Made by a program: the position numbers and the translations under genes. Of a DNA stretch of 64,000 nucleotides, positions 1 through 64,000 are shown piece by piece. The number at the start of each line of letters is the position of its first letter. The stretch's first letter is position 1. A model generated the notes under the pieces. The model did not search any database. It was not told the origin of the DNA and was given only the letters and a program-made list of their open reading frames with translations. Origin of the DNA: Deltaproteobacteria bacterium (GTDB taxonomy: Bacteria > Desulfobacterota > Desulfobulbia > Desulfobulbales > Desulfurivibrionaceae); assembly GCA_021811385.1 (NCBI GenBank), contig JAJZPC010000001.1, forward strand, positions 1-64,000, written 5' to 3'.

Positions 1-1039
1 GAAATGCGTCGTAGGAAACCGGAATAGACCGAAAATACAAACTCGAACCATAATCCAAAAATGATAGTTTTTGAATCCAGTTTTGCCCCTCCCCCATTAA
101 ATTAAAATGCAAGAAAAATTGCTCCAAGAGAGAGATTGCATTCAAGCAGAAAGGGATGATCAACCCTGGAAGCAGAATAAATATAAAAAGAAAAAACCAG
201 TGGTTCAATTTTACAAGATTGAATCTATCCAAACCAACTACCAAGAGAATTCCGGCAAGTAGGCTCATAAACGAAAGATACGCTGCGGTCGAACCAATAA
301 AGAAAAAATGAACGCAGACAACCAATAACAAAGACAAAATAACATTTTTATATTTTGTTGATTTTGCCAGCAGGACGCCAGAACCAAACACATAAAAAAC
401 CAGGTATGCCCAATTCTGAGGCTCTGATGACCACCCCTGGAGTCGGGGAAAAAGATTTCCGGCATCCACATGGTTTTCGGCCAACCCAAAAATTCCATAT
501 GAAATAGGGTCAAGATTTGGACACAGAAGCTCTCCACCAACCCGGGAAATTGGAGATCCATGCAGTTTAATAAATCCGAGAAAATCCAAAAGAGGAATTG
601 TATTAAGTAAAACCGCAATAAAACCGAAGATGGAACTAAGTACTATCAACCTATTGAGAGATTTATGAGTAGATATGATCCGAAGCATTAACAACGTCAC
701 TATGGAAGTTTTCAACACCCCTTTCAATAATTGGCTGCCATTACCCAAGACAAATTCGAGAAGAGCATATAAAAACAATAAACCAAGATAAAAAAATGCC
801 GTGGAAACGAAGATTCTTGGTAGCTTTACAAAAAAGATCGAAACCACATGGAGACTTAAATAAATCAACAAAATACGATTGACAATAGTCGCCCATTGCA
901 TACCGAGATGATATTCAAAAATGAACATCATCGATTGCGACCAGGCATATATTGTAAAAACGAACAAAAAGAACCAGCTTAACTGATACTCCGGATCGAA
1001 TATGCCCTTTTTCAATCGCAAGAGGCAAGAGTACAGCAT
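1..1039 (-). CDS. Wzy-like O-antigen/EPS polymerase (partial, runs off left edge)
   Basis: Not in the ORF track because it has no stop inside the window; reading the minus strand from the ATG at 1039 gives 346 open codons to base 1. The product is very hydrophobic, with about seven or eight membrane segments, and carries a long extramembrane stretch containing RLQGWSSEPQNWAYLVF, similar in style to the large loop of Wzy/O-antigen-ligase proteins (R-x-G-x-x-x-EP). It starts 3 nt after the stop of the dimethylformamidase-like gene, so it is the next gene of the same operon. Role by inference: polymerisation of lipid-linked repeat units at the periplasmic face of the inner membrane. It could instead be a WaaL-type ligase; these are not separable by eye. 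The C-terminus is missing. Confidence 0.72.
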   Translation of the reverse strand, partial: MLYSCLLRLKKGIFDPEYQLSWFFLFVFTIYAWSQSMMFIFEYHLGMQWATIVNRILLIYLSLHVVSIFFVKLPRIFVSTAFFYLGLLFLYALLEFVLGNGSQLLKGVLKTSIVTLLMLRIISTHKSLNRLIVLSSIFGFIAVLLNTIPLLDFLGFIKLHGSPISRVGGELLCPNLDPISYGIFGLAENHVDAGNLFPRLQGWSSEPQNWAYLVFYVFGSGVLLAKSTKYKNVILSLLLVVCVHFFFIGSTAAYLSFMSLLAGILLVVGLDRFNLVKLNHWFFLFIFILLPGLIIPFCLNAISLLEQFFLHFNLMGEGQNWIQKLSFLDYGSSLYFRSIPVSYDAF

Positions 1040-1042
1040 CGA

Positions 1043-2584
1043 CTATTTCCCGGTCTTCGTATCGAGCAAATTCAGCATGATTTTCTCACACACGGGATCA
1101 CTAAAAAGTGTCCCACCAAAGGGAATGGAGCCAGCGTTGAATATCCAACCGCCTTCCTGAGTCTGTTTGAACAACATGTTTGCCGGGAACTTGGTGTTCG
1201 TGCCAGCAGCAAGGATAGTAAAACCAGAGAAATCCGGAGAGCCCTGATCAGCCTCCCATCCGCTGGCGCCTTGATATGATGAATCCGGATTGTGATTTGC
1301 AGACATGAGGCCGAAAGCAGCCCCTTTTTTCAAATTCGTGCCACGAAAAATCCAATGATCCGGATTCAAAACTCGAAATGGCCCATACAGTGGGTTAGAT
1401 ATCCCGGTGTTAACTGCGCCTGTCATCTTCACTCGCTGAGTGCCGGGAACATCGCCCAGCAATGAAATTCGCTTTTCGTCGGTCGCAACAAGTTTAAAAA
1501 TAGGGTTCCCGCCGGCGAATATCGCTTTCCCCCCTTTTTTAATAAATTTATCGTACGCATCAATCATGGCCTTTGACCAATATTCAGTATGAGCATCAAA
1601 CACAACAATTTCAGAATTCATGATGCTGCTGCTCTCGTTGAAATCCTCATTTGCATAAAAGCCGAACTCAATGGAGTGCGCTTCGGCAAATGCCGGGATA
1701 ATCCAGCTTGCTCTCAATAGATGGGAATGATGTGACGCCTCCGGAAGAATATCCGCAATGAAATTTTCTGGTTTCAGTGGACGATTGAGCGGGATATGTA
1801 TCGAGGACTTCGGCAGGCCAATACTATTGAGTAACGAATCCAACGCGTTGTTGTAAGCAAGATTATCGCCCGATGTTTCATGGTCGACATAAAAACTTTT
1901 TTCGGCGAACGCATTAAATGCATACCAGGTATAGGTTGACGCGATAAATGCAATTTTGGGTGCAGTTTCGGGCTTGACTATAAATGGTATCTGCCAAAGC
2001 GCCCCGCTAGAATTACCCTTCATTTCAACCAAATAAATACCGGATTCATAAGAAGACGTGTCAACACTAAAGCTGGAAGCCCAAGCAAAACCTGTATCAG
2101 GGGAATATAAGGTTTCCTGCGGACGACTCTTGAAATTACCGAGATTTCGATACGCAACCTTTTGCCGTCCGAGGCGAAATATTTGCACGGAGTAAGGTTC
2201 CGTAGCATGCACGAAAACGTCCAGCTTAGCGCCTTTTCCTATGGAGCGTTTCTTTATGTATCCAACCAACGAATCCAATTTTGGTTTATATGCAGCTTGT
2301 TTTCTTTTCTCCGACTCGATAATTTTAGTAATTTGCGTAAGAACCGGACTAATTAATTCATTTCTTTTTTCAGCTTCCAGTTCAGCAGCGGATTTCACTT
2401 TTTCGGCGGAAGTGTATGCTGGGGTTGAAGCCTCAAAACTATAAAAAATATCGTTCTGAAGCAATGAGACCACATACTGTTTGAAATTTGATATCTGATG
2501 ATAAGGAAAGATTTGATACTTGCCCACCATGACCGCGTATATATTTGAGATAAGCAGAAGAAGCACAATCAATATTTTTTTCAT
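1043..2584 (-). CDS. Secreted/anchored protein with N,N-dimethylformamidase beta-subunit-like domain
   Basis: The track start at 2662 is probably too early. The ATG at 2584 begins MKKILIVLLLLISNIYAVMV, a signal peptide or N-terminal anchor, and overlaps the previous stop as ATGA. The mature region (about residues 100-513) resembles the C-terminal domain of the N,N-dimethylformamidase large subunit: ALWQIPFIVKP, then AFIASTYTWYAFNAFA, then IVVFDAHTEYWSKAMIDAYD and KGGKAIFAGGN. Such domains are found in bacterial surface-polysaccharide loci without a proven reaction; the fold contains a class-I glutamine-amidotransferase-like region. Position between a Wzz-like and a Wzy-like gene suggests a periplasmic role in glycan assembly or modification. 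The catalytic function is unknown; dimethylformamide is an unlikely substrate. Confidence 0.65.
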   Translation of the reverse strand: MKKILIVLLLLISNIYAVMVGKYQIFPYHQISNFKQYVVSLLQNDIFYSFEASTPAYTSAEKVKSAAELEAEKRNELISPVLTQITKIIESEKRKQAAYKPKLDSLVGYIKKRSIGKGAKLDVFVHATEPYSVQIFRLGRQKVAYRNLGNFKSRPQETLYSPDTGFAWASSFSVDTSSYESGIYLVEMKGNSSGALWQIPFIVKPETAPKIAFIASTYTWYAFNAFAEKSFYVDHETSGDNLAYNNALDSLLNSIGLPKSSIHIPLNRPLKPENFIADILPEASHHSHLLRASWIIPAFAEAHSIEFGFYANEDFNESSSIMNSEIVVFDAHTEYWSKAMIDAYDKFIKKGGKAIFAGGNPIFKLVATDEKRISLLGDVPGTQRVKMTGAVNTGISNPLYGPFRVLNPDHWIFRGTNLKKGAAFGLMSANHNPDSSYQGASGWEADQGSPDFSGFTILAAGTNTKFPANMLFKQTQEGGWIFNAGSIPFGGTLFSDPVCEKIMLNLLDTKTGK

Positions 2585-3309
2585 TTTTTCCCCCAGCGCA
2601 TACAGTAAATTTTCCCAAGATGGAGGCCAAACATGACCATCAGGCTCCCGATAATCCCCCAACCCACCGAGAAAAGCACGCGCTCTAATATTGTTTTTGT
2701 CTCACACAATTTGGCCTCGGCGCTATCCGGCATTACGATTCTGGTTGGCGTCGGGGGGGGAGGGAGTACCCCCTTAATTTTAATCAATTCGACTTGCAAA
2801 TTTTGGTATGCCTCAGCGGGAATAGATTTGTCAGACGACAAGGTGGAAATCATTTTTTCGAGATTGGTTCGCGTCTTCTTCAGAAAACTTAGCCGTGCAT
2901 CGTAACTCGCAACGGCCAGAGCATACCTCTCATCGTGCCTACCGGATAACTTGGTCAGCATTTTCTCCAATGCAACACGAACCGTGCGGGGGTTGTCACC
3001 TTTCAGTTTTACCGTAATAACTCTTCTCGTGGAAAAATCAAAAGCATAGATATTCGCTTTTGCTGTGCCACTAATCGACTTATCTGTGCCAGAAATATCT
3101 ACATTCAAACTAGACGCAGTAACATAAGGGTCTTCAATCATGATCTCTTTATCTAAATAATCTCCCACCGTTCCCAATACAACCAAAGCCTCATCACAAT
3201 AACGATCCTGTCCCTGATTAACCGAATAGAAGGACACCACAAAGAAGACAACGAAAAAAAATAACGGCAGTCTCCAGCATTTCAAGGCATTGCTTGCGAA
3301 GTTATACAT
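2581..3309 (-). CDS. Wzz-like polysaccharide co-polymerase (chain-length determinant-like)
   Basis: About 242 residues from the ATG at 3309 (MYNFASNALK), which has an AGAAGATG-type ribosome site; the track start at 3351 would add 14 unlikely residues. The topology is a hydrophobic segment at about residues 13-33, a periplasmic region with predicted helical stretches (about 110-180), a proline run (LPPPPTPTR) and a second hydrophobic segment close to the C-terminus (SVGWGIIGSLMVMFGL). Two flanking membrane segments with a proline-rich motif before the second is the layout of Wzz/PCP proteins that set polymer length. Sequence similarity to the classical Wzz domain is weak. Overlaps the next gene by 4 nt (ATGA), indicating translational coupling. 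Confidence 0.6.
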   Translation of the reverse strand: MYNFASNALKCWRLPLFFFVVFFVVSFYSVNQGQDRYCDEALVVLGTVGDYLDKEIMIEDPYVTASSLNVDISGTDKSISGTAKANIYAFDFSTRRVITVKLKGDNPRTVRVALEKMLTKLSGRHDERYALAVASYDARLSFLKKTRTNLEKMISTLSSDKSIPAEAYQNLQVELIKIKGVLPPPPTPTRIVMPDSAEAKLCETKTILERVLFSVGWGIIGSLMVMFGLHLGKIYCMRWGKK

Positions 3310-3435
3310 ATAATCATCTTCTATGAAGTTGGCTCTCATGTAATAAAACACCCGGTAGCCGCACCTTGAGGCAACGATCCCTTCGTGCGACCACTCTCTC
3401 GGTAATTTTTGTCTTGAATCAACTCGTACCAGTGT

Positions 3436-4425
3436 CTAACGCTTCTCCAAAACCAACACCAGTGATAAAGTCATATGTTCTGATACGGCGGGAATGCTCT
3501 TGAGTATGCTCTTGCCTGCTTCTTTGGCAATTTTTTTTGATACTCCCAGTCTCGTCAGCTTTTCGAGAATTGTGGTCCTTTCGATACTCTTGATCGAGAA
3601 TAGTGGCTTCGCCAACCTCTCGAAACTTCTTGTCCCAAGGCCGTTGAGTGACGGCAAAACACGTTTACCGGCATACGCAGAGAATGTTGGAAGCGGCTGC
3701 GGCGCACTTTTGAATCTTTTTCCATACTCTGTCGAGAGAAGCTTGTTGACAATCTCCATGATCGTGTCGGCAGGCCAAAACCAATGCAACCCTGGGAACA
3801 GGGTAATAAAATCCAGATGATGCGACAGCGCTCCTTCATAAGGAGGAAATACAAGGTAGGCCTTCCCGCCCTTCCTCAACACCCTGTGCAACTCCTTGAT
3901 GGTCGTGGCAGGATCGTGAACATGCTCAATCACGTCGTGACTAATGAGAGCATCAATTGAATCATCGCCCAGAGGAATGTTTTCCTGCGTACACAGCTTG
4001 AAGCTGCAGCTCTTCACGCCGCTCCTCATGGCGAAGTCAATTGCTTTGTCTATTTTATGTTGATGGGGCTCAACCCCGATGATTGTTGAAGTGGGCAATC
4101 TCTTCGATAACGCAACGGCTTTTCCACCGTAGCCGCAGCCGAAGTCCAAAATGCGCATCCCGCGAAGCTCTTCTAGTAAACTGCCCTCAAAATAATCGAG
4201 GAAATCGTCAAGGCGTTTTGCTTCTTGATCGGATTCATTGCTCTTGAGCGGTCCCTCCTCAACGAATGTTTCCTTAAGCGTTGTAAAAGAACGCTTCGAG
4301 TTTCCGAGAGGGGTATATTGAGATAGCCGGATAATCATTTCGAGCGCAAACGAACTCTTGGGCATTGTGATCGGTCCCTTCAAGAATATATTAGAGCCGA
4401 GAAGCCAAGGACGGAACGGAGACAT
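3436..4425 (-). CDS. Class I SAM-dependent methyltransferase
   Basis: 329 residues; the start at 4425 is preceded by GGGGAGGT at 7 nt. A Methyltransf_11-type Rossmann core occupies about residues 85-200: motif I is ILDFGCGYGGKA, the acidic post-I residue is in IIGVEPH, and the post-motif is ISHDVIEHVHDP followed by LHRVLRKGGKAYLVFPP. It probably methylates a sugar or a lipid-linked intermediate, or the end of a chain; the substrate cannot be read from sequence. It is in the polysaccharide operon, upstream of the Wzz-like gene. Gene-specific C-terminal 130 residues have no motif that I recognise. Confidence 0.75.
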   Translation of the reverse strand: MSPFRPWLLGSNIFLKGPITMPKSSFALEMIIRLSQYTPLGNSKRSFTTLKETFVEEGPLKSNESDQEAKRLDDFLDYFEGSLLEELRGMRILDFGCGYGGKAVALSKRLPTSTIIGVEPHQHKIDKAIDFAMRSGVKSCSFKLCTQENIPLGDDSIDALISHDVIEHVHDPATTIKELHRVLRKGGKAYLVFPPYEGALSHHLDFITLFPGLHWFWPADTIMEIVNKLLSTEYGKRFKSAPQPLPTFSAYAGKRVLPSLNGLGTRSFERLAKPLFSIKSIERTTILEKLTRLGVSKKIAKEAGKSILKSIPAVSEHMTLSLVLVLEKR

Positions 4426-4493
4426 GGGCCTACCTCCCCGTTAGTCACTTCAAAATCTCCCGGTTAGGCTCAACCGGCCCAGATAGTTGTCGT

Positions 4494-5498
4494 CTACCGA
4501 CCCAGATAATTACCGTTCACCAAATAACGAACAAAATTATGATAGCCTCGCATAAATTCTATGCCGAGCTCCACCCATTCGCGCATGCTTCGTGGACCTC
4601 CTGCCATCCTTGGCACAAATTCAGGGCAAGACTGTTGCAACCTCTGATACGCGGTCGCAAGCTGTTCCAGGTACGGATCGTAAACAAGTCTACGTAATGC
4701 AGTGGAAAGGTGCCGGTTTCCCGCATACAAGTCGACCAGGCGGTTACTCAACATTTTTAATCCCTGAAAATGATAAAGGATCAATGGATAATCACTTAGA
4801 TAGACACGCCCATCCCTCTCATGAACACGGTGACTTTCGACATTCCAGGGAGCGGCATTAAGCCCGGGCGAAGGGGCAATATCTCCAAAAGGGAACAACA
4901 TCGGCAGCTGATCCAGATATTTCTGATCAGCAAAAGTAGTTTCAGTCGGTGTAACGCTACAGCTCTCAATGCATCGGGCACTCCACCAGTCGATTACCCG
5001 CATCCCTTCCGGACTTCGCCTTACAGCCGCGTACCCCGCGTTAAAATCCCCGACCCTGCCCGCATACTGTTTGAAAGCCTTGTGAAAACGATGCGGCGTT
5101 AAAACATAGTGCCTGTCCTGACCAGGCAAAATCAAATCCGGGTCGGAAAAAAACAGCATGTCAGCATCCACATAGACAAGCCAATCCGCACCGAGCATGG
5201 TGCGTGCCAAGTAACCAAGCGCGATTGGCTTGCAGGTCCAACAATATTCACCTCGGGAACGGTGCTTACGAGTATTGGCAAGTTCCGGGGTGCTGAATTG
5301 ATCGTGCCTAACGATGATTGATCGTTCTGGAGCAATCTTGATGAGCAGCTCGGCCGACTGCTCATCAACACAAAAAAAAGCAAATCGGGCAGTAGCATTC
5401 ACACGCATGAGCGAGGCATGAAGCGCCAGCGCCCGAGGCAAGTGATCTGCATCAAAGATGGTGCCGTATACGGAAATAAAATGAATGTTATCGGCCAC
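4494..5498 (-). CDS. GT-A-fold glycosyltransferase
   Basis: I place the start at the GTG at 5498 (VADNIHFISVYG), which has AAGGAG 6 nt upstream, instead of the TTG at 5504 used by the track; this gives 334 residues. A nucleotide-sugar transferase signature is visible as WLVYVDADMLFFSDPD (DxD at about residue 117), preceded by an N-terminal ISVYGTIFDADHLPRA strand-turn typical of GT8-like enzymes. It is likely to add one sugar of the repeat unit on the cytoplasmic side. It overlaps the upstream SDR gene by 11 nt. Donor and acceptor are unknown. Confidence 0.68.
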   Translation of the reverse strand: MADNIHFISVYGTIFDADHLPRALALHASLMRVNATARFAFFCVDEQSAELLIKIAPERSIIVRHDQFSTPELANTRKHRSRGEYCWTCKPIALGYLARTMLGADWLVYVDADMLFFSDPDLILPGQDRHYVLTPHRFHKAFKQYAGRVGDFNAGYAAVRRSPEGMRVIDWWSARCIESCSVTPTETTFADQKYLDQLPMLFPFGDIAPSPGLNAAPWNVESHRVHERDGRVYLSDYPLILYHFQGLKMLSNRLVDLYAGNRHLSTALRRLVYDPYLEQLATAYQRLQQSCPEFVPRMAGGPRSMREWVELGIEFMRGYHNFVRYLVNGNYLGR

Positions 5499-6315
5499 CC
5501 GCAACTCCTTCCATCGCCAGACGTCGACCCAGATCGCGGCAATAGCGCGCGACTTCGGAACGTTCGCAACGCAGTCCGGTCTCCTGCCTCAACCGTGTCG
5601 AATTGAGTTGAAACTCATCCAGCACTTGGGGGTTTTCCACCACCAAGTGCCCTTTTCCAAAGCCTTCGATCATCCAAAGCGCAACGTGTCCAACTTCAGT
5701 CGCTTCCCCCGTCCCCACGTTGTATATCCCGGATGGTCGGATTCGTAATATTTCGCGGAGAACCGTGCAAAAAAAATCGACGGGGACGATATCCCTACGA
5801 ACAAAGGGACTCAATGTAATATGAATACATTCTGTCTGCGCGAGTTGGTTAAGCAAGAAAGCTCCCATGCGCTGACGCCCAGGAATAGCTTCAAATCCAA
5901 TAATATTGCCTGGTCGCAAGATAGTTAAGCGATCACCAAGCATTTCTGCAAGATTGCGCTCGATTCGCAACTTGTTGCGTGCATAGACATCCAGGCCGGA
6001 AACAGGAGAGTCTTCTTGCGCATTCCACTGTATATCCTGTTGATATACCTTACGTGTGCTGATCATCACATAATGGACAGCGTGCCGAACAGCATATTCC
6101 GCAATGCGCAGATCAATATCCAGAAAACGATCATAGTCTTGAAAATACATCTCTGGGGCAAAAGCAAAATTAACAATTGAGCCGACCCCCTCATAAACGG
6201 ACGGATCGTCAACTTTGTCGTGGCCTATATAACGGACAGGAAATTCCGGGTTAAGAGTTGCGAACTCCCTTGCCAGAAAGCTGCTCCCTCCAACAACAAG
6301 AACAATACCCTTCAT
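5488..6315 (-). CDS. NAD-dependent epimerase/dehydratase-like protein (extended SDR)
   Basis: 275 residues, ATG at 6315 after GGAGAGGG. The N-terminal nucleotide-binding strand is degenerate (VVGGSSFLAREF in place of TGxxGxxG), but the downstream SDR pattern is kept: SIVNFAFAP, MISTRKVYQ and the catalytic YARNK. LRPGNIIGFE and GIYNVGTGEA match the C-terminal half of sugar-nucleotide epimerases/reductases. It probably converts an NDP-sugar for the glycan. The modified glycine motif is unusual and could mean altered cofactor binding; the fold assignment is safer than the reaction. Confidence 0.6.
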   Translation of the reverse strand: MKGIVLVVGGSSFLAREFATLNPEFPVRYIGHDKVDDPSVYEGVGSIVNFAFAPEMYFQDYDRFLDIDLRIAEYAVRHAVHYVMISTRKVYQQDIQWNAQEDSPVSGLDVYARNKLRIERNLAEMLGDRLTILRPGNIIGFEAIPGRQRMGAFLLNQLAQTECIHITLSPFVRRDIVPVDFFCTVLREILRIRPSGIYNVGTGEATEVGHVALWMIEGFGKGHLVVENPQVLDEFQLNSTRLRQETGLRCERSEVARYCRDLGRRLAMEGVAGGR

Positions 6316-6396
6316 CCCTCTCCACCAATCATGCTTTCACCCAAAACGCCAAATACAACGACTGCCTGTAATTTCTCATAGAACCCGATGCCCAAG

Positions 6397-8055
6397 TTAC
6401 CCAGGGATGTCCAGCAGGTCCTCTTCATTGCTACTCAGCCACTCAGCCATGCGGCGCAATTCCGGGGCATTACGCAACTCGTCCACTGTCCGGGCAGTAC
6501 AGCCTACATCCAGCGATGCTGTCGCATCCTGACGGAAGCGCATATTGAACACCTCCAAGCGCAAAGGACGACACAGAAACACCCCATATCCGAATCGCTC
6601 TGCCAGCTCCTGCATCTGAGCCGAAACAGGGGGCACCTCCTCAAGCCGCGCCAGGCAGGCAAGATAAGCCTCCGGCGTATCGAAATCCAGGGTGAACCCA
6701 TGCCGGTCGTAACGCCCCGTTCCCGCTGTCAACACTACCTTGCCAAGCAGTGCTGCCTCTATCCCCACTGTACCTCGCACCGTCAGACAGTAATCCATCG
6801 CCCCGAACAGCGAGAGCGTAGTAATTTCCGCTTCGGCAGGGATCACTTTCACGTGCGATGGCAAGGAGCCCACCCGTTCGCGCAACGCCAACACCTCTGA
6901 AGGCTCCGTGGATATTCCGTCTCGCCGATCCTTGATCACATTGGCTGGATGTACCTTAATGACCCAGTTCAGATGGTCATTACGACATGCCGCCAGGACC
7001 GTCTGAACAAACCATTCCTCATAATCCCGAAACAGATCCTCGCCCCAAAAAAAGGTGGCATCCCAGAAAATATGGGAAAATATCACCGCCGTCTTCTTTT
7101 CGGGATCCAGGCCAAGGCTGGCAGCAATCTCCTCTCGATTCCAGGCACGCTTACCGAACTGAGTCCCCACCTCTCCGTACCACTCTCCGTTGGCATAGGA
7201 TTCAGCCAGTTCTCGTTGCAGCCTCTCGCGAGACACGCTCCCCCACTCGATCTCCAGCAAGCGTTGCCAAGACTCGGTGGACAGCGACGAGGGATGAACA
7301 TCGCGATTATCTGTGCGATACCGCTTCAACATCACGGTGTTGTCGCGATGAGCCGCGTTCCAGGTCACCACGGGAACCCCTTGATTGACACACACATCGA
7401 AGATTTCGCCAAAGGGCGAATAACCGCGGTCCACCAATATCATCATCTGTGGGTTAAGGGCCGCGATAAGGCGCTCTGCCCCGCGAGCATACGCGATAGA
7501 TGCGGCCAGACCGGCCTCCGCCCACTCGAGAATGTCCGGATTTCCCATATCCAGATACCCCAACCGGGTACGTCGCATCAGGGTCGAACTGACATATTTA
7601 CCTACGGTAACCCCCCCCACCAGCAGGCCGATCAGGTCTTCGAAAGAACGTATCCCCGACATCAGGATCGCAGCCTCTCTCCGGTCAGGCAAAGGACAGT
7701 AGCGAAGAAACGTCTCAATAAAAGGCACACCCATCGCCTTGTAAATGGCCTGATTACCCGCCGCTGGATCACTCAACACATGGACACGGAAATTTGCCTG
7801 TTCCAGCGCCTTGCGAACCACTGACTCGGCCAGGATATGCTCGAATTGGCTCCAGCCGACAACCACCGCCGTCCCAGCGCTACCATCTCCCAGGGTCGTT
7901 GGCAGAACGCCACGTGCGTTGGCTTGCCATCGGTTTAATTGACGCATGACGGAAAGATAATGCCGACGATAAGCCGGTTTTAAAAAAAACCGGACTGCAT
8001 GCAACACAGAATGGCAAGCCGGATAACGTCGCGCGGCAAATTTAATCCTGTTCAT
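6397..8055 (-). CDS. Capsule-polysaccharide-type (KpsC/KpsS-like) transferase
   Basis: 552 residues. The C-terminal third resembles the Capsule_synth/Kdo-transferase-like family, a GT-B-type fold: WVIKVHPANV, then VKVIPAEAEITTLSLFGAMDYCLTVRG split over a loop, then GTVGIEAALLGKVVL and TGRYDRHGFT. The N-terminal half has VVVGWSQFEHIL and MILVDRGYSPFGE. In characterised Kps proteins the family adds Kdo linkers; many relatives in O-antigen loci have no known substrate. With a nonulosonate pathway next door, transfer of an alpha-keto acid sugar is one reasonable idea, but it is only inference. Confidence 0.55.
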   Translation of the reverse strand: MNRIKFAARRYPACHSVLHAVRFFLKPAYRRHYLSVMRQLNRWQANARGVLPTTLGDGSAGTAVVVGWSQFEHILAESVVRKALEQANFRVHVLSDPAAGNQAIYKAMGVPFIETFLRYCPLPDRREAAILMSGIRSFEDLIGLLVGGVTVGKYVSSTLMRRTRLGYLDMGNPDILEWAEAGLAASIAYARGAERLIAALNPQMMILVDRGYSPFGEIFDVCVNQGVPVVTWNAAHRDNTVMLKRYRTDNRDVHPSSLSTESWQRLLEIEWGSVSRERLQRELAESYANGEWYGEVGTQFGKRAWNREEIAASLGLDPEKKTAVIFSHIFWDATFFWGEDLFRDYEEWFVQTVLAACRNDHLNWVIKVHPANVIKDRRDGISTEPSEVLALRERVGSLPSHVKVIPAEAEITTLSLFGAMDYCLTVRGTVGIEAALLGKVVLTAGTGRYDRHGFTLDFDTPEAYLACLARLEEVPPVSAQMQELAERFGYGVFLCRPLRLEVFNMRFRQDATASLDVGCTARTVDELRNAPELRRMAEWLSSNEEDLLDIPG

Positions 8056-8101
8056 TGTTCTTCAGTTAAGCCGATTGGCCGCGTAACGCGGATAGTTCGG
8101 T

Positions 8102-9142
8102 TCAGCCTTTTACTCCTTGGTAAAAAAAATGTTCGAGTTGAGACAATTTTTTTATAACGAAATTTGCGTAGGCCGGCTTGCACATTTTCATTTCAGTGAA
8201 ACCGTCCAACCGATAATTCTCAAACGAATTCCCCTTGATTTCACGGGAAATTTTCAGGTTTTCCAGTACCAGTGAGCCTCCGGGTTTTAACACTCTGTGT
8301 AATAAGGAAAGATACTCGTTTACCACCTTTATATTCATCTCCTGAAAAGAAGAGACATTGAACGCCATATCCATTGCACTATCGCCAATCAAGTCAGATT
8401 GATAAGGCAACATAAAAACAACGTCATATTCCTCAAGTAGCGACCCAAAATCCCCCCCACCAGCAATGTGCTCATGAATGATATTCGGAAGAGCAATTCT
8501 CAGCTCAGGAAAAATGGTTTTGAGAAAAGAAAACCCGACGGATATCGTTTCCGGCAGATCAACAATGGTGTATTTACATCCGAAAGCTCCGATCATCACC
8601 GCAGCATTCACGCATGCCCCCCCGCCGACTTCTACCACCGAGCTTACGTCTTTACCGGTTTCGGTCAGGTTATAAAGCTCGAGCATTCGCAAATAAACAA
8701 AGCCGTGTTTTTCCAAGAGCAGTTCATGCTGCTTGGCCTGGCGGAAATTTGGGTACCTAGCCGTAAACGCGGCAATATGATGGGCTAAAGACCCCGCGCC
8801 CCTGACTTGGCGGATTTTTGCGTAACAGGTTTTGATGTACCCCAAAAAAGAATGGTGACTGGATTGGGTGGCCAAATAGCCGATGGGTTCATATGAATCC
8901 ATAAACCGATGACCGCTTTTTAACACTACTCGATTACCAGAAAAACCAACAAACGTCCCCGACGCCCACCACTTCCAAACTGATGAAGGGGCAAAGCGGC
9001 CATCCCGTGTCACCTTATCATATACGTGCTCAGTCACAAGAAAACCCAGGTAGTGCATTAACGCTGAAAGCTCGTCATCGGTAGCCTCAAGTTGCACAAA
9101 ATAATTTACGGGGATGCTGAAATCAGGATTGATAAAACGCAT
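8102..9142 (-). CDS. Putative sugar O-methyltransferase (NanM-like)
   Basis: 346 residues. SAM-binding core from about residue 165: VVEVGGGACVNAAVMIGAF, then YTIVDLPETISVG and later LHRVLKPGGSLVLEN. The combination of an EVGGG motif I and an IVDLPE motif matches the putative sugar O-methyltransferase family found beside nonulosonate (sialic acid-type) genes, which fits its position next to neuC-neuB-neuA. Expected reaction: SAM-dependent methylation of a hydroxyl on the sugar or polymer. AT-richer than the neighbouring neu genes, which suggests a separate origin. Substrate not shown by sequence. Confidence 0.66.
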   Translation of the reverse strand: MRFINPDFSIPVNYFVQLEATDDELSALMHYLGFLVTEHVYDKVTRDGRFAPSSVWKWWASGTFVGFSGNRVVLKSGHRFMDSYEPIGYLATQSSHHSFLGYIKTCYAKIRQVRGAGSLAHHIAAFTARYPNFRQAKQHELLLEKHGFVYLRMLELYNLTETGKDVSSVVEVGGGACVNAAVMIGAFGCKYTIVDLPETISVGFSFLKTIFPELRIALPNIIHEHIAGGGDFGSLLEEYDVVFMLPYQSDLIGDSAMDMAFNVSSFQEMNIKVVNEYLSLLHRVLKPGGSLVLENLKISREIKGNSFENYRLDGFTEMKMCKPAYANFVIKKLSQLEHFFYQGVKG

Positions 9143-9160
9143 GGTGCTTTCCAGTAGAAA

Positions 9161-10312
9161 CTAGTATGTGCATTCTTTATCGATCAAGCACCGATCAAGA
9201 GGAATATCCCGCAGGACTTCACAGATACGGGGACCGCTCCGGCCATCACCGTAGGGGTTGATGGCCTCATCACAACGGGCACGAAATACGGGATCGTGAA
9301 GCGCCGTATGGATGGCTTGCGCGATTGCCTCGACATCGTATCCGCAGTTCAGGAGGTTTTCCGCCTGCGGGCGTCCCCGCTGACGGTTGCCGATATTAAC
9401 CACGGGCACACAGAAGGAAGGGGCCTCCAGAATGCCGCTGGAAGAATTCCCCACCAGCACGGCGCAGTTCGCCAGCAAGGCAAGGTAGGCTTCCCGCTCC
9501 ACATTCTCCAACACGGTAAAACTTGCGCTGCCGGCATTTTCCTCTATGCCGCGAACGATCTGCTTGTACCCCAGGTCGGAGTTCGGGTAGATAACATAAA
9601 CGGGCAGCCCGGATCGCCCACAGGCTTGCAGGGTCGCGCCGACCTGCTGGCCGGCATCCTCCATCTCCGCCATCACGGGATGCTGAACCATCAGGATATA
9701 GGGCTGACCGAGACTTAGCCGTTTTCCATCCACCTCGACGAACTCACGCCTGTAATCCTTGTCCACGATATTGTCCAACTGGGGAGCACCCACATTGAAT
9801 ATCCGGAACTCTTGCTCCCCCATCCGACGCAGCCGGTTTGCCGAATCCTCGCAGGAAGCCAGATGGATGTGCGCAAACTTCCCAATGGCGTGCCGGGCGG
9901 AATCGTCGATGTGCCCCGACTTGTCCCCGGCCTGGATATGGGCGATGGGGATTCCCATGTAGGCGGCGGCAATGCAACAGCCGAACGTCTCGATACGATC
10001 TCCGGAAAGCAAAATGATGTCTGGCTTCAACCGCTCATAGGCCTCGGCATAGCCCGCGATGGCCTCGCCAAGGGCTTTGGACCAGGCACTCCGGCGGGCA
10101 TCCTCCGCGTGCATCGGAACGGTCGCGTCAATAGCGAATCCATCTCCACGGATCAAGTCGATGCTGTTGCCCAGCTCCGGCACCAGATGCATCCCGGTCA
10201 CCAGGGTTTTCGGTTCAAGTTCCGGATAGTCCCGCATCGCGAGCATCACGTTTTTGGAATACCCATACGTCGCCCGCGATTCAAGGGTGACGAGAATCAG
10301 ACGCCTCTTCAT
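9161..10312 (-). CDS. neuC: NeuC-type UDP-HexNAc 2-epimerase (hydrolysing)
   Basis: The start should be the ATG at 10312 (MKRRLILVT), with AAGGAG about 10 nt upstream and a TGATG junction with neuB; the track start adds six residues. 383 residues. Family signatures: VTLESRATYGYSKNVM, ILLSGDRIETFGC, then HIQAGDKSGHIDDSARHAIGK split by a short loop, and LVGNSSSGILEAP. It forms free ManNAc (from UDP-GlcNAc) or, in LegG-type enzymes, a 2,4-diacetamido-mannose. It supplies the substrate of NeuB. LegG and NeuC cannot be separated by eye; no legionaminate 4,6-dehydratase or aminotransferase is seen in the window, which weakly favours the sialic acid route. Confidence 0.85.
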   Translation of the reverse strand: MKRRLILVTLESRATYGYSKNVMLAMRDYPELEPKTLVTGMHLVPELGNSIDLIRGDGFAIDATVPMHAEDARRSAWSKALGEAIAGYAEAYERLKPDIILLSGDRIETFGCCIAAAYMGIPIAHIQAGDKSGHIDDSARHAIGKFAHIHLASCEDSANRLRRMGEQEFRIFNVGAPQLDNIVDKDYRREFVEVDGKRLSLGQPYILMVQHPVMAEMEDAGQQVGATLQACGRSGLPVYVIYPNSDLGYKQIVRGIEENAGSASFTVLENVEREAYLALLANCAVLVGNSSSGILEAPSFCVPVVNIGNRQRGRPQAENLLNCGYDVEAIAQAIHTALHDPVFRARCDEAINPYGDGRSGPRICEVLRDIPLDRCLIDKECTY

Positions 10313-11349
10313 CAGGAGAGCTCCTTCCATAAAATCTGACGATCCTTGCCAATGTGTCCCGTTGATGTCTTGCCAAGCACCAAATGAAGATCCTTGGCAG
10401 GAATCGCCCCTTGGCCGGGGCTTGGGCGTTTAACCCAAACCATGTCTGCGGTAATGGTAGTCCCGGCGGGAATATCGGCAACCGAAACCACACTTTCACG
10501 CGCCCAGGCAATAATCGGCTTCTCTTCCGGGAATATTTCCCGTTCGGCGCCCCGGGCTTCGAAGACGGCCCGACATCCTTTCACCAACTCCCCCAATTCA
10601 TACGGTTCAAGAGACACAGCATGATCCGGCCCGGACTGAAGTTTGTCGAGAGTATAGTGCTTTTCGATCACACATGACCCCAAAGCTACGGCGCCCAGCG
10701 CGGTGTAGATTCCCAGGGAGTGATCGGACAATCCTATCGGCACATCGAACAATTCACGATAACGAGGTATGTTATGAAGATTGACCCGGTTATAAGGGCA
10801 AGGATAGGCCGATACGCAATGGGTAAGCACAAACGGTGTACCGATGGCTTTCACAGCCTCCACGGTCTCCTGTATCTCCTCCACCAGCGCCATCCCCGTG
10901 GAGATGATCATCGGACGACCCTTCTTGGCGGTATGGGTGATCAGGGGGATGTTGGTCAGTTCACCGGAGCCGGTTTTGAAGGCGAGAATGCCCATTTCGT
11001 CCAGAATATCAGCGGCAGCAGCAGAAAATGGTGTGCATAAGTAATCGATGCCCAGGCTCTCGCACAACGCCTTGAGCGCCTTGTGCTCGTCCAGCGTGAG
11101 GTTGGTCTTCTCCAAGGTGTCATACAAGGACTCGTCGAAGTTATCAGAGATAGGCGTATCCCGAAGCATCTCGTTTTCCAGGACATGCATCTGAAATTTG
11201 ATGGCATCACATCCCATCGCATGGGCAATGTAAACCATGCGTTTGGCCGTTTCCATCTCCCCCTGATGGCTGACTGCAGCCTCGGCGATAACGTAGGGGG
11301 GGTGGTTGTCGCCAACCCAACGACTTCCAATCTTGATCGCATCAGTCAT
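10312..11349 (-). CDS. neuB: N-acetylneuraminate (or related nonulosonate) synthase
   Basis: 345 residues. The TIM-barrel NeuB domain occupies about residues 20-270 (PYVIAEAAVSHQGEMETAK, DAIKFQMH, YLCTPFS, KTGSGELTN, STGMA, LTHCVSAYP, GLSDHSLG, IEKHYTLDK) and a C-terminal SAF/antifreeze-like domain occupies about 283-345 (VVSVADIPAGTTITADMVW). It condenses PEP with ManNAc or a related hexosamine to give the nine-carbon sugar. It overlaps neuA by 8 nt and touches neuC at TGATG, so the three are translationally linked. A complete, normal-length enzyme. Confidence 0.9.
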   Translation of the reverse strand: MTDAIKIGSRWVGDNHPPYVIAEAAVSHQGEMETAKRMVYIAHAMGCDAIKFQMHVLENEMLRDTPISDNFDESLYDTLEKTNLTLDEHKALKALCESLGIDYLCTPFSAAAADILDEMGILAFKTGSGELTNIPLITHTAKKGRPMIISTGMALVEEIQETVEAVKAIGTPFVLTHCVSAYPCPYNRVNLHNIPRYRELFDVPIGLSDHSLGIYTALGAVALGSCVIEKHYTLDKLQSGPDHAVSLEPYELGELVKGCRAVFEARGAEREIFPEEKPIIAWARESVVSVADIPAGTTITADMVWVKRPSPGQGAIPAKDLHLVLGKTSTGHIGKDRQILWKELS

Positions 11350-12037
11350 TGTTCTTTCGTCTCCGTTTTTCCATTAAAAACTCAAGCCACCAGAAGTCCT
11401 CTTCTGTATTGATGTCCGCCACCTCTTCCTCTGGCACAACCAATGCGCCCCAGTTTTCGGCGACCAGCGTTCCGGTGCGACGCAGATATTCCACCCGGCA
11501 CGCATAGACTGTACTGCTCTCCACATACATGGGGTTACGATCCTGGCGGCGACGGGGCGCCCCCGGGACCGCCGGGTGGAACAGACCCTCCTTGACAAAA
11601 CCGATATTCTCCCGGGTCTCGCGGACCGCCAGGACGGAGGATGCCGAACCCTCCACGCAAGCGACAATCGCGTTCAGGATCGTGCGGGCAGAGCGCAAGG
11701 GGGAGGTGGGCTCGAGAACCAGAATGACGTCAAACTGCTGCCCCTCGATTTCAAGCACATCCAGGGCATGGAGCAACGCAACCTCGGTCGATGAATTGTC
11801 GGCCGCCAGTTCGGTGGGACGGTCGATAACGCGAACACCATACTTCCGGGAAACTTCTCCGATCTCGGCATCGTCCGTGGAGACAACCAGCAGATCAATC
11901 TCCGCCACTTGTCCTGCGGACCGCAGGGAATGCCCGATCAGCGGCTCTCCCGCCAAGGCCCGGATATTTTTTCGGGGTACCCCCTTGGAACCTCCCCGTG
12001 CTGGAATGACGCCGAGGATGCGTGCTCCACGGTACAT
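11342..12037 (-). CDS. neuA: CMP-nonulosonate cytidylyltransferase
   Basis: 231 residues with the cytidylyltransferase signature at the N-terminus: VIPARGGSKGVPRKNI, then AGEPLIGHSL, VVSTDDAEI and LVLEPTSPLRS. It activates the nonulosonate as its CMP sugar using CTP. It is the first of the neuA-neuB-neuC trio (transcribed right to left) and overlaps neuB by 8 nt. Whether the sugar is N-acetylneuraminate, legionaminate or another relative cannot be read from the sequence. Confidence 0.88.
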   Translation of the reverse strand: MYRGARILGVIPARGGSKGVPRKNIRALAGEPLIGHSLRSAGQVAEIDLLVVSTDDAEIGEVSRKYGVRVIDRPTELAADNSSTEVALLHALDVLEIEGQQFDVILVLEPTSPLRSARTILNAIVACVEGSASSVLAVRETRENIGFVKEGLFHPAVPGAPRRRQDRNPMYVESSTVYACRVEYLRRTGTLVAENWGALVVPEEEVADINTEEDFWWLEFLMEKRRRKNND

Positions 12038-12041
12038 AGGA

Positions 12042-13028
12042 TCAGACCGTCGGCCAGTCGGAGTGCATGACTACCTGGGCCGCGATCCGGCGAATACCCT
12101 CATCCACCGTGATGACAGCTTCGTATCCCAACTCGGCCTTGGCGCAGGAAGTGTCGCAATATCGGTGGTGAATTTCCCGCGCCGGGATTCTATCGGCACC
12201 GTTGAAATCTCCCAGCACTTCAACCTTGAGGCCCTTGTCTGGCCCCACCAAGTCAATGGCCCGCTGGGCAAGCTCGCTGAGGGTCATGACTTGAGTAGAA
12301 TTCCCCAAATTATACACTTTGCCATTGGAGACCGGATTTTCGATAATAGCCTGGACGCCACGGATAACATCATCCACGTGGCCATAGCTCCTGGTCTGAC
12401 AACCATCGCCGTAGACCACAGGGTTTTGGCCGGCCAAAACGTTTTGCACAAACCGGGCAATGACGAATTGAGCCACCTGCCCTTCACCGTAGGTGTTGAA
12501 AAACCGAATAATAGTGTAGTCCATGGAGGGATAACGCTGATGATATCCTTTGGTCAACTCCTCACCCGCCAGTTTGGTCACGGCATAGACTGTCTTGCCC
12601 TTGGTGTCGTCCGTTTCTTTAATGGGGTTCTGGTTCGGCTCACCGTAGACCTCCGATGAGGACGCAAACACAAATTTTTTCACCCCATGGGAAACGGCGG
12701 CATTCAGCACGTTATCGGTGCCGTTAATGTTGATTTCGATGCAGCCGAGCTTGTTGTCTTCGGTTTTTTTGACGCCGAGCATCGCTGCCAGATGAAGAAC
12801 GACTTCGGCCCCGCCGACAGCATTGCGGACGGCATTGCGATCAAGGACGGAGCCGGGAACCAAGGTGAGTTTGCCCTGCTTGCTAACCCCCTCGAGCAAC
12901 TCGCGATGCCGCATGATTTGCTCGGCGAGATCGAAGCAGACCACGTCGTAACCGGATTTCACCAACGTAAGAACCAATTCGCGCCCAATAAACCCGGCAC
13001 CGCCTGTAACCACTATTCTTTTTGACAT
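12042..13028 (-). CDS. NAD-dependent epimerase/dehydratase (UDP-glucose 4-epimerase-like)
   Basis: About 328 residues from the ATG at 13028; the track start is a TTG two codons earlier. Extended SDR: VVTGGAGFIGRELV (NAD binding), VVLHLAAMLGV, FASSSEVYGEP, catalytic YAVTK (about residue 155), FFNTYGEGQ and YNLGNST. It probably acts on UDP-hexoses or UDP-HexNAc as a C4-epimerase or dehydratase feeding the glycan. It ends 4 nt before neuA starts. The 159-nt AT-rich gap upstream could hold an internal promoter. Confidence 0.78.
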   Translation of the reverse strand: MSKRIVVTGGAGFIGRELVLTLVKSGYDVVCFDLAEQIMRHRELLEGVSKQGKLTLVPGSVLDRNAVRNAVGGAEVVLHLAAMLGVKKTEDNKLGCIEININGTDNVLNAAVSHGVKKFVFASSSEVYGEPNQNPIKETDDTKGKTVYAVTKLAGEELTKGYHQRYPSMDYTIIRFFNTYGEGQVAQFVIARFVQNVLAGQNPVVYGDGCQTRSYGHVDDVIRGVQAIIENPVSNGKVYNLGNSTQVMTLSELAQRAIDLVGPDKGLKVEVLGDFNGADRIPAREIHHRYCDTSCAKAELGYEAVITVDEGIRRIAAQVVMHSDWPTV

Positions 13029-13187
13029 GATCAACCCTAAGTTAGCTAAATATTTTCAAAAATCCAGATCTTATATCCATTTAGTACCGAAACCAAATTA
13101 CCTTTAATCCAGAGTTTCTGCTTATAAATCCCTCCCGATAATACCCAACAAAACGAATACTTCAATTAAAATGCGTAACACACCGCC
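13029..13187. other. AT-rich intergenic gap inside the polysaccharide operon
   Basis: The 159 bases between two minus-strand epimerase genes are clearly more AT-rich than both flanks. No ORF and no clear hairpin followed by T residues is visible. It may mark a recombination joint between gene modules or hold an internal promoter; I see no convincing -35/-10 pair. Confidence 0.35.
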
Positions 13188-14159
13188 TTACAGGGCGTAC
13201 TGCTCAGCCAGAATGCGCGCAATACCGACATGCAAATCCACGACTGGCTCGAACCCCAACTCCTGCTGGGCCAAGTCGATACCCGCAAGCGAGTGAATGA
13301 TGTCTCCTTCATGCCAAGGCTGATATTCAGGTGCCTCGAAACACAACTTAACGCCGCGCGCCTGAAGCGCATCGATTATTGCTCCACACAGGTCATTCAG
13401 ACTAATCGCTTTCCCTGAAGCCACGTTGAAAACCCCACGAGCCTCGCCGACCCGTCCCTCACCGATACGAACGACAAGATCGCACACGTTGCCGACGTAA
13501 CAAAAATCCCGCGTCGCCGAACCATCGCCGAAAATAATGGGGCGCTCGCCGGAAAGGCAGCGGTCTATCCACCGGGGAATCACGGCGGCATAATCTCCAT
13601 AGGGATCCTGCCAAGGACCGAATATGTTAAAAAAGCGCAGCCCAGTGATGCATGTCCCGGCATAAAGATGTTCCAGATTCCGGGAGAGCAGATCGTTCAT
13701 GAGCTTGGAGCTGGCATAGGGGCTCAACGGGTTTGGGCAAAGAATTTCGCGGATTGGCAACTGGTCGGTGTCTCCATAAACGGCGCAGGAAGAAGCATAG
13801 ATGAAACGCGGGATGCCCTTCTCTCCGGTGGCGCTCAGCACCGAAACAAACCCATCGATGTTCTGCCGGTTGTTGTGGCCCACATCTGCAAATGATTTCT
13901 GCACAGACCCTTGAGCCGCAAGGTGGATCACTGCATCAACCCCTTCTAGTAGCCCGGCAACCGTTGCCCTGTCACAGATATCCCCCTCGACAAAGCGGTA
14001 GCGTCCATCCGCCTGGGCCATCACCCGGCTAACGTTGTCCCGCTTACCGGTAGAAAAATTGTCCAGGCCCACAACGCTGTCGCCGCCGGCCAGGATGCTG
14101 GAAGCCAGATTTGATCCGATAAAACCCGCGCTACCCGTGATAAACCAAGTTCGTGTCAT
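13188..14159 (-). CDS. UDP-HexNAc C4-epimerase, TviC/WbpP-like
   Basis: The start is the ATG at 14159 (MTRTWFITGS), with GGGAG 8-12 nt upstream; the track begins four codons earlier at a TTG. 323 residues. Extended SDR with FITGSAGFIGSNLA, GLDNFSTGKRDN, VIHLAAQGSV, YASSCAVYGD, catalytic YASSK, then FFNIFGPWQDPYGDYAAVIP and GDGSATRDFCYVGNV. These last motifs are those of the TviC/WbpP group that interconverts UDP-GlcNAc(A) and UDP-GalNAc(A). It pairs logically with the TviB-like dehydrogenase about 12 kb upstream in the same operon. Confidence 0.76.
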   Translation of the reverse strand: MTRTWFITGSAGFIGSNLASSILAGGDSVVGLDNFSTGKRDNVSRVMAQADGRYRFVEGDICDRATVAGLLEGVDAVIHLAAQGSVQKSFADVGHNNRQNIDGFVSVLSATGEKGIPRFIYASSCAVYGDTDQLPIREILCPNPLSPYASSKLMNDLLSRNLEHLYAGTCITGLRFFNIFGPWQDPYGDYAAVIPRWIDRCLSGERPIIFGDGSATRDFCYVGNVCDLVVRIGEGRVGEARGVFNVASGKAISLNDLCGAIIDALQARGVKLCFEAPEYQPWHEGDIIHSLAGIDLAQQELGFEPVVDLHVGIARILAEQYAL

Positions 14160-14173
14160 GCCATCTCCCAATG

Positions 14174-15637
14174 CTATACGCCAATTTTTTCTAGCGACAG
14201 GATCCCAGCCAGCCCGGATACCAGCTTGAATCTAAAAATTAAAAGCGGAACAGCTACGGCGAAGATCATGGCCTCTGCCCAGAACGGCCAGTGAAACAGG
14301 CCATTCAGTATCCAGGCCGCCAAATAAATGGCAAGCGCCCCGACAAACGCCCGCTCGCCGATGCCCCGGTAACCACACCGCTGCGCCACCCAGCGTCTGG
14401 TTGCCTGAACAACCACACTGGTGACCAGAATCGCCCAGGCCGCGCCCGCCATCCCGTAATAATACGCTCCTGCCACCATCAATCCGATGCCGACCAACGT
14501 CGGCACCAGTTGGGTATACATCAGGGCTCGTTTGCGCCTCTGCGCCATGAGAAAAGTGGCATAAGGGATGCCATGGGACGTACTAAACACCAGCAGAAAC
14601 CAGATCGGCACCAGAGGCGCGGAACCCGCGAACTTGCCGTGGGTGAGCACGTTCACCATTTCGTCGGCGAACAACGCCACTCCCACCCCCATCACAGCGA
14701 GCATGCCGTACCAGGCCGACAGGGCTCGCTCCACAGGCGCCGTATCGAGATCCCGGGAAAATATCTGTAGGCTTTGAGGCGTCAGCGTATTGCCCAAAGC
14801 TGAAGTGAACATCCTAAAAATAGCTTGATATAGAAGGGAATGGCTATATAGGCCAAGAACGCCGATTCCTGCTAAACGCTGGATAACGATCTTGTCCGCC
14901 ATGTTGTTGACCATCTCCGCCAACCCTCCCGGAGTCGCGTGCATACCGGTTCCGAAAATTTCTCGCAGCCAGCGCACCTTCAGGGAAAAGGCAACGGAGT
15001 GCCGGATACTAAGCACCTCGAAAACCAGGGAAATCAGGTTAGTCGCCAGCAGCGCGATAAATAGCGATTGCACCTTTAACCCCAATACGGCGAGGCATAT
15101 CACGGTAGTTATGGCGTTGACGGCAATCTGAATCAGGGAGAGCAGTGCAAACTGCCTCGGGCGCCCTTGCACGGTAAACAGGAAGGATACCGTGGGCCAA
15201 AGACTACCGGCCCATGTGGCGGCCAGTGCAAGATGCAGATAGTCCACATAAACTTGCCGGTACTCAGTGACGAAAGCCCGCAGAATAGACTCACCCATCA
15301 GGTATATGGGCAAGATCAACAGGCTGCGTAGCGCCAGATCCGCCGCCAGGACATTAAAAAGCAATGTCCGCCGCTCCACTCCCGCCACGCGAAAATAATT
15401 GCCCCCGATTGCCCATTGGGCGCCTGTCGCCGCAAATGCCTTCACGGGTAGGGTTATGGCGATCACCAGGGCGAACACCCCGAAATCCTCCGGGGCGAGG
15501 AAGTAGGTCGTGACCGGAACGAGCAGAAGAGCCGCCCCCCCCTGCACGACGGAGGGTACGAGGTAGAGGACATAATTGCTCGCTGCCAGCGCACGCAATT
15601 GCGCCCATAATGATGGCACTCGTCCCATGACAGTCAT
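14174..15637 (-). CDS. Wzx-type flippase / polysaccharide export protein (MOP superfamily)
   Basis: 487 residues, hydrophobic throughout, with about 12-14 predicted membrane segments; the N-terminal pattern YLVPSVVQGGAALLLVPVTT followed by LAPEDFGVFAL is typical of Wzx/PST transporters. It should move the undecaprenyl-linked repeat unit to the periplasmic face for the Wzy-like polymerase encoded at the left edge. It lies 14 nt upstream of the TviC-like gene start. A second in-frame ATG (15628) is a possible start. Confidence 0.8.
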   Translation of the reverse strand: MTVMGRVPSLWAQLRALAASNYVLYLVPSVVQGGAALLLVPVTTYFLAPEDFGVFALVIAITLPVKAFAATGAQWAIGGNYFRVAGVERRTLLFNVLAADLALRSLLILPIYLMGESILRAFVTEYRQVYVDYLHLALAATWAGSLWPTVSFLFTVQGRPRQFALLSLIQIAVNAITTVICLAVLGLKVQSLFIALLATNLISLVFEVLSIRHSVAFSLKVRWLREIFGTGMHATPGGLAEMVNNMADKIVIQRLAGIGVLGLYSHSLLYQAIFRMFTSALGNTLTPQSLQIFSRDLDTAPVERALSAWYGMLAVMGVGVALFADEMVNVLTHGKFAGSAPLVPIWFLLVFSTSHGIPYATFLMAQRRKRALMYTQLVPTLVGIGLMVAGAYYYGMAGAAWAILVTSVVVQATRRWVAQRCGYRGIGERAFVGALAIYLAAWILNGLFHWPFWAEAMIFAVAVPLLIFRFKLVSGLAGILSLEKIGV

Positions 15638-15682
15638 GGGCAGCCGCCCGAAAGTTCACAGACGGAGTAGCAACGAGCCCAA

Positions 15683-16765
15683 TCAGAACAGATTGACACG
15701 TCTATGCACCAACCCTATCAAACCGCGCATCAGGTAGCGCGGGGTGTTGCAATGCATCAGCTCCCACTTGTCCAGAGTGAAGTATTTTGCGACCACTTCC
15801 CCCAGTGTCGCATCTGATTTACTCTCGTAGCCCAGGCCGGAAAGCCAGTTCCTGGTCTTGACCGCGATCAGGTCAATCTCCCGGCTAGTCAGGACTTCAT
15901 CGTACCGATTCTTTTGCTGCAAGTCGGCCACGACTTTCGTGGGGGACTCGACGCCTTTCTTGCTGGGATTGTACCCCCATTTACTCTTGTCCAAATCGTG
16001 GAACACGGTCTGATCCATTGGCCGTGGCGGTGGCGCAAGATCAAGCCAGGCCGCCACCCGCCCAATCTCCTCGGAGGGGGCCTTCACGAGATCCTCGTAT
16101 CGCACCACTATATGGCGGGGGTCTTCACGGCGTCCGGCAATAAACCGGGCGTGGGGCACCCAGCGTTTGTCCAGCATGCATGTCAACCAGTCAAAACCAA
16201 GGTAGCAGGCAGGCAGCCCTTTATTTTCCATCAACGAGCGCTTCTGCGACGAACACACGGCAACCGGATCCCGAACAATATGGATAAATTTCATCTCCGG
16301 GAATACGTGTTCGTATTCCGCTATGTAGGGAACTTCGATGGACTTGAACAGGTGGTGGCGAAAAACGACGTCCGGACGTATCAGAGCTGCCAGTCCGGCC
16401 AAGTATTCGCGGGTAAATGTTGCCACGGAACAGGCCTGGCCTGGCACCACTTTGTCCAGAGACAACTCTTGTACTTCCCCTGGCAGCCCGACGGTCTCCG
16501 CGCAATGCTTCATGATGGCGTCCAGGCTCAATTGGTAGTAACTGGCGAACTGTTCGCGGGAAAGCCTCTCATCCAGCTTGGTCAGCCGCCGGGTAGTGCA
16601 GTTCTGCTCCACCAACCGTGTCACTCTACCGTGACCGGCTATATCGTCGAAAGCGGTGAGGAACTTCTCCTCCACCGGATGCACGTAGGTATCCTGTAGC
16701 CCGTCCAACAGCCTCCCGATGAGCGAACTCCCATTGCGTCCTGTCCCAAACAATCCTATCAGCAT
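15683..16765 (-). CDS. Sulfotransferase family protein
   Basis: 360 residues. The N-terminus LIGLFGTGRNGSSLIGRLLDG is the 5'-phosphosulfate-binding loop of sulfotransferases, and FIHIVRDPVAVCSSQKRS is the 3'-phosphate-binding motif (RDP...S). Downstream VVRYEDLVKAPSEEIGRVAAWL is also standard for the family. It probably moves sulfate from PAPS onto a hydroxyl of the glycan. cysC, whose product makes PAPS, is the first gene of the same operon. Its start overlaps the end of the upstream GT gene by 7 nt. The acceptor is unknown. Confidence 0.8.
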   Translation of the reverse strand: MLIGLFGTGRNGSSLIGRLLDGLQDTYVHPVEEKFLTAFDDIAGHGRVTRLVEQNCTTRRLTKLDERLSREQFASYYQLSLDAIMKHCAETVGLPGEVQELSLDKVVPGQACSVATFTREYLAGLAALIRPDVVFRHHLFKSIEVPYIAEYEHVFPEMKFIHIVRDPVAVCSSQKRSLMENKGLPACYLGFDWLTCMLDKRWVPHARFIAGRREDPRHIVVRYEDLVKAPSEEIGRVAAWLDLAPPPRPMDQTVFHDLDKSKWGYNPSKKGVESPTKVVADLQQKNRYDEVLTSREIDLIAVKTRNWLSGLGYESKSDATLGEVVAKYFTLDKWELMHCNTPRYLMRGLIGLVHRRVNLF

Positions 16766-18102
16766 TTCATCATTCCTTGCCCCTCAAATTCGTTCACAGT
16801 GCACTCCATCTCTTCAAGCATCTGGGGAACGACCACCTCCGAACGGTAGTATTTCTGGAATGTCTCATACCCCCCGCGACCGATGTACTCCCTCAAGGCG
16901 ATATCCCTGGCCACCCTGGCCACCAGAGCCGCAATCTCTTCCGCCGTATCCCCGAGCAAGGCATTGTAGCCATGCTCCAGTTCCGGCATCGACAATGCGC
17001 TGGAGGTATGGGCAATAACGCAGGCGCCCAGTGACCAAGCCAACAGGATGCGGGTATTCCCGACATTAAAACCATAAACGTTGGTCAGAACAAGAAATGC
17101 GCACGAACGTTGAATTTCGGTGTTCAAATCGTCCACCCACCCGCGTAACAGGATGTTGGGTTGCTTGAGCACTTCGGCCACTTTAGCACGGGGTCGGCCG
17201 CCCCCGAACACATCGATGACCAGCTTATCTCGCCCCAAGAGTACCCCCAGACGGGGGGCAAGTTCTGAACCCAGGAAATACAGGCCAAAGGTATTGCCTG
17301 TAGCGCCAAGGTTCCCCACACTGCCGCAGATGCGGAAAACATCTTCCTCATCTGCGCGCCTCCCGAATGTCGGCACCGCTTCGGCATCCGGCCACATGTT
17401 CTGAAGATATAGCGACCGGGGGTGTCCTTTCTCTGTGTAGTACTGCGCGTCGATCAAAGCATTGTTAGCAGTCGCCTCACATTGAGTCATCATTTTCAGA
17501 TGCTGAATTTCCCGTGCTTGATTTAGTAATTTCAATATCTGAAGCTTGATTCGGTTGGCTATCCCCTGAACAGGCATATCAAACAGATCGGGGAAAAGTA
17601 ATTGCGCTTCCTGTGGCTTATGATTGGGATTGCCGTAATAAACGAACCTAGGCACACTTGGAATATCGTAACTGGCCTCTAGTGCTTCCCAACTCCAAAT
17701 CGACAGGATAATGTCGGGCCGCAGCCGCTCGACTTGGGACACCACCATTGACTTGGCCGCCATCGCGGGAAAGAAATAAGAATTAATCCAGCGCCGAAAT
17801 CCCGGCAAGCTCCGGACGACTACCCATGCATGAGAGAGCTTTTTCACCAAGCTAGACCGTCGGGGCAAAATATCGCCCAGATAGATGGTGCTTAGCAGCC
17901 GCACACCAGACACACCTGAAAACTGCACTGCCGCACAGCGCTCTCGGTCGGCACTCGACTCGGACCAACCCTCACGAATCAGAATCTGCACGTCCACTTC
18001 ATGCCCCGCCGCCGCCATCAGCCGAACCACTTCATGTGAAACAACCTCGATGGCTTCTCCCTTGTTGTAGGGAATGGCGGAAAGTAATAACAGAATTTTC
18101 AT
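16759..18102 (-). CDS. Glycosyltransferase, GT4-like (GT-B fold)
   Basis: 447 residues. The N-terminal domain begins MKILLLLSAIPYNKGEAIEV and contains VRLMAAAGHEVDVQIL; the C-terminal domain has GSVGNLGATGN, VIDVFGGGRP, NILLRGWVDDLN and an E-rich final part (SMPELEHGYNALL) in place of the usual EGFGLP loop. The fold matches GT family 4 but the nucleotide-sugar motif is divergent. It is likely a cytoplasmic transferase for the repeat unit. It overlaps the sulfotransferase start by 7 nt and ends 1 nt from the oxidoreductase gene. Confidence 0.66.
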   Translation of the reverse strand: MKILLLLSAIPYNKGEAIEVVSHEVVRLMAAAGHEVDVQILIREGWSESSADRERCAAVQFSGVSGVRLLSTIYLGDILPRRSSLVKKLSHAWVVVRSLPGFRRWINSYFFPAMAAKSMVVSQVERLRPDIILSIWSWEALEASYDIPSVPRFVYYGNPNHKPQEAQLLFPDLFDMPVQGIANRIKLQILKLLNQAREIQHLKMMTQCEATANNALIDAQYYTEKGHPRSLYLQNMWPDAEAVPTFGRRADEEDVFRICGSVGNLGATGNTFGLYFLGSELAPRLGVLLGRDKLVIDVFGGGRPRAKVAEVLKQPNILLRGWVDDLNTEIQRSCAFLVLTNVYGFNVGNTRILLAWSLGACVIAHTSSALSMPELEHGYNALLGDTAEEIAALVARVARDIALREYIGRGGYETFQKYYRSEVVVPQMLEEMECTVNEFEGQGMMKC

Positions 18103-19212
18103 TCACTCAAACCGTTTATCATCGTTATTTGATTCTGCAGGGTAAAGTCCAGAAACATCATGGATATCCACGAACGCCCGCTTCTCCACAGCCAAACGTA
18201 ATGTGGTCATTACTCTTTGCACCCTTAAACCATCATAAAAAGTGGGCAGTTCTGAGGATGGCTTACCCTGTACGGCGGAAACAAATTGTCGCGCCAAGCC
18301 CTGAAAAGGAATGCTACGGGTATCGGATTCCTGTTGCCTCGAGTCAGCAGGTTCAATCAATTCTGGTGCGGACTCCGGTCGATAATAAGTTAATCGGGCA
18401 TCCTTACAACGGAATGGCGAGCGATGAATAAATTGGAGCACACCTTTGTCTCCATGCAATTCGATACGCATCCCTTCTCCAGCTGGCTGACAATTCGTCA
18501 CCCGAACGCTTCCTACCGAGCCATTTTCAAGTTCGAGCAGCGCATCCACCACATCCTCGGCGGTTACTTCACGAACAGCACCACTGTAATCCAACCTTTG
18601 TGGAACCAACACCGCTGTGCGCCCCGCCACGCTTGTTACTGAGCTGCCAGTCAACCAAAGCAACAGGTCCACCACATGAGGTAGAAAGGCATTCACTACA
18701 CCACCACCATTGGCTGCAGCATGCTGCCAAGACCATGGCCGCGTTGCGCTGGCCCGACCCGAGGTGAACCAAGCAAAATCAACCCGACGAACCTGGCCAA
18801 TTCTTCCTGCAACCACTTGTGTATAAAGCTCGGAAATACCCGGTTCGAACCGAAACTGAAACCCCACTGCCCCCACTATACGAGCTTCCAAAGCCGCATC
18901 AAGCATGGCCACGGCATCTTCGGCACCCATTCCAAAAGGCTTTTCACATAAAACATGAATCCCACGCTGAGTCGCCTGAATAACAATTTCCTTCTGCGCA
19001 ACTGGTGGGACGGCTACGCTCAGCGAATCTGGACGAACCTCATCAAGCATGTATTGCCAATTGGAGTAGGTTGCCACACCTTCCAAAGCAAGTCGCTTCG
19101 CTCTGCCAGAGCCCGAATCTGAAATAGCAACGACTTCAACATTGGGTAGCCCCGCAAAAGCCGGAAAATGAACATCAGCCCCGAAACCGGCGCCGATAAT
19201 TGCGTGACGCAC
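18103..19212 (-). CDS. Gfo/Idh/MocA-family oxidoreductase
   Basis: 369 residues. N-terminal Rossmann domain: HAIIGAGFGADVHFPAFAG, VVAISDSGSGRA; then VLCEKPFGM, the usual EKP motif with the catalytic lysine at about residue 94; the C-terminal alpha/beta domain starts about 125 (VGFQFRFEPGI). It is an NAD(P)-dependent sugar oxidoreductase. In glycan loci such proteins oxidise or reduce NDP-sugars (for example WlbA/WbpB-type 3-oxidation), but no partner aminotransferase is present here, so the reaction remains open. It starts 6 nt after the stop of the methyltransferase upstream. Confidence 0.75.
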   Translation of the reverse strand: MRHAIIGAGFGADVHFPAFAGLPNVEVVAISDSGSGRAKRLALEGVATYSNWQYMLDEVRPDSLSVAVPPVAQKEIVIQATQRGIHVLCEKPFGMGAEDAVAMLDAALEARIVGAVGFQFRFEPGISELYTQVVAGRIGQVRRVDFAWFTSGRASATRPWSWQHAAANGGGVVNAFLPHVVDLLLWLTGSSVTSVAGRTAVLVPQRLDYSGAVREVTAEDVVDALLELENGSVGSVRVTNCQPAGEGMRIELHGDKGVLQFIHRSPFRCKDARLTYYRPESAPELIEPADSRQQESDTRSIPFQGLARQFVSAVQGKPSSELPTFYDGLRVQRVMTTLRLAVEKRAFVDIHDVSGLYPAESNNDDKRFE

Positions 19213-19217
19213 CGTTA

Positions 19218-20483
19218 TCAGGGCTCCAACACTCGAACCGTTGGCAACGGCAGAACAATTTTCGAACGCAGCCCTTTGACTCGCAGCTTAGCAACAATAG
19301 GTTCCCAGTAATGCCAGGAAAGCATCACCGCATATTCAGGCTGCTCCTCGAGCATTCGCACTTCATCAACTATCTGGATATGCGACCCGGGCATGAATAA
19401 ACCCAGTTTCAGAGAGGTGGATTGCTCAGCGATGTATGGCATCAAATCCGGATCAATATTACAGTAGCTTAGCAACGTACTTGCCCGGCCAGGACTCCCG
19501 ATACCAACTAAACGTCCACCGTGGGCGCACACATCCACCACCAATTTCTGTAAATCTTTTTTGGAATCGCGAACTTGTTGTACAAAACGGTCAAAAACCG
19601 GGGTGTCATAGAGTCCCGCCTTCGTTTCTTCTTCCAGTAAACAGCTTACCGACTCGTTAACGTGTTGATTCTTGCCTTTCATGGCATATACTCGGATGGA
19701 ACCGCCATAATTGGGTATTCTGTCTACATCGACCACAGTGAAGTCGTAGTAATCAAAGAGCCGAATGATGGAACGCATCGAATAATACTTCAGATGCTCG
19801 TGATAAACAGAGTCATACTGAACTGTATCAAGTAAGTCTGCCAAATAGTGCGACTCTGTTACAAACAAGCCGTCATTATCGAGTAGTATCTCTACCCCAC
19901 GAATGAGGCTACCAAGCTTGGCAACATGAGCAAACATATTAGCCGCCGTAACCACCTTGGCTTTGCCATGCTTCGAAACAATACTTTTCGCCATCCCTTC
20001 GCCAAAAAATTCCTGGATGGTCTCGATCCCATTGTCGTTGGCAATTTTCGCAATATTTGTTGGTTCCACACCCAGCACACGCATGCCGGCATCCTTAAAA
20101 CCACTCAACAGCGTTCCGTCATTGGAACCAATATCAATCGCGAGGCCTCCAGTAGCGATACCATAACGATCCATGATCGTCGGGCCAGTTGAGCGAAGAT
20201 TGTTCACCAGAGAGGAGGTTATGCCGCTACGATAAGGGTATTCAGGGAAAAATAGCTCCTCCGGATTAACCACATAATCAATCTGAACCAAGCCGCAATC
20301 CGGGCAACGAACCAGATTCAACGGATATGTTTTTTCCGGTTGCTGAAGCTGCGCTGGCCAAAGCAACGAGTCGCAAGGGGCATGGTGACCAAGACTGATA
20401 ACCGGTATTAATTCGGCAGCACTGCAAATCTGACAGCTGTTGATGTGCCCTGGGGACAAATCGTGACTAGGTTTTTCATTCAT
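19218..20483 (-). CDS. C-methyltransferase-like protein (Methyltransf_13/14 architecture)
   Basis: The better start is the ATG at 20483 (MNEKPSHDL) with GGAGAA 9-10 nt upstream; 421 residues. An N-terminal zinc-binding domain has four cysteines (CQICSA ... RCPDCGLVQ). The SAM domain is about residues 85-200 (AIDIGSNDGTLLSGF, VLGVEPTNIAK), and the C-terminal domain has VGIGSPGRASTLLSYC. This three-part layout is that of NDP-hexose C-methyltransferases such as TylCIII, although many relatives act on other sugars. It is the first gene downstream of the IS1380 insertion. Confidence 0.74.
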   Translation of the reverse strand: MNEKPSHDLSPGHINSCQICSAAELIPVISLGHHAPCDSLLWPAQLQQPEKTYPLNLVRCPDCGLVQIDYVVNPEELFFPEYPYRSGITSSLVNNLRSTGPTIMDRYGIATGGLAIDIGSNDGTLLSGFKDAGMRVLGVEPTNIAKIANDNGIETIQEFFGEGMAKSIVSKHGKAKVVTAANMFAHVAKLGSLIRGVEILLDNDGLFVTESHYLADLLDTVQYDSVYHEHLKYYSMRSIIRLFDYYDFTVVDVDRIPNYGGSIRVYAMKGKNQHVNESVSCLLEEETKAGLYDTPVFDRFVQQVRDSKKDLQKLVVDVCAHGGRLVGIGSPGRASTLLSYCNIDPDLMPYIAEQSTSLKLGLFMPGSHIQIVDEVRMLEEQPEYAVMLSWHYWEPIVAKLRVKGLRSKIVLPLPTVRVLEP

Positions 20484-20538
20484 CGTTCGCATTCTCCAGA
20501 TTTTTCGGTTACTCAAGTTTAGCCAAATAAAACTACAA

Positions 20539-22202
20539 CCTGAGTCCGTGAAAAAGTTGCAGTCAAATTCCGCTTGTTTTTTAAACTAACATATTGATTT
20601 CAATCTAAATATGGTGCAATATACACCTGTTTGAAAAACTCACTCAGCAGGTGCAAAAAATGAAAAAGTTCATTATCGAGAGGTCCGAGGACGAATTCTA
20701 CACCTCCCATTCCGGTCTGGCCTTGGTCGGCTTGGGGGTCAACCGCTTCACCAAACTGAGCGGGAGGCTGAAGAGAACCATGCCGGATACCAAAACCATC
20801 AGCAACATCGACGTTATCCGCAGCTATATCGGCTTGCTTGCGCTTGGCAAGAGCGACTACGAGGCCATCACCGACATGCGGGACGATCGGTTTTTCCACG
20901 AGTCAATGGGACTGAAAAGCATCCCCTCCGCCGAGACCCTGCGTCAACGGCTTGATGAGATTGCGAAGGATGCGCAGCCGCTTGTCTCTTCGACCTTCAC
21001 CGAATTCATCCAGCGGGCCAAGGGAAAGGTGACACCATTGGCCAGCGGCCATGTGCCCCTGGATATCGATGTTTTCTGCATGGACAACTCCGGCACCAAG
21101 AAAGAGGGAGTCGCTTACACCTACCACGGCTATCACGGTTACGTACGCGCCGATTGCCGCCTATCTGGGCGCGGAAGGCTGGTGCCTCAACCTGGAGTTC
21201 CGGGAAGGCAGCCAGCACAGCCAGAAGAACTTCGCCCCGTTTTTGGAAGAATCTCTGGTGCGGGCCGGAGAGCTGACCAAAAGGCGGCTACTGCTCAGGC
21301 TCGATTCCGCCCACGATGCCATTGAAACCCGAACGGTAATAAGCGGCCACAAAAAAGTCGACTACATCCTGAAGTGGAACCCCCGCAAGCAAGATCGTCA
21401 GGCTCTGCTCGAACGGGGCCTGCGGGAAGGCACGGCCAGCACGCCCAGAGACGGCAAGCGGGTGGCCGTCTTCAGCTACAATCAGCTTGAGGAGCACGAG
21501 GGGCAAAAGTTCAGCAGCCGCCTGGTGGTCCGGGTAACGGAGCGCACCGTAGATCGTCACGGTCAGCGGCTGCTGGCTCCCGATATCGCGGGGGAAGGCT
21601 GGTGGACCTCGCTTTACCTGCCGGAACAGGAGATCATCGGGCTCTACAACGATCACGGCACCAGCGAACAGTTCCACAGTGAGTTCAAGACCGATATGGA
21701 CCTGGAGCGGCTGCCGTCCGGCAAGTTCGCCACCAACGCCCTGATCATGGCCCTTGCCGGCCTGACCTACAACATTTTGCGCTTTATCGGCCAGCTTGGT
21801 CTGCTGGGAGACCATTCACCTGTTCGCCATGCCGCCAAGCGCCGGCGGATCAGGACGGTCATCCAAGAACTGATTTATCGGGCCGCCCGACTGGTTGAAA
21901 CCGGCCACCGGCTGAAGCTGAGATTCAGCCGGCACTGCCAGGCCTATGGCGCTTTCCAGCAGGTTTATAGCTGTCTTGCCGCCGGATAGCTCGATACCTG
22001 GCAGCCGGGATCGTAATGGCGGCTACGGCCCAGCAGGATAATTGCGCCTGTTTTGAGCAGAAATGGACTGTTTTTTCAAAGATCGGGCAAAAAGACATAA
22101 GTGCCGGCTCTGTTTTTCTGCTATGGCAGGGGCGCTGATGTCAATTTTTCAAAAAACGCCCCCGCATTAGTGGGGGAGAACAGGGAGACTCACTGATTCA
22201 GG
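20539..22202 (+). mobile_element. IS1380-family insertion sequence with intact ends and target duplication
   Basis: 1664 bp. The terminal inverted repeats CCTGAGTCCGTGA (20539) and the reverse complement of TCACTGATTCAGG (ending 22202) match at 11 of 13 positions. The element is flanked by the 5-bp direct repeat TACAA at 20534-20538 and 22203-22207, the sign of transposition. It lies in the intergenic space between two methyltransferase genes and is oriented against the operon. A GC-rich hairpin (CCCCC...GGGGG near 22160-22176) is inside the right end. The transposase gene is frameshifted, so this copy is probably not autonomous. Confidence 0.85.
20660..21989 (+). pseudogene. IS1380-family transposase, broken by a 4-bp duplication
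   Basis: Two overlapping reading frames (20651-21325 and 21051-21989) together make one IS1380-type DDE transposase of about 441 residues. The first gives the N-terminal part through GVAYTYHGYHGY, and the second continues APIAAYLGAEGW to the C-terminus FQQVYSCLAAG. At the junction the DNA reads TACGTACG (21140-21147); removal of one TACG joins the frames exactly. Conserved parts include DIDVFCMDNSG, LLLRLDSAHDA and IGLYNDHGTSEQFHSEFK. Not a known programmed frameshift site, so most likely a disabled gene. Confidence 0.85.
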
Positions 22203-22232
22203 TACAACCTTCTCTCTAATTTCCTCTTCTAC

Positions 22233-22955
22233 CTACCCTGGATTGGTGCAGATAAAAGACTGCGCTTCGTTTGTACTCACAAACTTTACAAAACGAAATT
22301 CAGGGTTTGCTTCACAAAATTCATGCCAAGCTCGCCGCTCACCATGATCAGGGTCTCCATAAAAACAATTCCAGTCATCAAAAACAATGACCGTCCCAAT
22401 TTGAAGGAAGGGCCTAATAAACTGCAACACAGGGACAGTGCTTTTGTATAGATCACAATCAACGTATACGACCGCAGCCTTTTTGGGAAGAAATTGCTGT
22501 TGTAGTTGCGGCGTTAACGATTGATCGTAAAACCCCTTAACGGTCGTTAATCTATTCCTCGGCATGCCCGCCTTCGTAACAATCCGAATAAAATCTTCTT
22601 CCCTTGTTTCCAACTTACCTTTCTCCCAAATCGCCTGTTTATCAATGTCCTCTATATCCGGCAACCCCGCAAAAGAATCAAACGCCACAAAATCCCAACT
22701 AAAAAGATGCCGAAAGTGCGACCATGCCAACCGCATAGTGCGTGCCTCATGTGAGCCAAATTCAAAATAATAGCCATTAATTGGGCGATTGATATGAGCA
22801 AAACGCGCGATACTGAGAAACAAGTGCCGAAGATTTTGATGTGCAAACCCCATATACTCATCCTCCACCCATCGGCGGGCACGGTATTGTGACGTAAAGG
22901 GTATCCGTCGAAGTAATTGCCACACTATTTTTTTTGCATAAACCAAAATCAACAT
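22233..22955 (-). CDS. TylF/MycF-like O-methyltransferase
   Basis: The start is the ATG at 22955 with GAGGA 8 nt upstream, 1 nt after the NUDIX stop; the track start is a TTG. 240 residues. Motifs: YFEFGSHEARTMRLAW (motif I variant), FVAFDSFAGLPD, VVYVDCDLYKSTVPVL and VIVFDDW. The DCD...DDW acidic set is the metal-binding pattern of the macrocin O-methyltransferase group. It probably methylates a sugar hydroxyl of the glycan. It is cut off from the downstream part of the operon by the IS1380 element. Confidence 0.74.
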   Translation of the reverse strand: MLILVYAKKIVWQLLRRIPFTSQYRARRWVEDEYMGFAHQNLRHLFLSIARFAHINRPINGYYFEFGSHEARTMRLAWSHFRHLFSWDFVAFDSFAGLPDIEDIDKQAIWEKGKLETREEDFIRIVTKAGMPRNRLTTVKGFYDQSLTPQLQQQFLPKKAAVVYVDCDLYKSTVPVLQFIRPFLQIGTVIVFDDWNCFYGDPDHGERRAWHEFCEANPEFRFVKFVSTNEAQSFICTNPG

Positions 22956-22956
22956 T

Positions 22957-23502
22957 TCACAAATCCTCAAGAAACCCGTTTGCCAAAGCCAGTCCGACTA
23001 CAGCTACATGGTGAGCATTGGACAGACGGGATTCTTTTACTAAAATCTTAAATTCGGCTTTGTCAACGAACCGTCGCGCCAGCCCCACCTCTTTCTGCCA
23101 GCGGTCACCCACCGGAACAACTCCTTCTGCAATAAAGCAATGCAAGCGATTCATTAAACGCCCGGGATCCGGCCACAAGGTACCAAGAAACGTTAATTTG
23201 CCTCCAGTACACCCAACCTCTTCTTCAAGCTCGCGATATGCACATAGATCTGGATTTTCGCCTTCTTCCAACGTACCTCCGGGCAATTCCAGGGTAAACT
23301 CGCCGCAACCCGGTCGATACTGTTCAACCAGAGGGATTCTGCCGTCACTAGTGACGGCAAGCACTGACACATAGTCGGCTTGGGAAAGCGCGTGATAAAC
23401 CTCCACACCCCGCTCGTCCCCCCATGACACAGATTTTTCAACCAACATCACCCAAGGTGAAAGTTTGTTTTCTTGAGTTTCCACTCCAGGACCGCTATCC
23501 AT
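22957..23502 (-). CDS. NUDIX hydrolase
   Basis: About 181 residues from the ATG at 23502 (GGAG 9 nt upstream); the track start at 23517 is possible. A full Nudix box is visible: GGTLEEGENPDLCAYRELEEEVGC, here cited as GTLEEGE and RELEEEVG, fitting Gx5Ex7REUxEExGU. A proline/arginine stretch follows (LWPDPGRLMN), as in ADP-sugar pyrophosphatases. It would hydrolyse an NDP-sugar or nucleotide derivative. A NUDIX gene inside a glycan operon may act as a housecleaning enzyme for NDP-sugars, but this is inference. Confidence 0.78.
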   Translation of the reverse strand: MDSGPGVETQENKLSPWVMLVEKSVSWGDERGVEVYHALSQADYVSVLAVTSDGRIPLVEQYRPGCGEFTLELPGGTLEEGENPDLCAYRELEEEVGCTGGKLTFLGTLWPDPGRLMNRLHCFIAEGVVPVGDRWQKEVGLARRFVDKAEFKILVKESRLSNAHHVAVVGLALANGFLEDL

Positions 23503-23599
23503 GACAGACATCTCCATATGTTAAACTCAGGCCATTCTGGTCATCGCAAGAATCGCCAAGAATATCACTTGGCTCATGCCAACCTTAACCCAATCAGCC

Positions 23600-23694
23600 C
23601 AGACAGCTTACTTAAAAGTAGTTTTTACGGTGCGCCCACGGTAATTTTTTCTGCGAAAATTACATTGAAAAACAACTTTTAAGTAAGCTGTCTG
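23600..23694. repeat. MITE-like nested palindrome
   Basis: A 95-bp non-coding element between the NUDIX and the two-domain oxidoreductase genes. The outer arms are 27 bp (CAGACAGCTTACTTAAAAG... at 23600-23626 and its complement at 23668-23694) with one mismatch. Inside is a second perfect 8-bp stem (GTAATTTT 23641-23648 and AAAATTAC 23656-23663) around a 7-nt loop. There is no ORF and I see no clear target duplication. It could be a miniature inverted-repeat element, or a transcribed hairpin acting in mRNA processing. Confidence 0.7.
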
Positions 23695-23764
23695 ACCTAA
23701 CCAGCAACTGCCCTCATTGGAGCGCTTTGCGGCCCGTAGCACCCCAGCGGCTCAAGACACAATT

Positions 23765-25900
23765 TTATTGTTGAATCTGCTCTTCTACCCGCAGAGCAAT
23801 TTCGGTCGCCTGTATCTGCTGCCATAGTGGGATTGGCCATTCCCCGCCAGCAAGCACACAACCGGCAAATTCCACTAACTCCTGCTTTTGGCCTTTGTCC
23901 ATCACCCTGGTTTTTAAACCTTTCTGGCGTGACCCGACAATTTCTAGCGTTTTGTAATCATCCATGAGCAACACCTTGCCATCCACATATATTTCCATGC
24001 GCTCTTTAGGGTGAGACTTGCTGCCCAGTGCCGTATAAGTCAGGGTTGCTACAGACCCATCCTCAAATTGCATGGATGCAACAAAATTATCGGATGCTCC
24101 GTAGTACCCCGTTGACGGATTAATGGCAAAGGCCGATATAGCTTTAACCCGAGCACCCGAAAGGAACGTAAATATATCATATATATGACAGGCCTCACCC
24201 AAATTTCGCCCTCCTCCCTCTCCCCCGTGTACCCAATTATCGAGGGGAACATGGCCCGCATTCATGCGGTAATTCATTATCATGGGATTGCTGCGCTCAC
24301 TGACAATTTCATGTATCCGCTTAATATGAGGAGAAAAGCGACGATTGAATCCTGTAAGAAGTACGGGGCCATTCGGGTTTAATTGATAATAATCCAAAAT
24401 CTCATCAACTTCGCTTTGCTTCAGTGCAAGTGGCTTTTCTACTATGACATGCTTACCTGCACGCAGCCCATTGAGAACAACAGATGCGTGCAGGTTATGT
24501 CTTGTAGCCACCAAAAGAACATCAACATCACGGTCATTCGTTATCTCAGATAAATCAGTAGTTGCATATGCGGCTCCGAACTGCTTGGCTGTTGTTTGAG
24601 CATTATGGCCTGTACGGCTCATTACAGCATGAAGCTTGAATTTCCCTGGAAGGCTTTCAATATTCGGCAAATGCATCCCTTTTGCGAATCCACCGGCACC
24701 GACCAAGGCAACCCGAAGAGCACCATTTTGCCTGGCATGCGCCGAGAGATTCGCAATTTTCCGGGTCTGGACATCCCGCTGCTCATCAACGGGATAGTGA
24801 AGAAGAACAATCAGGTCCCCATTACCATCTTTCAACTCGGCATATGCTTCGCTTGCCTGATCAACATCCACAACTTTTGAAATCAGCGGCATCACGTCAA
24901 TGCGGCTTTCGGCCACAAGTCGCAAATATTCTGACATATTTCTATTTTCAGTCCATCTCACATAGGAAAGCGGATAATCATTGCCGCCCTCCTCATAACT
25001 GGGATCATAACGGCCTGGCCCATAAGAAGTAGATATCAGGAAATCCAGTTCTTTCTTGAATATATCCTCTCGATTAAGGTTTAGTCCTACGTCGCCAACC
25101 AGAACAACCCGCCCCTTCTTTCTGCACATCCGAAAGGCCTGCGACATTAAAGCACTATGAGACGAAGCCGCGGCAACCACAACACCATCAGCACCAAACC
25201 CTTCGGTCAACCGCATAACCTGCTCAATGGCTTCCTCATCATCCGGATGAAAAGCAACATCCGCCCCAAGCTGTAGAGCCAGTTGGATACGGTTTCTATC
25301 CAAATCCATCCCAATTACGCGGCATCCGTTCGCTTTAAGCAGCTGCGCGGTTATTTGACCAATTATGCCTAAGCCGATAACAACGAAAGACTCGCCCAGC
25401 GTAGGAGCAAGTCGACGAATTCCTTGCGTAGCAATCGCACCCAACGTAACCGTACTTGCTTTGGCAAAATCCATCCCTTCTGGAATTTTCACCGCAAGAT
25501 TCTTTGGGATGCGAATGATTTCCGCATGATGCGCACACTGAGCTCCAGCGCACGCAACGGAATCCCCCACTCGCAAATCTGTAACCCCATCCCCCACTTC
25601 GAGTATTGTTCCTGCCGCCGAATAACCCAGCGCAGTTCCTGAAGTCAATTTTGTCTTAACCATTCTGTGAATACGCTTCAGCCCCTGCTCTTTCACCATT
25701 TTCAAAACCTGCCGAACTTCATCTGGATGCGCAAGCGCTCGTTTCCAGGTTGGCTCGCCACTCGACCTAACACCCGCCAATTCTGTCCCAATAGATACGC
25801 ATGAATGGTCTACACGAACTAGAATTGTCCCCGCTTCTACAAGGGGAGATGGCACGCTTTCGACAATGACTTTGCCTTGTGTCAGCAACAGCTGTTTCAT
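23765..25900 (-). CDS. Two-domain oxidoreductase (Zn-type alcohol dehydrogenase + Gfo/Idh/MocA)
   Basis: 711 residues. The N-terminal half (about 1-370) is a medium-chain dehydrogenase: VDHSCVSIGTEL, ALGYSAAGTILEVGDGV, VIGLGIIGQITAQLLK as the cofactor fold. The C-terminal half (about 395-711) is a Gfo/Idh/MocA domain: VALVGAGGFAKGMHLPNI, VIVEKPLAL (EKP lysine), FNRRFSPH. This natural fusion occurs in O-antigen and capsule loci, with no reaction proven. Two linked redox steps on one sugar intermediate would be logical. The zinc-ligand pattern in the first half is incomplete compared with classical alcohol dehydrogenases. Confidence 0.8.
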   Translation of the reverse strand: MKQLLLTQGKVIVESVPSPLVEAGTILVRVDHSCVSIGTELAGVRSSGEPTWKRALAHPDEVRQVLKMVKEQGLKRIHRMVKTKLTSGTALGYSAAGTILEVGDGVTDLRVGDSVACAGAQCAHHAEIIRIPKNLAVKIPEGMDFAKASTVTLGAIATQGIRRLAPTLGESFVVIGLGIIGQITAQLLKANGCRVIGMDLDRNRIQLALQLGADVAFHPDDEEAIEQVMRLTEGFGADGVVVAAASSHSALMSQAFRMCRKKGRVVLVGDVGLNLNREDIFKKELDFLISTSYGPGRYDPSYEEGGNDYPLSYVRWTENRNMSEYLRLVAESRIDVMPLISKVVDVDQASEAYAELKDGNGDLIVLLHYPVDEQRDVQTRKIANLSAHARQNGALRVALVGAGGFAKGMHLPNIESLPGKFKLHAVMSRTGHNAQTTAKQFGAAYATTDLSEITNDRDVDVLLVATRHNLHASVVLNGLRAGKHVIVEKPLALKQSEVDEILDYYQLNPNGPVLLTGFNRRFSPHIKRIHEIVSERSNPMIMNYRMNAGHVPLDNWVHGGEGGGRNLGEACHIYDIFTFLSGARVKAISAFAINPSTGYYGASDNFVASMQFEDGSVATLTYTALGSKSHPKERMEIYVDGKVLLMDDYKTLEIVGSRQKGLKTRVMDKGQKQELVEFAGCVLAGGEWPIPLWQQIQATEIALRVEEQIQQ

Positions 25901-25984
25901 AATAAATCTTTCTCGCAGCTGTCTCTCAAAAAATCACAAAGAAAACTGTTATTCTCACGAAAACAGGTATCGCACAACATACCG

Positions 25985-27319
25985 CTAGAGCCTTCCATCA
26001 ACATACTCTGCTTGTATGACATATTTTATGTCATACAAAACATGGGTTATCTTGCCAAAAGAACGGATGGTTTCGACTCCCATCCCCTTAAATTCCCTAT
26101 GAGCCACAGCCACGATAATAGCGTCATATTTATTTTTTCTTAGATTATCAACCAGAGTAATGCCATATTCATTTTCCGCTTCAGCCTTATCAACCCAAGG
26201 ATCGTAAACATCAACACGAGCGTTATAGTTTTTAAATTCTTTAATGATATCGACAACGCGCGTGTTGCGTATATCCGGACAATTCTCTTTGAAGGCAAGG
26301 CCCATAACAAGAATATTGGCGTCCACTACATGAATACGCTTCTGAGTCATAAGCTTAACCACCTGCTCAGCCACATAACTTCCCATGTTGTCATTTATAC
26401 GCCGTCCAGACAAGATGATTTCAGGGAGGTATCCAACCGCCTGAGCCTTATGGGTAAGGTAATAGGGGTCTACACCGATGCAGTGACCGCCTACCAGACC
26501 TGGACGAAACGGCAAGAAATTCCACTTGGAACCAGCGGCCTCCAAAACCTCTTCCGTATCGATATCCAGACGATGAAAAATAATCGCCAACTCATTGACA
26601 AGAGCTATATTCAAATCTCTTTGGGTATTCTCAATAACCTTAGCAGCTTCCGCCACTTTAATTTTACTGACCTTATGTGTTCCGGCCGTGACAATGGATG
26701 CATAGAGAGCATCAATAAAATCCGCTGCTTCCGAGGTAGACCCAGATGTCACTTTCTTAGTGTTGGTAAGTCGATGCTCCTTGTCACCAGGATTGATACG
26801 TTCGGGACTATAACCAACAAAAAATCCTTCATCAGGCTGATCTTGGCCTTCTGGATGAGAGGGACTAAAAATGCATTTAATGCCGGACTCCCTCTCCAAA
26901 ATGGGAACACAAATTTCTTCGGTACACCCCGGGTAGACGGTTGATTCATAAATAACTACATTATTTAGCTCCAACATTTGCCCAACGGTCCGGCTAGCAG
27001 CCTCAATGTAACTTAAATCAGGACGTTTATGTTCGTCAATGGGCGTTGGCACTGTGATGATGAACACATTACAGTCGCGAAGATCCCTAGGATCATTGGT
27101 GTATGAAAGCTGAATTGCCTCGCGCAATTCCGTCACATCAACTTCAAGTATACTATCTCGCCCTGTCTTGAGTTCCGCGATTCTCTTTTCACTGATATCG
27201 AATCCAACGACTCGTCTATTTTTACCAAATTCCACAGCAAGAGGAAGACCAACATATCCAAGACCGATAATAGCAATATTTAGATCACCATGTAGAATAG
27301 TCATGTTTTGCATTCCCAT
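25985..27319 (-). CDS. UDP-N-acetyl-D-hexosamine 6-dehydrogenase, TviB-like
   Basis: 444 residues. UDP-sugar dehydrogenase fold: [18 protein letters not shown] (NAD), [30 protein letters not shown], catalytic cysteine in [16 protein letters not shown] (about residue 278) and the C-terminal UDP-binding domain ([24 protein letters not shown]). The VYPGCTEE and YYLTHKAQ sequences are those of the TviB/WbpO group, which make UDP-GalNAcA or UDP-GlcNAcA. It probably works with the TviC-like epimerase at 13188. It is 21 nt downstream of wecC. Confidence 0.84.
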
Positions 27320-27340
27320 TTCACAAATATTTTCCGACGG

Positions 27341-28609
27341 TTAGAGATGCCACATGCCCCGAGTATCTATCACAATTTTCCCCGCTAACTCGCAAGGATC
27401 AATTTCTCGAAAAACGGCATGGTCCACCAGACCAACGATGATATCCGCTTTTTTTAGAGCGTCCATTAAGGGCACCAAATGAACATTGCATAACGCAAGT
27501 GTCGAAGGCAGTTTTTCAATATGGGGTTCCACCGCCCAAATATCACCCAAGTGCAAGGCGGCTAATTGCCGCACTATCTCCACTGATGGACTTTCGCGCA
27601 GATCATCCACATTCGCCTTGTAGGCGAGGCCAAGACATGCGATAGTCGGCGCTTTGAAACGAGCTGCATTTTCTTTAACCTTCTTCACGACAAAATCCGG
27701 CTTTGCGTCATTGATTTCGCGTGCAGTACGAATTAATTTAGCCTCTTCTGGTAGAGCATCAACAATAAACCAGGGGTCCACTGCGATGCAGTGTCCGCCG
27801 ACACCTGGTCCGGGTTTAAGAATATTTACCCGTGGATGATGGTTGGCAAATTCTATAAGCTTCCATACATCGATCTTCAATCCTTCGCAAATAAGAGAGA
27901 GTTCATTGGCGAAAGCTATATTGACGTCGCGGTAGGTGTTTTCCACGAGTTTTGCTAACTCCGCCGTACGACTATCCGTTATGAGTACTGTACCAGAAAC
28001 GAATTGTTTATAAAAACCCTTGGCCACCTCCGTCGAGGGCTCATTAATCCCACCCACAATACGGTCATTCTCCACGAGTTCTTTCAGTATCTGGCCAGGC
28101 AAAACGCGCTCTGGGCAATGAGCGATAAAAAGTTGGAAGTCTGTTCCGGAGCCAATCACCATGGGGGATAAATTGGGAATCCGCAAATCTGGCCGAAGTT
28201 CTTGAATCCACCCCGCTACCTTTTCCGTAGTCCCAACCGGACAGGTAGATTCAAGTATCACAAGATTTCCGGGGCTTAGGCACGGAGCAATTGAACGGGT
28301 AGCTGCCTCGACGTAGCTAATATCAGGTACATGGTCATCCTTAAACGGGGTAGGAACGGCAAGAATAAAAACATCCGCAGGCACAGGGTCCATAGAGGCC
28401 TTGAGCCGACCACTCTGGACCGCAGATTTAACAAGGACATCCAGATCTGGCTCCACAATGTGGATCTTCCCTGCATTGATGATTTCGACAATCTTAGAAC
28501 TTATGTCTACACCATGTACCGCGAAACCTTTAGTTGCAAGGAGGCTTGCCGTTGGGAGGCCAATGTAGCCGAGCCCAACCACGCATATCTTATTAAATTC
28601 AGATATCAT
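27341..28609 (-). CDS. wecC: UDP-N-acetyl-D-mannosamine dehydrogenase
   Basis: About 422 residues from the ATG at 28609; the track uses a GTG one codon earlier. Domains as in UDP-ManNAc dehydrogenases: ICVVGLGYIGLPTASLLA, AVPTPFKDDHVPDISYVE, ESTCPVGTTEKV, catalytic cysteine in GGHCIAVDPWFIV, and CLGLAYKANVDDLRESPS in the C-terminal domain. It oxidises UDP-ManNAc, made by the adjacent wecB, to UDP-ManNAcA. Gene pair wecB-wecC is a normal module of this kind of locus. No strong ribosome site is visible. Confidence 0.88.
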   Translation of the reverse strand: MISEFNKICVVGLGYIGLPTASLLATKGFAVHGVDISSKIVEIINAGKIHIVEPDLDVLVKSAVQSGRLKASMDPVPADVFILAVPTPFKDDHVPDISYVEAATRSIAPCLSPGNLVILESTCPVGTTEKVAGWIQELRPDLRIPNLSPMVIGSGTDFQLFIAHCPERVLPGQILKELVENDRIVGGINEPSTEVAKGFYKQFVSGTVLITDSRTAELAKLVENTYRDVNIAFANELSLICEGLKIDVWKLIEFANHHPRVNILKPGPGVGGHCIAVDPWFIVDALPEEAKLIRTAREINDAKPDFVVKKVKENAARFKAPTIACLGLAYKANVDDLRESPSVEIVRQLAALHLGDIWAVEPHIEKLPSTLALCNVHLVPLMDALKKADIIVGLVDHAVFREIDPCELAGKIVIDTRGMWHL

Positions 28610-28678
28610 CACTATTGTCTCATAAGGAAGTGGCCGCCAATCGTAAGACCGCTTGACGGCAAAAATAATGTGAAATTT

Positions 28679-28798
28679 TTATTGATTTTCATGCCACCAG
28701 TTTTTGCCGTTCCAGACCGAGGGACTCTCCATGGAATACCTCCTCCGGGTCAAATCGCCAATGCTGGACTTGGGCCGGGCGTTGTTGTAGTCGCTGAT
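28679..28798 (-). pseudogene. 3' remnant of an IS3-type (rve integrase) transposase
   Basis: Reading the minus strand from 28798 gives [16 protein letters not shown], followed by SMESPSVWNGKNWW and a stop at 28679. The DYNNxRPHSSIGxLTP-like sequence is the typical C-terminus of IS3-family OrfB transposases. Only about 40 codons remain. It overlaps the last 49 nt of wecB in another frame, so the end of wecB is built from mobile-element DNA. Confidence 0.7.
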
Positions 28799-29910
28799 CT
28801 TAAAATTTCCTTTAATATCCGCTGCGAAGCGTTACCATCTCCATACGGGTTGTGAGCACGGGCCATCGATTCATAGAGTTTTTTATCATCAAGAAGTCTC
28901 ACAGCTTCACTGAAAATGCGCTTCTCATCCGTCCCAACCAGCCTTACGGTTCCCGCTTCAACTGCTTCAGGACGCTCTGTAATCTCTCGCGTCACTAATA
29001 CCGGCTTACCCAAAGATGGTGCCTCTTCTTGGATGCCTCCAGAGTCGGTAATAATCAAGAAGGCGCGGTCCAAAAGCCTGATGAAAGGAAGATAATCCAG
29101 CGGTTCAAGCAAATGAATGTTTTCATAACCTGCGAGGATAGCCTGAACTGGACGCTGAACGTTTGGATTGAGGTGCACGGGGTAAACAACCTGAACATCC
29201 TCCCGCCCTGCCAACTGCCGAAGCGCCCGACAAATGGCTTCAAAACCATCACCAAAATTTTCCCTTCTATGACCGGTAACAACGATCAGTTTTTTATTCG
29301 GGTTCAGAAATTTGAATTTCAGATCCAATTTATCTCGCAGAGGCTTATCTTCCTCAATTATGTGCACCACTTCAAATAATGCATCAACCACCGTATTGCC
29401 AGTGACAAAAACATTGTCCGAAGACAACCCCTCCAGCAAGAGATTGTTTCGCGCCGACTGAGTCGGCGCGAAATGATAAGTTGCCAACCTTCCGGTTAAT
29501 CGACGGTTCATTTCTTCCGGCCAAGGCGCATAACGGTTTCCCGTCCGAAGTCCAGCCTCAACATGTCCAACGGGGATACGCTCATAGAAAGCGGCCAGAG
29601 CCCCGGCAAAAGTTGTAGTCGTATCACCGTGGACAAGAACTATATCAGGCCGCCACTCCCTTAGCACCTTTCTGAGTCCCTGAAGCACCCGGCTGGTAAT
29701 ATCAGTCAAATCTTGACCATTGCTCATAATATCCAGATCCCAATCCGGAGTGATCGCAAAAAGGGACAGCACTTGGTCAAGCATTTGGCGGTGCTGAGCT
29801 GTGACACATACACGTATCTCGCAACAGTGTGCCTCTTTTTTTGCCGCGTTAACAACAGGAGCCATTTTAATAGCTTCTGGGCGTGTTCCAAAAACAGTTA
29901 AAATACGCAT
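28750..29910 (-). CDS. wecB: UDP-N-acetylglucosamine 2-epimerase (non-hydrolysing)
   Basis: 386 residues, ATG at 29910 after GGGAGAGG. Family motifs: [67 protein letters not shown] (quoted in part), [29 protein letters not shown]. It interconverts UDP-GlcNAc and UDP-ManNAc and supplies wecC. The last 16 residues ([16 protein letters not shown]) do not look native: they are read out of frame from an IS3 remnant, so the natural tail was replaced. The catalytic part is complete. Confidence 0.9.
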
Positions 29911-29995
29911 TTACCGCCTCTCCCTGCTCGGTTTTTGTCCATTACCACTGTCTTATTCCAGATAATCCAGGACTGAAAACCGTGTCTTTTAACTA

Positions 29996-31196
29996 GTGTC
30001 ATGTCACGCGTTAAATGTCGGATACAACCGTTTGAGCTTAATCCGTGCGTCTTCTGTCTTGAATTGCCAGTTCACCTTGGCGTGAATCTGGTCGCGGTGA
30101 GCTTGCCAAGCGGCAACTTCCTCACAAACCTCTTCCATACTGCCGATGCGCCGATCAAGGCACTGACTGATCAGCACGTTGAGTTCGATCTCCGCAACGT
30201 TGAGCCAACTACCGTGCTTCGGCGAGTAGACGAATCCAAAGCGGTCCCAGAGCACCTTCGCTTGGTCAGGGGGAAACGCCTGGTATAGTGCGCCCGGACT
30301 ATGGGTATTCAGATTGTCCATCACCAGCGTGATCTTATGTGCATCAGGGTAGCGTTCGGCAATGTCCTGGAGGAAGCGTGCCCAGTCCACCTTGGTCTTG
30401 CATGCCGTCACCTTGGTCATCCGCCTTCCGGCCAACGGTTCGCTCGCCATGAATATATTACAGACTCCGCATCGTTCGTATTCGTAATCGTGCCGTTCGA
30501 GCTGGCCAGGACAAGCCGGAACCGGTGTGCGCGTTTCACGGATGAGTTGTCGCGGCGTTTCGTCCATGCAAACCACGGGGATGTCCATGTTATAAGGCCG
30601 ACGGCACACGTCGAGAACCCGTTCCATTGCAGCAACAAACTCTGCATTGGCTTCGGGAGGGATTACCCAGCCAACTTTCCGCCACGGTTTGATTTCGTTT
30701 TTTTAGGACTCGGCGCACCGTCTCGTAGGAAACACGGTCGATGTACTCAAGCTCCACCGCACGATCAGCCCGCAAGCGTAGCGACCATCGGGCGAAACCT
30801 TTCGGAGGCGCACCGCAACTCATGGCGACCAAATGAGCCTCGAACTCGCCATCGGCCTTGCGCTCGTAGTTGCGCTGGCCCTGCCGTCCACCTAATGCCA
30901 CCTCCAGTCCCTCCTCGACAAAGCGCTTCTTGACCCGGTCAACCTTGCGCATACTGATCCGCAAGATATTCGCCACGTCTTCTCCCTTGGTACGATGTTC
31001 GTTGAATTCACCTTCGTCGCAGTTCAACAAAATTAGCGCGTTAATCACCTTCTGGGACTGGTGGGAGCCTTTATGTGTAATAGCCGTCAAGTCTTCCCGC
31101 TCACTCGCCAGCAGCGTCACTTTGTAAAGTTTCATTGGGGAGCCCTCGTCGTCTTGTTTTGAAGTAGATGACGACAGATCAAGCGTGACGTGACAC
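29996..31196 (-). mobile_element. IS630-family insertion sequence
   Basis: About 1.2 kb, flanked by TA (29994-29995 and 31197-31198), the target duplicated by the IS630/Tc1 group. The ends are related inverted repeats: GTGTCATGTCACGCGTT from 29996, and GTGTCACGTCACGCTTG reading inward from 31196. The transposase is encoded on the minus strand in two frames. The element sits between cysC and wecB, in the same direction as the operon. Confidence 0.85.
30004..31135 (-). pseudogene. IS630-family transposase in two frames (frameshifted or slippage-expressed)
   Basis: The first frame (31135 to about 30700) gives a winged-helix N-terminal part (DVANILRISMRKVDRVKKRF, YETVRRVLKK). The second frame (ORF 30004-30627, with homologous sequence already from about 30695: EIKPWRKVGWVIPPEANAEF) carries the DDE catalytic part (VVCMDETPRQLI, ITLVMDNLNTH, SPKHGSWLNVAEIE). 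The junction is a run of seven A residues (CCTAAAAAAACGAAATC on the minus strand): six A residues would join the frames. This may be a mutation, or a transcriptional/translational slippage site as used by some IS630 elements. Confidence 0.78.
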
Positions 31197-31315
31197 TAGA
31201 CATAGAGTTCGCCACAGCATGGGGAGATCGGAACTAAAAAGTGTAGTTTTCTTAGTTAGGCCGCATATCAACATTTCCCCCCACATTGTAATAGCCTCCA
31301 GAGCTTCAATCATCT

Positions 31316-31936
31316 TCAAGAACGAAAGTACGTTTCGGAAACCACTCCTCTCTCCCGTAACATATCCACCACCTTTACGACACAGTCCAACAGTACTTCC
31401 TTGTCGGTTTCAAGGCGGAGAGCAGGACGTTCCGGCGCTTCGTATGGAGAAGAAATACCGGTATAATCCTTGATCAGTCCGGTCCTAGCCTTCTTATATA
31501 GCCCCTTGACATCCCGCTGTTCACAAATTTCCAAAGAACAGTCACAATGTATTTCCGTAAAGTTATCAGCCCCGACAATGGCCCTGACCTTCTGTCGGTC
31601 ATCACGCATGGGGGAGATAAAGGCGCATAAGGCTATGACTCCGGCATCAAGAAAAAGCCTGACCATTTCGGCAATCCGGCGGATGTTCTCGCTCCGGTCT
31701 TCGATGCTGAATCCCAATTCGGAACACAACCCGTGGCGGACATTGTCGCCGTCGAAAACAAAGGTTCGGCACCCCACGCCATGGAGTTGCTCTTCCACGG
31801 CATGGGCAAGTGTGGACTTGCCGGAACCAGAAAACCCCGTAAACCAGACTGCATGGGCACGATGCCCATTCAGCAGTTCGCGTCTTTCTCGAGTAACTGT
31901 GACATGATGCCAGACAACGTTGTTCCTTGTATCCAT
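31316..31936 (-). CDS. cysC: Adenylylsulfate (APS) kinase
   Basis: 206 residues from the ATG at 31936; the track begins at a TTG. P-loop GFSGSGKSTLAHAVEE, then FVFDGDNVRHGLCSELGFS, ENIRRIAEMVRLF, ISPMRDDR and VKGLYKKARTGLIKDYTGI, all classic CysC. It phosphorylates APS to PAPS, the sulfate donor. It is the first gene behind the ops-containing promoter, and the only visible PAPS user in the operon is the sulfotransferase at 15683. The organism may also have other routes, but this copy looks dedicated to glycan sulfation. Confidence 0.9.
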   Translation of the reverse strand: MDTRNNVVWHHVTVTRERRELLNGHRAHAVWFTGFSGSGKSTLAHAVEEQLHGVGCRTFVFDGDNVRHGLCSELGFSIEDRSENIRRIAEMVRLFLDAGVIALCAFISPMRDDRQKVRAIVGADNFTEIHCDCSLEICEQRDVKGLYKKARTGLIKDYTGISSPYEAPERPALRLETDKEVLLDCVVKVVDMLRERGVVSETYFRS

Positions 31937-31975
31937 AAAAAGCACCCGTGACCCTAACAAGAAAATGGTTTCCGG

Positions 31976-31988
31976 ACATGCTACCGCC
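31976..31988 (-). promoter_or_regulatory. ops element (RfaH recruitment site)
   Basis: Minus-strand sequence GGCGGTAGCATGT, a perfect fit to the ops consensus GGCGGTAGCNT that pauses RNA polymerase and recruits RfaH. It lies in the transcribed leader, about 26-39 nt behind the predicted start site and 40 nt before cysC. The gene immediately upstream encodes an RfaH/NusG-like protein. Confidence 0.85.
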
Positions 31989-32020
31989 CTTCGGGTGAAC
32001 GCCTATTCAACCGTTGCCCC

Positions 32021-32050
32021 GGTATACATGACATTTTCAGCCAGTGTCAA
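32021..32050 (-). promoter_or_regulatory. Sigma70-type promoter of the polysaccharide operon
   Basis: On the minus strand: TTGACA (32050-32045), an 18-nt spacer, then TATACC (32026-32021), preceded by TG. The predicted start site is near 32014. It is followed by the ops element and cysC, and lies just after the rfaH-like gene. Confidence 0.65.
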
Positions 32051-32095
32051 ACAAAAACGGGGGTTGATCAAAAATGATAGAATAGCCTAAACGCC

Positions 32096-32614
32096 TTATT
32101 GCCGTTGCACCCTATCAAGAGAAAGCGTGGCCTTTACCTGGCGATTGAGAAAACTCAAAAGCACCACCACATTCTCCTCGCCGGAGAATGAGTAAAACAA
32201 CCCCTGGGCAGAGGTATCATCAAGCTGCACCGCGACAGCCACGCCCGGAGTCAGTCCCTTTTTCTGTAGGTCCACCAAGGGCACAGCCCCACCCGCATCT
32301 TCTTTGGCCTGCAGATCGTCGATAATCCAGTCCGGCACCGGGACATACTGGTCGCCGAAGCATATCGGTCCGAGGGCGCCACGGGTGGAGGAGATCGCCA
32401 CCCAGTTCCGTTCGGCTGGCGCGAGATGCAAAAAGAGATAGCCGGGAAAAAAGGGCTTGAGTTTCTCCTCTGTCCGTCGGGCATGCCGGACAATGGTCCG
32501 CATCATGGGCAGATAGACCACATACCCCTGCCACTCGTAATGCAGTTTGGCAACCTGTTCCTGTTGGGGTTTGGTGCGGATGGCGAACCACTCTCGGGAT
32601 ACGCTCTGTTTCAT
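32096..32614 (-). CDS. RfaH/NusG-like transcription antitermination protein
   Basis: The track ORF (32812) runs through the tRNA-Ser gene and its first 66 residues are not real; the ATG at 32614 (MKQSVSREWFAIRTKPQQEQ) starts the conserved part, giving 172 residues. The NGN domain is about residues 8-105 (EWFAIRTKPQQE, LPMMRTIVRHARRTEEK, PFFPGYLFLHL, STRGALGPICFGDQYVPVP) and the KOW-like C-terminus about 115-170 (LTPGVAVAVQLDD, LFYSFSGEENVVVLLSFLNRQVKATL). It should load on RNA polymerase at ops and suppress termination. The ribosome site is weak. NusG itself would be encoded elsewhere, so this is a specialised paralogue. Confidence 0.85.
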   Translation of the reverse strand: MKQSVSREWFAIRTKPQQEQVAKLHYEWQGYVVYLPMMRTIVRHARRTEEKLKPFFPGYLFLHLAPAERNWVAISSTRGALGPICFGDQYVPVPDWIIDDLQAKEDAGGAVPLVDLQKKGLTPGVAVAVQLDDTSAQGLFYSFSGEENVVVLLSFLNRQVKATLSLDRVQRQ

Positions 32615-32726
32615 GGAAAATGGATGAGAAAAATGGTCAAAAGACTGCCCAGCATCAGGCATAGCAGAGAATTTTGCATTTTCACCTTGCCTCAAACGGC
32701 CCAGCCGAATCTTTTCCCGGCAAAAC

Positions 32727-32818
32727 TGGAGGAGAGGGTGGGATTCGAACCCACGGACCTGGTCTCCCAGGTCAAGCGATTTCGAGTCGCTCCCGATCGG
32801 CCACTCTGGCACCTCTCC
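32727..32818 (-). tRNA. tRNA-Ser (anticodon CGA)
   Basis: On the minus strand: acceptor GGAGAGG pairs with CCTCTCC, the anticodon loop is CTCGAAA in a GCGA-type stem (anticodon CGA), a long variable arm (ACCTGGGAGACCAGGT) shows a class II tRNA, and the T arm is GTGGGTTCGAATCCCAC. CCA is encoded (32727-32729). The base before CCA is T, while G is usual in tRNA-Ser. Confidence 0.93.
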
Positions 32819-32858
32819 GTTTCACATACAGTGTTGCGACTGACGCCGCTGCTGCTTT

Positions 32859-33329
32859 TCACTTTGTGACTACCCCGTTCCTTCTTTCCCGGAAAAAATT
32901 CTTGAGCAGGGCAGCGCTCTCTGCCTCCAGCAGACCGCCTTCCACGTCCAGCAGGTGGTTGAGCCGTGTGTCCTGCCCGACCTGAAAAAGAGAGACCACC
33001 CCGCCGGCCTTGGGGTCGATTGCGCCATAGATCAGGCGGCTCACCCGGGCGTGCACCAAGGCACCAGCGCACATCACACAGGGCTCCAGAGTAACATAGA
33101 GGGTGGTGCCGGGCAAACGATAATTACCCTGCACCCTCCCCGCCTGCCGAAGCACCAGCATTTCCGCGTGTGCTCCTGGGTCGCACAACTCGATGGTGCG
33201 GTTGCCATTTCTGGCGATGATCCGCCCATCGCTGTCCACCAGCACCGCGCCGATGGGCACTTCACCCCGCTCCGCCGCTAGCCGCGCCTCGGTGAGGGCG
33301 ATCTCCATGTACTGCTCCGGGAAGCCCAT
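32859..33329 (-). CDS. tadA: tRNA-specific adenosine deaminase
   Basis: The track ORF (33638) reads antisense through trxB first; the real start is the ATG at 33329 (MGFPEQYMEIALTEA), giving 156 residues. Zinc and catalytic motifs: HAEM (His ligand and catalytic Glu, about residue 54) and PCVMC (two Cys ligands, about 84-87). It converts A34 to I34 in tRNA-Arg(ACG). It lies 19 nt behind the trxB-like gene and 41 nt ahead of tRNA-Ser, in the same direction. Confidence 0.9.
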   Translation of the reverse strand: MGFPEQYMEIALTEARLAAERGEVPIGAVLVDSDGRIIARNGNRTIELCDPGAHAEMLVLRQAGRVQGNYRLPGTTLYVTLEPCVMCAGALVHARVSRLIYGAIDPKAGGVVSLFQVGQDTRLNHLLDVEGGLLEAESAALLKNFFRERRNGVVTK

Positions 33330-33348
33330 GGCTAATGAATCCGGCACG

Positions 33349-34272
33349 CTACTCGCTTTCCGAAGTACGCTTGAGCCGGTTGGCCCGGTTGGCAGCCTCC
33401 CAGCCGGCCACACACCCCTCGCCCGCCGCCTTGGCCATCTGCCAGGGAGGCCCGGCGATGTCGCCCGCCGCGTAAATGCCGGGGATATTGGTTTCCTGCT
33501 TCTTGTTGGTTTCGATAAAAGAGAAGGTGTCCGTGTCGAGCATAACGCCGATGCTGGTGGCGAGCTCCATGGCGCCCTTGGCCCCGAGTTCGACAAAAAC
33601 TCCGTCCACCGCAAGGGTCTCGCCGTTGTCCAGGACAAGACCGTTCACCGCTTTTTCGCCGACAATCTCCTTGGGCCAGGCGCCCTTGTGCACCACCACG
33701 GAGCTGGCGCCCAGCTTTTCGCCAAGCTCCTTGGTGACCGTCATATCCTTGCTTACCAAATGGACCTCGGAGGCATATTTGGTAAGGGTCAGGGCTCCGT
33801 CCACCGCAGCGGATTCGTTGCCCACCACCGCCACCTTGGCGTTGCGATAGAAATTGGCGTCGCAATCCACACAGTAGCTGACCCCACGGCCCAGCAACTC
33901 CTTCTCGCCCGGCACCCTTAGCTTTTTGCGCGAGGTGCCGGTGGCGAGGATCAGGGTGCGGGCCGTGACCTGCCGCCCGCTTTCCACATTGACCGTGAAC
34001 AGTTCGCCGTCCTGGCCAAGATGCAGAACATCCTCCGGCCATACCTCCGCACCGAAACGGGTGACCTGGCCCAGGGCGGTCCGCAACAACTCCGCCCCCC
34101 CGGTAACACCGTCGACACAAAGATAATTTTCAACATGGGCCGAGTAAATACTGCTGTTTTCCACCCGACCCAGAACAAGCACCGAAGCCTTTTTCCGGAC
34201 TGCATGCACGGCAGCCTGCAACCCTGCCGGGCCGGCGCCGATAATCACCACGTCTGTTACCTGCTCAACCAT
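33349..34272 (-). CDS. trxB: Thioredoxin reductase-like flavoprotein
   Basis: 307 residues, ATG at 34272 with GGGGAGG upstream. FAD-binding VVIIGAGPAGLQAAVHA, redox-active CVDCD (about residues 135-138), NAD(P)-binding VAVVGNESAAVDGALTL and the C-terminal FAD site IYAAGDIAGPPWQMAKAAGEG, cited in part. The second nucleotide motif is GNESAA, not the usual GGGDSA, so the electron donor or redox partner may differ from standard TrxB. It reduces thioredoxin or a related protein. A remnant of the same gene start lies before gmd. Confidence 0.8.
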   Translation of the reverse strand: MVEQVTDVVIIGAGPAGLQAAVHAVRKKASVLVLGRVENSSIYSAHVENYLCVDGVTGGAELLRTALGQVTRFGAEVWPEDVLHLGQDGELFTVNVESGRQVTARTLILATGTSRKKLRVPGEKELLGRGVSYCVDCDANFYRNAKVAVVGNESAAVDGALTLTKYASEVHLVSKDMTVTKELGEKLGASSVVVHKGAWPKEIVGEKAVNGLVLDNGETLAVDGVFVELGAKGAMELATSIGVMLDTDTFSFIETNKKQETNIPGIYAAGDIAGPPWQMAKAAGEGCVAGWEAANRANRLKRTSESE

Positions 34273-34342
34273 TTCAGGCCTCCCCTTCTCTCACAGGATA
34301 AAATAAGCAAGCGCGTACGGCGGCTGGAGCAGACATTGCCGA

Positions 34343-35461
34343 TCACCGTTCTGTACAGATGGAAACGGAGTAACCGTTTGCCTTTAGCAAGGCATTACGC
34401 CGGGCTTCTTGAAGATCATGCGCTACCATTTCGGAGCACATCTCCTGCACCGTAATTTCCGGCACCCACCCGAGCTTTTCCTTCGCCTTGCGTGGATCGC
34501 CCAACAGGGTTTCTACCTCAGCCGGCCGGAAGTAGCGCGGATCAACGCGGACAATGATGTCCCCAACCTTGAGCGCCGGGGCCTTGTCGCCGGCAATGGC
34601 TTTCACCACGGCATACTCCTCCAAGCCATTGCCGACAAACTCAAGGGTAAGACCCAGTTCGGCCGCCGACCAGATAACAAACTGACGCACACTGTATTGC
34701 ACGCCGGTGGCAATCACAAAATCTTCGGGCTGTTCCTGCTGCAACATCAGCCACTGCATCATGACATAGTCCTTGGCATGCCCCCAATCCCGCAGAGCGT
34801 CCATATTCCCCAGATAAAGACATTGCTCCAGCCCATGCGCCATGTTGGCCAGACCACGGGTGATTTTCCGAGTCACAAAGGTTTCTCCGCGACGTGGAGA
34901 TTCGTGGTTGAAGAGAATACCGTTGCAGGCGTAGATCCCATAGGCTTCGCGGTAGTTCACTGTAATCCAATAAGCGTAGAGTTTTGCCGCCGCATAAGGG
35001 CTACGCGGGTAAAAGGGTGTGGTTTCCTTCTGCGGGGTTTCCTGCACCAGGCCGTAAAGCTCGGAGGTCGAGGCTTGATAGAAACGGGTTTTCTTTTCCA
35101 AGCCGAGGAGTCGAATGGATTCCAGCAACCTCAAGGTGCCCATGGCAACCACGTCAGCCGTGTATTCCGGGGCTTCAAAGCTGACCGCCACATGCGATTG
35201 CGCCGCCAGGTTGTATACCTCGTCGGGCTGGACTTCCTGCAGGATGCGGGTCAGGTTGGAGGAATCCGTCACATCGCCGTAATGAAGCCTAAAATTGGCA
35301 TCTTGCACATGTGGATCTTGATAAATGTGATCCACTCGCTGGGTGTTGAACGATGAGGCGCGACGTTTGATGCCGTGGACCTCGTAACCCTTCTCAAGGA
35401 GAAATTCAGCAAGGTAGGAGCCGTCTTGTCCGGTGATGCCAGTAATCAGTGCTTTTCTCAT
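34343..35461 (-). CDS. gmd: GDP-mannose 4,6-dehydratase
   Basis: 372 residues. [20 protein letters not shown] (NADP binding), [20 protein letters not shown] (quoted in part), [24 protein letters not shown], catalytic [10 protein letters not shown], and [20 protein letters not shown] in part. It forms GDP-4-keto-6-deoxy-mannose. No GDP-fucose synthase or GDP-rhamnose reductase gene lies beside it, so the second enzyme must be elsewhere. It starts as ATGA overlapping the stop of an 11-residue remnant ORF derived from a trxB start. Confidence 0.9.
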
Positions 35462-35493
35462 TTAATCACCACGTCTGTTATCTGTTCAATCAT
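35458..35493 (-). pseudogene. trxB 5'-end remnant forming an 11-residue leader ORF before gmd
   Basis: The minus strand reads GGGAGACCGGAA, ATG, then [11 protein letters not shown] and TGA. This matches the start of the trxB-like gene (MVEQVTDVVIIG) and its upstream ribosome site nearly base for base. The TGA overlaps the gmd start (ATGA), so the fragment now acts as a translated leader coupled to gmd. Confidence 0.7.
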
Positions 35494-35668
35494 TTCCGGT
35501 CTCCCTTTCTTTAAAAATCTTCGAAATGCAGTGCACATTATATAGCGATTTTTTCAAGGGAAGGCCACCCATTTTCCACAGGAAAATACGGCGTGGACAG
35601 GAAATCCGAATCTGTGTAAGATTTAACAATTCGTCTCGATTTTACTCTTTTTGAACGGCTTCTGAAAA

Positions 35669-38600
35669 ATGCGCTATATCGCTGACCTGCACATCCATTC
35701 CCCCTTCTCCCGCGCAACCAGCAAGGCCGGCAACCTGCAAGGGCTGGCCGCCTGGGCTCACGTCAAGGGCATCCATCTGCTCGGCACCGGCGACTTCACC
35801 CATCCCGGCTGGTTCAGTCAGCTCAAGGAACAGCTTGCCCCTGCCGAACCGGGATTCTTCAAGCTCAAGAACGAAGCAATCCCCCCCGCCTTGCCGCAGG
35901 CAACACCGGCTGCGCTTCCCATTCGTTTTCTGCTCACCGCCGAGATCAGCTCCATCTACAAACGTCACGGCGCGGTGCGCAAGGTGCACAACCTGCTCTA
36001 CGTGCCCGATTTCGCCTCGGCGGAACGGATCAACTCCGTCCTGGCCGGCATCGGCAACATCGAATCCGACGGCCGCCCCATCCTGGGCCTTGACTCCCGC
36101 GATCTGCTCGAAATCCTGCTCGAAAAGGCGCCCGAGGGTTTTCTGGTCCCAGCCCACATCTGGACGCCGTGGTTTTCCCTGTTCGGTTCACGCTCCGGTT
36201 TTAACACCATCGAGGAATGCTACGGCGATCTCAGCGCCCATGTCTTTGCCCTGGAAACCGGTCTCTCCTCGGACCCGGACATGAACCGGCTCATCCCTGC
36301 CCTGGACCGCTTCGCCCTGATCTCCAATTCCGATTGCCATTCTCCCGGCAAGTTGGGCCGGGAAGCCAACATCTTCAACACCGGCTTCAGCTTTGTCGGT
36401 TTGCGCGAGGCCCTGAAAAATCCCCTGAGCGGCACCTTTGCCGGGACGATCGAATTCTATCCGGAAGAAGGAAAATACCATTGCGACGGCCACCGGAACT
36501 GCCGGGTTTGCCTTGAGCCTGCCGAAACCAGAAAGATCGGGGCGATCTGCCCGGTCTGCGGCAAGCCCCTCACCGTGGGGGTGCTGCACCGGGTCATGGA
36601 GCTGGCCGAGCGGACAGAGCCGCACTACCCGCCGGGCTCACCTGCGGTGCACAGCCTTATCCCGCTGCCCGAGGTATTGGGTGAGATTCTCGGCGCCGGC
36701 CCGGCCACCAAGGGGGTAATGGCCCTGTACGCCAAGGTCATCGACCGTTTCGGTTCGGAGTTCACCCTGCTGCTCGACACGCCCATCGAAGAAATAAACC
36801 AAATGTCCCCGGTGCTGGGCGAGGCGGTGGCCCGCATCCGCACGGGCCGGGTCATCCGTACCCCCGGCTACGATGGGGAATTTGGGGTGATCCGGGTCTT
36901 CGGGGACGGAGAGCGGGAGGAGCTGGCCGGACAGATCAGTCTGTTTGCCGGAAAAAAGACCGCCCCGCCCGCGACAAAACAGGGCCGCGGCCCGCTCCCC
37001 CTTGAAAAGAAACCCGCTTTGCCGGACGATAAGCCCCGGCCCCCACGAAAGCCCAACCCGGAGCAACTGGCCGCCATCACCAGCAGAGCCGAGACCATTT
37101 TGGTGGCTGCCGGCCCCGGCACCGGCAAAACTTTTACTTTGGTGGCCAGAATCGAACATCTGCTGACCGCGGAAAACGCCCGGCCGGAAGGAATGGTGGC
37201 CATCACCTTCACCAACCGGGCAGCCCGGGAGATGCAAGAGCGTCTGAACCGGGATCTCGGCGGCGAGGCTGCCCGGGCCATCTTCGTGGGCACCTTCCAC
37301 GCCTATTGCCTGGCCCTGTTGCGCAAGGAAAACCCCGACCTCACGGTCATCGGCGAGGACGAGCGCGACCTGTATCTGCGCAAGGTTTTCCCGGATGTAT
37401 CCCGGGCCGAACACCATATCCTCAAAAAACAACTGGCCGGCTACGTTGATCAGCTCAACCGGGGGACATTGCCGGCCGAAGCCGCGCTGCCGGACCTTCT
37501 TGACCGCTATCTTGCCTCGCTTACGCCGAACAAAGCCATTGACCTTGACCTGGTCATCCCCCGATGCGTGGAACGCCTGAGTTGCGAGCCCGCCTTTGGA
37601 GGACAGGTCTCCGGCCAAGTGGCCCATCTCTTTGTCGACGAATTCCAGGACCTCAACCATCCCCAGTACCAGTTGGTTCTGTTACTCGGCAGGCAGGCGC
37701 GGGTATTTGCCATCGGCGATCCCAACCAGGCGATTTACGGCTTTCGCGGCAGCGATCTCACCCTGTTCCAGCAATTCCGGGAAAGACCGGGCGTCACCAC
37801 CCTGCCCCTGATCCGCAACTACCGTTCAGCCCCGGCCATTATCGATGGCGCGGCAGCCCTCATTCGCCGGAACCGGCAGAGCGGCGACACCCAGCTTGTT
37901 CCCGAAAGCACCAGCTCGGCGTCCATCGAATGGCATCAAGCGCCAAGCGCCCAGGCCGAGGCGGAGTTTATCGTGCACCGCATCGAAGAAGGGGTGGGCG
38001 GCCTCAGCAGCCTTTCCCGGCAAACGGGCCGAGGCGGCGGCCATGCCCCGGCCCGGAGCTTTGCCGATTTCGCCGTGCTCTACCGGCTCAGCCAGATGGC
38101 GGAGCCCATTGCCGAAGCCTTGCACCGCAAGGGCATCCCCTTCCAGCTTGTCGGCGCCACTCCTTTTTACCTCAAGCCCGCCCTGAAACCCGCCTACCAT
38201 CTCCTGTTGGCCAGCGCGCCGGATGCGGGCCTGATCGAGCATCTTCTGCTGATCGCAGATCTTCCCGGGGTCGGAGAGGCAACCATTGCCCTTATCGAGA
38301 AGGAACTCCCCTTGCGCTGCCCTGATTTTTACGAGGGAGCGCTCGCCCTTTCCCTGCCAGCCGGCGCGGCAACAAGCCTCCGGCAGCTAGGCGAAATTAT
38401 CGGAAAATTCCGCCGGGCGGCGGAGCATGGCCTTGCCCACCCCCTGGCCGAAGCCATGCCCGCATTGGGCATCGATCCCCCGGAAGCGGAGGCCAAACGG
38501 TTGCTCGAGCTGGCCAACGCCTTTGGCAACGATCTCCAGGCCTTTTGCGCACATCTCCGGCAAAATGCCCAGGCCACCGCCTACGATGAACGGGCCGAGG

Positions 38601-38929
38601 CCGTGGCCCTCATGACCATGCATGGCGCCAAGGGGCTGGAGTTTCCGGTGGTCTTTCTGGCCGGGATGGAAGAGGAGATCCTCCCCTGCACCATTGCCAA
38701 TCTGCACTCCAACGTGGAAGAAGAACGCCGCCTCCTCTATGTGGCCATGACCAGGGCGCAGGAGAGCCTGATTCTAAGCGGTGCCGCAAGCCGCACCGTC
38801 TTCAACCGTACAACCGGCCACCGCCCCTCCCGCTTTATCCAGGAAATCCCGGCATCCCTGCTGAGCGAGGTTGAACACTCCCTGGCCAAGCGGCGGAATG
38901 CCGGCGGGAGACAACTGCAACTTTTTTAG
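35669..38929 (+). CDS. PHP/endonuclease Q-like domain fused to UvrD-type helicase
   Basis: 1086 residues. Residues 1 to about 420 match EndoQ-type PHP nucleases: DLHIHSPFSRATS, LLGTGDFTHPGWF, EISSIYKRHGAVRKVHN, PAHIWTPWFSLFG, SNSDCHSPGKLGREAN as metal ligands, and a four-cysteine zinc site CRVC...CPVC (about 276-303). Residues 460-1086 form an SF1A helicase: Walker A AAGPGTGKTF (about 480), FVDEFQD (about 655), GDPNQAIYGFRGSD, LIRNYRS, MTMHGAKGLEF and LLYVAMTRAQESL. EndoQ cuts DNA at deaminated bases (uracil, hypoxanthine, xanthine), so the fusion suggests coupled nicking and unwinding in repair. The function of the bacterial fusion is inferred. Confidence 0.85.
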   Translation: MRYIADLHIHSPFSRATSKAGNLQGLAAWAHVKGIHLLGTGDFTHPGWFSQLKEQLAPAEPGFFKLKNEAIPPALPQATPAALPIRFLLTAEISSIYKRHGAVRKVHNLLYVPDFASAERINSVLAGIGNIESDGRPILGLDSRDLLEILLEKAPEGFLVPAHIWTPWFSLFGSRSGFNTIEECYGDLSAHVFALETGLSSDPDMNRLIPALDRFALISNSDCHSPGKLGREANIFNTGFSFVGLREALKNPLSGTFAGTIEFYPEEGKYHCDGHRNCRVCLEPAETRKIGAICPVCGKPLTVGVLHRVMELAERTEPHYPPGSPAVHSLIPLPEVLGEILGAGPATKGVMALYAKVIDRFGSEFTLLLDTPIEEINQMSPVLGEAVARIRTGRVIRTPGYDGEFGVIRVFGDGEREELAGQISLFAGKKTAPPATKQGRGPLPLEKKPALPDDKPRPPRKPNPEQLAAITSRAETILVAAGPGTGKTFTLVARIEHLLTAENARPEGMVAITFTNRAAREMQERLNRDLGGEAARAIFVGTFHAYCLALLRKENPDLTVIGEDERDLYLRKVFPDVSRAEHHILKKQLAGYVDQLNRGTLPAEAALPDLLDRYLASLTPNKAIDLDLVIPRCVERLSCEPAFGGQVSGQVAHLFVDEFQDLNHPQYQLVLLLGRQARVFAIGDPNQAIYGFRGSDLTLFQQFRERPGVTTLPLIRNYRSAPAIIDGAAALIRRNRQSGDTQLVPESTSSASIEWHQAPSAQAEAEFIVHRIEEGVGGLSSLSRQTGRGGGHAPARSFADFAVLYRLSQMAEPIAEALHRKGIPFQLVGATPFYLKPALKPAYHLLLASAPDAGLIEHLLLIADLPGVGEATIALIEKELPLRCPDFYEGALALSLPAGAATSLRQLGEIIGKFRRAAEHGLAHPLAEAMPALGIDPPEAEAKRLLELANAFGNDLQAFCAHLRQNAQATAYDERAEAVALMTMHGAKGLEFPVVFLAGMEEEILPCTIANLHSNVEEERRLLYVAMTRAQESLILSGAASRTVFNRTTGHRPSRFIQEIPASLLSEVEHSLAKRRNAGGRQLQLF

Positions 38930-38996
38930 GGGAGTGGTTGCGCACTCTGTTTTTTCGCTCCATCTTGGCAAAACCCTTATCACAAACCGGAGTCCC

Positions 38997-39515
38997 ATGA
39001 AAAATCAGGACAGACCCGCGCCCAGGACCATCCGGATCGGCGCGGCAAACATCGGCCTGATCGGCCTTGATCAGGCCCTGAGCACGGCGCTGACCGGGCA
39101 GATGCCGGAAGAGAAGGCGGTGGATTTCCTTTTCGGCGCCATTGCCAAGGAAAACTACGTCCCGGCGACGGCGGAACCGGCCTACCGCGAGGCATTACGA
39201 GCCGAATATCGACGCCGCCAGGGGATACAGACCGTTGCGCCGGAAATCCTCACCATCCGGGTGCTAGGCTCCGGCTGCGTGACCTGCAACACCCTCAGCG
39301 CCATGCTCTATGAATCCCTGCAGAAATTCGGCCTGGCCGCCGACATGGAATCGGTGCATGATCTGGATGAGATCTGGCGCTTCGGGGTCACCAAAACCCC
39401 GGCCCTGATCATCAACAGCACGGTGAAATGCGCCGGGCGCATGCCATCCCCGGCGGAGGTCGAGGCATGGGTTAGGGAAGAGAGTGAAAAACTGAGAATG
39501 AAGATTGCAGGATAA
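38997..39515 (+). CDS. Thioredoxin-like protein with N-terminal helical extension
   Basis: The true start is probably the ATG at 38997 (MKNQDRPAPRTIRIGAAN), 42 codons inside the track ORF; 172 residues. The C-terminal 80 residues are a small thioredoxin fold of the redox-active disulfide type: ILTIRVLGSGCVTCNTLSAM (CVTC active site, about residue 94), then the cis-Pro motif TKTPALIIN. The N-terminal 80 residues are helical (LIGLDQALSTALTG, EKAVDFLFGAIAKENYVP) and not recognised. It could serve as a redox partner in anaerobic metabolism. Confidence 0.72.
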   Translation: MKNQDRPAPRTIRIGAANIGLIGLDQALSTALTGQMPEEKAVDFLFGAIAKENYVPATAEPAYREALRAEYRRRQGIQTVAPEILTIRVLGSGCVTCNTLSAMLYESLQKFGLAADMESVHDLDEIWRFGVTKTPALIINSTVKCAGRMPSPAEVEAWVREESEKLRMKIAG

Positions 39516-39564
39516 AACATTTTTCCCGAGATACCCTTCCCGGCACCCATCCATCGAGGCCACC

Positions 39565-39951
39565 ATGAACCTTTCCCAAAGAATGGCATCCGCTGAAACC
39601 CGGATCACCAAGGCGGTTTTCCCCAACACCACCAACCACTACGCAACCCTGTTCGGCGGCACCGCCCTGCAGTGGATGGACGAAGCGGCCTTTATCACCG
39701 CAACCCGCTTTTCCCGGCAAAAAACCGTCACGGTCTGTTCGGATCGCATCGATTTCAAGACCCCGATCCCGGCGGGAACCTTTGTCGAACTGGTCGGCCA
39801 GGTGGTCAAGGTCGGCAACACCAGCATCCAGGTCCGGGTAACCGTGTACCTCGAACAGATGTACGACGAGAGCAGGGAAAAGGCCATCGAGGGACTTTTC
39901 ACCTTTGTCGCGGTTGACGATGCCATGCGCCCGATTCCGGTGAAGAAATAA
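39565..39951 (+). CDS. Acyl-CoA thioesterase (hotdog fold, YciA-like)
   Basis: The start is most likely the ATG at 39565 (MNLSQRMASAETRITKAVFP) with GAGG at 7 nt; 128 residues. The track start at 39505 lies inside the previous gene. Hotdog motifs: NHYATLFGGTALQWMDEAAF (active-site region), KTPIPAGTFVELVGQV and QVRVTVYLEQM. It hydrolyses acyl-CoA thioesters, probably short or medium chains. Stop 15 codons from a terminal KK. It follows the thioredoxin-like gene by 49 nt. Confidence 0.8.
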   Translation: MNLSQRMASAETRITKAVFPNTTNHYATLFGGTALQWMDEAAFITATRFSRQKTVTVCSDRIDFKTPIPAGTFVELVGQVVKVGNTSIQVRVTVYLEQMYDESREKAIEGLFTFVAVDDAMRPIPVKK

Positions 39952-40010
39952 TGCCCGCCTTGCCCGGCCGAAACAGATCGTAAAAATTTCCGCCACGACC
40001 ACTTTATTTT

Positions 40011-40038
40011 TTGATTCACCCCGGAGAATCTGTATACT
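40011..40038 (+). promoter_or_regulatory. Putative sigma70-type promoter
   Basis: TTGATT (40011-40016), a 16-nt spacer and TATACT (40033-40038), about 66 nt before the gene at 40105. A good -10, an acceptable -35. Confidence 0.55.
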
Positions 40039-40104
40039 ATGAAATAAGAGCTTCGATCCGGTTGTTGCCCCTACGGCAATCATCACACGATGCAGAGGTC
40101 AGCC

Positions 40105-40443
40105 ATGCCCCTCTCCAATTTCCCCCAGGCGGAAATGCGTTTTGAACTCCAGGTGTACCAGCGCCCCAGCGACGAAAAACGGCTGCGCGACACCCACATC
40201 GCTTTTTCCGGCGCCCCTCAAAAACATCCGAACAACCCGCAGAAGATCTGCCTGGTTGTCGATCCCTACAGCGAAAACACCTTTTATTACGAATTCAACA
40301 CCCAGGATATCTCCTATGTTGAAGAACTGGCCAACATCGTCACCATGGACGGCGAGGTGGTTCCCATGGCCAAAATCTGGGTGAAAAAGAAAAGCATCGC
40401 CATACGCAGCACCCCTTTTGTGGTGGAAAGCACCAGGCGGTGA
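40105..40443 (+). CDS. Conserved hypothetical protein
   Basis: 112 residues from the ATG at 40105 (GAGG 7 nt before); the track start at 40090 is less likely. No transmembrane segment or signal. The sequence (VYQRPSDEKRLRDTHIAFSG, ICLVVDPYSENTFYYEF, VKKKSIAIRSTPFVVE) looks like a small beta-rich cytoplasmic protein found in sulfate and metal reducers; I recall no experimental function. Own promoter upstream; a universal stress protein gene follows at 150 nt. Confidence 0.65.
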   Translation: MPLSNFPQAEMRFELQVYQRPSDEKRLRDTHIAFSGAPQKHPNNPQKICLVVDPYSENTFYYEFNTQDISYVEELANIVTMDGEVVPMAKIWVKKKSIAIRSTPFVVESTRR

Positions 40444-40592
40444 GGCATAAGCCGGACATGGTTGCCTTACCCCGTAATCCGTTACCAAGAGCTGCCACCC
40501 GGATTCCCGCCCCTGGCGCGGACCATGGTTTTCCCTGAGAACCGGAACCACCCCGAACTGGTTCAACATCTTTTTCCAGAGGAGGCTCGGCC

Positions 40593-41039
40593 ATGAACGA
40601 CATCAAAAAAATTCTGGTCCCCACGGATTTCTCCGAACATTCAAACAGGGTTCTGCAATCCGCCGTCATGATCGCGCGCAAGTTCGAGGCAGCCATCGAG
40701 GTGGTTTTTGTGGTGGAGAGCCTTGACGCCTATGCCGGTTTTGCAGTGCCCCACCTGCCCTTGGAAAACCTGGAAAAAGATCTGCTCGAACGAGCCAGGC
40801 GCAAGATGGCGGAATTCGTCGACGAAAACATGGCGCATGATATCCCCCATGCAAGCGCGGTGCTCAACGGCAATGTCCCCGGCGAGATCGTCCGCCACGC
40901 CAAGACCACAGGCTGCGACATGATCATGATCGGCACCCAAACCTGTAGAGGGACGGAAAAAGCCCTGTTCGGCAGCGTTACCGAGCGGGTGATCAAAACC
41001 GCCCACTGCCCTGTGCTCAGCATGAACCCTTGCATGTAA
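40593..41039 (+). CDS. Universal stress protein (UspA family)
   Basis: 148 residues with a strong ribosome site (GAGGAGG). N-terminal KKILVPTDFSEHSNRVLQSA, the ATP-binding-type motif GTQTCRGTEKALFGSVTERV (quoted in part; family pattern G-2x-G-9x-G-S) and C-terminal PVLSMNP. Single-domain Usp, probably nucleotide binding, cytoplasmic. Its partner or stimulus is not indicated by neighbours. Confidence 0.85.
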   Translation: MNDIKKILVPTDFSEHSNRVLQSAVMIARKFEAAIEVVFVVESLDAYAGFAVPHLPLENLEKDLLERARRKMAEFVDENMAHDIPHASAVLNGNVPGEIVRHAKTTGCDMIMIGTQTCRGTEKALFGSVTERVIKTAHCPVLSMNPCM

Positions 41040-41085
41040 CAGTCCGGATTCCCGGCATCGCTCTCAACATCCACGGAGGTTTCCC

Positions 41086-41268
41086 ATGAAAATGCTCGAC
41101 ATCAAAGCAAAGGCGAAAGATCTTGGTATCAGGCCAGGCAAGATGAAAAAAGAGGAGCTCATCCGCGCCATCCAGGAAAGAGAAGGCAATTTCCCCTGCT
41201 TCGGCTCGGCCATGGAGCACTGCAGCCAGGAAGACTGCTGCTGGCGAGAGGATTGCATGCCCATGTAA
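41086..41268 (+). CDS. Small SAP-domain, cysteine-rich protein
   Basis: 60 residues, GGAGG before the ATG. Residues 1-34 (MLDIKAKAKDLGIRPGKMKK, ELIRAIQ) resemble a SAP/Rho-N helix-loop-helix that binds nucleic acid. Residues 36-60 hold five cysteines (PCFGSAMEHCSQEDCCWREDC in part), possibly a metal or redox site. A compact DNA/RNA-binding protein with a possible metal sensor tail is one reading; no function is established. Confidence 0.7.
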   Translation: MKMLDIKAKAKDLGIRPGKMKKEELIRAIQEREGNFPCFGSAMEHCSQEDCCWREDCMPM

Positions 41269-41295
41269 CAAACACCCAGCCCGCCGGAAAACCCC

Positions 41296-41601
41296 ATGCC
41301 GACCGACACTGAACCCATTGAAGGCAACTGGTACGAGGCCATCGAGGATGGCGCCCGCTTCGTCGTGGTTACCGTTGACGAGGAGGAGGGGCTGATCGAG
41401 CTCCAGCATGACGATGGGGCAACGGAAGAAATCACCTTCGAAGCCTGGCATGAGGCAGATCTTACCGCCATTGCCCCGCCGGACGAAGTGGGGGTGTTCG
41501 ATGACCTGGCTGACCAGGACGATGAGACACAGGAGTGGGGCCAGACTGAAAATCAGGAGGATGACGATTGGGGGGAGCCTTTACCCGAGATCGAGGAGTA
41601 A
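41296..41601 (+). CDS. Small acidic conserved protein (DUF6763-like)
   Basis: 101 residues, strongly acidic. The N-terminal 60 residues (EGNWYEAIEDGARFVVVTVD, GLIELQHDDGATEEITFEAW) resemble a small conserved SH3-like family I tentatively link to DUF6763. The C-terminal 40 residues are a low-complexity D/E/Q tail. Located 27 nt behind the SAP protein; probably co-transcribed. No function known. Confidence 0.6.
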   Translation: MPTDTEPIEGNWYEAIEDGARFVVVTVDEEEGLIELQHDDGATEEITFEAWHEADLTAIAPPDEVGVFDDLADQDDETQEWGQTENQEDDDWGEPLPEIEE

Positions 41602-41627
41602 TCGACGTCAGGGGGAGCTTGCAGCCC

Positions 41628-42041
41628 TCAGCCCCCCACCTTCCCCAAGGTGAAAACCTTCTCGATGCTCTCCCGCAGAGTATCCCTGGTAAAGGGCTTG
41701 ACCACGTAATCGCTGACCTGGGCCCGAATCGCTTCGAGAATCAGATGCGGCTGCGCCTCGGCCGTTACCATGATAAAAGGGATGTCCTTGGTGGCCTCAT
41801 TCTTCCGGACATTGCGCAACACCTCAATGCCGTGCATTACTTGCATGCACCAGTCGGAGAAAATAAGATCAACCTGTTCTTCCTCAAGAATCCGCAGCGC
41901 CTTTTTCCCGTTGTCCGCCTCAAGGATATTGGAATAGCCCAACGCCCGCAGATGATTGATGATAATGCGGCGCATGACCAGCGAATCATCAACCACCAGC
42001 ACCTTCATGTTCGGATCGGGTTCCATCATCTCATAACACAT
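41628..42041 (-). CDS. CheY-like response regulator (receiver domain only)
   Basis: 137 residues as in the track; the conserved domain begins at MKVLVVDDSLVMRRI (ATG at 42008), so the start is uncertain. The acidic pair is in VVDDS, the phospho-acceptor in DLIFSDWCMQVMHG, the Thr/Ser in IMVTAEA and the Lys in YVVKPFT. No output domain. Such stand-alone receivers work in chemotaxis or phosphorelays. No kinase or chemotaxis gene is in the window. Confidence 0.88.
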   Translation of the reverse strand: MCYEMMEPDPNMKVLVVDDSLVMRRIIINHLRALGYSNILEADNGKKALRILEEEQVDLIFSDWCMQVMHGIEVLRNVRKNEATKDIPFIMVTAEAQPHLILEAIRAQVSDYVVKPFTRDTLRESIEKVFTLGKVGG

Positions 42042-42182
42042 GCCATGTGACGGCGTTTCGCCAGGTTATCCTGCAAGCGGAACTCCTGCAATGCTCCTGA
42101 TTTTCCGATTATAGCGGAGGTTCCCGAGGAATCAAAGCAATTCATGGGATAAATCCCCGCTCGCAGACGGAGAGAGACCCAC

Positions 42183-42216
42183 AAAAAAAAGGAACCAGCT
42201 TTTCGGCTGATTCCTT
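42183..42216 (-). terminator. Rho-independent terminator of tRNA-Arg
   Basis: On the minus strand AAGGAATCAGC-CGAAAA-GCTGGTTCCTT followed by TTTTTT; a stable stem with one G-T pair, directly behind the tRNA 3' end. Confidence 0.85.
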
Positions 42217-42224
42217 ATGGTTTC

Positions 42225-42301
42225 TGGTGGGCGGAGCGGGGATCGAACCCACGACCTTTGGCTTCGGAGGCCAACACTCTATCCAACTGAGCTACCCGCC
42301 C
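42225..42301 (-). tRNA. tRNA-Arg (anticodon CCG)
   Basis: Minus strand, 77 nt with encoded CCA (42225-42227). Acceptor GGGCGGG with CCGCCC, D arm AGCTCAGTTGGATAGAGT, anticodon loop CTCCGAA in a TTGGC/GCCAA stem (anticodon CCG), T arm GTGGGTTCGATCCCCGC. A clear terminator follows. Confidence 0.95.
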
Positions 42302-42326
42302 TCGGGTTTTTATGTACAGTGGCAAC

Positions 42327-43802
42327 CTACTTACCATGTATCGCTTTTTCAGTAAAGCCATTTTCACCGGTCGCACGAGGGTGCAGACTTACGACCAGAA
42401 TCCTTCTGGCGCTGGGGCCGATGGCTGCCCGCTGGTCAGGGCGCACCCCGAGAATGGCGACGATCCCCTCTTGGTCGGCCAGGATAGGTATCCGCGTCCG
42501 CTGTGCCACGGGGATCTTTTGGTCGGTGAAAAAATCGCCGACCTTTTTTGAACCCGGCGCCCCCAGGGGATGAAACCGGTCTCCCTCCCGGAAAGAGCGA
42601 ACCACCAAAGGAAAACAAATCTTATCGGCATCGCAGAAGATGATCTTTGGACCCTGCGCCTCCCAACCGTTGGGAAGCGCATCCAGAAAACGGAGGATGA
42701 CCGTTACCCCCAGGGGTTCGAGGAGACATTCACCCGGACCGGAAAGCTCTTGAAAAAAAGATCCCTCCCCCCCCGGTTCCGAGAGATTGCCGCGCACAGC
42801 CTGGCGCCCCTGGGGATAGCGAAAACACACCCGCCCTTCTGCCTTGACAACCCGCAGGCCACGGGCCAGATGCAATCCTGCGCCTTCTGCCCCGGTTTCG
42901 ATCAGGGAAAGCAGTTGGGCAATCTGCCGAAACGATGGCCGGCAGTCCATGCGCCAGCAGGCTGATTCCAGGATGCGCCGCCGAATGGCCAGGGGTTGGG
43001 ACAAAAAATCCGCTACCTGAATCGTCAGCCCTCCAGGTTCGCCGCCCTCCTCGACAACCACCTCGGCATAGGCCTGGCCGGCCATTCCGGCCAGCAATTC
43101 TTCTTCCCCCTGCAAAATCTCCGCTGTTTCCCGCAGGGAATTGCCGATATTGGGATTGAAATGGGCCTGCAGATAGGGCAACAGATCGAGCCGGATCCGG
43201 TTGCGCAGATAAATCCGCTGGAGGTTGGAGCTGTCGAGGCAATAGGGGATGTTTTCTTCGGCAAGATAGCCAAGAATCTCTTCCTTGGCTATGCCCAGCA
43301 AAGGTCGGACAACCAGGCCATCACGCATCCTGGCCATGCCGGTCAACCCCGCGCGGCCGGTGCCCCGGATAAGCCGGAGCAGGATCTCCTCGGCCTGGTC
43401 ATCCGCCGTGTGGGCCACGGCAATCTTGGTGCCCCGATGGCGCGCTGCCACCTCCGCTAAGAATTCGTAGCGCAGATTGCGGGCCGCATGCTCGCGGCTC
43501 AGTCCCTGCTCCCTGGCGCAGAGAGCAACCTCCACCCTGCCGCACTCACAACAGGCAAGCCCCAGCCCCTGCGCCGCCTCCCGCACCAAACGCGCCTCCG
43601 CCTCGGCCTCCAAAGGCCGCAGGCCATGGTCCACATGGGCAACCACCAGAGAAATCCCCAAATTCGAAGCCAGTTGCGCCAAGGCGTGGAGCAGGGCCAT
43701 GGAATCCGGCCCGCCGGATACCGCCACGACACAACGCTCTCCAAGGGCAAGGAGTCCCTCTCGCCGGATAGCCTCTGCCACCTTTTTTACGAAAAAATGC
43801 AT
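42327..43802 (-). CDS. tilS: tRNA(Ile)-lysidine synthase
   Basis: 491 residues. The N-terminal PP-loop CVVAVSGGPDSMALLHALA (about residue 24) binds ATP; VAHVDHGLRP, CREQGLSREHAARNLRYEFL in part, and VAHTADDQAEEILLRLIRG in part follow the TilS pattern; the C-terminal substrate-binding domains (about 370-491) include DRFHPLGAPGSKKVGDFFTD. It makes lysidine at C34 of tRNA-Ile(CAU). Divergent from galU. Confidence 0.92.
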   Translation of the reverse strand: MHFFVKKVAEAIRREGLLALGERCVVAVSGGPDSMALLHALAQLASNLGISLVVAHVDHGLRPLEAEAEARLVREAAQGLGLACCECGRVEVALCAREQGLSREHAARNLRYEFLAEVAARHRGTKIAVAHTADDQAEEILLRLIRGTGRAGLTGMARMRDGLVVRPLLGIAKEEILGYLAEENIPYCLDSSNLQRIYLRNRIRLDLLPYLQAHFNPNIGNSLRETAEILQGEEELLAGMAGQAYAEVVVEEGGEPGGLTIQVADFLSQPLAIRRRILESACWRMDCRPSFRQIAQLLSLIETGAEGAGLHLARGLRVVKAEGRVCFRYPQGRQAVRGNLSEPGGEGSFFQELSGPGECLLEPLGVTVILRFLDALPNGWEAQGPKIIFCDADKICFPLVVRSFREGDRFHPLGAPGSKKVGDFFTDQKIPVAQRTRIPILADQEGIVAILGVRPDQRAAIGPSARRILVVSLHPRATGENGFTEKAIHGK

Positions 43803-43841
43803 ACGCCCCGGCTGGTGATCATTATTCCCTTGAACAAGCAG

Positions 43842-43870
43842 TTGTCTTTGGCTATGTGATATACCATACT
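43842..43870 (+). promoter_or_regulatory. Putative galU promoter
   Basis: TTGTCT (43842-43847), a 17-nt spacer and CATACT (43865-43870), 47 nt before the galU ATG. Both boxes are one or two bases off consensus. Confidence 0.45.
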
Positions 43871-43917
43871 AACAGCGTATCCTTTTTTTAAGAAAAACAC
43901 TCAGCAACGGGTCTCCC

Positions 43918-44787
43918 ATGAACGTACGCAAAGCTGTTATCCCGGTGGCCGGCAAGGGCACCCGCTTTCTCCCGGCCAGCAAGGCCATCCCCAAGGAAAT
44001 GCTCACCATCGTCGACCGGCCGACCATCCAGTACATTGTCGAAGAGGTGGTCGCCTCCGGAATCGAGGAGATCGTTTTTGTCACCAGCCAGGGCAAATCC
44101 GCCATCGAGAATCATTTTGACTACGATTTCGAACTCGACACCATCCTCCGGCAAAAGGGCAAGGATGCGCTCTGCGAAGAGATCAACCATATATCAAATC
44201 TCATCGACATTACCACGGTCCGTCAGAAAAAACCATTGGGACTGGGCCACGCCATCTGGACCACCAGGAATGTCATCGGCAACGAGCCCTTCCTGGTGCT
44301 GTTGGGCGATGACCTGGTCTTGAGCAAGGTGCCGTGCTGCCAGCAAATGCTCACCCTCCACCAGGAGCTGGACGCTCCCATCGTGGCAATCCAGAAGGTG
44401 CCGGCCGAGGAGACCAACCAGTACGGAATCGTGGAGGGAACCAAGATCCGTGACGGAGTGTATCAGGTGGACCGCATGGTGGAAAAGCCCGCGCCCGGCA
44501 CCACCGACTCCGACCTGGCGATCATCGGCCGCTATCTCCTGACCCCGGAGATCTTTCCCATGCTCGAGAAAACCACGCCGGGCCACGGGGGAGAAATCCA
44601 GCTCACCGACGCCCTGCTGGCCCTGGCCAAACAGCGCCCCATGTATGCCTATGAATTCAGCGGCACCCGCTTTGACGCCGGGGACAAGCTCGGCTACCTC
44701 AAGGCCATTGTCGCCTATGCCCTGCGGCATCCCGTGATATCCAAGGAATTCAAGAAACACATCAAGGAGATCTGCACGGGTTTTTAG
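43918..44787 (+). CDS. galU: UTP-glucose-1-phosphate uridylyltransferase
   Basis: 289 residues. Nucleotidyltransferase motif AVIPVAGKGTRFLPASKAIP, KEMLTIVDRPTIQYIVEEVV in part, LGHAIWTT, LLGDDLVL and GGEIQLTDALLAL. It forms UDP-glucose, the precursor of many NDP-sugars used in envelope glycans. Adjacent to priA, outside the polysaccharide locus, so a housekeeping copy. Confidence 0.93.
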   Translation: MNVRKAVIPVAGKGTRFLPASKAIPKEMLTIVDRPTIQYIVEEVVASGIEEIVFVTSQGKSAIENHFDYDFELDTILRQKGKDALCEEINHISNLIDITTVRQKKPLGLGHAIWTTRNVIGNEPFLVLLGDDLVLSKVPCCQQMLTLHQELDAPIVAIQKVPAEETNQYGIVEGTKIRDGVYQVDRMVEKPAPGTTDSDLAIIGRYLLTPEIFPMLEKTTPGHGGEIQLTDALLALAKQRPMYAYEFSGTRFDAGDKLGYLKAIVAYALRHPVISKEFKKHIKEICTGF

Positions 44788-44816
44788 GAGAAGAACGAAA
44801 AAGAATCTCCATCCCG

Positions 44817-44848
44817 GGCCGCCCCTCTGCCGAGTCAGAAGGGCGGCC
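44817..44848 (+). terminator. Strong GC hairpin between galU and priA
   Basis: GGCCGCCC (44817-44824) and GGGCGGCC (44841-44848), with inner TCTG/CAGA pairing. No T run follows, so it may be a weak terminator or an mRNA-stabilising hairpin at the galU 3' end. Confidence 0.5.
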
Positions 44849-44872
44849 TCTCACTTTCACCGACAACGCGCC

Positions 44873-47326
44873 ATGTCCTCCGCATCCCCTCCCTATCTTG
44901 AAGTCGCCGTGGCAGCACCTCTGCCGCAGACCCTGACCTACGCCGCCTTGCGCGACGGGCGGGTGGCCAAGCCGGGGCAGCGAGTGCTGGTGCCCTTAAG
45001 CGGACGATTGCTCACCGGCTATGTCCTGGCCGTAACCGAAGAAAAACCCGAATTCCGCCTCAAGCCCATTGCCGATATCCTTGATGATTTCCCGGTGTTT
45101 CCGGAAAACATGGTCCCCTTTTTCCGCTGGGTGGCCCGCTACTATCATTACCCCATAGGTGAAGTGATCCGGGGCGCGCTGCCCGGCGGGCTCACCTCGC
45201 AAAGCGGTCGCCAGATCAAGGCCACCGAAGCGGGGCTGCGCTATTTCCTTGTTGAGCAGCCACAGCTTGTCCTTGACCATCCCTGGCTCGCCAATCTGAC
45301 CGCCAACAAAAAATTGAGCGCCGCCACGGTACGCAAACTCTGGCGGGACAAGGAAAGACGGGTCATCGAACAATGGGATGAGCAGGGATTACTCTCGGTG
45401 GAGCAGATTATCTCCGGGGCGACCATCGGCCAGAAGACCGAGACCTGTGTGCTCCTTGCCCTGGAGCCGCTTGCCCCGGAGACCCTGGCCAGCCTCAAGC
45501 CCTCGGAAAAAAAGACCCTCACTCTCCTTGAAGAGATGCTGCCCCCCGCACCCCAGGCGCTTCCCCGGAGGGAGCTGACCAAGGCATACAGCGGCGCGGC
45601 AAAAGCCCTCGCCTCTCTGGCCGAAAAAGGGATCATCCGCCTGGAAGAACGCCCGGTGTACCGCGACCCCTTTGGCGAAACCCCGCTTTTTTACCCCAGG
45701 CCACCCCATCTCACCGTGGATCAGCAGAATGCCCTTGCCCAACTGAACCCGGCCATCGCCAAAAAACAATACGCGCCCTTCCTGCTGCACGGCGTCACCG
45801 GCAGCGGCAAGACCGAGGTCTACCTGCGGGCCGCGGAAACCGCCCTGGCCTTGGGGCGCAGCGTGCTGGTGCTGGTGCCGGAAATCGCCCTGGCCACCCA
45901 ATTGGAGGCGCATTTCCTTTCCCGCTTCGGCGAGACCGTGGCCCTGCTCCACAGCGGCCTGGCCCGAGGGGAGCGATTCGACCAGTGGCAGCGGGTGGTT
46001 TCCGGGGAGGCGCGCATCGTGATCGGCGCCCGCTCCGCCATCTTCGCGCCCCTTGGTGACCCGGGGCTGATCATCGTGGATGAGGAACACGACACCGCCT
46101 ACAAGCAGGAAGACAGCCTCCGCTACCAGGGCCGCGACCTGGCCCTGGTCCGGGGCAGCCAGGCCGGAGCCACGGTGCTGCTCGGTTCGGCCACCCCGTC
46201 CCTGGCCAGCTTTCAGCATGCGCTCAGCGGCAAGTATACCCTGCTCAGTCTGCCTATCCGAATCGAGAACCGGCCCCTGCCCCAGGTGGAGCTGGTCGAT
46301 CTCCAGGCGGTGAACACGGTTTCCGGACGGCCGCCGCTTTTTAGCCCGCAACTCAAGCAAGCGCTACGGGCGACCCTGGCCCGGCAGGAGCAGAGCCTCG
46401 TCTTTTTAAACCGCCGCGGGTTTGCCGGGTGCATGCTCTGTTCCGACTGCGGCCAGGCGGTACAATGCCCCCATTGCCGGATAACCCTGACCCTGCACAA
46501 GGGCAGGGGCGAACTGGTCTGCCATTACTGCGGCTATGCCACCAACAGCCGCACGGTCTGCGCCAATTGCCGTTCCATCAACCTCTCTCCCATCGGTTTC
46601 GGCACGGAGCGCATCGAAGAAGAGCTTGCCGGGATGTTCCCCAAGGCACGCATCGCCCGACTCGACCACGACACCACCCGCAACCGCCAGGATTTCCTCC
46701 GCATCCTCCGGGCAGTGCATGACCGGGAGGTGGACATCCTGGTGGGCACCCAGATGATCACCAAGGGCCATCATTTCCCCCATGTCACCCTGGTGGGCAT
46801 TGTCTGGGCCGACGCCGGGCTGGGCATGCCCGATTACAAGGCGGGCGAGCGCACCTTCCAGCTTTTGGCCCAGGTCACCGGTCGGGCGGGGAGGGGCGAA
46901 CAGCCGGGCAAGGTCATCGTCCAGACCCACCAGCCCGGTCATTACAGCATTGCCGCAGCCCGCGACCACGATTACCCCCGTTTTTTCGAAAAAGAGATCG
47001 GGCTGCGCAAGGCATTGGGCTATCCGCCCTTCAGCCGCCTCATCAATCTGGTCCTTGACGGCGAACAGGAAGAGGCGGTGCAAAACAGGGCTGAAGCCCT
47101 GGCCGCCAAGGGCAAGGCCCTGCGCCGGTATCGCAAAACCGCCATCCTCGGCCCGGCCCCGGCTCCCCTGGCCCGGTTGCGGGGCAGATTCCGCTGGCAG
47201 ATCCTGCTCAAGGGGACTGACCTTGAAGAGCTGCACTCCCTCTGCCTGGAGTTGGAACAGGAGCACGCCCGGTTGGCTGGAGCGGTGAATTTGTCGGTGG
47301 ACGTTGATCCGGAAAATATGTTATAA
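44873..47326 (+). CDS. priA: Primosomal replication protein N' (helicase PriA)
   Basis: 817 residues. N-terminal 3' DNA-binding domain (YLEVAVAAPLPQTLTYA), Walker A HGVTGSGKTEVYLRA (about residue 305), DEEH box IIVDEEHDTAY, zinc site CSDCGQAVQCPHC, CHYCG and CANC (about 520-565), and helicase motif TQMITKGHHFP. It restarts stalled replication forks. Length is a little over the usual 730-740. Confidence 0.93.
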   Translation: MSSASPPYLEVAVAAPLPQTLTYAALRDGRVAKPGQRVLVPLSGRLLTGYVLAVTEEKPEFRLKPIADILDDFPVFPENMVPFFRWVARYYHYPIGEVIRGALPGGLTSQSGRQIKATEAGLRYFLVEQPQLVLDHPWLANLTANKKLSAATVRKLWRDKERRVIEQWDEQGLLSVEQIISGATIGQKTETCVLLALEPLAPETLASLKPSEKKTLTLLEEMLPPAPQALPRRELTKAYSGAAKALASLAEKGIIRLEERPVYRDPFGETPLFYPRPPHLTVDQQNALAQLNPAIAKKQYAPFLLHGVTGSGKTEVYLRAAETALALGRSVLVLVPEIALATQLEAHFLSRFGETVALLHSGLARGERFDQWQRVVSGEARIVIGARSAIFAPLGDPGLIIVDEEHDTAYKQEDSLRYQGRDLALVRGSQAGATVLLGSATPSLASFQHALSGKYTLLSLPIRIENRPLPQVELVDLQAVNTVSGRPPLFSPQLKQALRATLARQEQSLVFLNRRGFAGCMLCSDCGQAVQCPHCRITLTLHKGRGELVCHYCGYATNSRTVCANCRSINLSPIGFGTERIEEELAGMFPKARIARLDHDTTRNRQDFLRILRAVHDREVDILVGTQMITKGHHFPHVTLVGIVWADAGLGMPDYKAGERTFQLLAQVTGRAGRGEQPGKVIVQTHQPGHYSIAAARDHDYPRFFEKEIGLRKALGYPPFSRLINLVLDGEQEEAVQNRAEALAAKGKALRRYRKTAILGPAPAPLARLRGRFRWQILLKGTDLEELHSLCLELEQEHARLAGAVNLSVDVDPENML

Positions 47327-47397
47327 ATTGTCTCCTTAATCGCCTCGGTTCATCCCGGCGAAACCCCAAAAAACGCATCACCAAGGATACCCCCCCC

Positions 47398-47913
47398 ATG
47401 GCTCTGCGAGAGATTGTCACCTACCCCTTTCCCATTCTCAAGGACACGGCCAAGCCGGTGACCGACTTCGGCGAGGAGCTCAAAAAGCTGGTGGCCGATA
47501 TGGCGGAAACCATGTACGACGCTCCTGGCGTCGGCCTGGCGGCCCCGCAGATCAACATCCCCCTGCAACTCTGCGTCATCGACATCTCCAGAAAGGATGA
47601 GCCGAAAGATCTCATCGTGCTGGCCAACCCAAAAATTATCAAGGGCGAGGGGGAAGAGGTTGACGAAGAGGGGTGCCTCAGCGTGCGGGAGTACTCCAGC
47701 AAGGTTCCCCGTTACACAAAAATCTGGGTGGAGGCCCAGGACATCAACGGCCAGCCCCTGAGCTTCGAGGCGGAGGATTATTACGCCCGGGTGATCCAGC
47801 ACGAACTCGACCACCTGAACGGCACCCTGTTCATCGACCGGATCAGCTCCCTCAAGCGGACGCTGTACAAAAAGAAGCTCAAAAAAATGCTCAAGGCCGA
47901 AGAGGGGAAATAA
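47398..47913 (+). CDS. def: Peptide deformylase
   Basis: 171 residues. The three signature motifs are intact: GVGLAAPQI, EEGCLSVRE and QHELDHLNG, with the metal Cys and two His ligands. It removes formyl from nascent N-terminal methionine. It forms the standard pair with fmt, 3 nt apart. Confidence 0.95.
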   Translation: MALREIVTYPFPILKDTAKPVTDFGEELKKLVADMAETMYDAPGVGLAAPQINIPLQLCVIDISRKDEPKDLIVLANPKIIKGEGEEVDEEGCLSVREYSSKVPRYTKIWVEAQDINGQPLSFEAEDYYARVIQHELDHLNGTLFIDRISSLKRTLYKKKLKKMLKAEEGK

Positions 47914-47916
47914 CCG

Positions 47917-48864
47917 GTGGCAAATAGCAGGTATCGCATCATCTTCATGGGCACCCCGGAGTTTGCCGTGCCCTCGCTGCAAGCCCTGCTCGACCACGGA
48001 GAAGAGGTGGTCGCCGTGGTCTGCCAGCCGGACAAACCCAAGGGGAGAGGCCGCAAGCTGAGCCCGCCCCCGGTCAAAGAACTGGCCCTGGCCGTCGGCC
48101 TCCCGGTTCTCCAGCCGACCAAGGTGCGAACCCCTGAGTTTTTAGAAGAGCTCCGCTCCTATCACCCGGATCTCATGGTGGTGACCGCCTACGGCCGCAT
48201 CCTGACCGGGCCGGTGCTCAACCTCCCGCGCCTGGGCACCATCAACGTGCACGGCTCGCTCCTCCCCAAATACCGGGGCGCGGCGCCGGTCCAGTGGGCG
48301 ATATTGAACGGCGACACGGAAACCGGCATCACCATCATGCAGATGGACGAGGGCATGGACACCGGCGACATCCTCCTGCCGGAAAGCCTGGCCATTGAAC
48401 CCGACGACACCGCAGGCACCCTGGCCGTGAAGATGGCCGACCTCGGCGGCCGGTTGTTGATCGAAGCGCTGGAACTGCTCAAGGGTGGGAATCTCCCCCC
48501 GCAGAAGCAGGACGACAGCCTGGCCACCCCGGCGCCCCCGCTCACCAAGGAGTTGAGCCCCATCGACTGGCACAGGCCGGCCCGGGAAATCAGCTGCCAG
48601 ATCAGAGGGTTGGACCCATGGCCCATGGCGCACACCACTCTGGAAGGCAAATGGCTGCGGTTCTTTGCCCCGCAGGTAATTCCCGGCCCGGTGCGCGAAG
48701 CGCCCGGCACCCTGTGCAGGGCCGACAAAACCGGCTTAACCGTGGCCACGGGCGAAGGGTATCTGCGCGCAGGCGAGGTGCAGCTTGAGGGCTCCAAGCG
48801 CATGGGCGTGGACGCCTTTCTGAGGGGCAGGCCGCTCGCAGCAGGGCTGCGGTTCCCCACATGA
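47917..48864 (+). CDS. fmt: Methionyl-tRNA formyltransferase
   Basis: 315 residues, GTG start at 47917 with GAGGGG before it. RIIFMGTPEFAVPSL, PDKPKGRGRKLSPPPVK, catalytic HGSLLPKYRGAAPVQWAI and MDEGMDTGDI, then the C-terminal OB-like domain from about 205. It formylates Met-tRNA(fMet). Overlaps the next gene as ATGA. Confidence 0.94.
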   Translation: MANSRYRIIFMGTPEFAVPSLQALLDHGEEVVAVVCQPDKPKGRGRKLSPPPVKELALAVGLPVLQPTKVRTPEFLEELRSYHPDLMVVTAYGRILTGPVLNLPRLGTINVHGSLLPKYRGAAPVQWAILNGDTETGITIMQMDEGMDTGDILLPESLAIEPDDTAGTLAVKMADLGGRLLIEALELLKGGNLPPQKQDDSLATPAPPLTKELSPIDWHRPAREISCQIRGLDPWPMAHTTLEGKWLRFFAPQVIPGPVREAPGTLCRADKTGLTVATGEGYLRAGEVQLEGSKRMGVDAFLRGRPLAAGLRFPT

Positions 48865-49622
48865 CCCGGTTCCTGAAAAGCCGCATCTTTTACCTTGTTC
48901 TCATTCTGGCCGGGATCGGGGCCATTACCTTCTACGCGCTCCAGCAGGACAACCTGTTCGGCAGGGTTCTTGCCTACCTGCAAAATTCCCGGCAGCACGG
49001 AGAAGATATCCGGGAGGCCATCCTGGCCAAGGGTGTCTTCGCGCCGCTCATCTTCATCTCCCTGCAGGTTCTCCAGGTGCTGATCGCCCCCATACCCGGC
49101 GAGGCAAGCGGCATCCTGGGCGGCTACCTCTTCGGCGCCATGCCCGCCTTTGCCTACTCCACCCTCGGGCTTACCATCGGCTCCATGCTGGCCTTTGTCA
49201 TCGGCAGGCTGCTGAGCGACCTGGTGCGCCGCCGGTTGGAACACGCCGCCTTCTATAAACGGTTCAACCATCTGGTCAGCAAGGGGGATTTTGCCATTCC
49301 CTTTATCCTCTTTCTCCTGCCCGGCTTTCCCAAGGATTCCCTGGCCTATCTGCTGGGCATGAGCCACATGCCGATGCCGGTATTCTTGTTCATCACCGCG
49401 GTGGGGCGGATCCCCGGCACCCTGCTCCTTTCCTTCCAAGGGGCGGAGATCTACCAGGGCAACTACCTCAAATTTGCGATTCTCCTGGCGATCTCCGCCC
49501 TGATCGCCATCCCCTACGCCTTCTATCACAAACGGATTCTCGCCTGGCTCACCCGCTACAGCAGGCGGACCTTTCCCGACAACGGCAACACCAATCCTGG
49601 GCCACCGGAAAAAAATGACTGA
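48861..49622 (+). CDS. TVP38/TMEM64 (VTT-domain) membrane protein
   Basis: 253 residues with five or six hydrophobic segments. VTT/SNARE-associated motif: VLQVLIAPIPGEASGILGGY and FALGLTIGS-like sequence (STLGLTIGSMLAFVIGR), then FILFLLPGFPKDSLAYLLGM and AVGRIPGTLLLS. Family members of this type are linked to lipid transport or membrane homeostasis; the substrate is unknown. Coupled by ATGA to fmt and by an 8-nt overlap to larC. Confidence 0.82.
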   Translation: MTRFLKSRIFYLVLILAGIGAITFYALQQDNLFGRVLAYLQNSRQHGEDIREAILAKGVFAPLIFISLQVLQVLIAPIPGEASGILGGYLFGAMPAFAYSTLGLTIGSMLAFVIGRLLSDLVRRRLEHAAFYKRFNHLVSKGDFAIPFILFLLPGFPKDSLAYLLGMSHMPMPVFLFITAVGRIPGTLLLSFQGAEIYQGNYLKFAILLAISALIAIPYAFYHKRILAWLTRYSRRTFPDNGNTNPGPPEKND

Positions 49623-50808
49623 CCAGCGCACCATCGCCCATATCGACTGTTTTTCCGGGATCAGCGGCGACATGTTCCTTGGCGCCCTGCTCGATGCCGG
49701 GCTGCCGGAAGCGGAACTGCGCAGTCAGCTTGCCCTGCTCGGCCTTGACGGCTACACCCTGACCGTGGGCAAAAAAACCTGCGGGGCCATCGCCGCCACC
49801 ACTCTTTCGGTTGAAAGCAGCGAGAGCCATCCGCACCGCACCCTGACGGATATCCGACAGATCATCACCACCAGCAGCCTTGCGGAGCCGGTCAAGAAAA
49901 CAGCGCTCTCCATCTTCTCCGTGCTGGCCGAGGCCGAGGCCAAGGTGCATGGCAAGCCGGTGGAAACCGTGCATTTCCATGAGGTGGGGGGAATCGACGC
50001 TATTGTGGATATAGTCGGCGCGGCCATCGGCCTTGATGCCTTGCACATCACCCGGTTGCATTGCGCCCCCTTGCCCATGCCCAGTGGCTGGGTCCGGTGC
50101 GCCCACGGTCTGCTGCCCCTGCCGGCCCCGGCGGTCTGCGAGTTGCTGCAAGGGGCGCCCACCTACGGGGTGGAGCTGAGCCAGGAACTGGTCACCCCCA
50201 CCGGCGCGGCCATAGTCAAGGCGCTGGCCGCCGATTTCGGCCCCATGCCAGCCATGACCATGACCGGGGTAGGCTACGGGGCGGGCAGCCAGGAGCTGAG
50301 CAATGGTCAACCCAATCTCCTCCGCCTGATCCTGGGCACCGCCCGAATCGCGGTCGAAGCCCAGGAGGTGGAGGTGATCGAAACCCATCTGGACGACTGG
50401 TCGCCGGAAACCTTCCCCTATCTCAGCGAGCGACTCTTTGCCTTAGGCGCCCTGGATGTGGCCCTGATCCCCATCCAGATGAAAAAAGGACGGCCCGGCT
50501 TCCTGCTGCGGGTGATCTGCGACCGGACTGCATCCCTGGCCGCCAAGGAGTGCATCCTCAGCGAAACCACGGCCATTGGGTTGCGTTTTCGCACCGAACA
50601 GCGCTGGACCTTGCCCAGGGAGACCGGCACCGTTCCCACCCGCTGGGGTGCGGTACGGGTAAAGAAGGTAACGACTCCTGCCGGGGAGGTATTGACCCCG
50701 GAATACGAGGATTGCAAACGGGTGGCAATCGCACACAACGTCCCGATCAAAGCGGTGTACGCCGAGGTGGCTCGCGCCGAACGCACGGATTTCACAAAGG
50801 ATACCTGA
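49615..50808 (+). CDS. larC: Nickel-pincer cofactor insertion enzyme LarC
   Basis: 397 residues. IAHIDCFSGISGDMFLGALL at the N-terminus, VHFHEVGGIDAIVDIVGAAI, ETHLDDWSPETFPYLSERLF (quoted in part) and a C-terminal domain with FRTEQRWTLPRETG. It is the CTP-dependent nickel insertase of lactate-racemase-type cofactor synthesis. It is a single ORF here; no larA, larB or larE is present in the window. Overlaps pgpA at TGATG. Confidence 0.88.
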   Translation: MTDQRTIAHIDCFSGISGDMFLGALLDAGLPEAELRSQLALLGLDGYTLTVGKKTCGAIAATTLSVESSESHPHRTLTDIRQIITTSSLAEPVKKTALSIFSVLAEAEAKVHGKPVETVHFHEVGGIDAIVDIVGAAIGLDALHITRLHCAPLPMPSGWVRCAHGLLPLPAPAVCELLQGAPTYGVELSQELVTPTGAAIVKALAADFGPMPAMTMTGVGYGAGSQELSNGQPNLLRLILGTARIAVEAQEVEVIETHLDDWSPETFPYLSERLFALGALDVALIPIQMKKGRPGFLLRVICDRTASLAAKECILSETTAIGLRFRTEQRWTLPRETGTVPTRWGAVRVKKVTTPAGEVLTPEYEDCKRVAIAHNVPIKAVYAEVARAERTDFTKDT

Positions 50809-51260
50809 TGGATCGTCTGTTCATGACCATTGCCACCGGTTTCGGCGCGGGTTATCTGCCCAAGGCCCCCGGCACCTGGGGGTCGCTGGTGGCCCTGCCC
50901 CTGCATTTTTTCCTCCGCCAGCTACCGCCGAACCACTATGCCCTTGCCCTGGCGGGGATCTTTTTCATCGCCGTCATCACGGCCGGACAGGCGGAAAAGA
51001 TCCTGGATCGCAAAGACCCGGGCGTGGTGGTGATCGACGAGGTCATCGGCATGCTCATCACCCTCATTGGTGCCCCGAACAACCCCCTGATCTGGCTGCT
51101 GGGATTTTTCATCTTCCGTTTTTTCGACATCTTCAAGCCCTACCCCATCCGGATCATCGACCAACGGATCAACGGCGGCATGGGCATTGTCCTGGACGAT
51201 GTTCTGGCTGGAATTTACAGCCTTATTGTCCTGCAAGTTTTCTGCTATGCTGTACTTTGA
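50808..51260 (+). CDS. pgpA: Phosphatidylglycerophosphatase A
   Basis: 150 residues from the ATG at 50808; the 399-residue track ORF begins inside larC in another frame and only its end is real. MTIATGFGAGYLPKAPGTWG, VVIDEVIGMLITL (catalytic acid region), FRFFDIFKPYPI and GGMGIVLDDVLAGI, with three or four membrane segments. It makes phosphatidylglycerol. Confidence 0.92.
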   Translation: MDRLFMTIATGFGAGYLPKAPGTWGSLVALPLHFFLRQLPPNHYALALAGIFFIAVITAGQAEKILDRKDPGVVVIDEVIGMLITLIGAPNNPLIWLLGFFIFRFFDIFKPYPIRIIDQRINGGMGIVLDDVLAGIYSLIVLQVFCYAVL

Positions 51261-51309
51261 TAGGAAAAAACTCCCCGCTTCCGCAAGGTCCAGCCCCTTC
51301 TAGAGGCAG

Positions 51310-51336
51310 GCCTCCGGAGGCATTGTCTCCGGAGGC
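51310..51336 (+). promoter_or_regulatory. Hairpin that hides the ribosome site of the DUF748 gene
   Basis: GCCTCCGGAG (51310-51319) and CTCCGGAGGC (51327-51336) form a perfect 10-bp stem around a 7-nt loop. The second arm contains GGAGG (51331-51335), the ribosome site 9 nt before the ATG at 51345. Translation is probably reduced unless the stem opens. Confidence 0.6.
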
Positions 51337-51344
51337 GCCGTGTC

Positions 51345-54300
51345 ATGCCCAAAAACAAACCCTCTCTCCATGGGTCTATATTTTTCCGCTTCATTCCTCC
51401 GGCCATCCGCCGCCTCTGCCTGCGGTTGGGCCAGGGGATGGCAATCCTCTTCACTGTCTACGCCCTGGCCGGATTCTTCCTTGCCCCCTCTCTGCTGAAC
51501 AAATTCCTCCCGCAATACGCTGCGGAACAGCTGCACGCCCGGTTGACCATGGAGGCGATCCGGATCAACCCCCTTCTTTTCACCTGCGAAATCAAAGGGT
51601 TGCGCCTGACACAGGAGGGCGAAGGCGAACCGGTTCTTGCGGTGGAGCGGTTGTTCGTCGATTTTGAAACAGAAAGCCTGTTTCGCCGGGCCTGGACCTT
51701 TGCCGATCTGGTCATTGAAAAACCCGCCCTCCGCCTCGCAATCGACAACGATGGCCGTCTCAACCTGGCGCGGCTGAACCCCTCCGGCTCTGCCGGGGCA
51801 GAGGAACCGGCAATAAGTCCTGCCCCTGCCGAACCACACCCCCTGCCCCGCCTCTATCTCCAGCATTTTTCCCTGTCCGGCGGCTCGGCCAGCCTTACGG
51901 ATCAGAGTAAAAAATCGCCCCCCAAGCCCTTTGCCATCGACCCGCTGAACATCGAGCTGGTCAAGGTCTCCACCCTACCCGAGCAGCGCGGGGCCTATGC
52001 GGTTTCCGCCGCCCTGCCCGAAGGCGGCTCCCTTGGTTGGAAGGGCACCCTGTCCCTTGCCCCGATTCTGGCCACCGGCTCTCTTGAGCTCAAGAACTTC
52101 AAACCCGCCACCATCTGGCGCTTTCTCCCGGAGCGGGTCCATATCGCTCCCCCCCCGGGCACCCTTGCGCTCACGGCAGACTACCGCTTTTCCTTGCCGG
52201 ATGGGAAACCTGCCCTTGAGATGCATCCTGTCGCCATCACACTCCAGGGCCTCGCTGTACAAGGCACGAACGCACCCCAGCCCCTCCTGACGCTCAACAC
52301 GCTCACCGCCTCGGGCGGCCGGATCGATCTGGCCAAGCATCAGGTGCTGTTCCCGACCCTCGCTGTACATGGCCTTGCGGCAACAGCGAGCATGGATGCC
52401 AACGGGCGCGGCAACTGGGAGGGACTTGTCGAGCCAGAGGAGGACGAGGAGCCCACCGAGCCCTGGCAGATCGGGATTGACTCCCTCACCGTCGCCGACT
52501 CCACCGTGGGATTCAGCAGCGACAGCCCTGCCAATCCCATCAACCTCACCCTGGACCTGACCAAGCTCTCCCTGGCCAGCGCCACGGTTGACCTTGGCAA
52601 ACGACAGGCGTCGGGCAAGCATCTTGCCCTGTCCGGCGGCGGGCTTACCCTGAATCTGGGGATTGCATCCCCCGCGAAGGCTGCCCAAGCACCTGACAAG
52701 GGACATGAGCCGACCAGCCAGGAGCCTCCCTGGAAAACCTCCCTGGATCAACTTGCAATAAACGGCTTTCGGATCGGGTTCACCGACCAAGCCACCAAAA
52801 TCGCCTACACCTTGCGCGACCTCACCGCCGAGGTAAAAGACATCGGCCACCCCACCCAGCCCATCGCCTTCGATCTTAAAACCGGTGTCGAACAGGGCGG
52901 CGAGGCAACACTGCGCGGCACCGCCTCCCAGAAAGGCGACCGGATCGAGACCCAGGCGCAGATCGCACGCTTTAGCCTCAAACCGCTGGATGGACTGGTT
53001 GACCGGAAAGCCGCGGTTGCTCTGGTTTCCGGCAGCCTCTCGGCGGATGTGCGCCTGCTTCGCACCCAAGGCGAACTCCAACAGGCCACCCTCACCCTCG
53101 ACGGCGACGCCAGCATCAACGATTTACACCTCAGGGAAGACGACACCGGCGACCGGCTCCTTGCCTGGAAAGAGGCGACGGTCAGCGGCCTTGCCTTAAG
53201 CCTCAACCCGGATCGCCTCACCATCCGGGAGGTGCGGATGCAGGCGCCTGGAACAAAGATCATCATCTTCAAGGATAAGAGCATCAATCTTGCCAAACTC
53301 CGCAAGCAGGAGACCCAGCCGCAGCCTTCCGCGCCAGTCGCGGCAGACAAGGATCAAAAACCCTTTCCGGTGGCGGTGGAGCGGGTACGCCTGGAAAACG
53401 GCGTGGTGGATTTTGCCGATTTCAGCCTGGTGCTGCCCTTTGCCACCCGTATCCATCAGTGCAGGGGCTCGGCCAACTCCATCTCCAGCGAACCGGCAAG
53501 CAAGCCCGCGCTCAAATTCGACGGCAGGGTGGGCGAATTCGGCCAGGCCAAGGCGTCCGGCAGCCTGATGCCCTTTGCGCCCAAACGATTCACCGACATT
53601 ACGGTGCTATTCCGCAACGTGGCCATGGCGCCCCTTTCCCCCTACACCGCAACCTTTGCCGGCCGGACCATCGCCTCGGGCAAACTCAACCTGGATCTTG
53701 AGTACAAGATCAAAGAGAGCGAGCTGGCCGGCAAAAACTCGGTGGTGATGGAGGACTTCACCCTGGGCGATCGGGTGGAGAGCCCCACCGCCATGAGCCT
53801 GCCCCTTGATCTGGCCATTGCCCTGCTCACCGACAGCCAGGGGAAGATCGATCTGGCGGTGCCGATCAACGGCAATGTGGACCATCCGGAATTTTCTTAC
53901 GGAGTCGTTGTCCGGGAGGCGATATTCAACCTGCTCTCCAAGGTGGTGACTGCGCCATTCAGGGCGCTGGCCAGCCTGTTCGGCAGCGGGACGAAAAATC
54001 CGGACGCGGTTCTGTTCGAGCCGGGCAGGGCGGATGTGCCTCCTCCGGAGCAGGAAAAGCTCAAAGCAGTGAGCGGGGTGCTGGACAAGAAAAAACAGCT
54101 CGTCCTCACCGTACATGGGGGCTTTGATCCGGCCCTGGACGGGAGTGCGCTCAAAACCGCGCATATTCGCCAGGCCCTGGCGCAAAAACTTGGCGCAAAA
54201 CTCAGAGCGGGCGAAGAGCCAGACCCTGTCGCCTTTGACAGCGGCAAGACCCAACGGGCACTGGAATCCCTGGCCGGAGATGAGAGACTGAAAACCGCGC

Positions 54301-54602
54301 TGGCCGAGTACGAAAAGGCCACGGGCAACAAGGCCAAACGGGTGAACCCGGCCCTGGCCCTGATCGGCAAGGGAAGCGAGGACAGCGAGTTCTACCAGTC
54401 CCTGTTTGCATATCTGGTGAAAACCGCGCCCTTGCCCCAGGCGGAGCTCGCGAGGCTGGCCGAACAACGGGGCAAGGCAATCGCCCAGGAACTCACGGAC
54501 CGGGCCGGAGCGGATAGCGCCCGAATCACCGTTGGCTCTGCCGTGCAGAGCCAAGAAGAAGACGGGGCCGTACCCGCCAAGCTGGAATTGGGGCTGCGCT
54601 GA
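51345..54602 (+). CDS. AsmA-like DUF748 envelope protein
   Basis: 1085 residues. One N-terminal membrane anchor (about 28-50, GMAILFTVYALAGFFLAPSLL in part) and a very long periplasmic part with repeated beta-rich blocks typical of DUF748/AsmA-like bridge proteins (LPQYAAEQLHARLTMEAIRI, IEKPALRLAIDNDGRLNLAR in part). The C-terminus (VLFEPGRADVPPPEQEKLKA) has an OmpA-C-like pattern. Relatives move phospholipid or stabilise the outer membrane; the substrate here is unknown. Its ribosome site lies in a hairpin. Confidence 0.8.
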   Translation: MPKNKPSLHGSIFFRFIPPAIRRLCLRLGQGMAILFTVYALAGFFLAPSLLNKFLPQYAAEQLHARLTMEAIRINPLLFTCEIKGLRLTQEGEGEPVLAVERLFVDFETESLFRRAWTFADLVIEKPALRLAIDNDGRLNLARLNPSGSAGAEEPAISPAPAEPHPLPRLYLQHFSLSGGSASLTDQSKKSPPKPFAIDPLNIELVKVSTLPEQRGAYAVSAALPEGGSLGWKGTLSLAPILATGSLELKNFKPATIWRFLPERVHIAPPPGTLALTADYRFSLPDGKPALEMHPVAITLQGLAVQGTNAPQPLLTLNTLTASGGRIDLAKHQVLFPTLAVHGLAATASMDANGRGNWEGLVEPEEDEEPTEPWQIGIDSLTVADSTVGFSSDSPANPINLTLDLTKLSLASATVDLGKRQASGKHLALSGGGLTLNLGIASPAKAAQAPDKGHEPTSQEPPWKTSLDQLAINGFRIGFTDQATKIAYTLRDLTAEVKDIGHPTQPIAFDLKTGVEQGGEATLRGTASQKGDRIETQAQIARFSLKPLDGLVDRKAAVALVSGSLSADVRLLRTQGELQQATLTLDGDASINDLHLREDDTGDRLLAWKEATVSGLALSLNPDRLTIREVRMQAPGTKIIIFKDKSINLAKLRKQETQPQPSAPVAADKDQKPFPVAVERVRLENGVVDFADFSLVLPFATRIHQCRGSANSISSEPASKPALKFDGRVGEFGQAKASGSLMPFAPKRFTDITVLFRNVAMAPLSPYTATFAGRTIASGKLNLDLEYKIKESELAGKNSVVMEDFTLGDRVESPTAMSLPLDLAIALLTDSQGKIDLAVPINGNVDHPEFSYGVVVREAIFNLLSKVVTAPFRALASLFGSGTKNPDAVLFEPGRADVPPPEQEKLKAVSGVLDKKKQLVLTVHGGFDPALDGSALKTAHIRQALAQKLGAKLRAGEEPDPVAFDSGKTQRALESLAGDERLKTALAEYEKATGNKAKRVNPALALIGKGSEDSEFYQSLFAYLVKTAPLPQAELARLAEQRGKAIAQELTDRAGADSARITVGSAVQSQEEDGAVPAKLELGLR

Positions 54603-54638
54603 AGGCAGTTCTTGCCAAAATTCTCCCTGCGCTTGGCC

Positions 54639-54687
54639 TTGACAATGGCACACAGAAGATGCATACTGATGCATACAAAACATGCAT
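54639..54687 (+). promoter_or_regulatory. vapBC promoter and operator repeats
   Basis: TTGACA (54639-54644), a 17-nt spacer and CATACT (54662-54667). Three ATGCAT palindromes (54659-54664, 54669-54674, 54682-54687), two inside direct GATGCATAC repeats spaced 10 bp, cover the -10 and start region: likely the VapB(C) autoregulation site. Confidence 0.65.
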
Positions 54688-54702
54688 CACAGGGGAACCT
54701 CC

Positions 54703-54900
54703 ATGAGAACGACACTGAATATCGAAGATACCTTGCTGGAAAAAGCTGCGAAATTGACCGGGATTACGGAAAAGACATCTCTGGTCAAACTCGGATTGCA
54801 GGCCCTCATTGCCAAGGAAAGCGCGAAAAGACTCGCCGGACTGGGGGGAACTGAAAAAAATCTGGAAATGATCCCGCGGCGAAGACCCGAGGAATCATGA
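54703..54900 (+). CDS. vapB: VapB-type antitoxin
   Basis: 65 residues from the ATG at 54703 (AGGGGA upstream). MRTTLNIEDTLLEKAAKLTG is the ribbon-helix-helix-type VapB N-terminus and the C-terminal tail (LEMIPRRRPEES) should hold the toxin. It is directly ahead of vapC with one base between. DNA-binding autorepressor and toxin neutraliser. Confidence 0.85.
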   Translation: MRTTLNIEDTLLEKAAKLTGITEKTSLVKLGLQALIAKESAKRLAGLGGTEKNLEMIPRRRPEES

Positions 54901-54901
54901 T

Positions 54902-55258
54902 ATGATCCTGGTCGACACCTCGGTTTGGGTGGATCATTTACGGTCCGGAACCATCGGACTTGACGCATTATTGAATGACAACCAGGTCATCTGCCACCCG
55001 TTTATCATCGGCGAACTCGCTTGCGGATATCTCAAGAATAGAACGGAAATACTCGCCCTCCTCCAGGAACTTCCCATGGCGATCCGCGCAGATGACGAGG
55101 AGCTTATCACGTTCATTGACGATTACACGCTGATGGGAAAAGGGCTGGGGTATATCGATATCCATCTGCTCATGTCCGCCATGCTGACCAAGGTTCCGCT
55201 CTGGACAATTGACAAGCGGTTGCATGAGATCTCCTTACAGCTTCGCTTAACCCATTGA
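54902..55258 (+). CDS. vapC: VapC-type PIN-domain toxin (ribonuclease)
   Basis: 118 residues. PIN-domain acidic residues: ILVDTSVWVDHLR (D5), FIIGELACG (E43), YIDIHLLMSA (D95 region) and WTIDKRLHEI (final D). The Mg-dependent RNase toxin of a type II system; target RNA unknown. Complete and normal length, with its antitoxin gene next to it. Confidence 0.88.
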   Translation: MILVDTSVWVDHLRSGTIGLDALLNDNQVICHPFIIGELACGYLKNRTEILALLQELPMAIRADDEELITFIDDYTLMGKGLGYIDIHLLMSAMLTKVPLWTIDKRLHEISLQLRLTH

Positions 55259-55477
55259 TATCGCGGGGCAGGCAGCAAAAATGACACTGAAATCGATCGA
55301 GGGAATCGATGTTGACGGGAAACCAACCTTCAGCCGAAGCAATTCAGGCCACAAGCTCCTTCATTCAAACAGCGATATTTTACAATCATGCTGGTGCCGT
55401 GCATGCGGACCAGGGTTTAACCACACCACTCCATGCGGACAAAAATCAGGCTCCGTCCCCATTTTCCCAACCTGTAT

Positions 55478-56125
55478 ATGACAAAAATACTTTTCTCCAT
55501 TCTGTTTTGTGCTGCGGCCTTTATGGCGAATGGCTGCGTCTCGGTGCAGATGAAGCCCTCTGCGGGGATGGGGCCTGATGTTTACCGAATCAGCGCCCTG
55601 GCTACCTCGAGAAAGATTATTGGCGAAACCGTGACAATCGCCAAGGAGCGTTGCGCGCAGACGAACAAGCAGTACCTCTTTGTGAAAAATATTTTTCAGC
55701 ACAGCAGCAACTTGGGCATCGACATGGTTTCCTATGAACTCTATTTTACCTGTGTCGAGGCCGGGGACCCGCGACTGAACGAACTGAAATCCCTGCTGAG
55801 TCCTGCTGAAAAAAAGGACGATCAGGCTGGACAGACAAGCCCTGCCAAAGAACCGGTCCAGGAGAAGCCTTCGGTCAGCTCCGGCAAGGACGCTGCTCCT
55901 GCCCCGGATAAGCTGTCGCCGCCAAAAGACGAAAATCAGGGGCAGCAGGAGAAACCCGTCAAGGTTACCGAAGAGCAGGTGCGCGAAAAAAATCCACGGA
56001 TTGCGGTGCCTGAGAGCATGCAGACGGATGACTCCCCCATCATCGAAGAGGATCTGGGCGGGCACCCCCTCGATAGGGAAAATTACCTAAAAAGAAGGTT
56101 TCGCAAGAAAAAACAGACCAAATGA
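55478..56125 (+). CDS. Putative lipoprotein
   Basis: The ATG at 55478 gives a lipoprotein signal peptide (MTKILFSILFCAAAFMANGC, lipobox cysteine at residue 20); the track start 15 codons earlier would spoil it. 215 residues. A short conserved-looking block (YRISALATSRKIIGETVTIA) is followed by a proline/lysine/glutamate-rich low-complexity region (about 110-175) and a basic C-terminus (KRRFRKKKQTK). Not recognised; probably attached to the outer membrane. Confidence 0.6.
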   Translation: MTKILFSILFCAAAFMANGCVSVQMKPSAGMGPDVYRISALATSRKIIGETVTIAKERCAQTNKQYLFVKNIFQHSSNLGIDMVSYELYFTCVEAGDPRLNELKSLLSPAEKKDDQAGQTSPAKEPVQEKPSVSSGKDAAPAPDKLSPPKDENQGQQEKPVKVTEEQVREKNPRIAVPESMQTDDSPIIEEDLGGHPLDRENYLKRRFRKKKQTK

Positions 56126-56140
56126 CACCAAACAAACGGG

Positions 56141-56194
56141 GGAGAAACGGGGTCGGGGAAACGGAGAAACGGGAAACGGAGAAACGGGGTCGGG
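56141..56194. repeat. Short REP-like tandem repeats before the Y1 transposase
   Basis: GGAGAAACGGGGTCGGG occurs at 56141-56157 and 56178-56194, with a shorter copy GGAGAAACGGG at 56163-56173. They are next to a REP-associated transposase gene, as expected for its partner repeats. Confidence 0.5.
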
Positions 56195-56292
56195 CCAAGA
56201 TAACATCTTAATTTAACAGAGCAAAAGCGCAATACCTTGATTAATTACGGCCTTAATCAGTCTTTTTTGGTTTATAAAAGGTGATTTGCAAT

Positions 56293-57117
56293 ATGGCACG
56301 AGCGAAGCGGCACTACCTCCCTGGTCAAGTGTGGCATCTGACGCACCGGTGTCACAAACGGGAGTTTTTGCTCAAGTTCCGCAAGGATCGTCAAAGCTGG
56401 ATGCAGTGGTTGTATGAGGCGAAAAAGCGCTATGGGCTTGTAATCTTCAATTACACAGTAACGTCCAACCATATTCATCTTCTGGTGCTCGATGCCGGTG
56501 ACCGTCATGTGATCCCCCGGTCGATGCAACTGCTGGCCGGACGTGTCGGCCAGGAACATAACCGACGCAAGAATCGCAAGGGAGCCTTTTGAGAAGACAG
56601 ATACCATGCGACCGCAGTGGAGAAGGGAGAGCATCTGTGCCGCTGCCTTGTGTACATGGATCTCAATATGGTTCGGGCCGGGGTTGTGTCGCATCCGGCG
56701 GAATGGGAGCATGGCGGCTATAACGAGATCCAGCAACCGCGCCAAAGGAAATCGCTGATTCATTATGACGCGCTGTGCAGCCATCTTGGCATCGGCAAGT
56801 ATGAACACTTGAGGGAGTCACATCGGGAATGGGTGGAAGCCGCTCTCAAGGCAAAGAGCCATTGCCGGGGAAGATGTGAACCGGTCTCTGGGGTGTCACT
56901 GCTGGGAAGCGAGCTTGAAGGACTTCGGATGCGGTGCTGCCAACCGGTGTCAAAAACTCTGCGGCCCTGCCCAGGGGAGAAGGGCTGGGCAAGGCCGCAG
57001 TCGCCCCGGCGGTGGAGGGGGATTACTGCCGGTGCTGAAGGCGATCACTGGGCGCGGACCTTTCCACCAATCATAAAAGCCGCGCTCACCAAAAAAAGAT
57101 TCTTCACAATATACTGA
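56293..57117 (+). pseudogene. REP-associated tyrosine (Y1) transposase, interrupted by a TGA
   Basis: The N-terminal part (MARAKRHYLPGQVWHLTHRC, then TVTSNHIHLLVLD, the HUH motif) ends with a TGA at 56590-56592 in GAF-stop-EDRYHATAV. The same frame continues at once with EKGEHLCRCLVYMDLNMVRA, so the usual Trp (TGG) in this family became TGA. The later part (after about 56860) no longer resembles the family and overlaps the converging DoxX-like gene. Almost surely inactive. Confidence 0.78.
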
Positions 57118-57476
57118 CCTTCCAGGGACAGCCCAAAAGGCGGCTGGGTAAAGCAAATTTCCGGCAGCAGAACCAAAGGCAACATCGTCCCGGGCAACTG
57201 GAGAAGCAGGAGCAGCAGGGCAATGCGGATCAACGGCCGGTAGAGCAGACACAACCCCACGCTCACCTCCCACCAGCCTAGAATCGGCAGGAAAACCTGG
57301 GGCGAAACCCAGTAGACCGTCCGCTTGATCAGCTCCTCCTCCGGGCTCATCCCCAAAGGCTTCAGCAGGCCGAACCAGATAAAGATGAGGGCAATGGAGT
57401 ACCGCATCAGGGGCTGGCAGTAGCGGTCCATCCCCGCGGAAATCCTGAGATCGGCCCGATCAAACCAGGCGCGCAT
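57045..57476 (-). CDS. DoxX-like membrane protein
   Basis: 143 residues from the ATG at 57476, with GGAGGAG 7 nt upstream; the track start is too early. About four hydrophobic segments: MRYSIALIFIWFGLLKPLG, VFLPILGWWEVSVGLCLLY in part, LLLLLQLPGTMLPLVLLP and YIVKNLFLVSAAFMIGG. Fits the DoxX/DoxD-like family of small inner-membrane proteins with varied roles. Overlaps the end of the PilZ gene by 17 nt. Confidence 0.65.
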   Translation of the reverse strand: MRAWFDRADLRISAGMDRYCQPLMRYSIALIFIWFGLLKPLGMSPEEELIKRTVYWVSPQVFLPILGWWEVSVGLCLLYRPLIRIALLLLLLQLPGTMLPLVLLPEICFTQPPFGLSLEGQYIVKNLFLVSAAFMIGGKVRAQ

Positions 57477-58065
57477 CCGCATTCTCCTCCCCAGCCCGCG
57501 TTTTCCTGTCAAAAAAAGGCGGTCCAGAGGTGACATACACGGATTTGTACTCCGTGTACCGCGTGTCGTAGGAAAACTGCGGGATATGGGCGTTGGTCAG
57601 GATAAAGCTTTCCAGCCGCCTGATCTGGACCTCGGAAAGCTCGCCAAAGCGGACCTGCCTTTCCCGGACGAAATAGTCGCTTGAAAAAAAACGGGAACAC
57701 ACCGCATCGGCCACGATCTCAAAGGGAACCCCCTGGATGTGCTGACCGTTGTGGGTAAAGAGGATTCCTTCCATTGGCGGCTCTTCCACCGGGTGGTTGT
57801 CGGCAATGTATGAAAACGACACCCCGCCCATGCTGATATCGAGCACCCGGCCAACCCCCTGATGAAACACATACATCTCATGGCGCGGAGTGAACCGGGG
57901 GAATTTCCCGTGGTGCGCTCCCTGCGCGTTGCCGGCCCGGACATGCCTGCCGCCCCCGGTGTCGAGCCGGTTCCCCGGCCGATTTTCCAACCCCTCTCCG
58001 TTTCCGGCCTGAGAGGCGTTGCTGAGAGGGGTAATCCTACAGATACCATCTTCCGACTTTCCCAT
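57460..58065 (-). CDS. PilZ-domain protein (c-di-GMP binding)
   Basis: 201 residues from the ATG at 58065, with AAGGAGGA 6-7 nt before; the first ATG in the track touches that site. The PilZ signature is visible: RFTPRHEMYVF (RxxxR, about residue 57) followed by VLDISMGGVSF (D/NxSxxG). The N-terminal 45 residues are glycine/asparagine-rich and disordered. It probably links c-di-GMP to envelope or motility output; DoxX-like protein follows in the same operon. Confidence 0.75.
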   Translation of the reverse strand: MGKSEDGICRITPLSNASQAGNGEGLENRPGNRLDTGGGRHVRAGNAQGAHHGKFPRFTPRHEMYVFHQGVGRVLDISMGGVSFSYIADNHPVEEPPMEGILFTHNGQHIQGVPFEIVADAVCSRFFSSDYFVRERQVRFGELSEVQIRRLESFILTNAHIPQFSYDTRYTEYKSVYVTSGPPFFDRKTRAGEENADARLV

Positions 58066-58243
58066 GACCATTCCTCCTTTTTTGCTGGCATATCTTCAGG
58101 GCTCGACCAAGCGGCAGTAAAGACACTGTAACGGCCCCCAATGATAAATAAAAATGAATAATATAAATCTTTAATGCAAATTTAATTTATGATACCATTC
58201 CGGGAAACAGCACGCCCAACCATTATCCTGCGAGGCGCCCCTG

Positions 58244-59218
58244 ATGAGCATCACCCTGAGACAACTGGAAATCTTTGTCGCCGTGGCCGAAACCCAGCAG
58301 GTGACCAAGGCAAGCGAGAAGCTGTTCCTGACCCAATCGGCAGTGAGCATGGCCTTAAACGAGCTGCAAAATCAACTGGCCGGCCCTCTTTTCGACCGGC
58401 GGGGCCGCACCCTGCTGATCAACGACCGTGGCCGCTATCTCCTGCCATTTGCCAAGGAGATCCTCTGCCAGATCAACAACATCGAAACCCTGATGACCGA
58501 AAAAAAGGACAAGGTTATCGGCGCGCTGAAAATCGTGGCCAGCTCCACTGTCGGCAATTATGTCCTGCCCTACCTGATCGGCGCCTTCAAGCATATGCAC
58601 CCCTCGGTCTCCATCGACATGGAGGTCTGCAACACCCGCCATGCCGAGGAACTTATCGTCAGCGGCAGCATGGATCTGGGCTTTGTGGAGGGCGAGGTCA
58701 GTAATGACCAGATTGCCACGCTCCCCTGGCTGCAGGATGAACTGATGGTGATCGCCAGCCCGGCCAGCGAAATCGGCGCCCAAAAGACCTTCCGGGTGCC
58801 GGAGGATCTGGAGAGATGCGAATGGGTCATGCGGGAAAAGGGCTCGGGCACGGCCCAGATCTTCAAGAAGAAACTGGGCCGCCACGTCACCGGCCTCAAG
58901 GTGGTCATGGAACTCGGCCATACCGAGGCCATCAAAAAGGCGGTGGAATCGAACGCCGGGGTCGCCTGCCTCTCAAAACTGGCGGTCTGCCGGGAGGTGG
59001 AACAGGGATGGCTGGCAGGGCTGCCCGTGGAGGGGGTTGATATGAAACGGACCCTGCAGATCATTCAATACAAGAAAAAGGCCTCCACCAACCTGATGGA
59101 GGAGTTCATCAACTTCTGCGCCCTGCTCAACGAGTGCAGCCAGGGCTGCGCCTGCCTCTCCTCGCCCTGGAAGCTTCAGGATCTGCTGGCCAAATCCTGC
59201 CGGCAGCCAGGGGCGTAA
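58244..59218 (+). CDS. LysR-family transcriptional regulator
   Basis: 324 residues. N-terminal winged HTH (LRQLEIFVAVAETQQVTKAS, LTQSAVSMALNELQNQL) and a LysR substrate-binding domain from about 90 (ALKIVASSTVGNYVLPYLIG, GFVEGEV, GVACLSKLAV). The C-terminal tail with several Cys (SQGCACLSSPWKLQDLLAKS) is unusual, and its coding DNA is repeated 1.4 kb downstream. It resembles CysB/YeiE-like regulators in layout; the target may be the divergent PilZ operon or the PhnD-like gene. Confidence 0.87.
   Translation: MSITLRQLEIFVAVAETQQVTKASEKLFLTQSAVSMALNELQNQLAGPLFDRRGRTLLINDRGRYLLPFAKEILCQINNIETLMTEKKDKVIGALKIVASSTVGNYVLPYLIGAFKHMHPSVSIDMEVCNTRHAEELIVSGSMDLGFVEGEVSNDQIATLPWLQDELMVIASPASEIGAQKTFRVPEDLERCEWVMREKGSGTAQIFKKKLGRHVTGLKVVMELGHTEAIKKAVESNAGVACLSKLAVCREVEQGWLAGLPVEGVDMKRTLQIIQYKKKASTNLMEEFINFCALLNECSQGCACLSSPWKLQDLLAKSCRQPGA
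59159..59212 (+). repeat. Direct repeat copy A (LysR 3' end)
   Basis: TCCTCGCCCTGGAAGCTTCAG and the following 33 bases are found again at 60544-60597 with about six differences. Copy A codes for the last residues of the LysR protein. Confidence 0.8.
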
Positions 59219-59520
59219 AAAGGTCCATTGCAGAAGAGGGGCTCTCTCTTATCCTGTTTTCCATCTCAAGCGACAGTCCGCAATAGCCAGTTACTCATCT
59301 TTCTTCTCTCCCCCCGGTTTTATTCGTGTTTGTGTCGTCTGCAAGACAGAAGGGAATTCCGCTGCTTGATAGTATAGCTCTATTCCCGCGAACAGCGGTG
59401 GGCAGGCTTTTCCAGCGCATCTATCCCTGGCGCTACACGTACGGCGATCTCAGCATCGAAAGCAATTTCGGTTCCGGATCATTCGGGAAAAGCATGAAAC
59501 ATACAGCAAGGAGAAATGTT
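59219..59520. other. Intergenic region between lysR and the PhnD-like gene
   Basis: 302 bases. The track extends the next ORF into it (start 59326), but the good ribosome site (AAGGAG) and signal peptide begin at 59521. I see no convincing terminator; TATAGCTCT near 59367 could be part of a promoter but no clear -35 pairs with it. Confidence 0.4.
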
Positions 59521-60414
59521 ATGGGAAACAGCATGAGAAAGATCGGGATGATGTGTATAGCCCTGCTGGTCAGCGCCATGTTCGTCGCGACAGTTCAGGC
59601 AGAAATCAAGATCGGCGTCATGTCCCTGCGGGGCGCGCCCAAGGCCATGGAGGAATGGGCCGCGACCGGGGAGTATCTCGCCGGCAAGATGGGAGAGCCC
59701 GTTACCATTATGCCCCTCCAGTTCGCCACCCTTGAGCCCATGTTGAAAGACGGCAAGATCGATTTCGCGCTGGCGAACTCCGCTTTCTTCGTGGAGGCGG
59801 AAAAATTGTACGGCGCCAAGGCCGTGGCCATGCAGATCAATTCGGCGGGCGGCAGACCGGTCAAGGAGTTCGGCGGGGTGATCTTCGTGCGCAAGGACAG
59901 CCCCATCAATAATCTTGCCGACCTCAAAGGCAAGAAATTCATGGTGGTGAAAGCGATCTCTTTTGGCGGCGGCCAAATGGCCATGCGGCTTCTTCTTCAG
60001 AACGGGATCGATTACCGGAAGGATTTTGCCGAGTTCAAGGAAGGCATCAAGCATGACAATGTGATTCTGGCCGTGAAAAACGGAGCCATGGATGCGGGAA
60101 CCGTCCGCACCGATCTCTTGGAGGCCATGGCTGCGGAAGGAAAGATCTCCATGTCCGACTTCAAGATCATCAACCAGATCAAGGACAGCTTCCCCTTTGT
60201 GCATAGCACTGAGTTGTATCCCGAGTGGCCCATGATTGCGGCAAAACATGTTGATGCAGACAAAGCCAAGAAGCTCGGCGAGGCCCTCATCGCGATGAAG
60301 GCTGATTCCGATGCGGCAAAAAAAGCCGGGATTCTCGGCTGGGGGCCGCCCGCCGACTTTAAAAGCGTGCGGGAATGCCTGAAGGCCCTTAAGCATGGGG
60401 CTTTTGCCAACTAA
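59521..60414 (+). CDS. PhnD-like periplasmic substrate-binding protein
   Basis: 297 residues from the ATG at 59521 (AAGGAG 8 nt before). Signal peptide about 1-27 (MRKIGMMCIALLVSAMFVAT, cleavage near VQA-EIK). Then EIKIGVMSLRGAPKAMEEWA, DFALANSAFFVEAEKLYG, LADLKGKKFMVVKAISFGG: the phosphate/phosphonate/phosphite-binding family. No ABC permease or ATPase genes are adjacent, so it is an orphan, possibly a sensor partner or serving a remote transporter. Flanked by duplicated lysR 3' sequence. Confidence 0.8.
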   Translation: MGNSMRKIGMMCIALLVSAMFVATVQAEIKIGVMSLRGAPKAMEEWAATGEYLAGKMGEPVTIMPLQFATLEPMLKDGKIDFALANSAFFVEAEKLYGAKAVAMQINSAGGRPVKEFGGVIFVRKDSPINNLADLKGKKFMVVKAISFGGGQMAMRLLLQNGIDYRKDFAEFKEGIKHDNVILAVKNGAMDAGTVRTDLLEAMAAEGKISMSDFKIINQIKDSFPFVHSTELYPEWPMIAAKHVDADKAKKLGEALIAMKADSDAAKKAGILGWGPPADFKSVRECLKALKHGAFAN

Positions 60415-60510
60415 CGAATCCCGCGAATCGTGACTGGTTTCGAAAAAAGAGGAATTGTCGCCAAATGTATCCTCATCGTTTCAATGCCGGCGCAGGGTTT
60501 GATGACCGTG

Positions 60511-60539
60511 CCTGCGGTGGAGGCTATTTACACCGCAGG
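60511..60539 (+). other. Hairpin behind the PhnD-like gene
   Basis: CCTGCGGTG (60511-60519) and CACCGCAGG (60531-60539) form a 9-bp stem with an 11-nt loop about 100 nt after the stop codon. No T run follows, so a terminator role is uncertain. Confidence 0.45.
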
Positions 60540-60543
60540 CCGT

Positions 60544-60597
60544 TCCTCGCCCTGGAAGCTTCAGAAGCTGCCGGCCAAATCCTGCCGACAACCAGGG
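60544..60597 (+). repeat. Direct repeat copy B (LysR 3' end fragment)
   Basis: Near-copy of 59159-59212: TCCTCGCCCTGGAAGCTTCAG, then AAGCTGCCGGCCAAATCCTG. It stays readable in a small ORF (60430-60627) that would give SSPWKLQKLPAKSCRQPG, probably not a real gene. Confidence 0.75.
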
Positions 60598-60701
60598 CAT
60601 GAAGGGGAGTCTTATCCGCAGGCTTGACAGGGTGGAATTCCTTCGGTAAACAGAGCGGGATTTGGAGTAACGCGGAACAACCCCCAGAGGAATTCACAGC
60701 C

Positions 60702-61184
60702 ATGATCGTTGATCGTTTGCATAATTATACCTGCTACCCATTGGGCAAACCGTGGCAATTGGCCTTTGATTTTCTCCTCTCGTTGCCGCCCGATGCGGAA
60801 GAAAGAAAATACCCTTTGCAGGGCGATGACCTCTTCGCCATTGTCATGAGCTATGAAACAGGCCCGCCGGAAACCGCCGGGATCGAAGCGCACCGCAAGT
60901 ATCTGGATATTCAAATGGTTATCTCGGGAGAAGAGGGGATTGGCTGGAGCCAGGTGGATGACCTGGAGATTGACACCCCCTATGACGCGACCAAGGATGC
61001 GGAATTGTACAAACATCCGAAGCAGGGGCTGCTGCGGGTGAATCTGTTCCCGGGAGACTTCATGGCCCTGTTCCCCCATGATGCCCATATGCCGTCGATC
61101 ATGACCCGGCAAGGACCGGTCCTTACCAAAAAGGTGGTGGTCAAGGTGGGCATGCATCTTCTCGAAAAATACCCCCCCGCCTGA
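60702..61184 (+). CDS. YhcH/YjgK/YiaL family protein
   Basis: 160 residues from the ATG at 60702 (AGAGGA upstream). Family motifs: GIEAHRKYLDIQMVISGEEG (metal-binding H and E), LRVNLFPGDFMALFPHDAHM (second His set) and KKVVVKV. Cupin-like beta-sandwich; relatives act in sugar metabolism (for example the sialic acid-linked NanQ/YhcH). Here it stands between the binding protein gene and recQ with no sugar catabolic neighbours. Confidence 0.82.
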   Translation: MIVDRLHNYTCYPLGKPWQLAFDFLLSLPPDAEERKYPLQGDDLFAIVMSYETGPPETAGIEAHRKYLDIQMVISGEEGIGWSQVDDLEIDTPYDATKDAELYKHPKQGLLRVNLFPGDFMALFPHDAHMPSIMTRQGPVLTKKVVVKVGMHLLEKYPPA

Positions 61185-61190
61185 AGGCCC

Positions 61191-63005
61191 TCAGCCCTCC
61201 CCGCCGGTTGCCTCGCAAAACCGCCGGATCTCGCCAAGAAACTCCGCGCCGTAGCGTTCGAGCTTATGGGCGCCGACCCCGTGGATGCGCAGGAAGGAGT
61301 CGTCGTCAATGGGCCGATGGGCAGCCATCTCCGCCAGGGCGACATCGCTGAAGATGACAAAGGGCGGCACCCCGGCCGCATCGGCCAAGTCTTTACGAAC
61401 CGTGCGCAGCCTGGCAAACAGCTCCTGATTGTACTCCAGATCGCCGACCTTGCGCCGGACCGGTTTGGGCAGGGCTGCAACCTTGGCCCTGGGCTTGGCC
61501 ATACTGATGGTGTGCTCCCCGCGCAGCAAGGGCCGGGCCGAATCGTTCAATTTGAGCACCGAGAAATTCCCCACATCCTGCTCCAGATACCCCTGCTGCA
61601 CCAGATGGCGCAGAACGCTGCCCCAGTACTCCTGGCTTTTGTCCGCGCCGATACCGTAGGTGGAAAGGTGGTTATGCCCCAGCTGCAGGAGCCGCTCTTT
61701 TTTCGAGCCGCGCAGCACCTCGATCACATGCCCCACCCCGAAACGCTGATCCACCCGAAAGACGCAGGAGAGCGCCTTGCGGGCGTCCTCTGTCACATCG
61801 ACCAGCTCCGGCGGGTTGAGACAGATATCGCAATTGCCGCAATCCTGCGCCAACCGGTCGCCGAAATAGCCGAGCAGCACCTGCCTGCGGCAGCTCAAGG
61901 CCTCGGCAAACCCCACCATGGTGTTGAGCTTGTGGAGTTCGATCCGCTTCTGTTCCGCATTGTCGCTGTTTTCGATCAACCCACGGGCCAGGGCGATGTC
62001 GCCGTAGCCGAACAAAAGCAGCGCCTCGGCCGCCAAGCCGTCTCGACCGGCGCGGCCTGTTTCCTGGTAATAGCTTTCGATGTTCTTGGGGATGTCGTAA
62101 TGCACCACATAGCGGATGTTGGACTTGTCGATGCCCATGCCGAAAGCCACCGTGGCCACGATGATCCGGACATCGTCGCGCAGAAAATCCTCCTGCACCC
62201 GTTGCCGCTGGGCCGCAGGCAACCCGGCGTGGTAGGAGGCCGCGGAAAACCCGGCATCGCGCAGTTGCTCGGTCACCTTTTCCACCCGCTTGCGGCTCAG
62301 GCAGTAGACGATGCCGGCCTCCTCCCGCCGCCCCTGCAAAAAATTGGCGAGCTGGGCAAAAGGCTTGTGTTTTTCCAGCACGGTGTAGCGGATATTGGGC
62401 CGGTCAAAGCCGGAAACATAGCACTGGTTTGATCGTAAGCCCAGGCGTTCGAGGATGTCCTTGCGGGTATGGGGCTCTGCCGTGGCGGTGAGGGCGATCA
62501 GAGGGATATCGGGAAAGAGCTTGCGCAGCTGGCCGAGCTTGCAGTATTCGGGGCGGAAATCATGGCCCCACTGGGAGATGCAGTGCGCCTCGTCGATGGC
62601 GAACAGGGCAATGGGGATCTCGCGCAGCCGCTCCACAAACCCGTCGCTCATCAACCGTTCCGGCGCGACATAGAGCAGATCCAGCTCCTGCCGGTGCAAC
62701 TGGGCAAGAACCTGGCGCGCCTCCTCGCTTTTTAAAGAAGAGTTGTAAAAGGCCGCCCGGACCCCGCAGGCGATAAGGGCATCCACCTGATCCTTCATCA
62801 GGGAGATCAGGGGGGAAACCACGATGCCCACGCCTGGGCGGTGCAGGGCCGGGATCTGATAACAGAGCGATTTGCCGCCGCCGGTGGGCATCAGGACAAA
62901 GGCGTCCTCGCCCCGGATCAATCCTTCGATGATCTCCTGCTGCGGGGGCCGGAAGGTGTCGTAGCCGAATATCTTTTTGAGGCTTTCCAGGGGGGTGGCG
63001 TGCAT
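61191..63005 (-). CDS. recQ: ATP-dependent DNA helicase RecQ
   Basis: 604 residues. Walker A MPTGGGKSLCYQIPAL (about residue 43), DEAH in FAIDEAHCISQWGHDFRPEY, VATVAFGMGIDKSNIRYVVH in part, the RecQ zinc site (CRRQVLLGYF ... CGNCDIC), the RQC wing and a C-terminal HRDC domain (ELFARLRTVRKDLADAAGVP). DNA repair and recombination helicase. Convergent with the YhcH gene. Confidence 0.94.
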   Translation of the reverse strand: MHATPLESLKKIFGYDTFRPPQQEIIEGLIRGEDAFVLMPTGGGKSLCYQIPALHRPGVGIVVSPLISLMKDQVDALIACGVRAAFYNSSLKSEEARQVLAQLHRQELDLLYVAPERLMSDGFVERLREIPIALFAIDEAHCISQWGHDFRPEYCKLGQLRKLFPDIPLIALTATAEPHTRKDILERLGLRSNQCYVSGFDRPNIRYTVLEKHKPFAQLANFLQGRREEAGIVYCLSRKRVEKVTEQLRDAGFSAASYHAGLPAAQRQRVQEDFLRDDVRIIVATVAFGMGIDKSNIRYVVHYDIPKNIESYYQETGRAGRDGLAAEALLLFGYGDIALARGLIENSDNAEQKRIELHKLNTMVGFAEALSCRRQVLLGYFGDRLAQDCGNCDICLNPPELVDVTEDARKALSCVFRVDQRFGVGHVIEVLRGSKKERLLQLGHNHLSTYGIGADKSQEYWGSVLRHLVQQGYLEQDVGNFSVLKLNDSARPLLRGEHTISMAKPRAKVAALPKPVRRKVGDLEYNQELFARLRTVRKDLADAAGVPPFVIFSDVALAEMAAHRPIDDDSFLRIHGVGAHKLERYGAEFLGEIRRFCEATGGEG

Positions 63006-63094
63006 GCGATTCAGAGATCCTTTTTTTTATTGTCAAACGATCCCTGATCTTACCCAGCATGACAACTCTCCGCCACCCTGTATCGCCTGTCCTG

Positions 63095-63113
63095 AAAAAA
63101 AACCGCCTGGCGG
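63095..63113 (-). terminator. Terminator behind the oxidoreductase beta-subunit gene
   Basis: On the minus strand CCGCCAGGCGG followed by TTTTTTTT. The stem is short (4-5 bp) but GC-rich and the T run is long; it ends 4 nt after the stop region. Confidence 0.6.
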
Positions 63114-63117
63114 ATAA

Positions 63118-63969
63118 TTACAAATAGCCCTGCATTATCTGTCGCAGCCCCTCCCGGGAAACCTCCTGCCTTGCGAGCGGCCCGTTTTTAAGAACCGCGA
63201 ACTGCTCCTCAAAGAGCGGCTTTCCCATCTTATAGATCACCCCGAGCGGGATGCGCTCCCCGAATTCCAGGGCAATGCGCAGAGCCTGACCATGATCGGT
63301 GGGATCATGGTCCTCGCCAAGTTCATAACAATGTTCCTTGTACCATTGATAGGTGTTGACCTTGTTGAACGAGACGCAAGGTTGCAGGATATCCACCAGG
63401 GATGTGCCCCGATGCTGGATGGCCTGGGCGATGAGGCCGGCAAGGTGCTCCGGCATGCCTGCATAACCGCGAGCCACAAAGGAAGCGCCCATGGTCACGG
63501 CCACGGCCACCGGGTTGAAGGGCGGGGCAAAAGCGCCATGGGGCTGGGCCTTGGTCACGAATCCCTGCTCCGAGGTAGGGCTGGCCTGGCCCTTGGTAAG
63601 ACCGTACACCCGATTATCGTGCGCCAGGATGGTGAGGTCGAGATTGCGGCGCAGGGCGGCGAGAAAATGGTTGCCGCCCTCCCCGTACATGCAGCCGTCG
63701 CCGCTTTCAGCGATCACGGTGAGTTCGGGGTTGGCGAGCTTTGCCCCGATGGCCACGGGCAGGCTGCGGCCGTGCAGCCCGTTAAAAACATTGGCCTTCA
63801 GATAATGCGGCGCCTTGGCTGCCTGGCCGATGCCGGAAACCAATAGCACCTGATGAGGCGCAAGCCCGCAGGCGACCAGGGCGTACTTCAGGGAGTTGAG
63901 AATCCCGAAATTGCCGCAGCCGGGGCACCAGGCTGTTTCGTATTTGCCGTATTCCTCGATGGATGTCAT
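63118..63969 (-). CDS. 2-oxoacid:ferredoxin oxidoreductase, beta subunit (TPP-binding)
   Basis: 283 residues. WCPGCGNFGILNSLKYAL (Cys ligands for the cluster region), VSGIGQAAKAPHYL, HGRSLPVAIGAKLANPELTV and the TPP-Mg motif ESGDGCMYGEGGNHFLAAL with N in the DNRVYGLTKGQASPT stretch. It decarboxylates a 2-oxoacid (pyruvate, 2-oxoglutarate or branched chain) and reduces ferredoxin with the alpha subunit, whose gene ends in the overlapping ATGA. Substrate not decided. Confidence 0.88.
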   Translation of the reverse strand: MTSIEEYGKYETAWCPGCGNFGILNSLKYALVACGLAPHQVLLVSGIGQAAKAPHYLKANVFNGLHGRSLPVAIGAKLANPELTVIAESGDGCMYGEGGNHFLAALRRNLDLTILAHDNRVYGLTKGQASPTSEQGFVTKAQPHGAFAPPFNPVAVAVTMGASFVARGYAGMPEHLAGLIAQAIQHRGTSLVDILQPCVSFNKVNTYQWYKEHCYELGEDHDPTDHGQALRIALEFGERIPLGVIYKMGKPLFEEQFAVLKNGPLARQEVSREGLRQIMQGYL

Positions 63970-64000
63970 GCGCGTTCCTCCACGGCTGCAAGGCGTTCCA
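63966..64000 (-). CDS. 2-oxoacid:ferredoxin oxidoreductase, alpha subunit (last codons only)
   Basis: The frame ERLAAVEERA ending in TGA overlaps the beta-subunit ATG by 4 nt (ATGA). Only 11 codons are inside the window. The assignment rests on the usual alpha-beta gene order. Confidence 0.5.
   Translation of the reverse strand, partial: ERLAAVEERA

Follow-up and report, generated by a model that had tools for sequence, protein, structure and literature searches.

A gene in the window (the whole 64,000-nucleotide stretch that was analysed) encodes, in one chain, an EndoQ nuclease domain and a complete UvrD/PcrA/Rep-type SF1A helicase, and verified fusions of the same kind were found in more than 15 bacterial phyla. 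We propose a clamp-tethered enzyme for an alternative excision repair of deaminated bases, which would nick 5' of the lesion and displace the lesion strand; we judge this account slightly likelier to be right than wrong. No description of an EndoQ-UvrD fusion was found in the literature, the coverage of which left out most subscription journals, so this is not proof; as an enzyme, the conserved, ancient, clamp-motif-bearing fusion appears to be undescribed in the searchable literature. In the usual teaching, bacteria repair deaminated bases by a glycosylase (Ung) or by EndoV. If the proposal is true, a widespread single-chain lesion nuclease and motor with clamp motifs would constitute a third, glycosylase-free route, the fusion would provide the helicase action that was postulated for EndoQ in 2015, and the handling of uracil and hypoxanthine in bacteria without UDG and EndoV would be explained.

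Architecture and conserved sites of the fusion

The open reading frame was intact, with an ATG start and no internal stops (features are listed in the table). Residues 5–410 were aligned by phmmer over the full length of PfuEndoQ (5zb8; PHP, zinc, and helical domains; E = 7.4e-54) with 32–33% identity, and the model was matched to the same structure by Foldseek (TM 0.88, rmsd 2.5 Å). The TIGR00375 match (E = 1.6e-50) scored 172.6 bits, under the curated cut-off of 326.6. Since this cut-off was reached by none of the 297 phylum genomes, it shuts out the whole bacterial branch. The helicase half matched the UvrD N-domain (PF00580, E = 3.3e-53) and UvrD_C (PF13361, E = 3e-39), and Foldseek aligned it to UvrD, PcrA, and Rep over approximately 650 columns (TM up to 0.78, by target). 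The sequence-only reading of this DNA, a PHP domain of the EndoQ type and a complete UvrD-type helicase in one chain, both parts belonging to known families, was borne out by these profile and fold matches.

Table. Features of the EndoQ-UvrD fusion gene and its downstream neighbour (window coordinates)
Feature	Position	Strand	Basis or remark
Complete EndoQ-UvrD fusion gene	35669..38929	+	1086 aa
EndoQ domain, aa 5-410: PHP nuclease, zinc insert, C-terminal helical domain	35681..36898	+	phmmer, Foldseek, TIGR00375
PHP metal ligands H8, H10, D42, E92, H107, H163, D222, H224 and base-pocket E196, G198, S200	35690..36340	+	PfuEndoQ alignment
Zinc site H275, C278, C294, C297	36491..36559	+	PfuEndoQ alignment and 124-fusion alignment
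First beta-clamp-binding-like motif QISLF, aa 422-426, just C-terminal of EndoQ domain	36932..36946	+	
Disordered linker	36947..37054	+	pLDDT <50 for aa 421-458
UvrD/PcrA/Rep-type SF1A helicase, aa 463-1072; subdomains 1A, 1B, 2A, 2B	37055..38884	+	profile matches, Foldseek
Walker A GPGTGKT, aa 482-488	37112..37132	+	
Motif II DEFQD, aa 657-661	37637..37651	+	
2B subdomain region, aa ~835-960	38171..38548	+	block occupancy; boundaries approximate
C-terminal beta-clamp-binding-like motif QLQLF, aa 1082-1086, final five residues, disordered tail	38912..38926	+	
Thioredoxin-like gene (Thioredoxin_3), directly downstream, separate	38997..39515	+	

An AlphaFold2 model, for which an alignment of 41 fusions was used as input, had a mean pLDDT of 86.7 and a pTM of 0.58, with disorder in the linker (421–458) and the tail (1073–1086). 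The structural look at the domain interface, suggested together with that reading, yielded no defined placement of one half relative to the other (pTM 0.58). An assembly or annotation artefact was rejected, because 41 genomes of the phylum sample were verified to have the same architecture, as do 79 of the 80 top-ranked named loci among at least 593 relatives in a separate collection.

In PfuEndoQ, E76, H84, and H139 are essential, their mutation abolishing activity, and H139, G169, and S171 keep the normal bases T and A out of the pocket (PMC8307549). The alignment equated E92, H107, H163, and D222 of the window protein with E76, H84, H139, and D193 of PfuEndoQ, respectively, and confirmed that the PHP metal ligands are kept. 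The ligands and pocket residues were the same in all 41 fusions and all 23 standalone EndoQs compared within the phylum sample, and did not vary at any alignable position of 124 fusions from many phyla; the invariant catalytic and pocket residues included H139, E167, G169, S171, and D193 (PfuEndoQ numbering). Ligand loss in homologues had been named beforehand as the observation that would speak against the reading, and none was lost in the 124 aligned fusions (alignable positions). Its "zinc cysteines" held in part: four candidate ligands are kept, as HCCC and not as four cysteines. The archaeal C249 was replaced by His in 119 of 122 scorable fusions, and three of the four zinc ligands were invariant wherever alignable among the 124.

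All SF1A motifs (Q, I, Ia, II–VI) were present in the window protein. The positions compared were Q466, GPGTGKT 482–488, DExQD 657–661, GDxxQxxYxFRG 683–694, R719, H985, KGxE 988–991, and TR 1028–1029. Where alignable, they were invariant in the 124 fusions, except for one Walker A glycine change and conservative Y/F and T/S swaps, so the claim that every helicase motif is retained stands with these minor swaps. Because EndoQ and helicase residues are both invariant, neither half is a relic. Over more than 15 phyla, the residues for ATP hydrolysis and coupling in the SF1A motor hardly vary, so the motor is under selection jointly with the nuclease. The 2B region was absent, with all motor motifs kept, from six fusions (L033, L044, L046, L047, L049, and L053); its loss in some lineages leaves room for translocase-only roles.

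Distribution and evolutionary history

The phylum sample comprised 297 genomes of the window's phylum. An EndoQ match was found in 194 of them, and by open-frame length, which defined the classes, 78 were fusion-length and 107 standalone, the remainder being weak or partial. EndoQ had been taken to be limited to archaea and some Bacillus, which these counts contradict. The helicase was confirmed in all 41 fusion-length frames examined (40 loci and the window), and the copy number was mostly one per genome. Fusion-length frames were also found in 20 of 150 genomes from the phylum of Clostridium sp. MCC353 (5/5 examined were verified), and a scan of 84,980 species yielded the relatives and best-80 loci mentioned above. 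Verified fusions came from Thermodesulfobacteriota, Myxococcota, Bacteroidota, Balneolota, Fibrobacterota, KSB1, Latescibacterota, Calditrichota, Chloroflexota, Spirochaetota, Bacillota, Planctomycetota, Gemmatimonadota, Actinomycetota, Elusimicrobiota, Melainabacteria, Binatota, and others. A mobile or phage origin was rejected, since no homologues were found in the phage, plasmid, and viral-contig collections. At one Bacillota locus (L162:3051-15087), a fused EndoQ and a standalone one from the same clade lie approximately 7 kb apart in opposite orientation.

The EndoQ-linked helicases, fused or split, grouped in a single clade (53 rows, SH-aLRT 92), to which none of 23 PcrA/UvrD/AddA-like helicases from ten genomes belonged. 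The equivalog scores were missed for pcrA (312.5 of 911 bits), uvrD (284.8 of 1144), and rep (271.9 of 951). By its sequence relationships, the helicase half is a UvrD-like paralogue in a clade of its own and not PcrA, UvrD, or Rep itself. In the EndoQ tree, the root of which depends on long outgroup branches, the bacterial fusion branch stood apart from EndoQ of the archaeal and Bacillus types (100% support), and standalone EndoQs were scattered within it (11 changes among 65 rows). Because the linked helicases form one clade apart from PcrA/UvrD, the simplest reading of the trees would be one ancient fusion, followed by repeated helicase loss. EndoQ was kept and the helicase apparently lost in L077, L171–L173, and L176–L178; as this seems to have happened several times, EndoQ can do without the helicase in places. 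In L109 (Nitrospirota), the two genes are split and adjoining, the helicase ATG lying a few codons past the EndoQ stop. The difference between L165 and L174 is one in-frame stop within the linker, which could be genuine or erroneous.

The fusion shares its fold, full-length homology, catalytic ligands, and zinc module with PfuEndoQ, TkoEndoQ, MacEndoQ, and Bacillus EndoQ, and differs from them in its separate clade and its zinc site (HCCC against CCCC); the EndoQs described in the literature consulted have no helicase. With UvrD, PcrA, and Rep it has in common all SF1A motifs and the four-subdomain fold. Compared with PcrA/UvrD of the same genomes, its helicase belongs to a separate clade, bears a clamp-type tail, and is without 2B in some lineages.

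Clamp-binding-like motifs and the proposed mechanism

The beta-clamp consensus is QL[S/D]LF or QxxLF (PMC12309361), and it was matched in the exposed flexible tail of the window protein. For counting, the last 25 residues of 122 fusions with a complete end were scanned and compared with 1000 shuffles; these take no account of relatedness, and the motif nonetheless holds across phyla. Q[LM]xLF occurred in the tail of 93/122 fusions (0.2 expected, shuffle maximum 3) and the looser Qxx[LMI][FL] in 112/122 (6 expected). The motif formed the very C-terminus in 63 of the 122, and the canonical form was found only 10 times in the other 131,917 residues. A second motif, Qxx[LMI][FLW], lay no more than 35 residues past the EndoQ domain in 70 of 105 fusions, against 4.6 expected by shuffling. 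The clamp-type tail was absent from the 23 other UvrD-type helicases of the ten genomes. One EndoQ of 671 aa, in whose long C-terminal extension no helicase was detected, still ends in QQMSLF (L181:4042-6055).

Archaeal EndoQ binds PCNA through a C-terminal PIP box, PCNA stimulates its activity, and beta-clamp motifs in bacterial EndoQ homologues have already been pointed out (PMC4858679). Clamp binding of EndoQ is therefore not a new idea; new is the fusion with two motifs, one of them placed behind the EndoQ domain where archaeal EndoQ has its PCNA motif. The near-universal motifs suggest a clamp-tethered front end handing over to other enzymes. The earlier idea of lesion nicking coupled to strand displacement found support as a hypothesis. 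The description of the protein as "self-contained" was an overstatement, as it has no polymerase, flap nuclease, or ligase and its motifs point to handover.

The proposed mechanism was built on the observed anatomy, invariant sites, distribution, helicase clade, and motif enrichment, from which we infer nick specificity, polarity, coupling, clamp binding, and handover. The C-terminal tail, and probably also the motif behind the EndoQ domain, would bind the DnaN clamp. The EndoQ domain would, by analogy with PfuEndoQ, flip out uracil, hypoxanthine, or an abasic site and nick immediately 5' of it, giving a 3'-OH and a 5'-phosphate and a downstream strand that begins with the lesion. The polarity of UvrD/PcrA is 3' to 5'; by analogy, the helicase would run in this direction along the intact complementary strand and peel off the downstream lesion-bearing strand. 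A clamp-bound polymerase would extend the 3'-OH during displacement, and other proteins would presumably remove the flap and ligate. An EndoQ nick followed by helicase action and resynthesis is shared with the scheme of Shiraishi 2015, which shows a helicase taking away the fragment that EndoQ and EndoV cut out (PMC4357722). There the helicase is unnamed and separate and EndoV makes the second cut, whereas in the fusion the helicase is built in and EndoV is often absent.

Repair repertoire, alternative functions, and gene neighbourhood

UDG (PF03167) was present in 265 and EndoV (PF04493) in 136 of the 297 phylum genomes. Among the 78 fusion genomes, UDG was missing in 12 and both enzymes in 11, compared with 1/107 standalone-EndoQ genomes without both. 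Ten of these 11 were supplied by one family, f42, in which 10/10 sampled genomes (listed as 99–100% complete) have the fusion and neither UDG nor EndoV. The single f42 sequence examined (L055) groups with Desulfovibrio L157 on both trees, for which reason the family is probably Desulfovibrionaceae; the Desulfovibrio genome of L157 is likewise without UDG. As f42 is one lineage and hence one event, the absence of UDG and EndoV is suggestive and not statistical proof. Outside f42, UDG was missing in only 2/68 fusion genomes, which means that in most cases the fusion is not the only enzyme for uracil repair. A general substitute for UDG was rejected (12/78 without UDG, ten of them in one family; Fisher p = 0.14). 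EndoV was found in 27/78 fusion and 52/107 standalone genomes (p = 0.07); because co-occurrence with the fusion was not above expectation, a fixed EndoV partnership was rejected and a fixed two-nick scheme is unsupported. The genome of the window, which is 75% complete, had a UDG match and no EndoV match. In this survey of the fusion against Ung/Nfi, as proposed earlier, f42 is without both, and most fusion genomes have UDG.

The repair-enzyme reading draws on the invariant catalytic and base-excluding EndoQ residues, the nearly invariant motor residues, the single clade of EndoQ-linked helicases, the enriched clamp-type tail that the 23 other UvrD-type helicases do not have, the PCNA binding of archaeal EndoQ, the helicase in the 2015 scheme, the fusion in f42 without UDG and EndoV, and the adjoining genes of the split form L109; against it stand the UDG of most fusion genomes, the EndoV counts, the halves without a fixed arrangement (pTM 0.58), and the apparent loss of the helicase where EndoQ stays. 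These last two points would suit a helicase that performs another step after EndoQ has nicked deaminated bases, without unwinding from the nick, such as freeing forks of proteins or secondary structure, or loading or recycling the enzyme on single-stranded DNA. The lineages that lack 2B and keep all motor motifs further suggest that translocation or remodelling can suffice. However, the retention of one ancient fusion in many phyla argues for a shared task, and L109 still keeps its genes together; we regard such a division of labour as rather unlikely. A PHP nuclease with an EndoQ-like fold and a helicase, specific for AP sites, mismatches, other lesions, or RNA in DNA, would account for the modest identity to PfuEndoQ (32–33%), the missed TIGR00375 cut-off, and the changed zinc ligand. 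AP sites are a known EndoQ substrate. The invariant H139, E167, G169, S171, and D193 speak against another specificity, as does B. pumilus EndoQ, reported as active on deaminated bases (cited in PMC6202378), and we consider it quite improbable.

Least probable, and in our judgement very unlikely, is a defence function, in which foreign DNA with uracil or unusual bases would be destroyed, the helicase feeding the nuclease. The helicase half does score to GajB models, and Gabija (GajA-GajB), like the fusion, pairs a nuclease with a UvrD-like helicase. Its nuclease GajA is of the OLD/TOPRIM type, and no GajA-type nuclease gene lies beside the fusion, the nearest neighbours of which are the GDP-mannose dehydratase and thioredoxin-like genes. 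The best GajB score (252.9 bits) was below the PcrA match (312.5), so the GajB scores look like generic SF1A similarity. A possible antiviral role of Bacillus EndoQ is cited in a review (PMC8307549), but the mostly single-copy fusion was not found in the mobile-element collections searched, which also sets it apart from Gabija. A defence island was rejected: the neighbours are not broadly shared between genomes, those in the window are ordinary metabolic genes, and the PADLOC hits were generic GajB-like SF1A matches. Returning to the repair-enzyme reading, its broadest form, an ancient pan-bacterial clamp-tethered incision-unwinding enzyme with its own glycosylase-free pathway and the main or only initiator in f42 (probably Desulfovibrionaceae), is put forward tentatively, at a little under even confidence.

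An association of the thioredoxin-like gene with the fusion was not seen outside the window's order. In a genome of the window's family, the EndoQ-UvrD frame (L052:3704-7468, 1254 aa) also takes in a Thioredoxin_3 domain; L034, like the window, has the thioredoxin-like gene as a separate frame immediately after the fusion. Upstream, on the minus strand, two overlapping reading frames resemble a frameshifted IS630-type transposase (30004-31135). A NusG-domain protein, possibly an RfaH-like paralogue (32096-32812, minus strand), is encoded among genes for APS kinase and GDP-mannose dehydratase, in what may be a polysaccharide region. There is also a TadA-like deaminase reading frame (32859-33638, minus strand), the listed start of which adds a long N-terminal part, the true start probably being internal.
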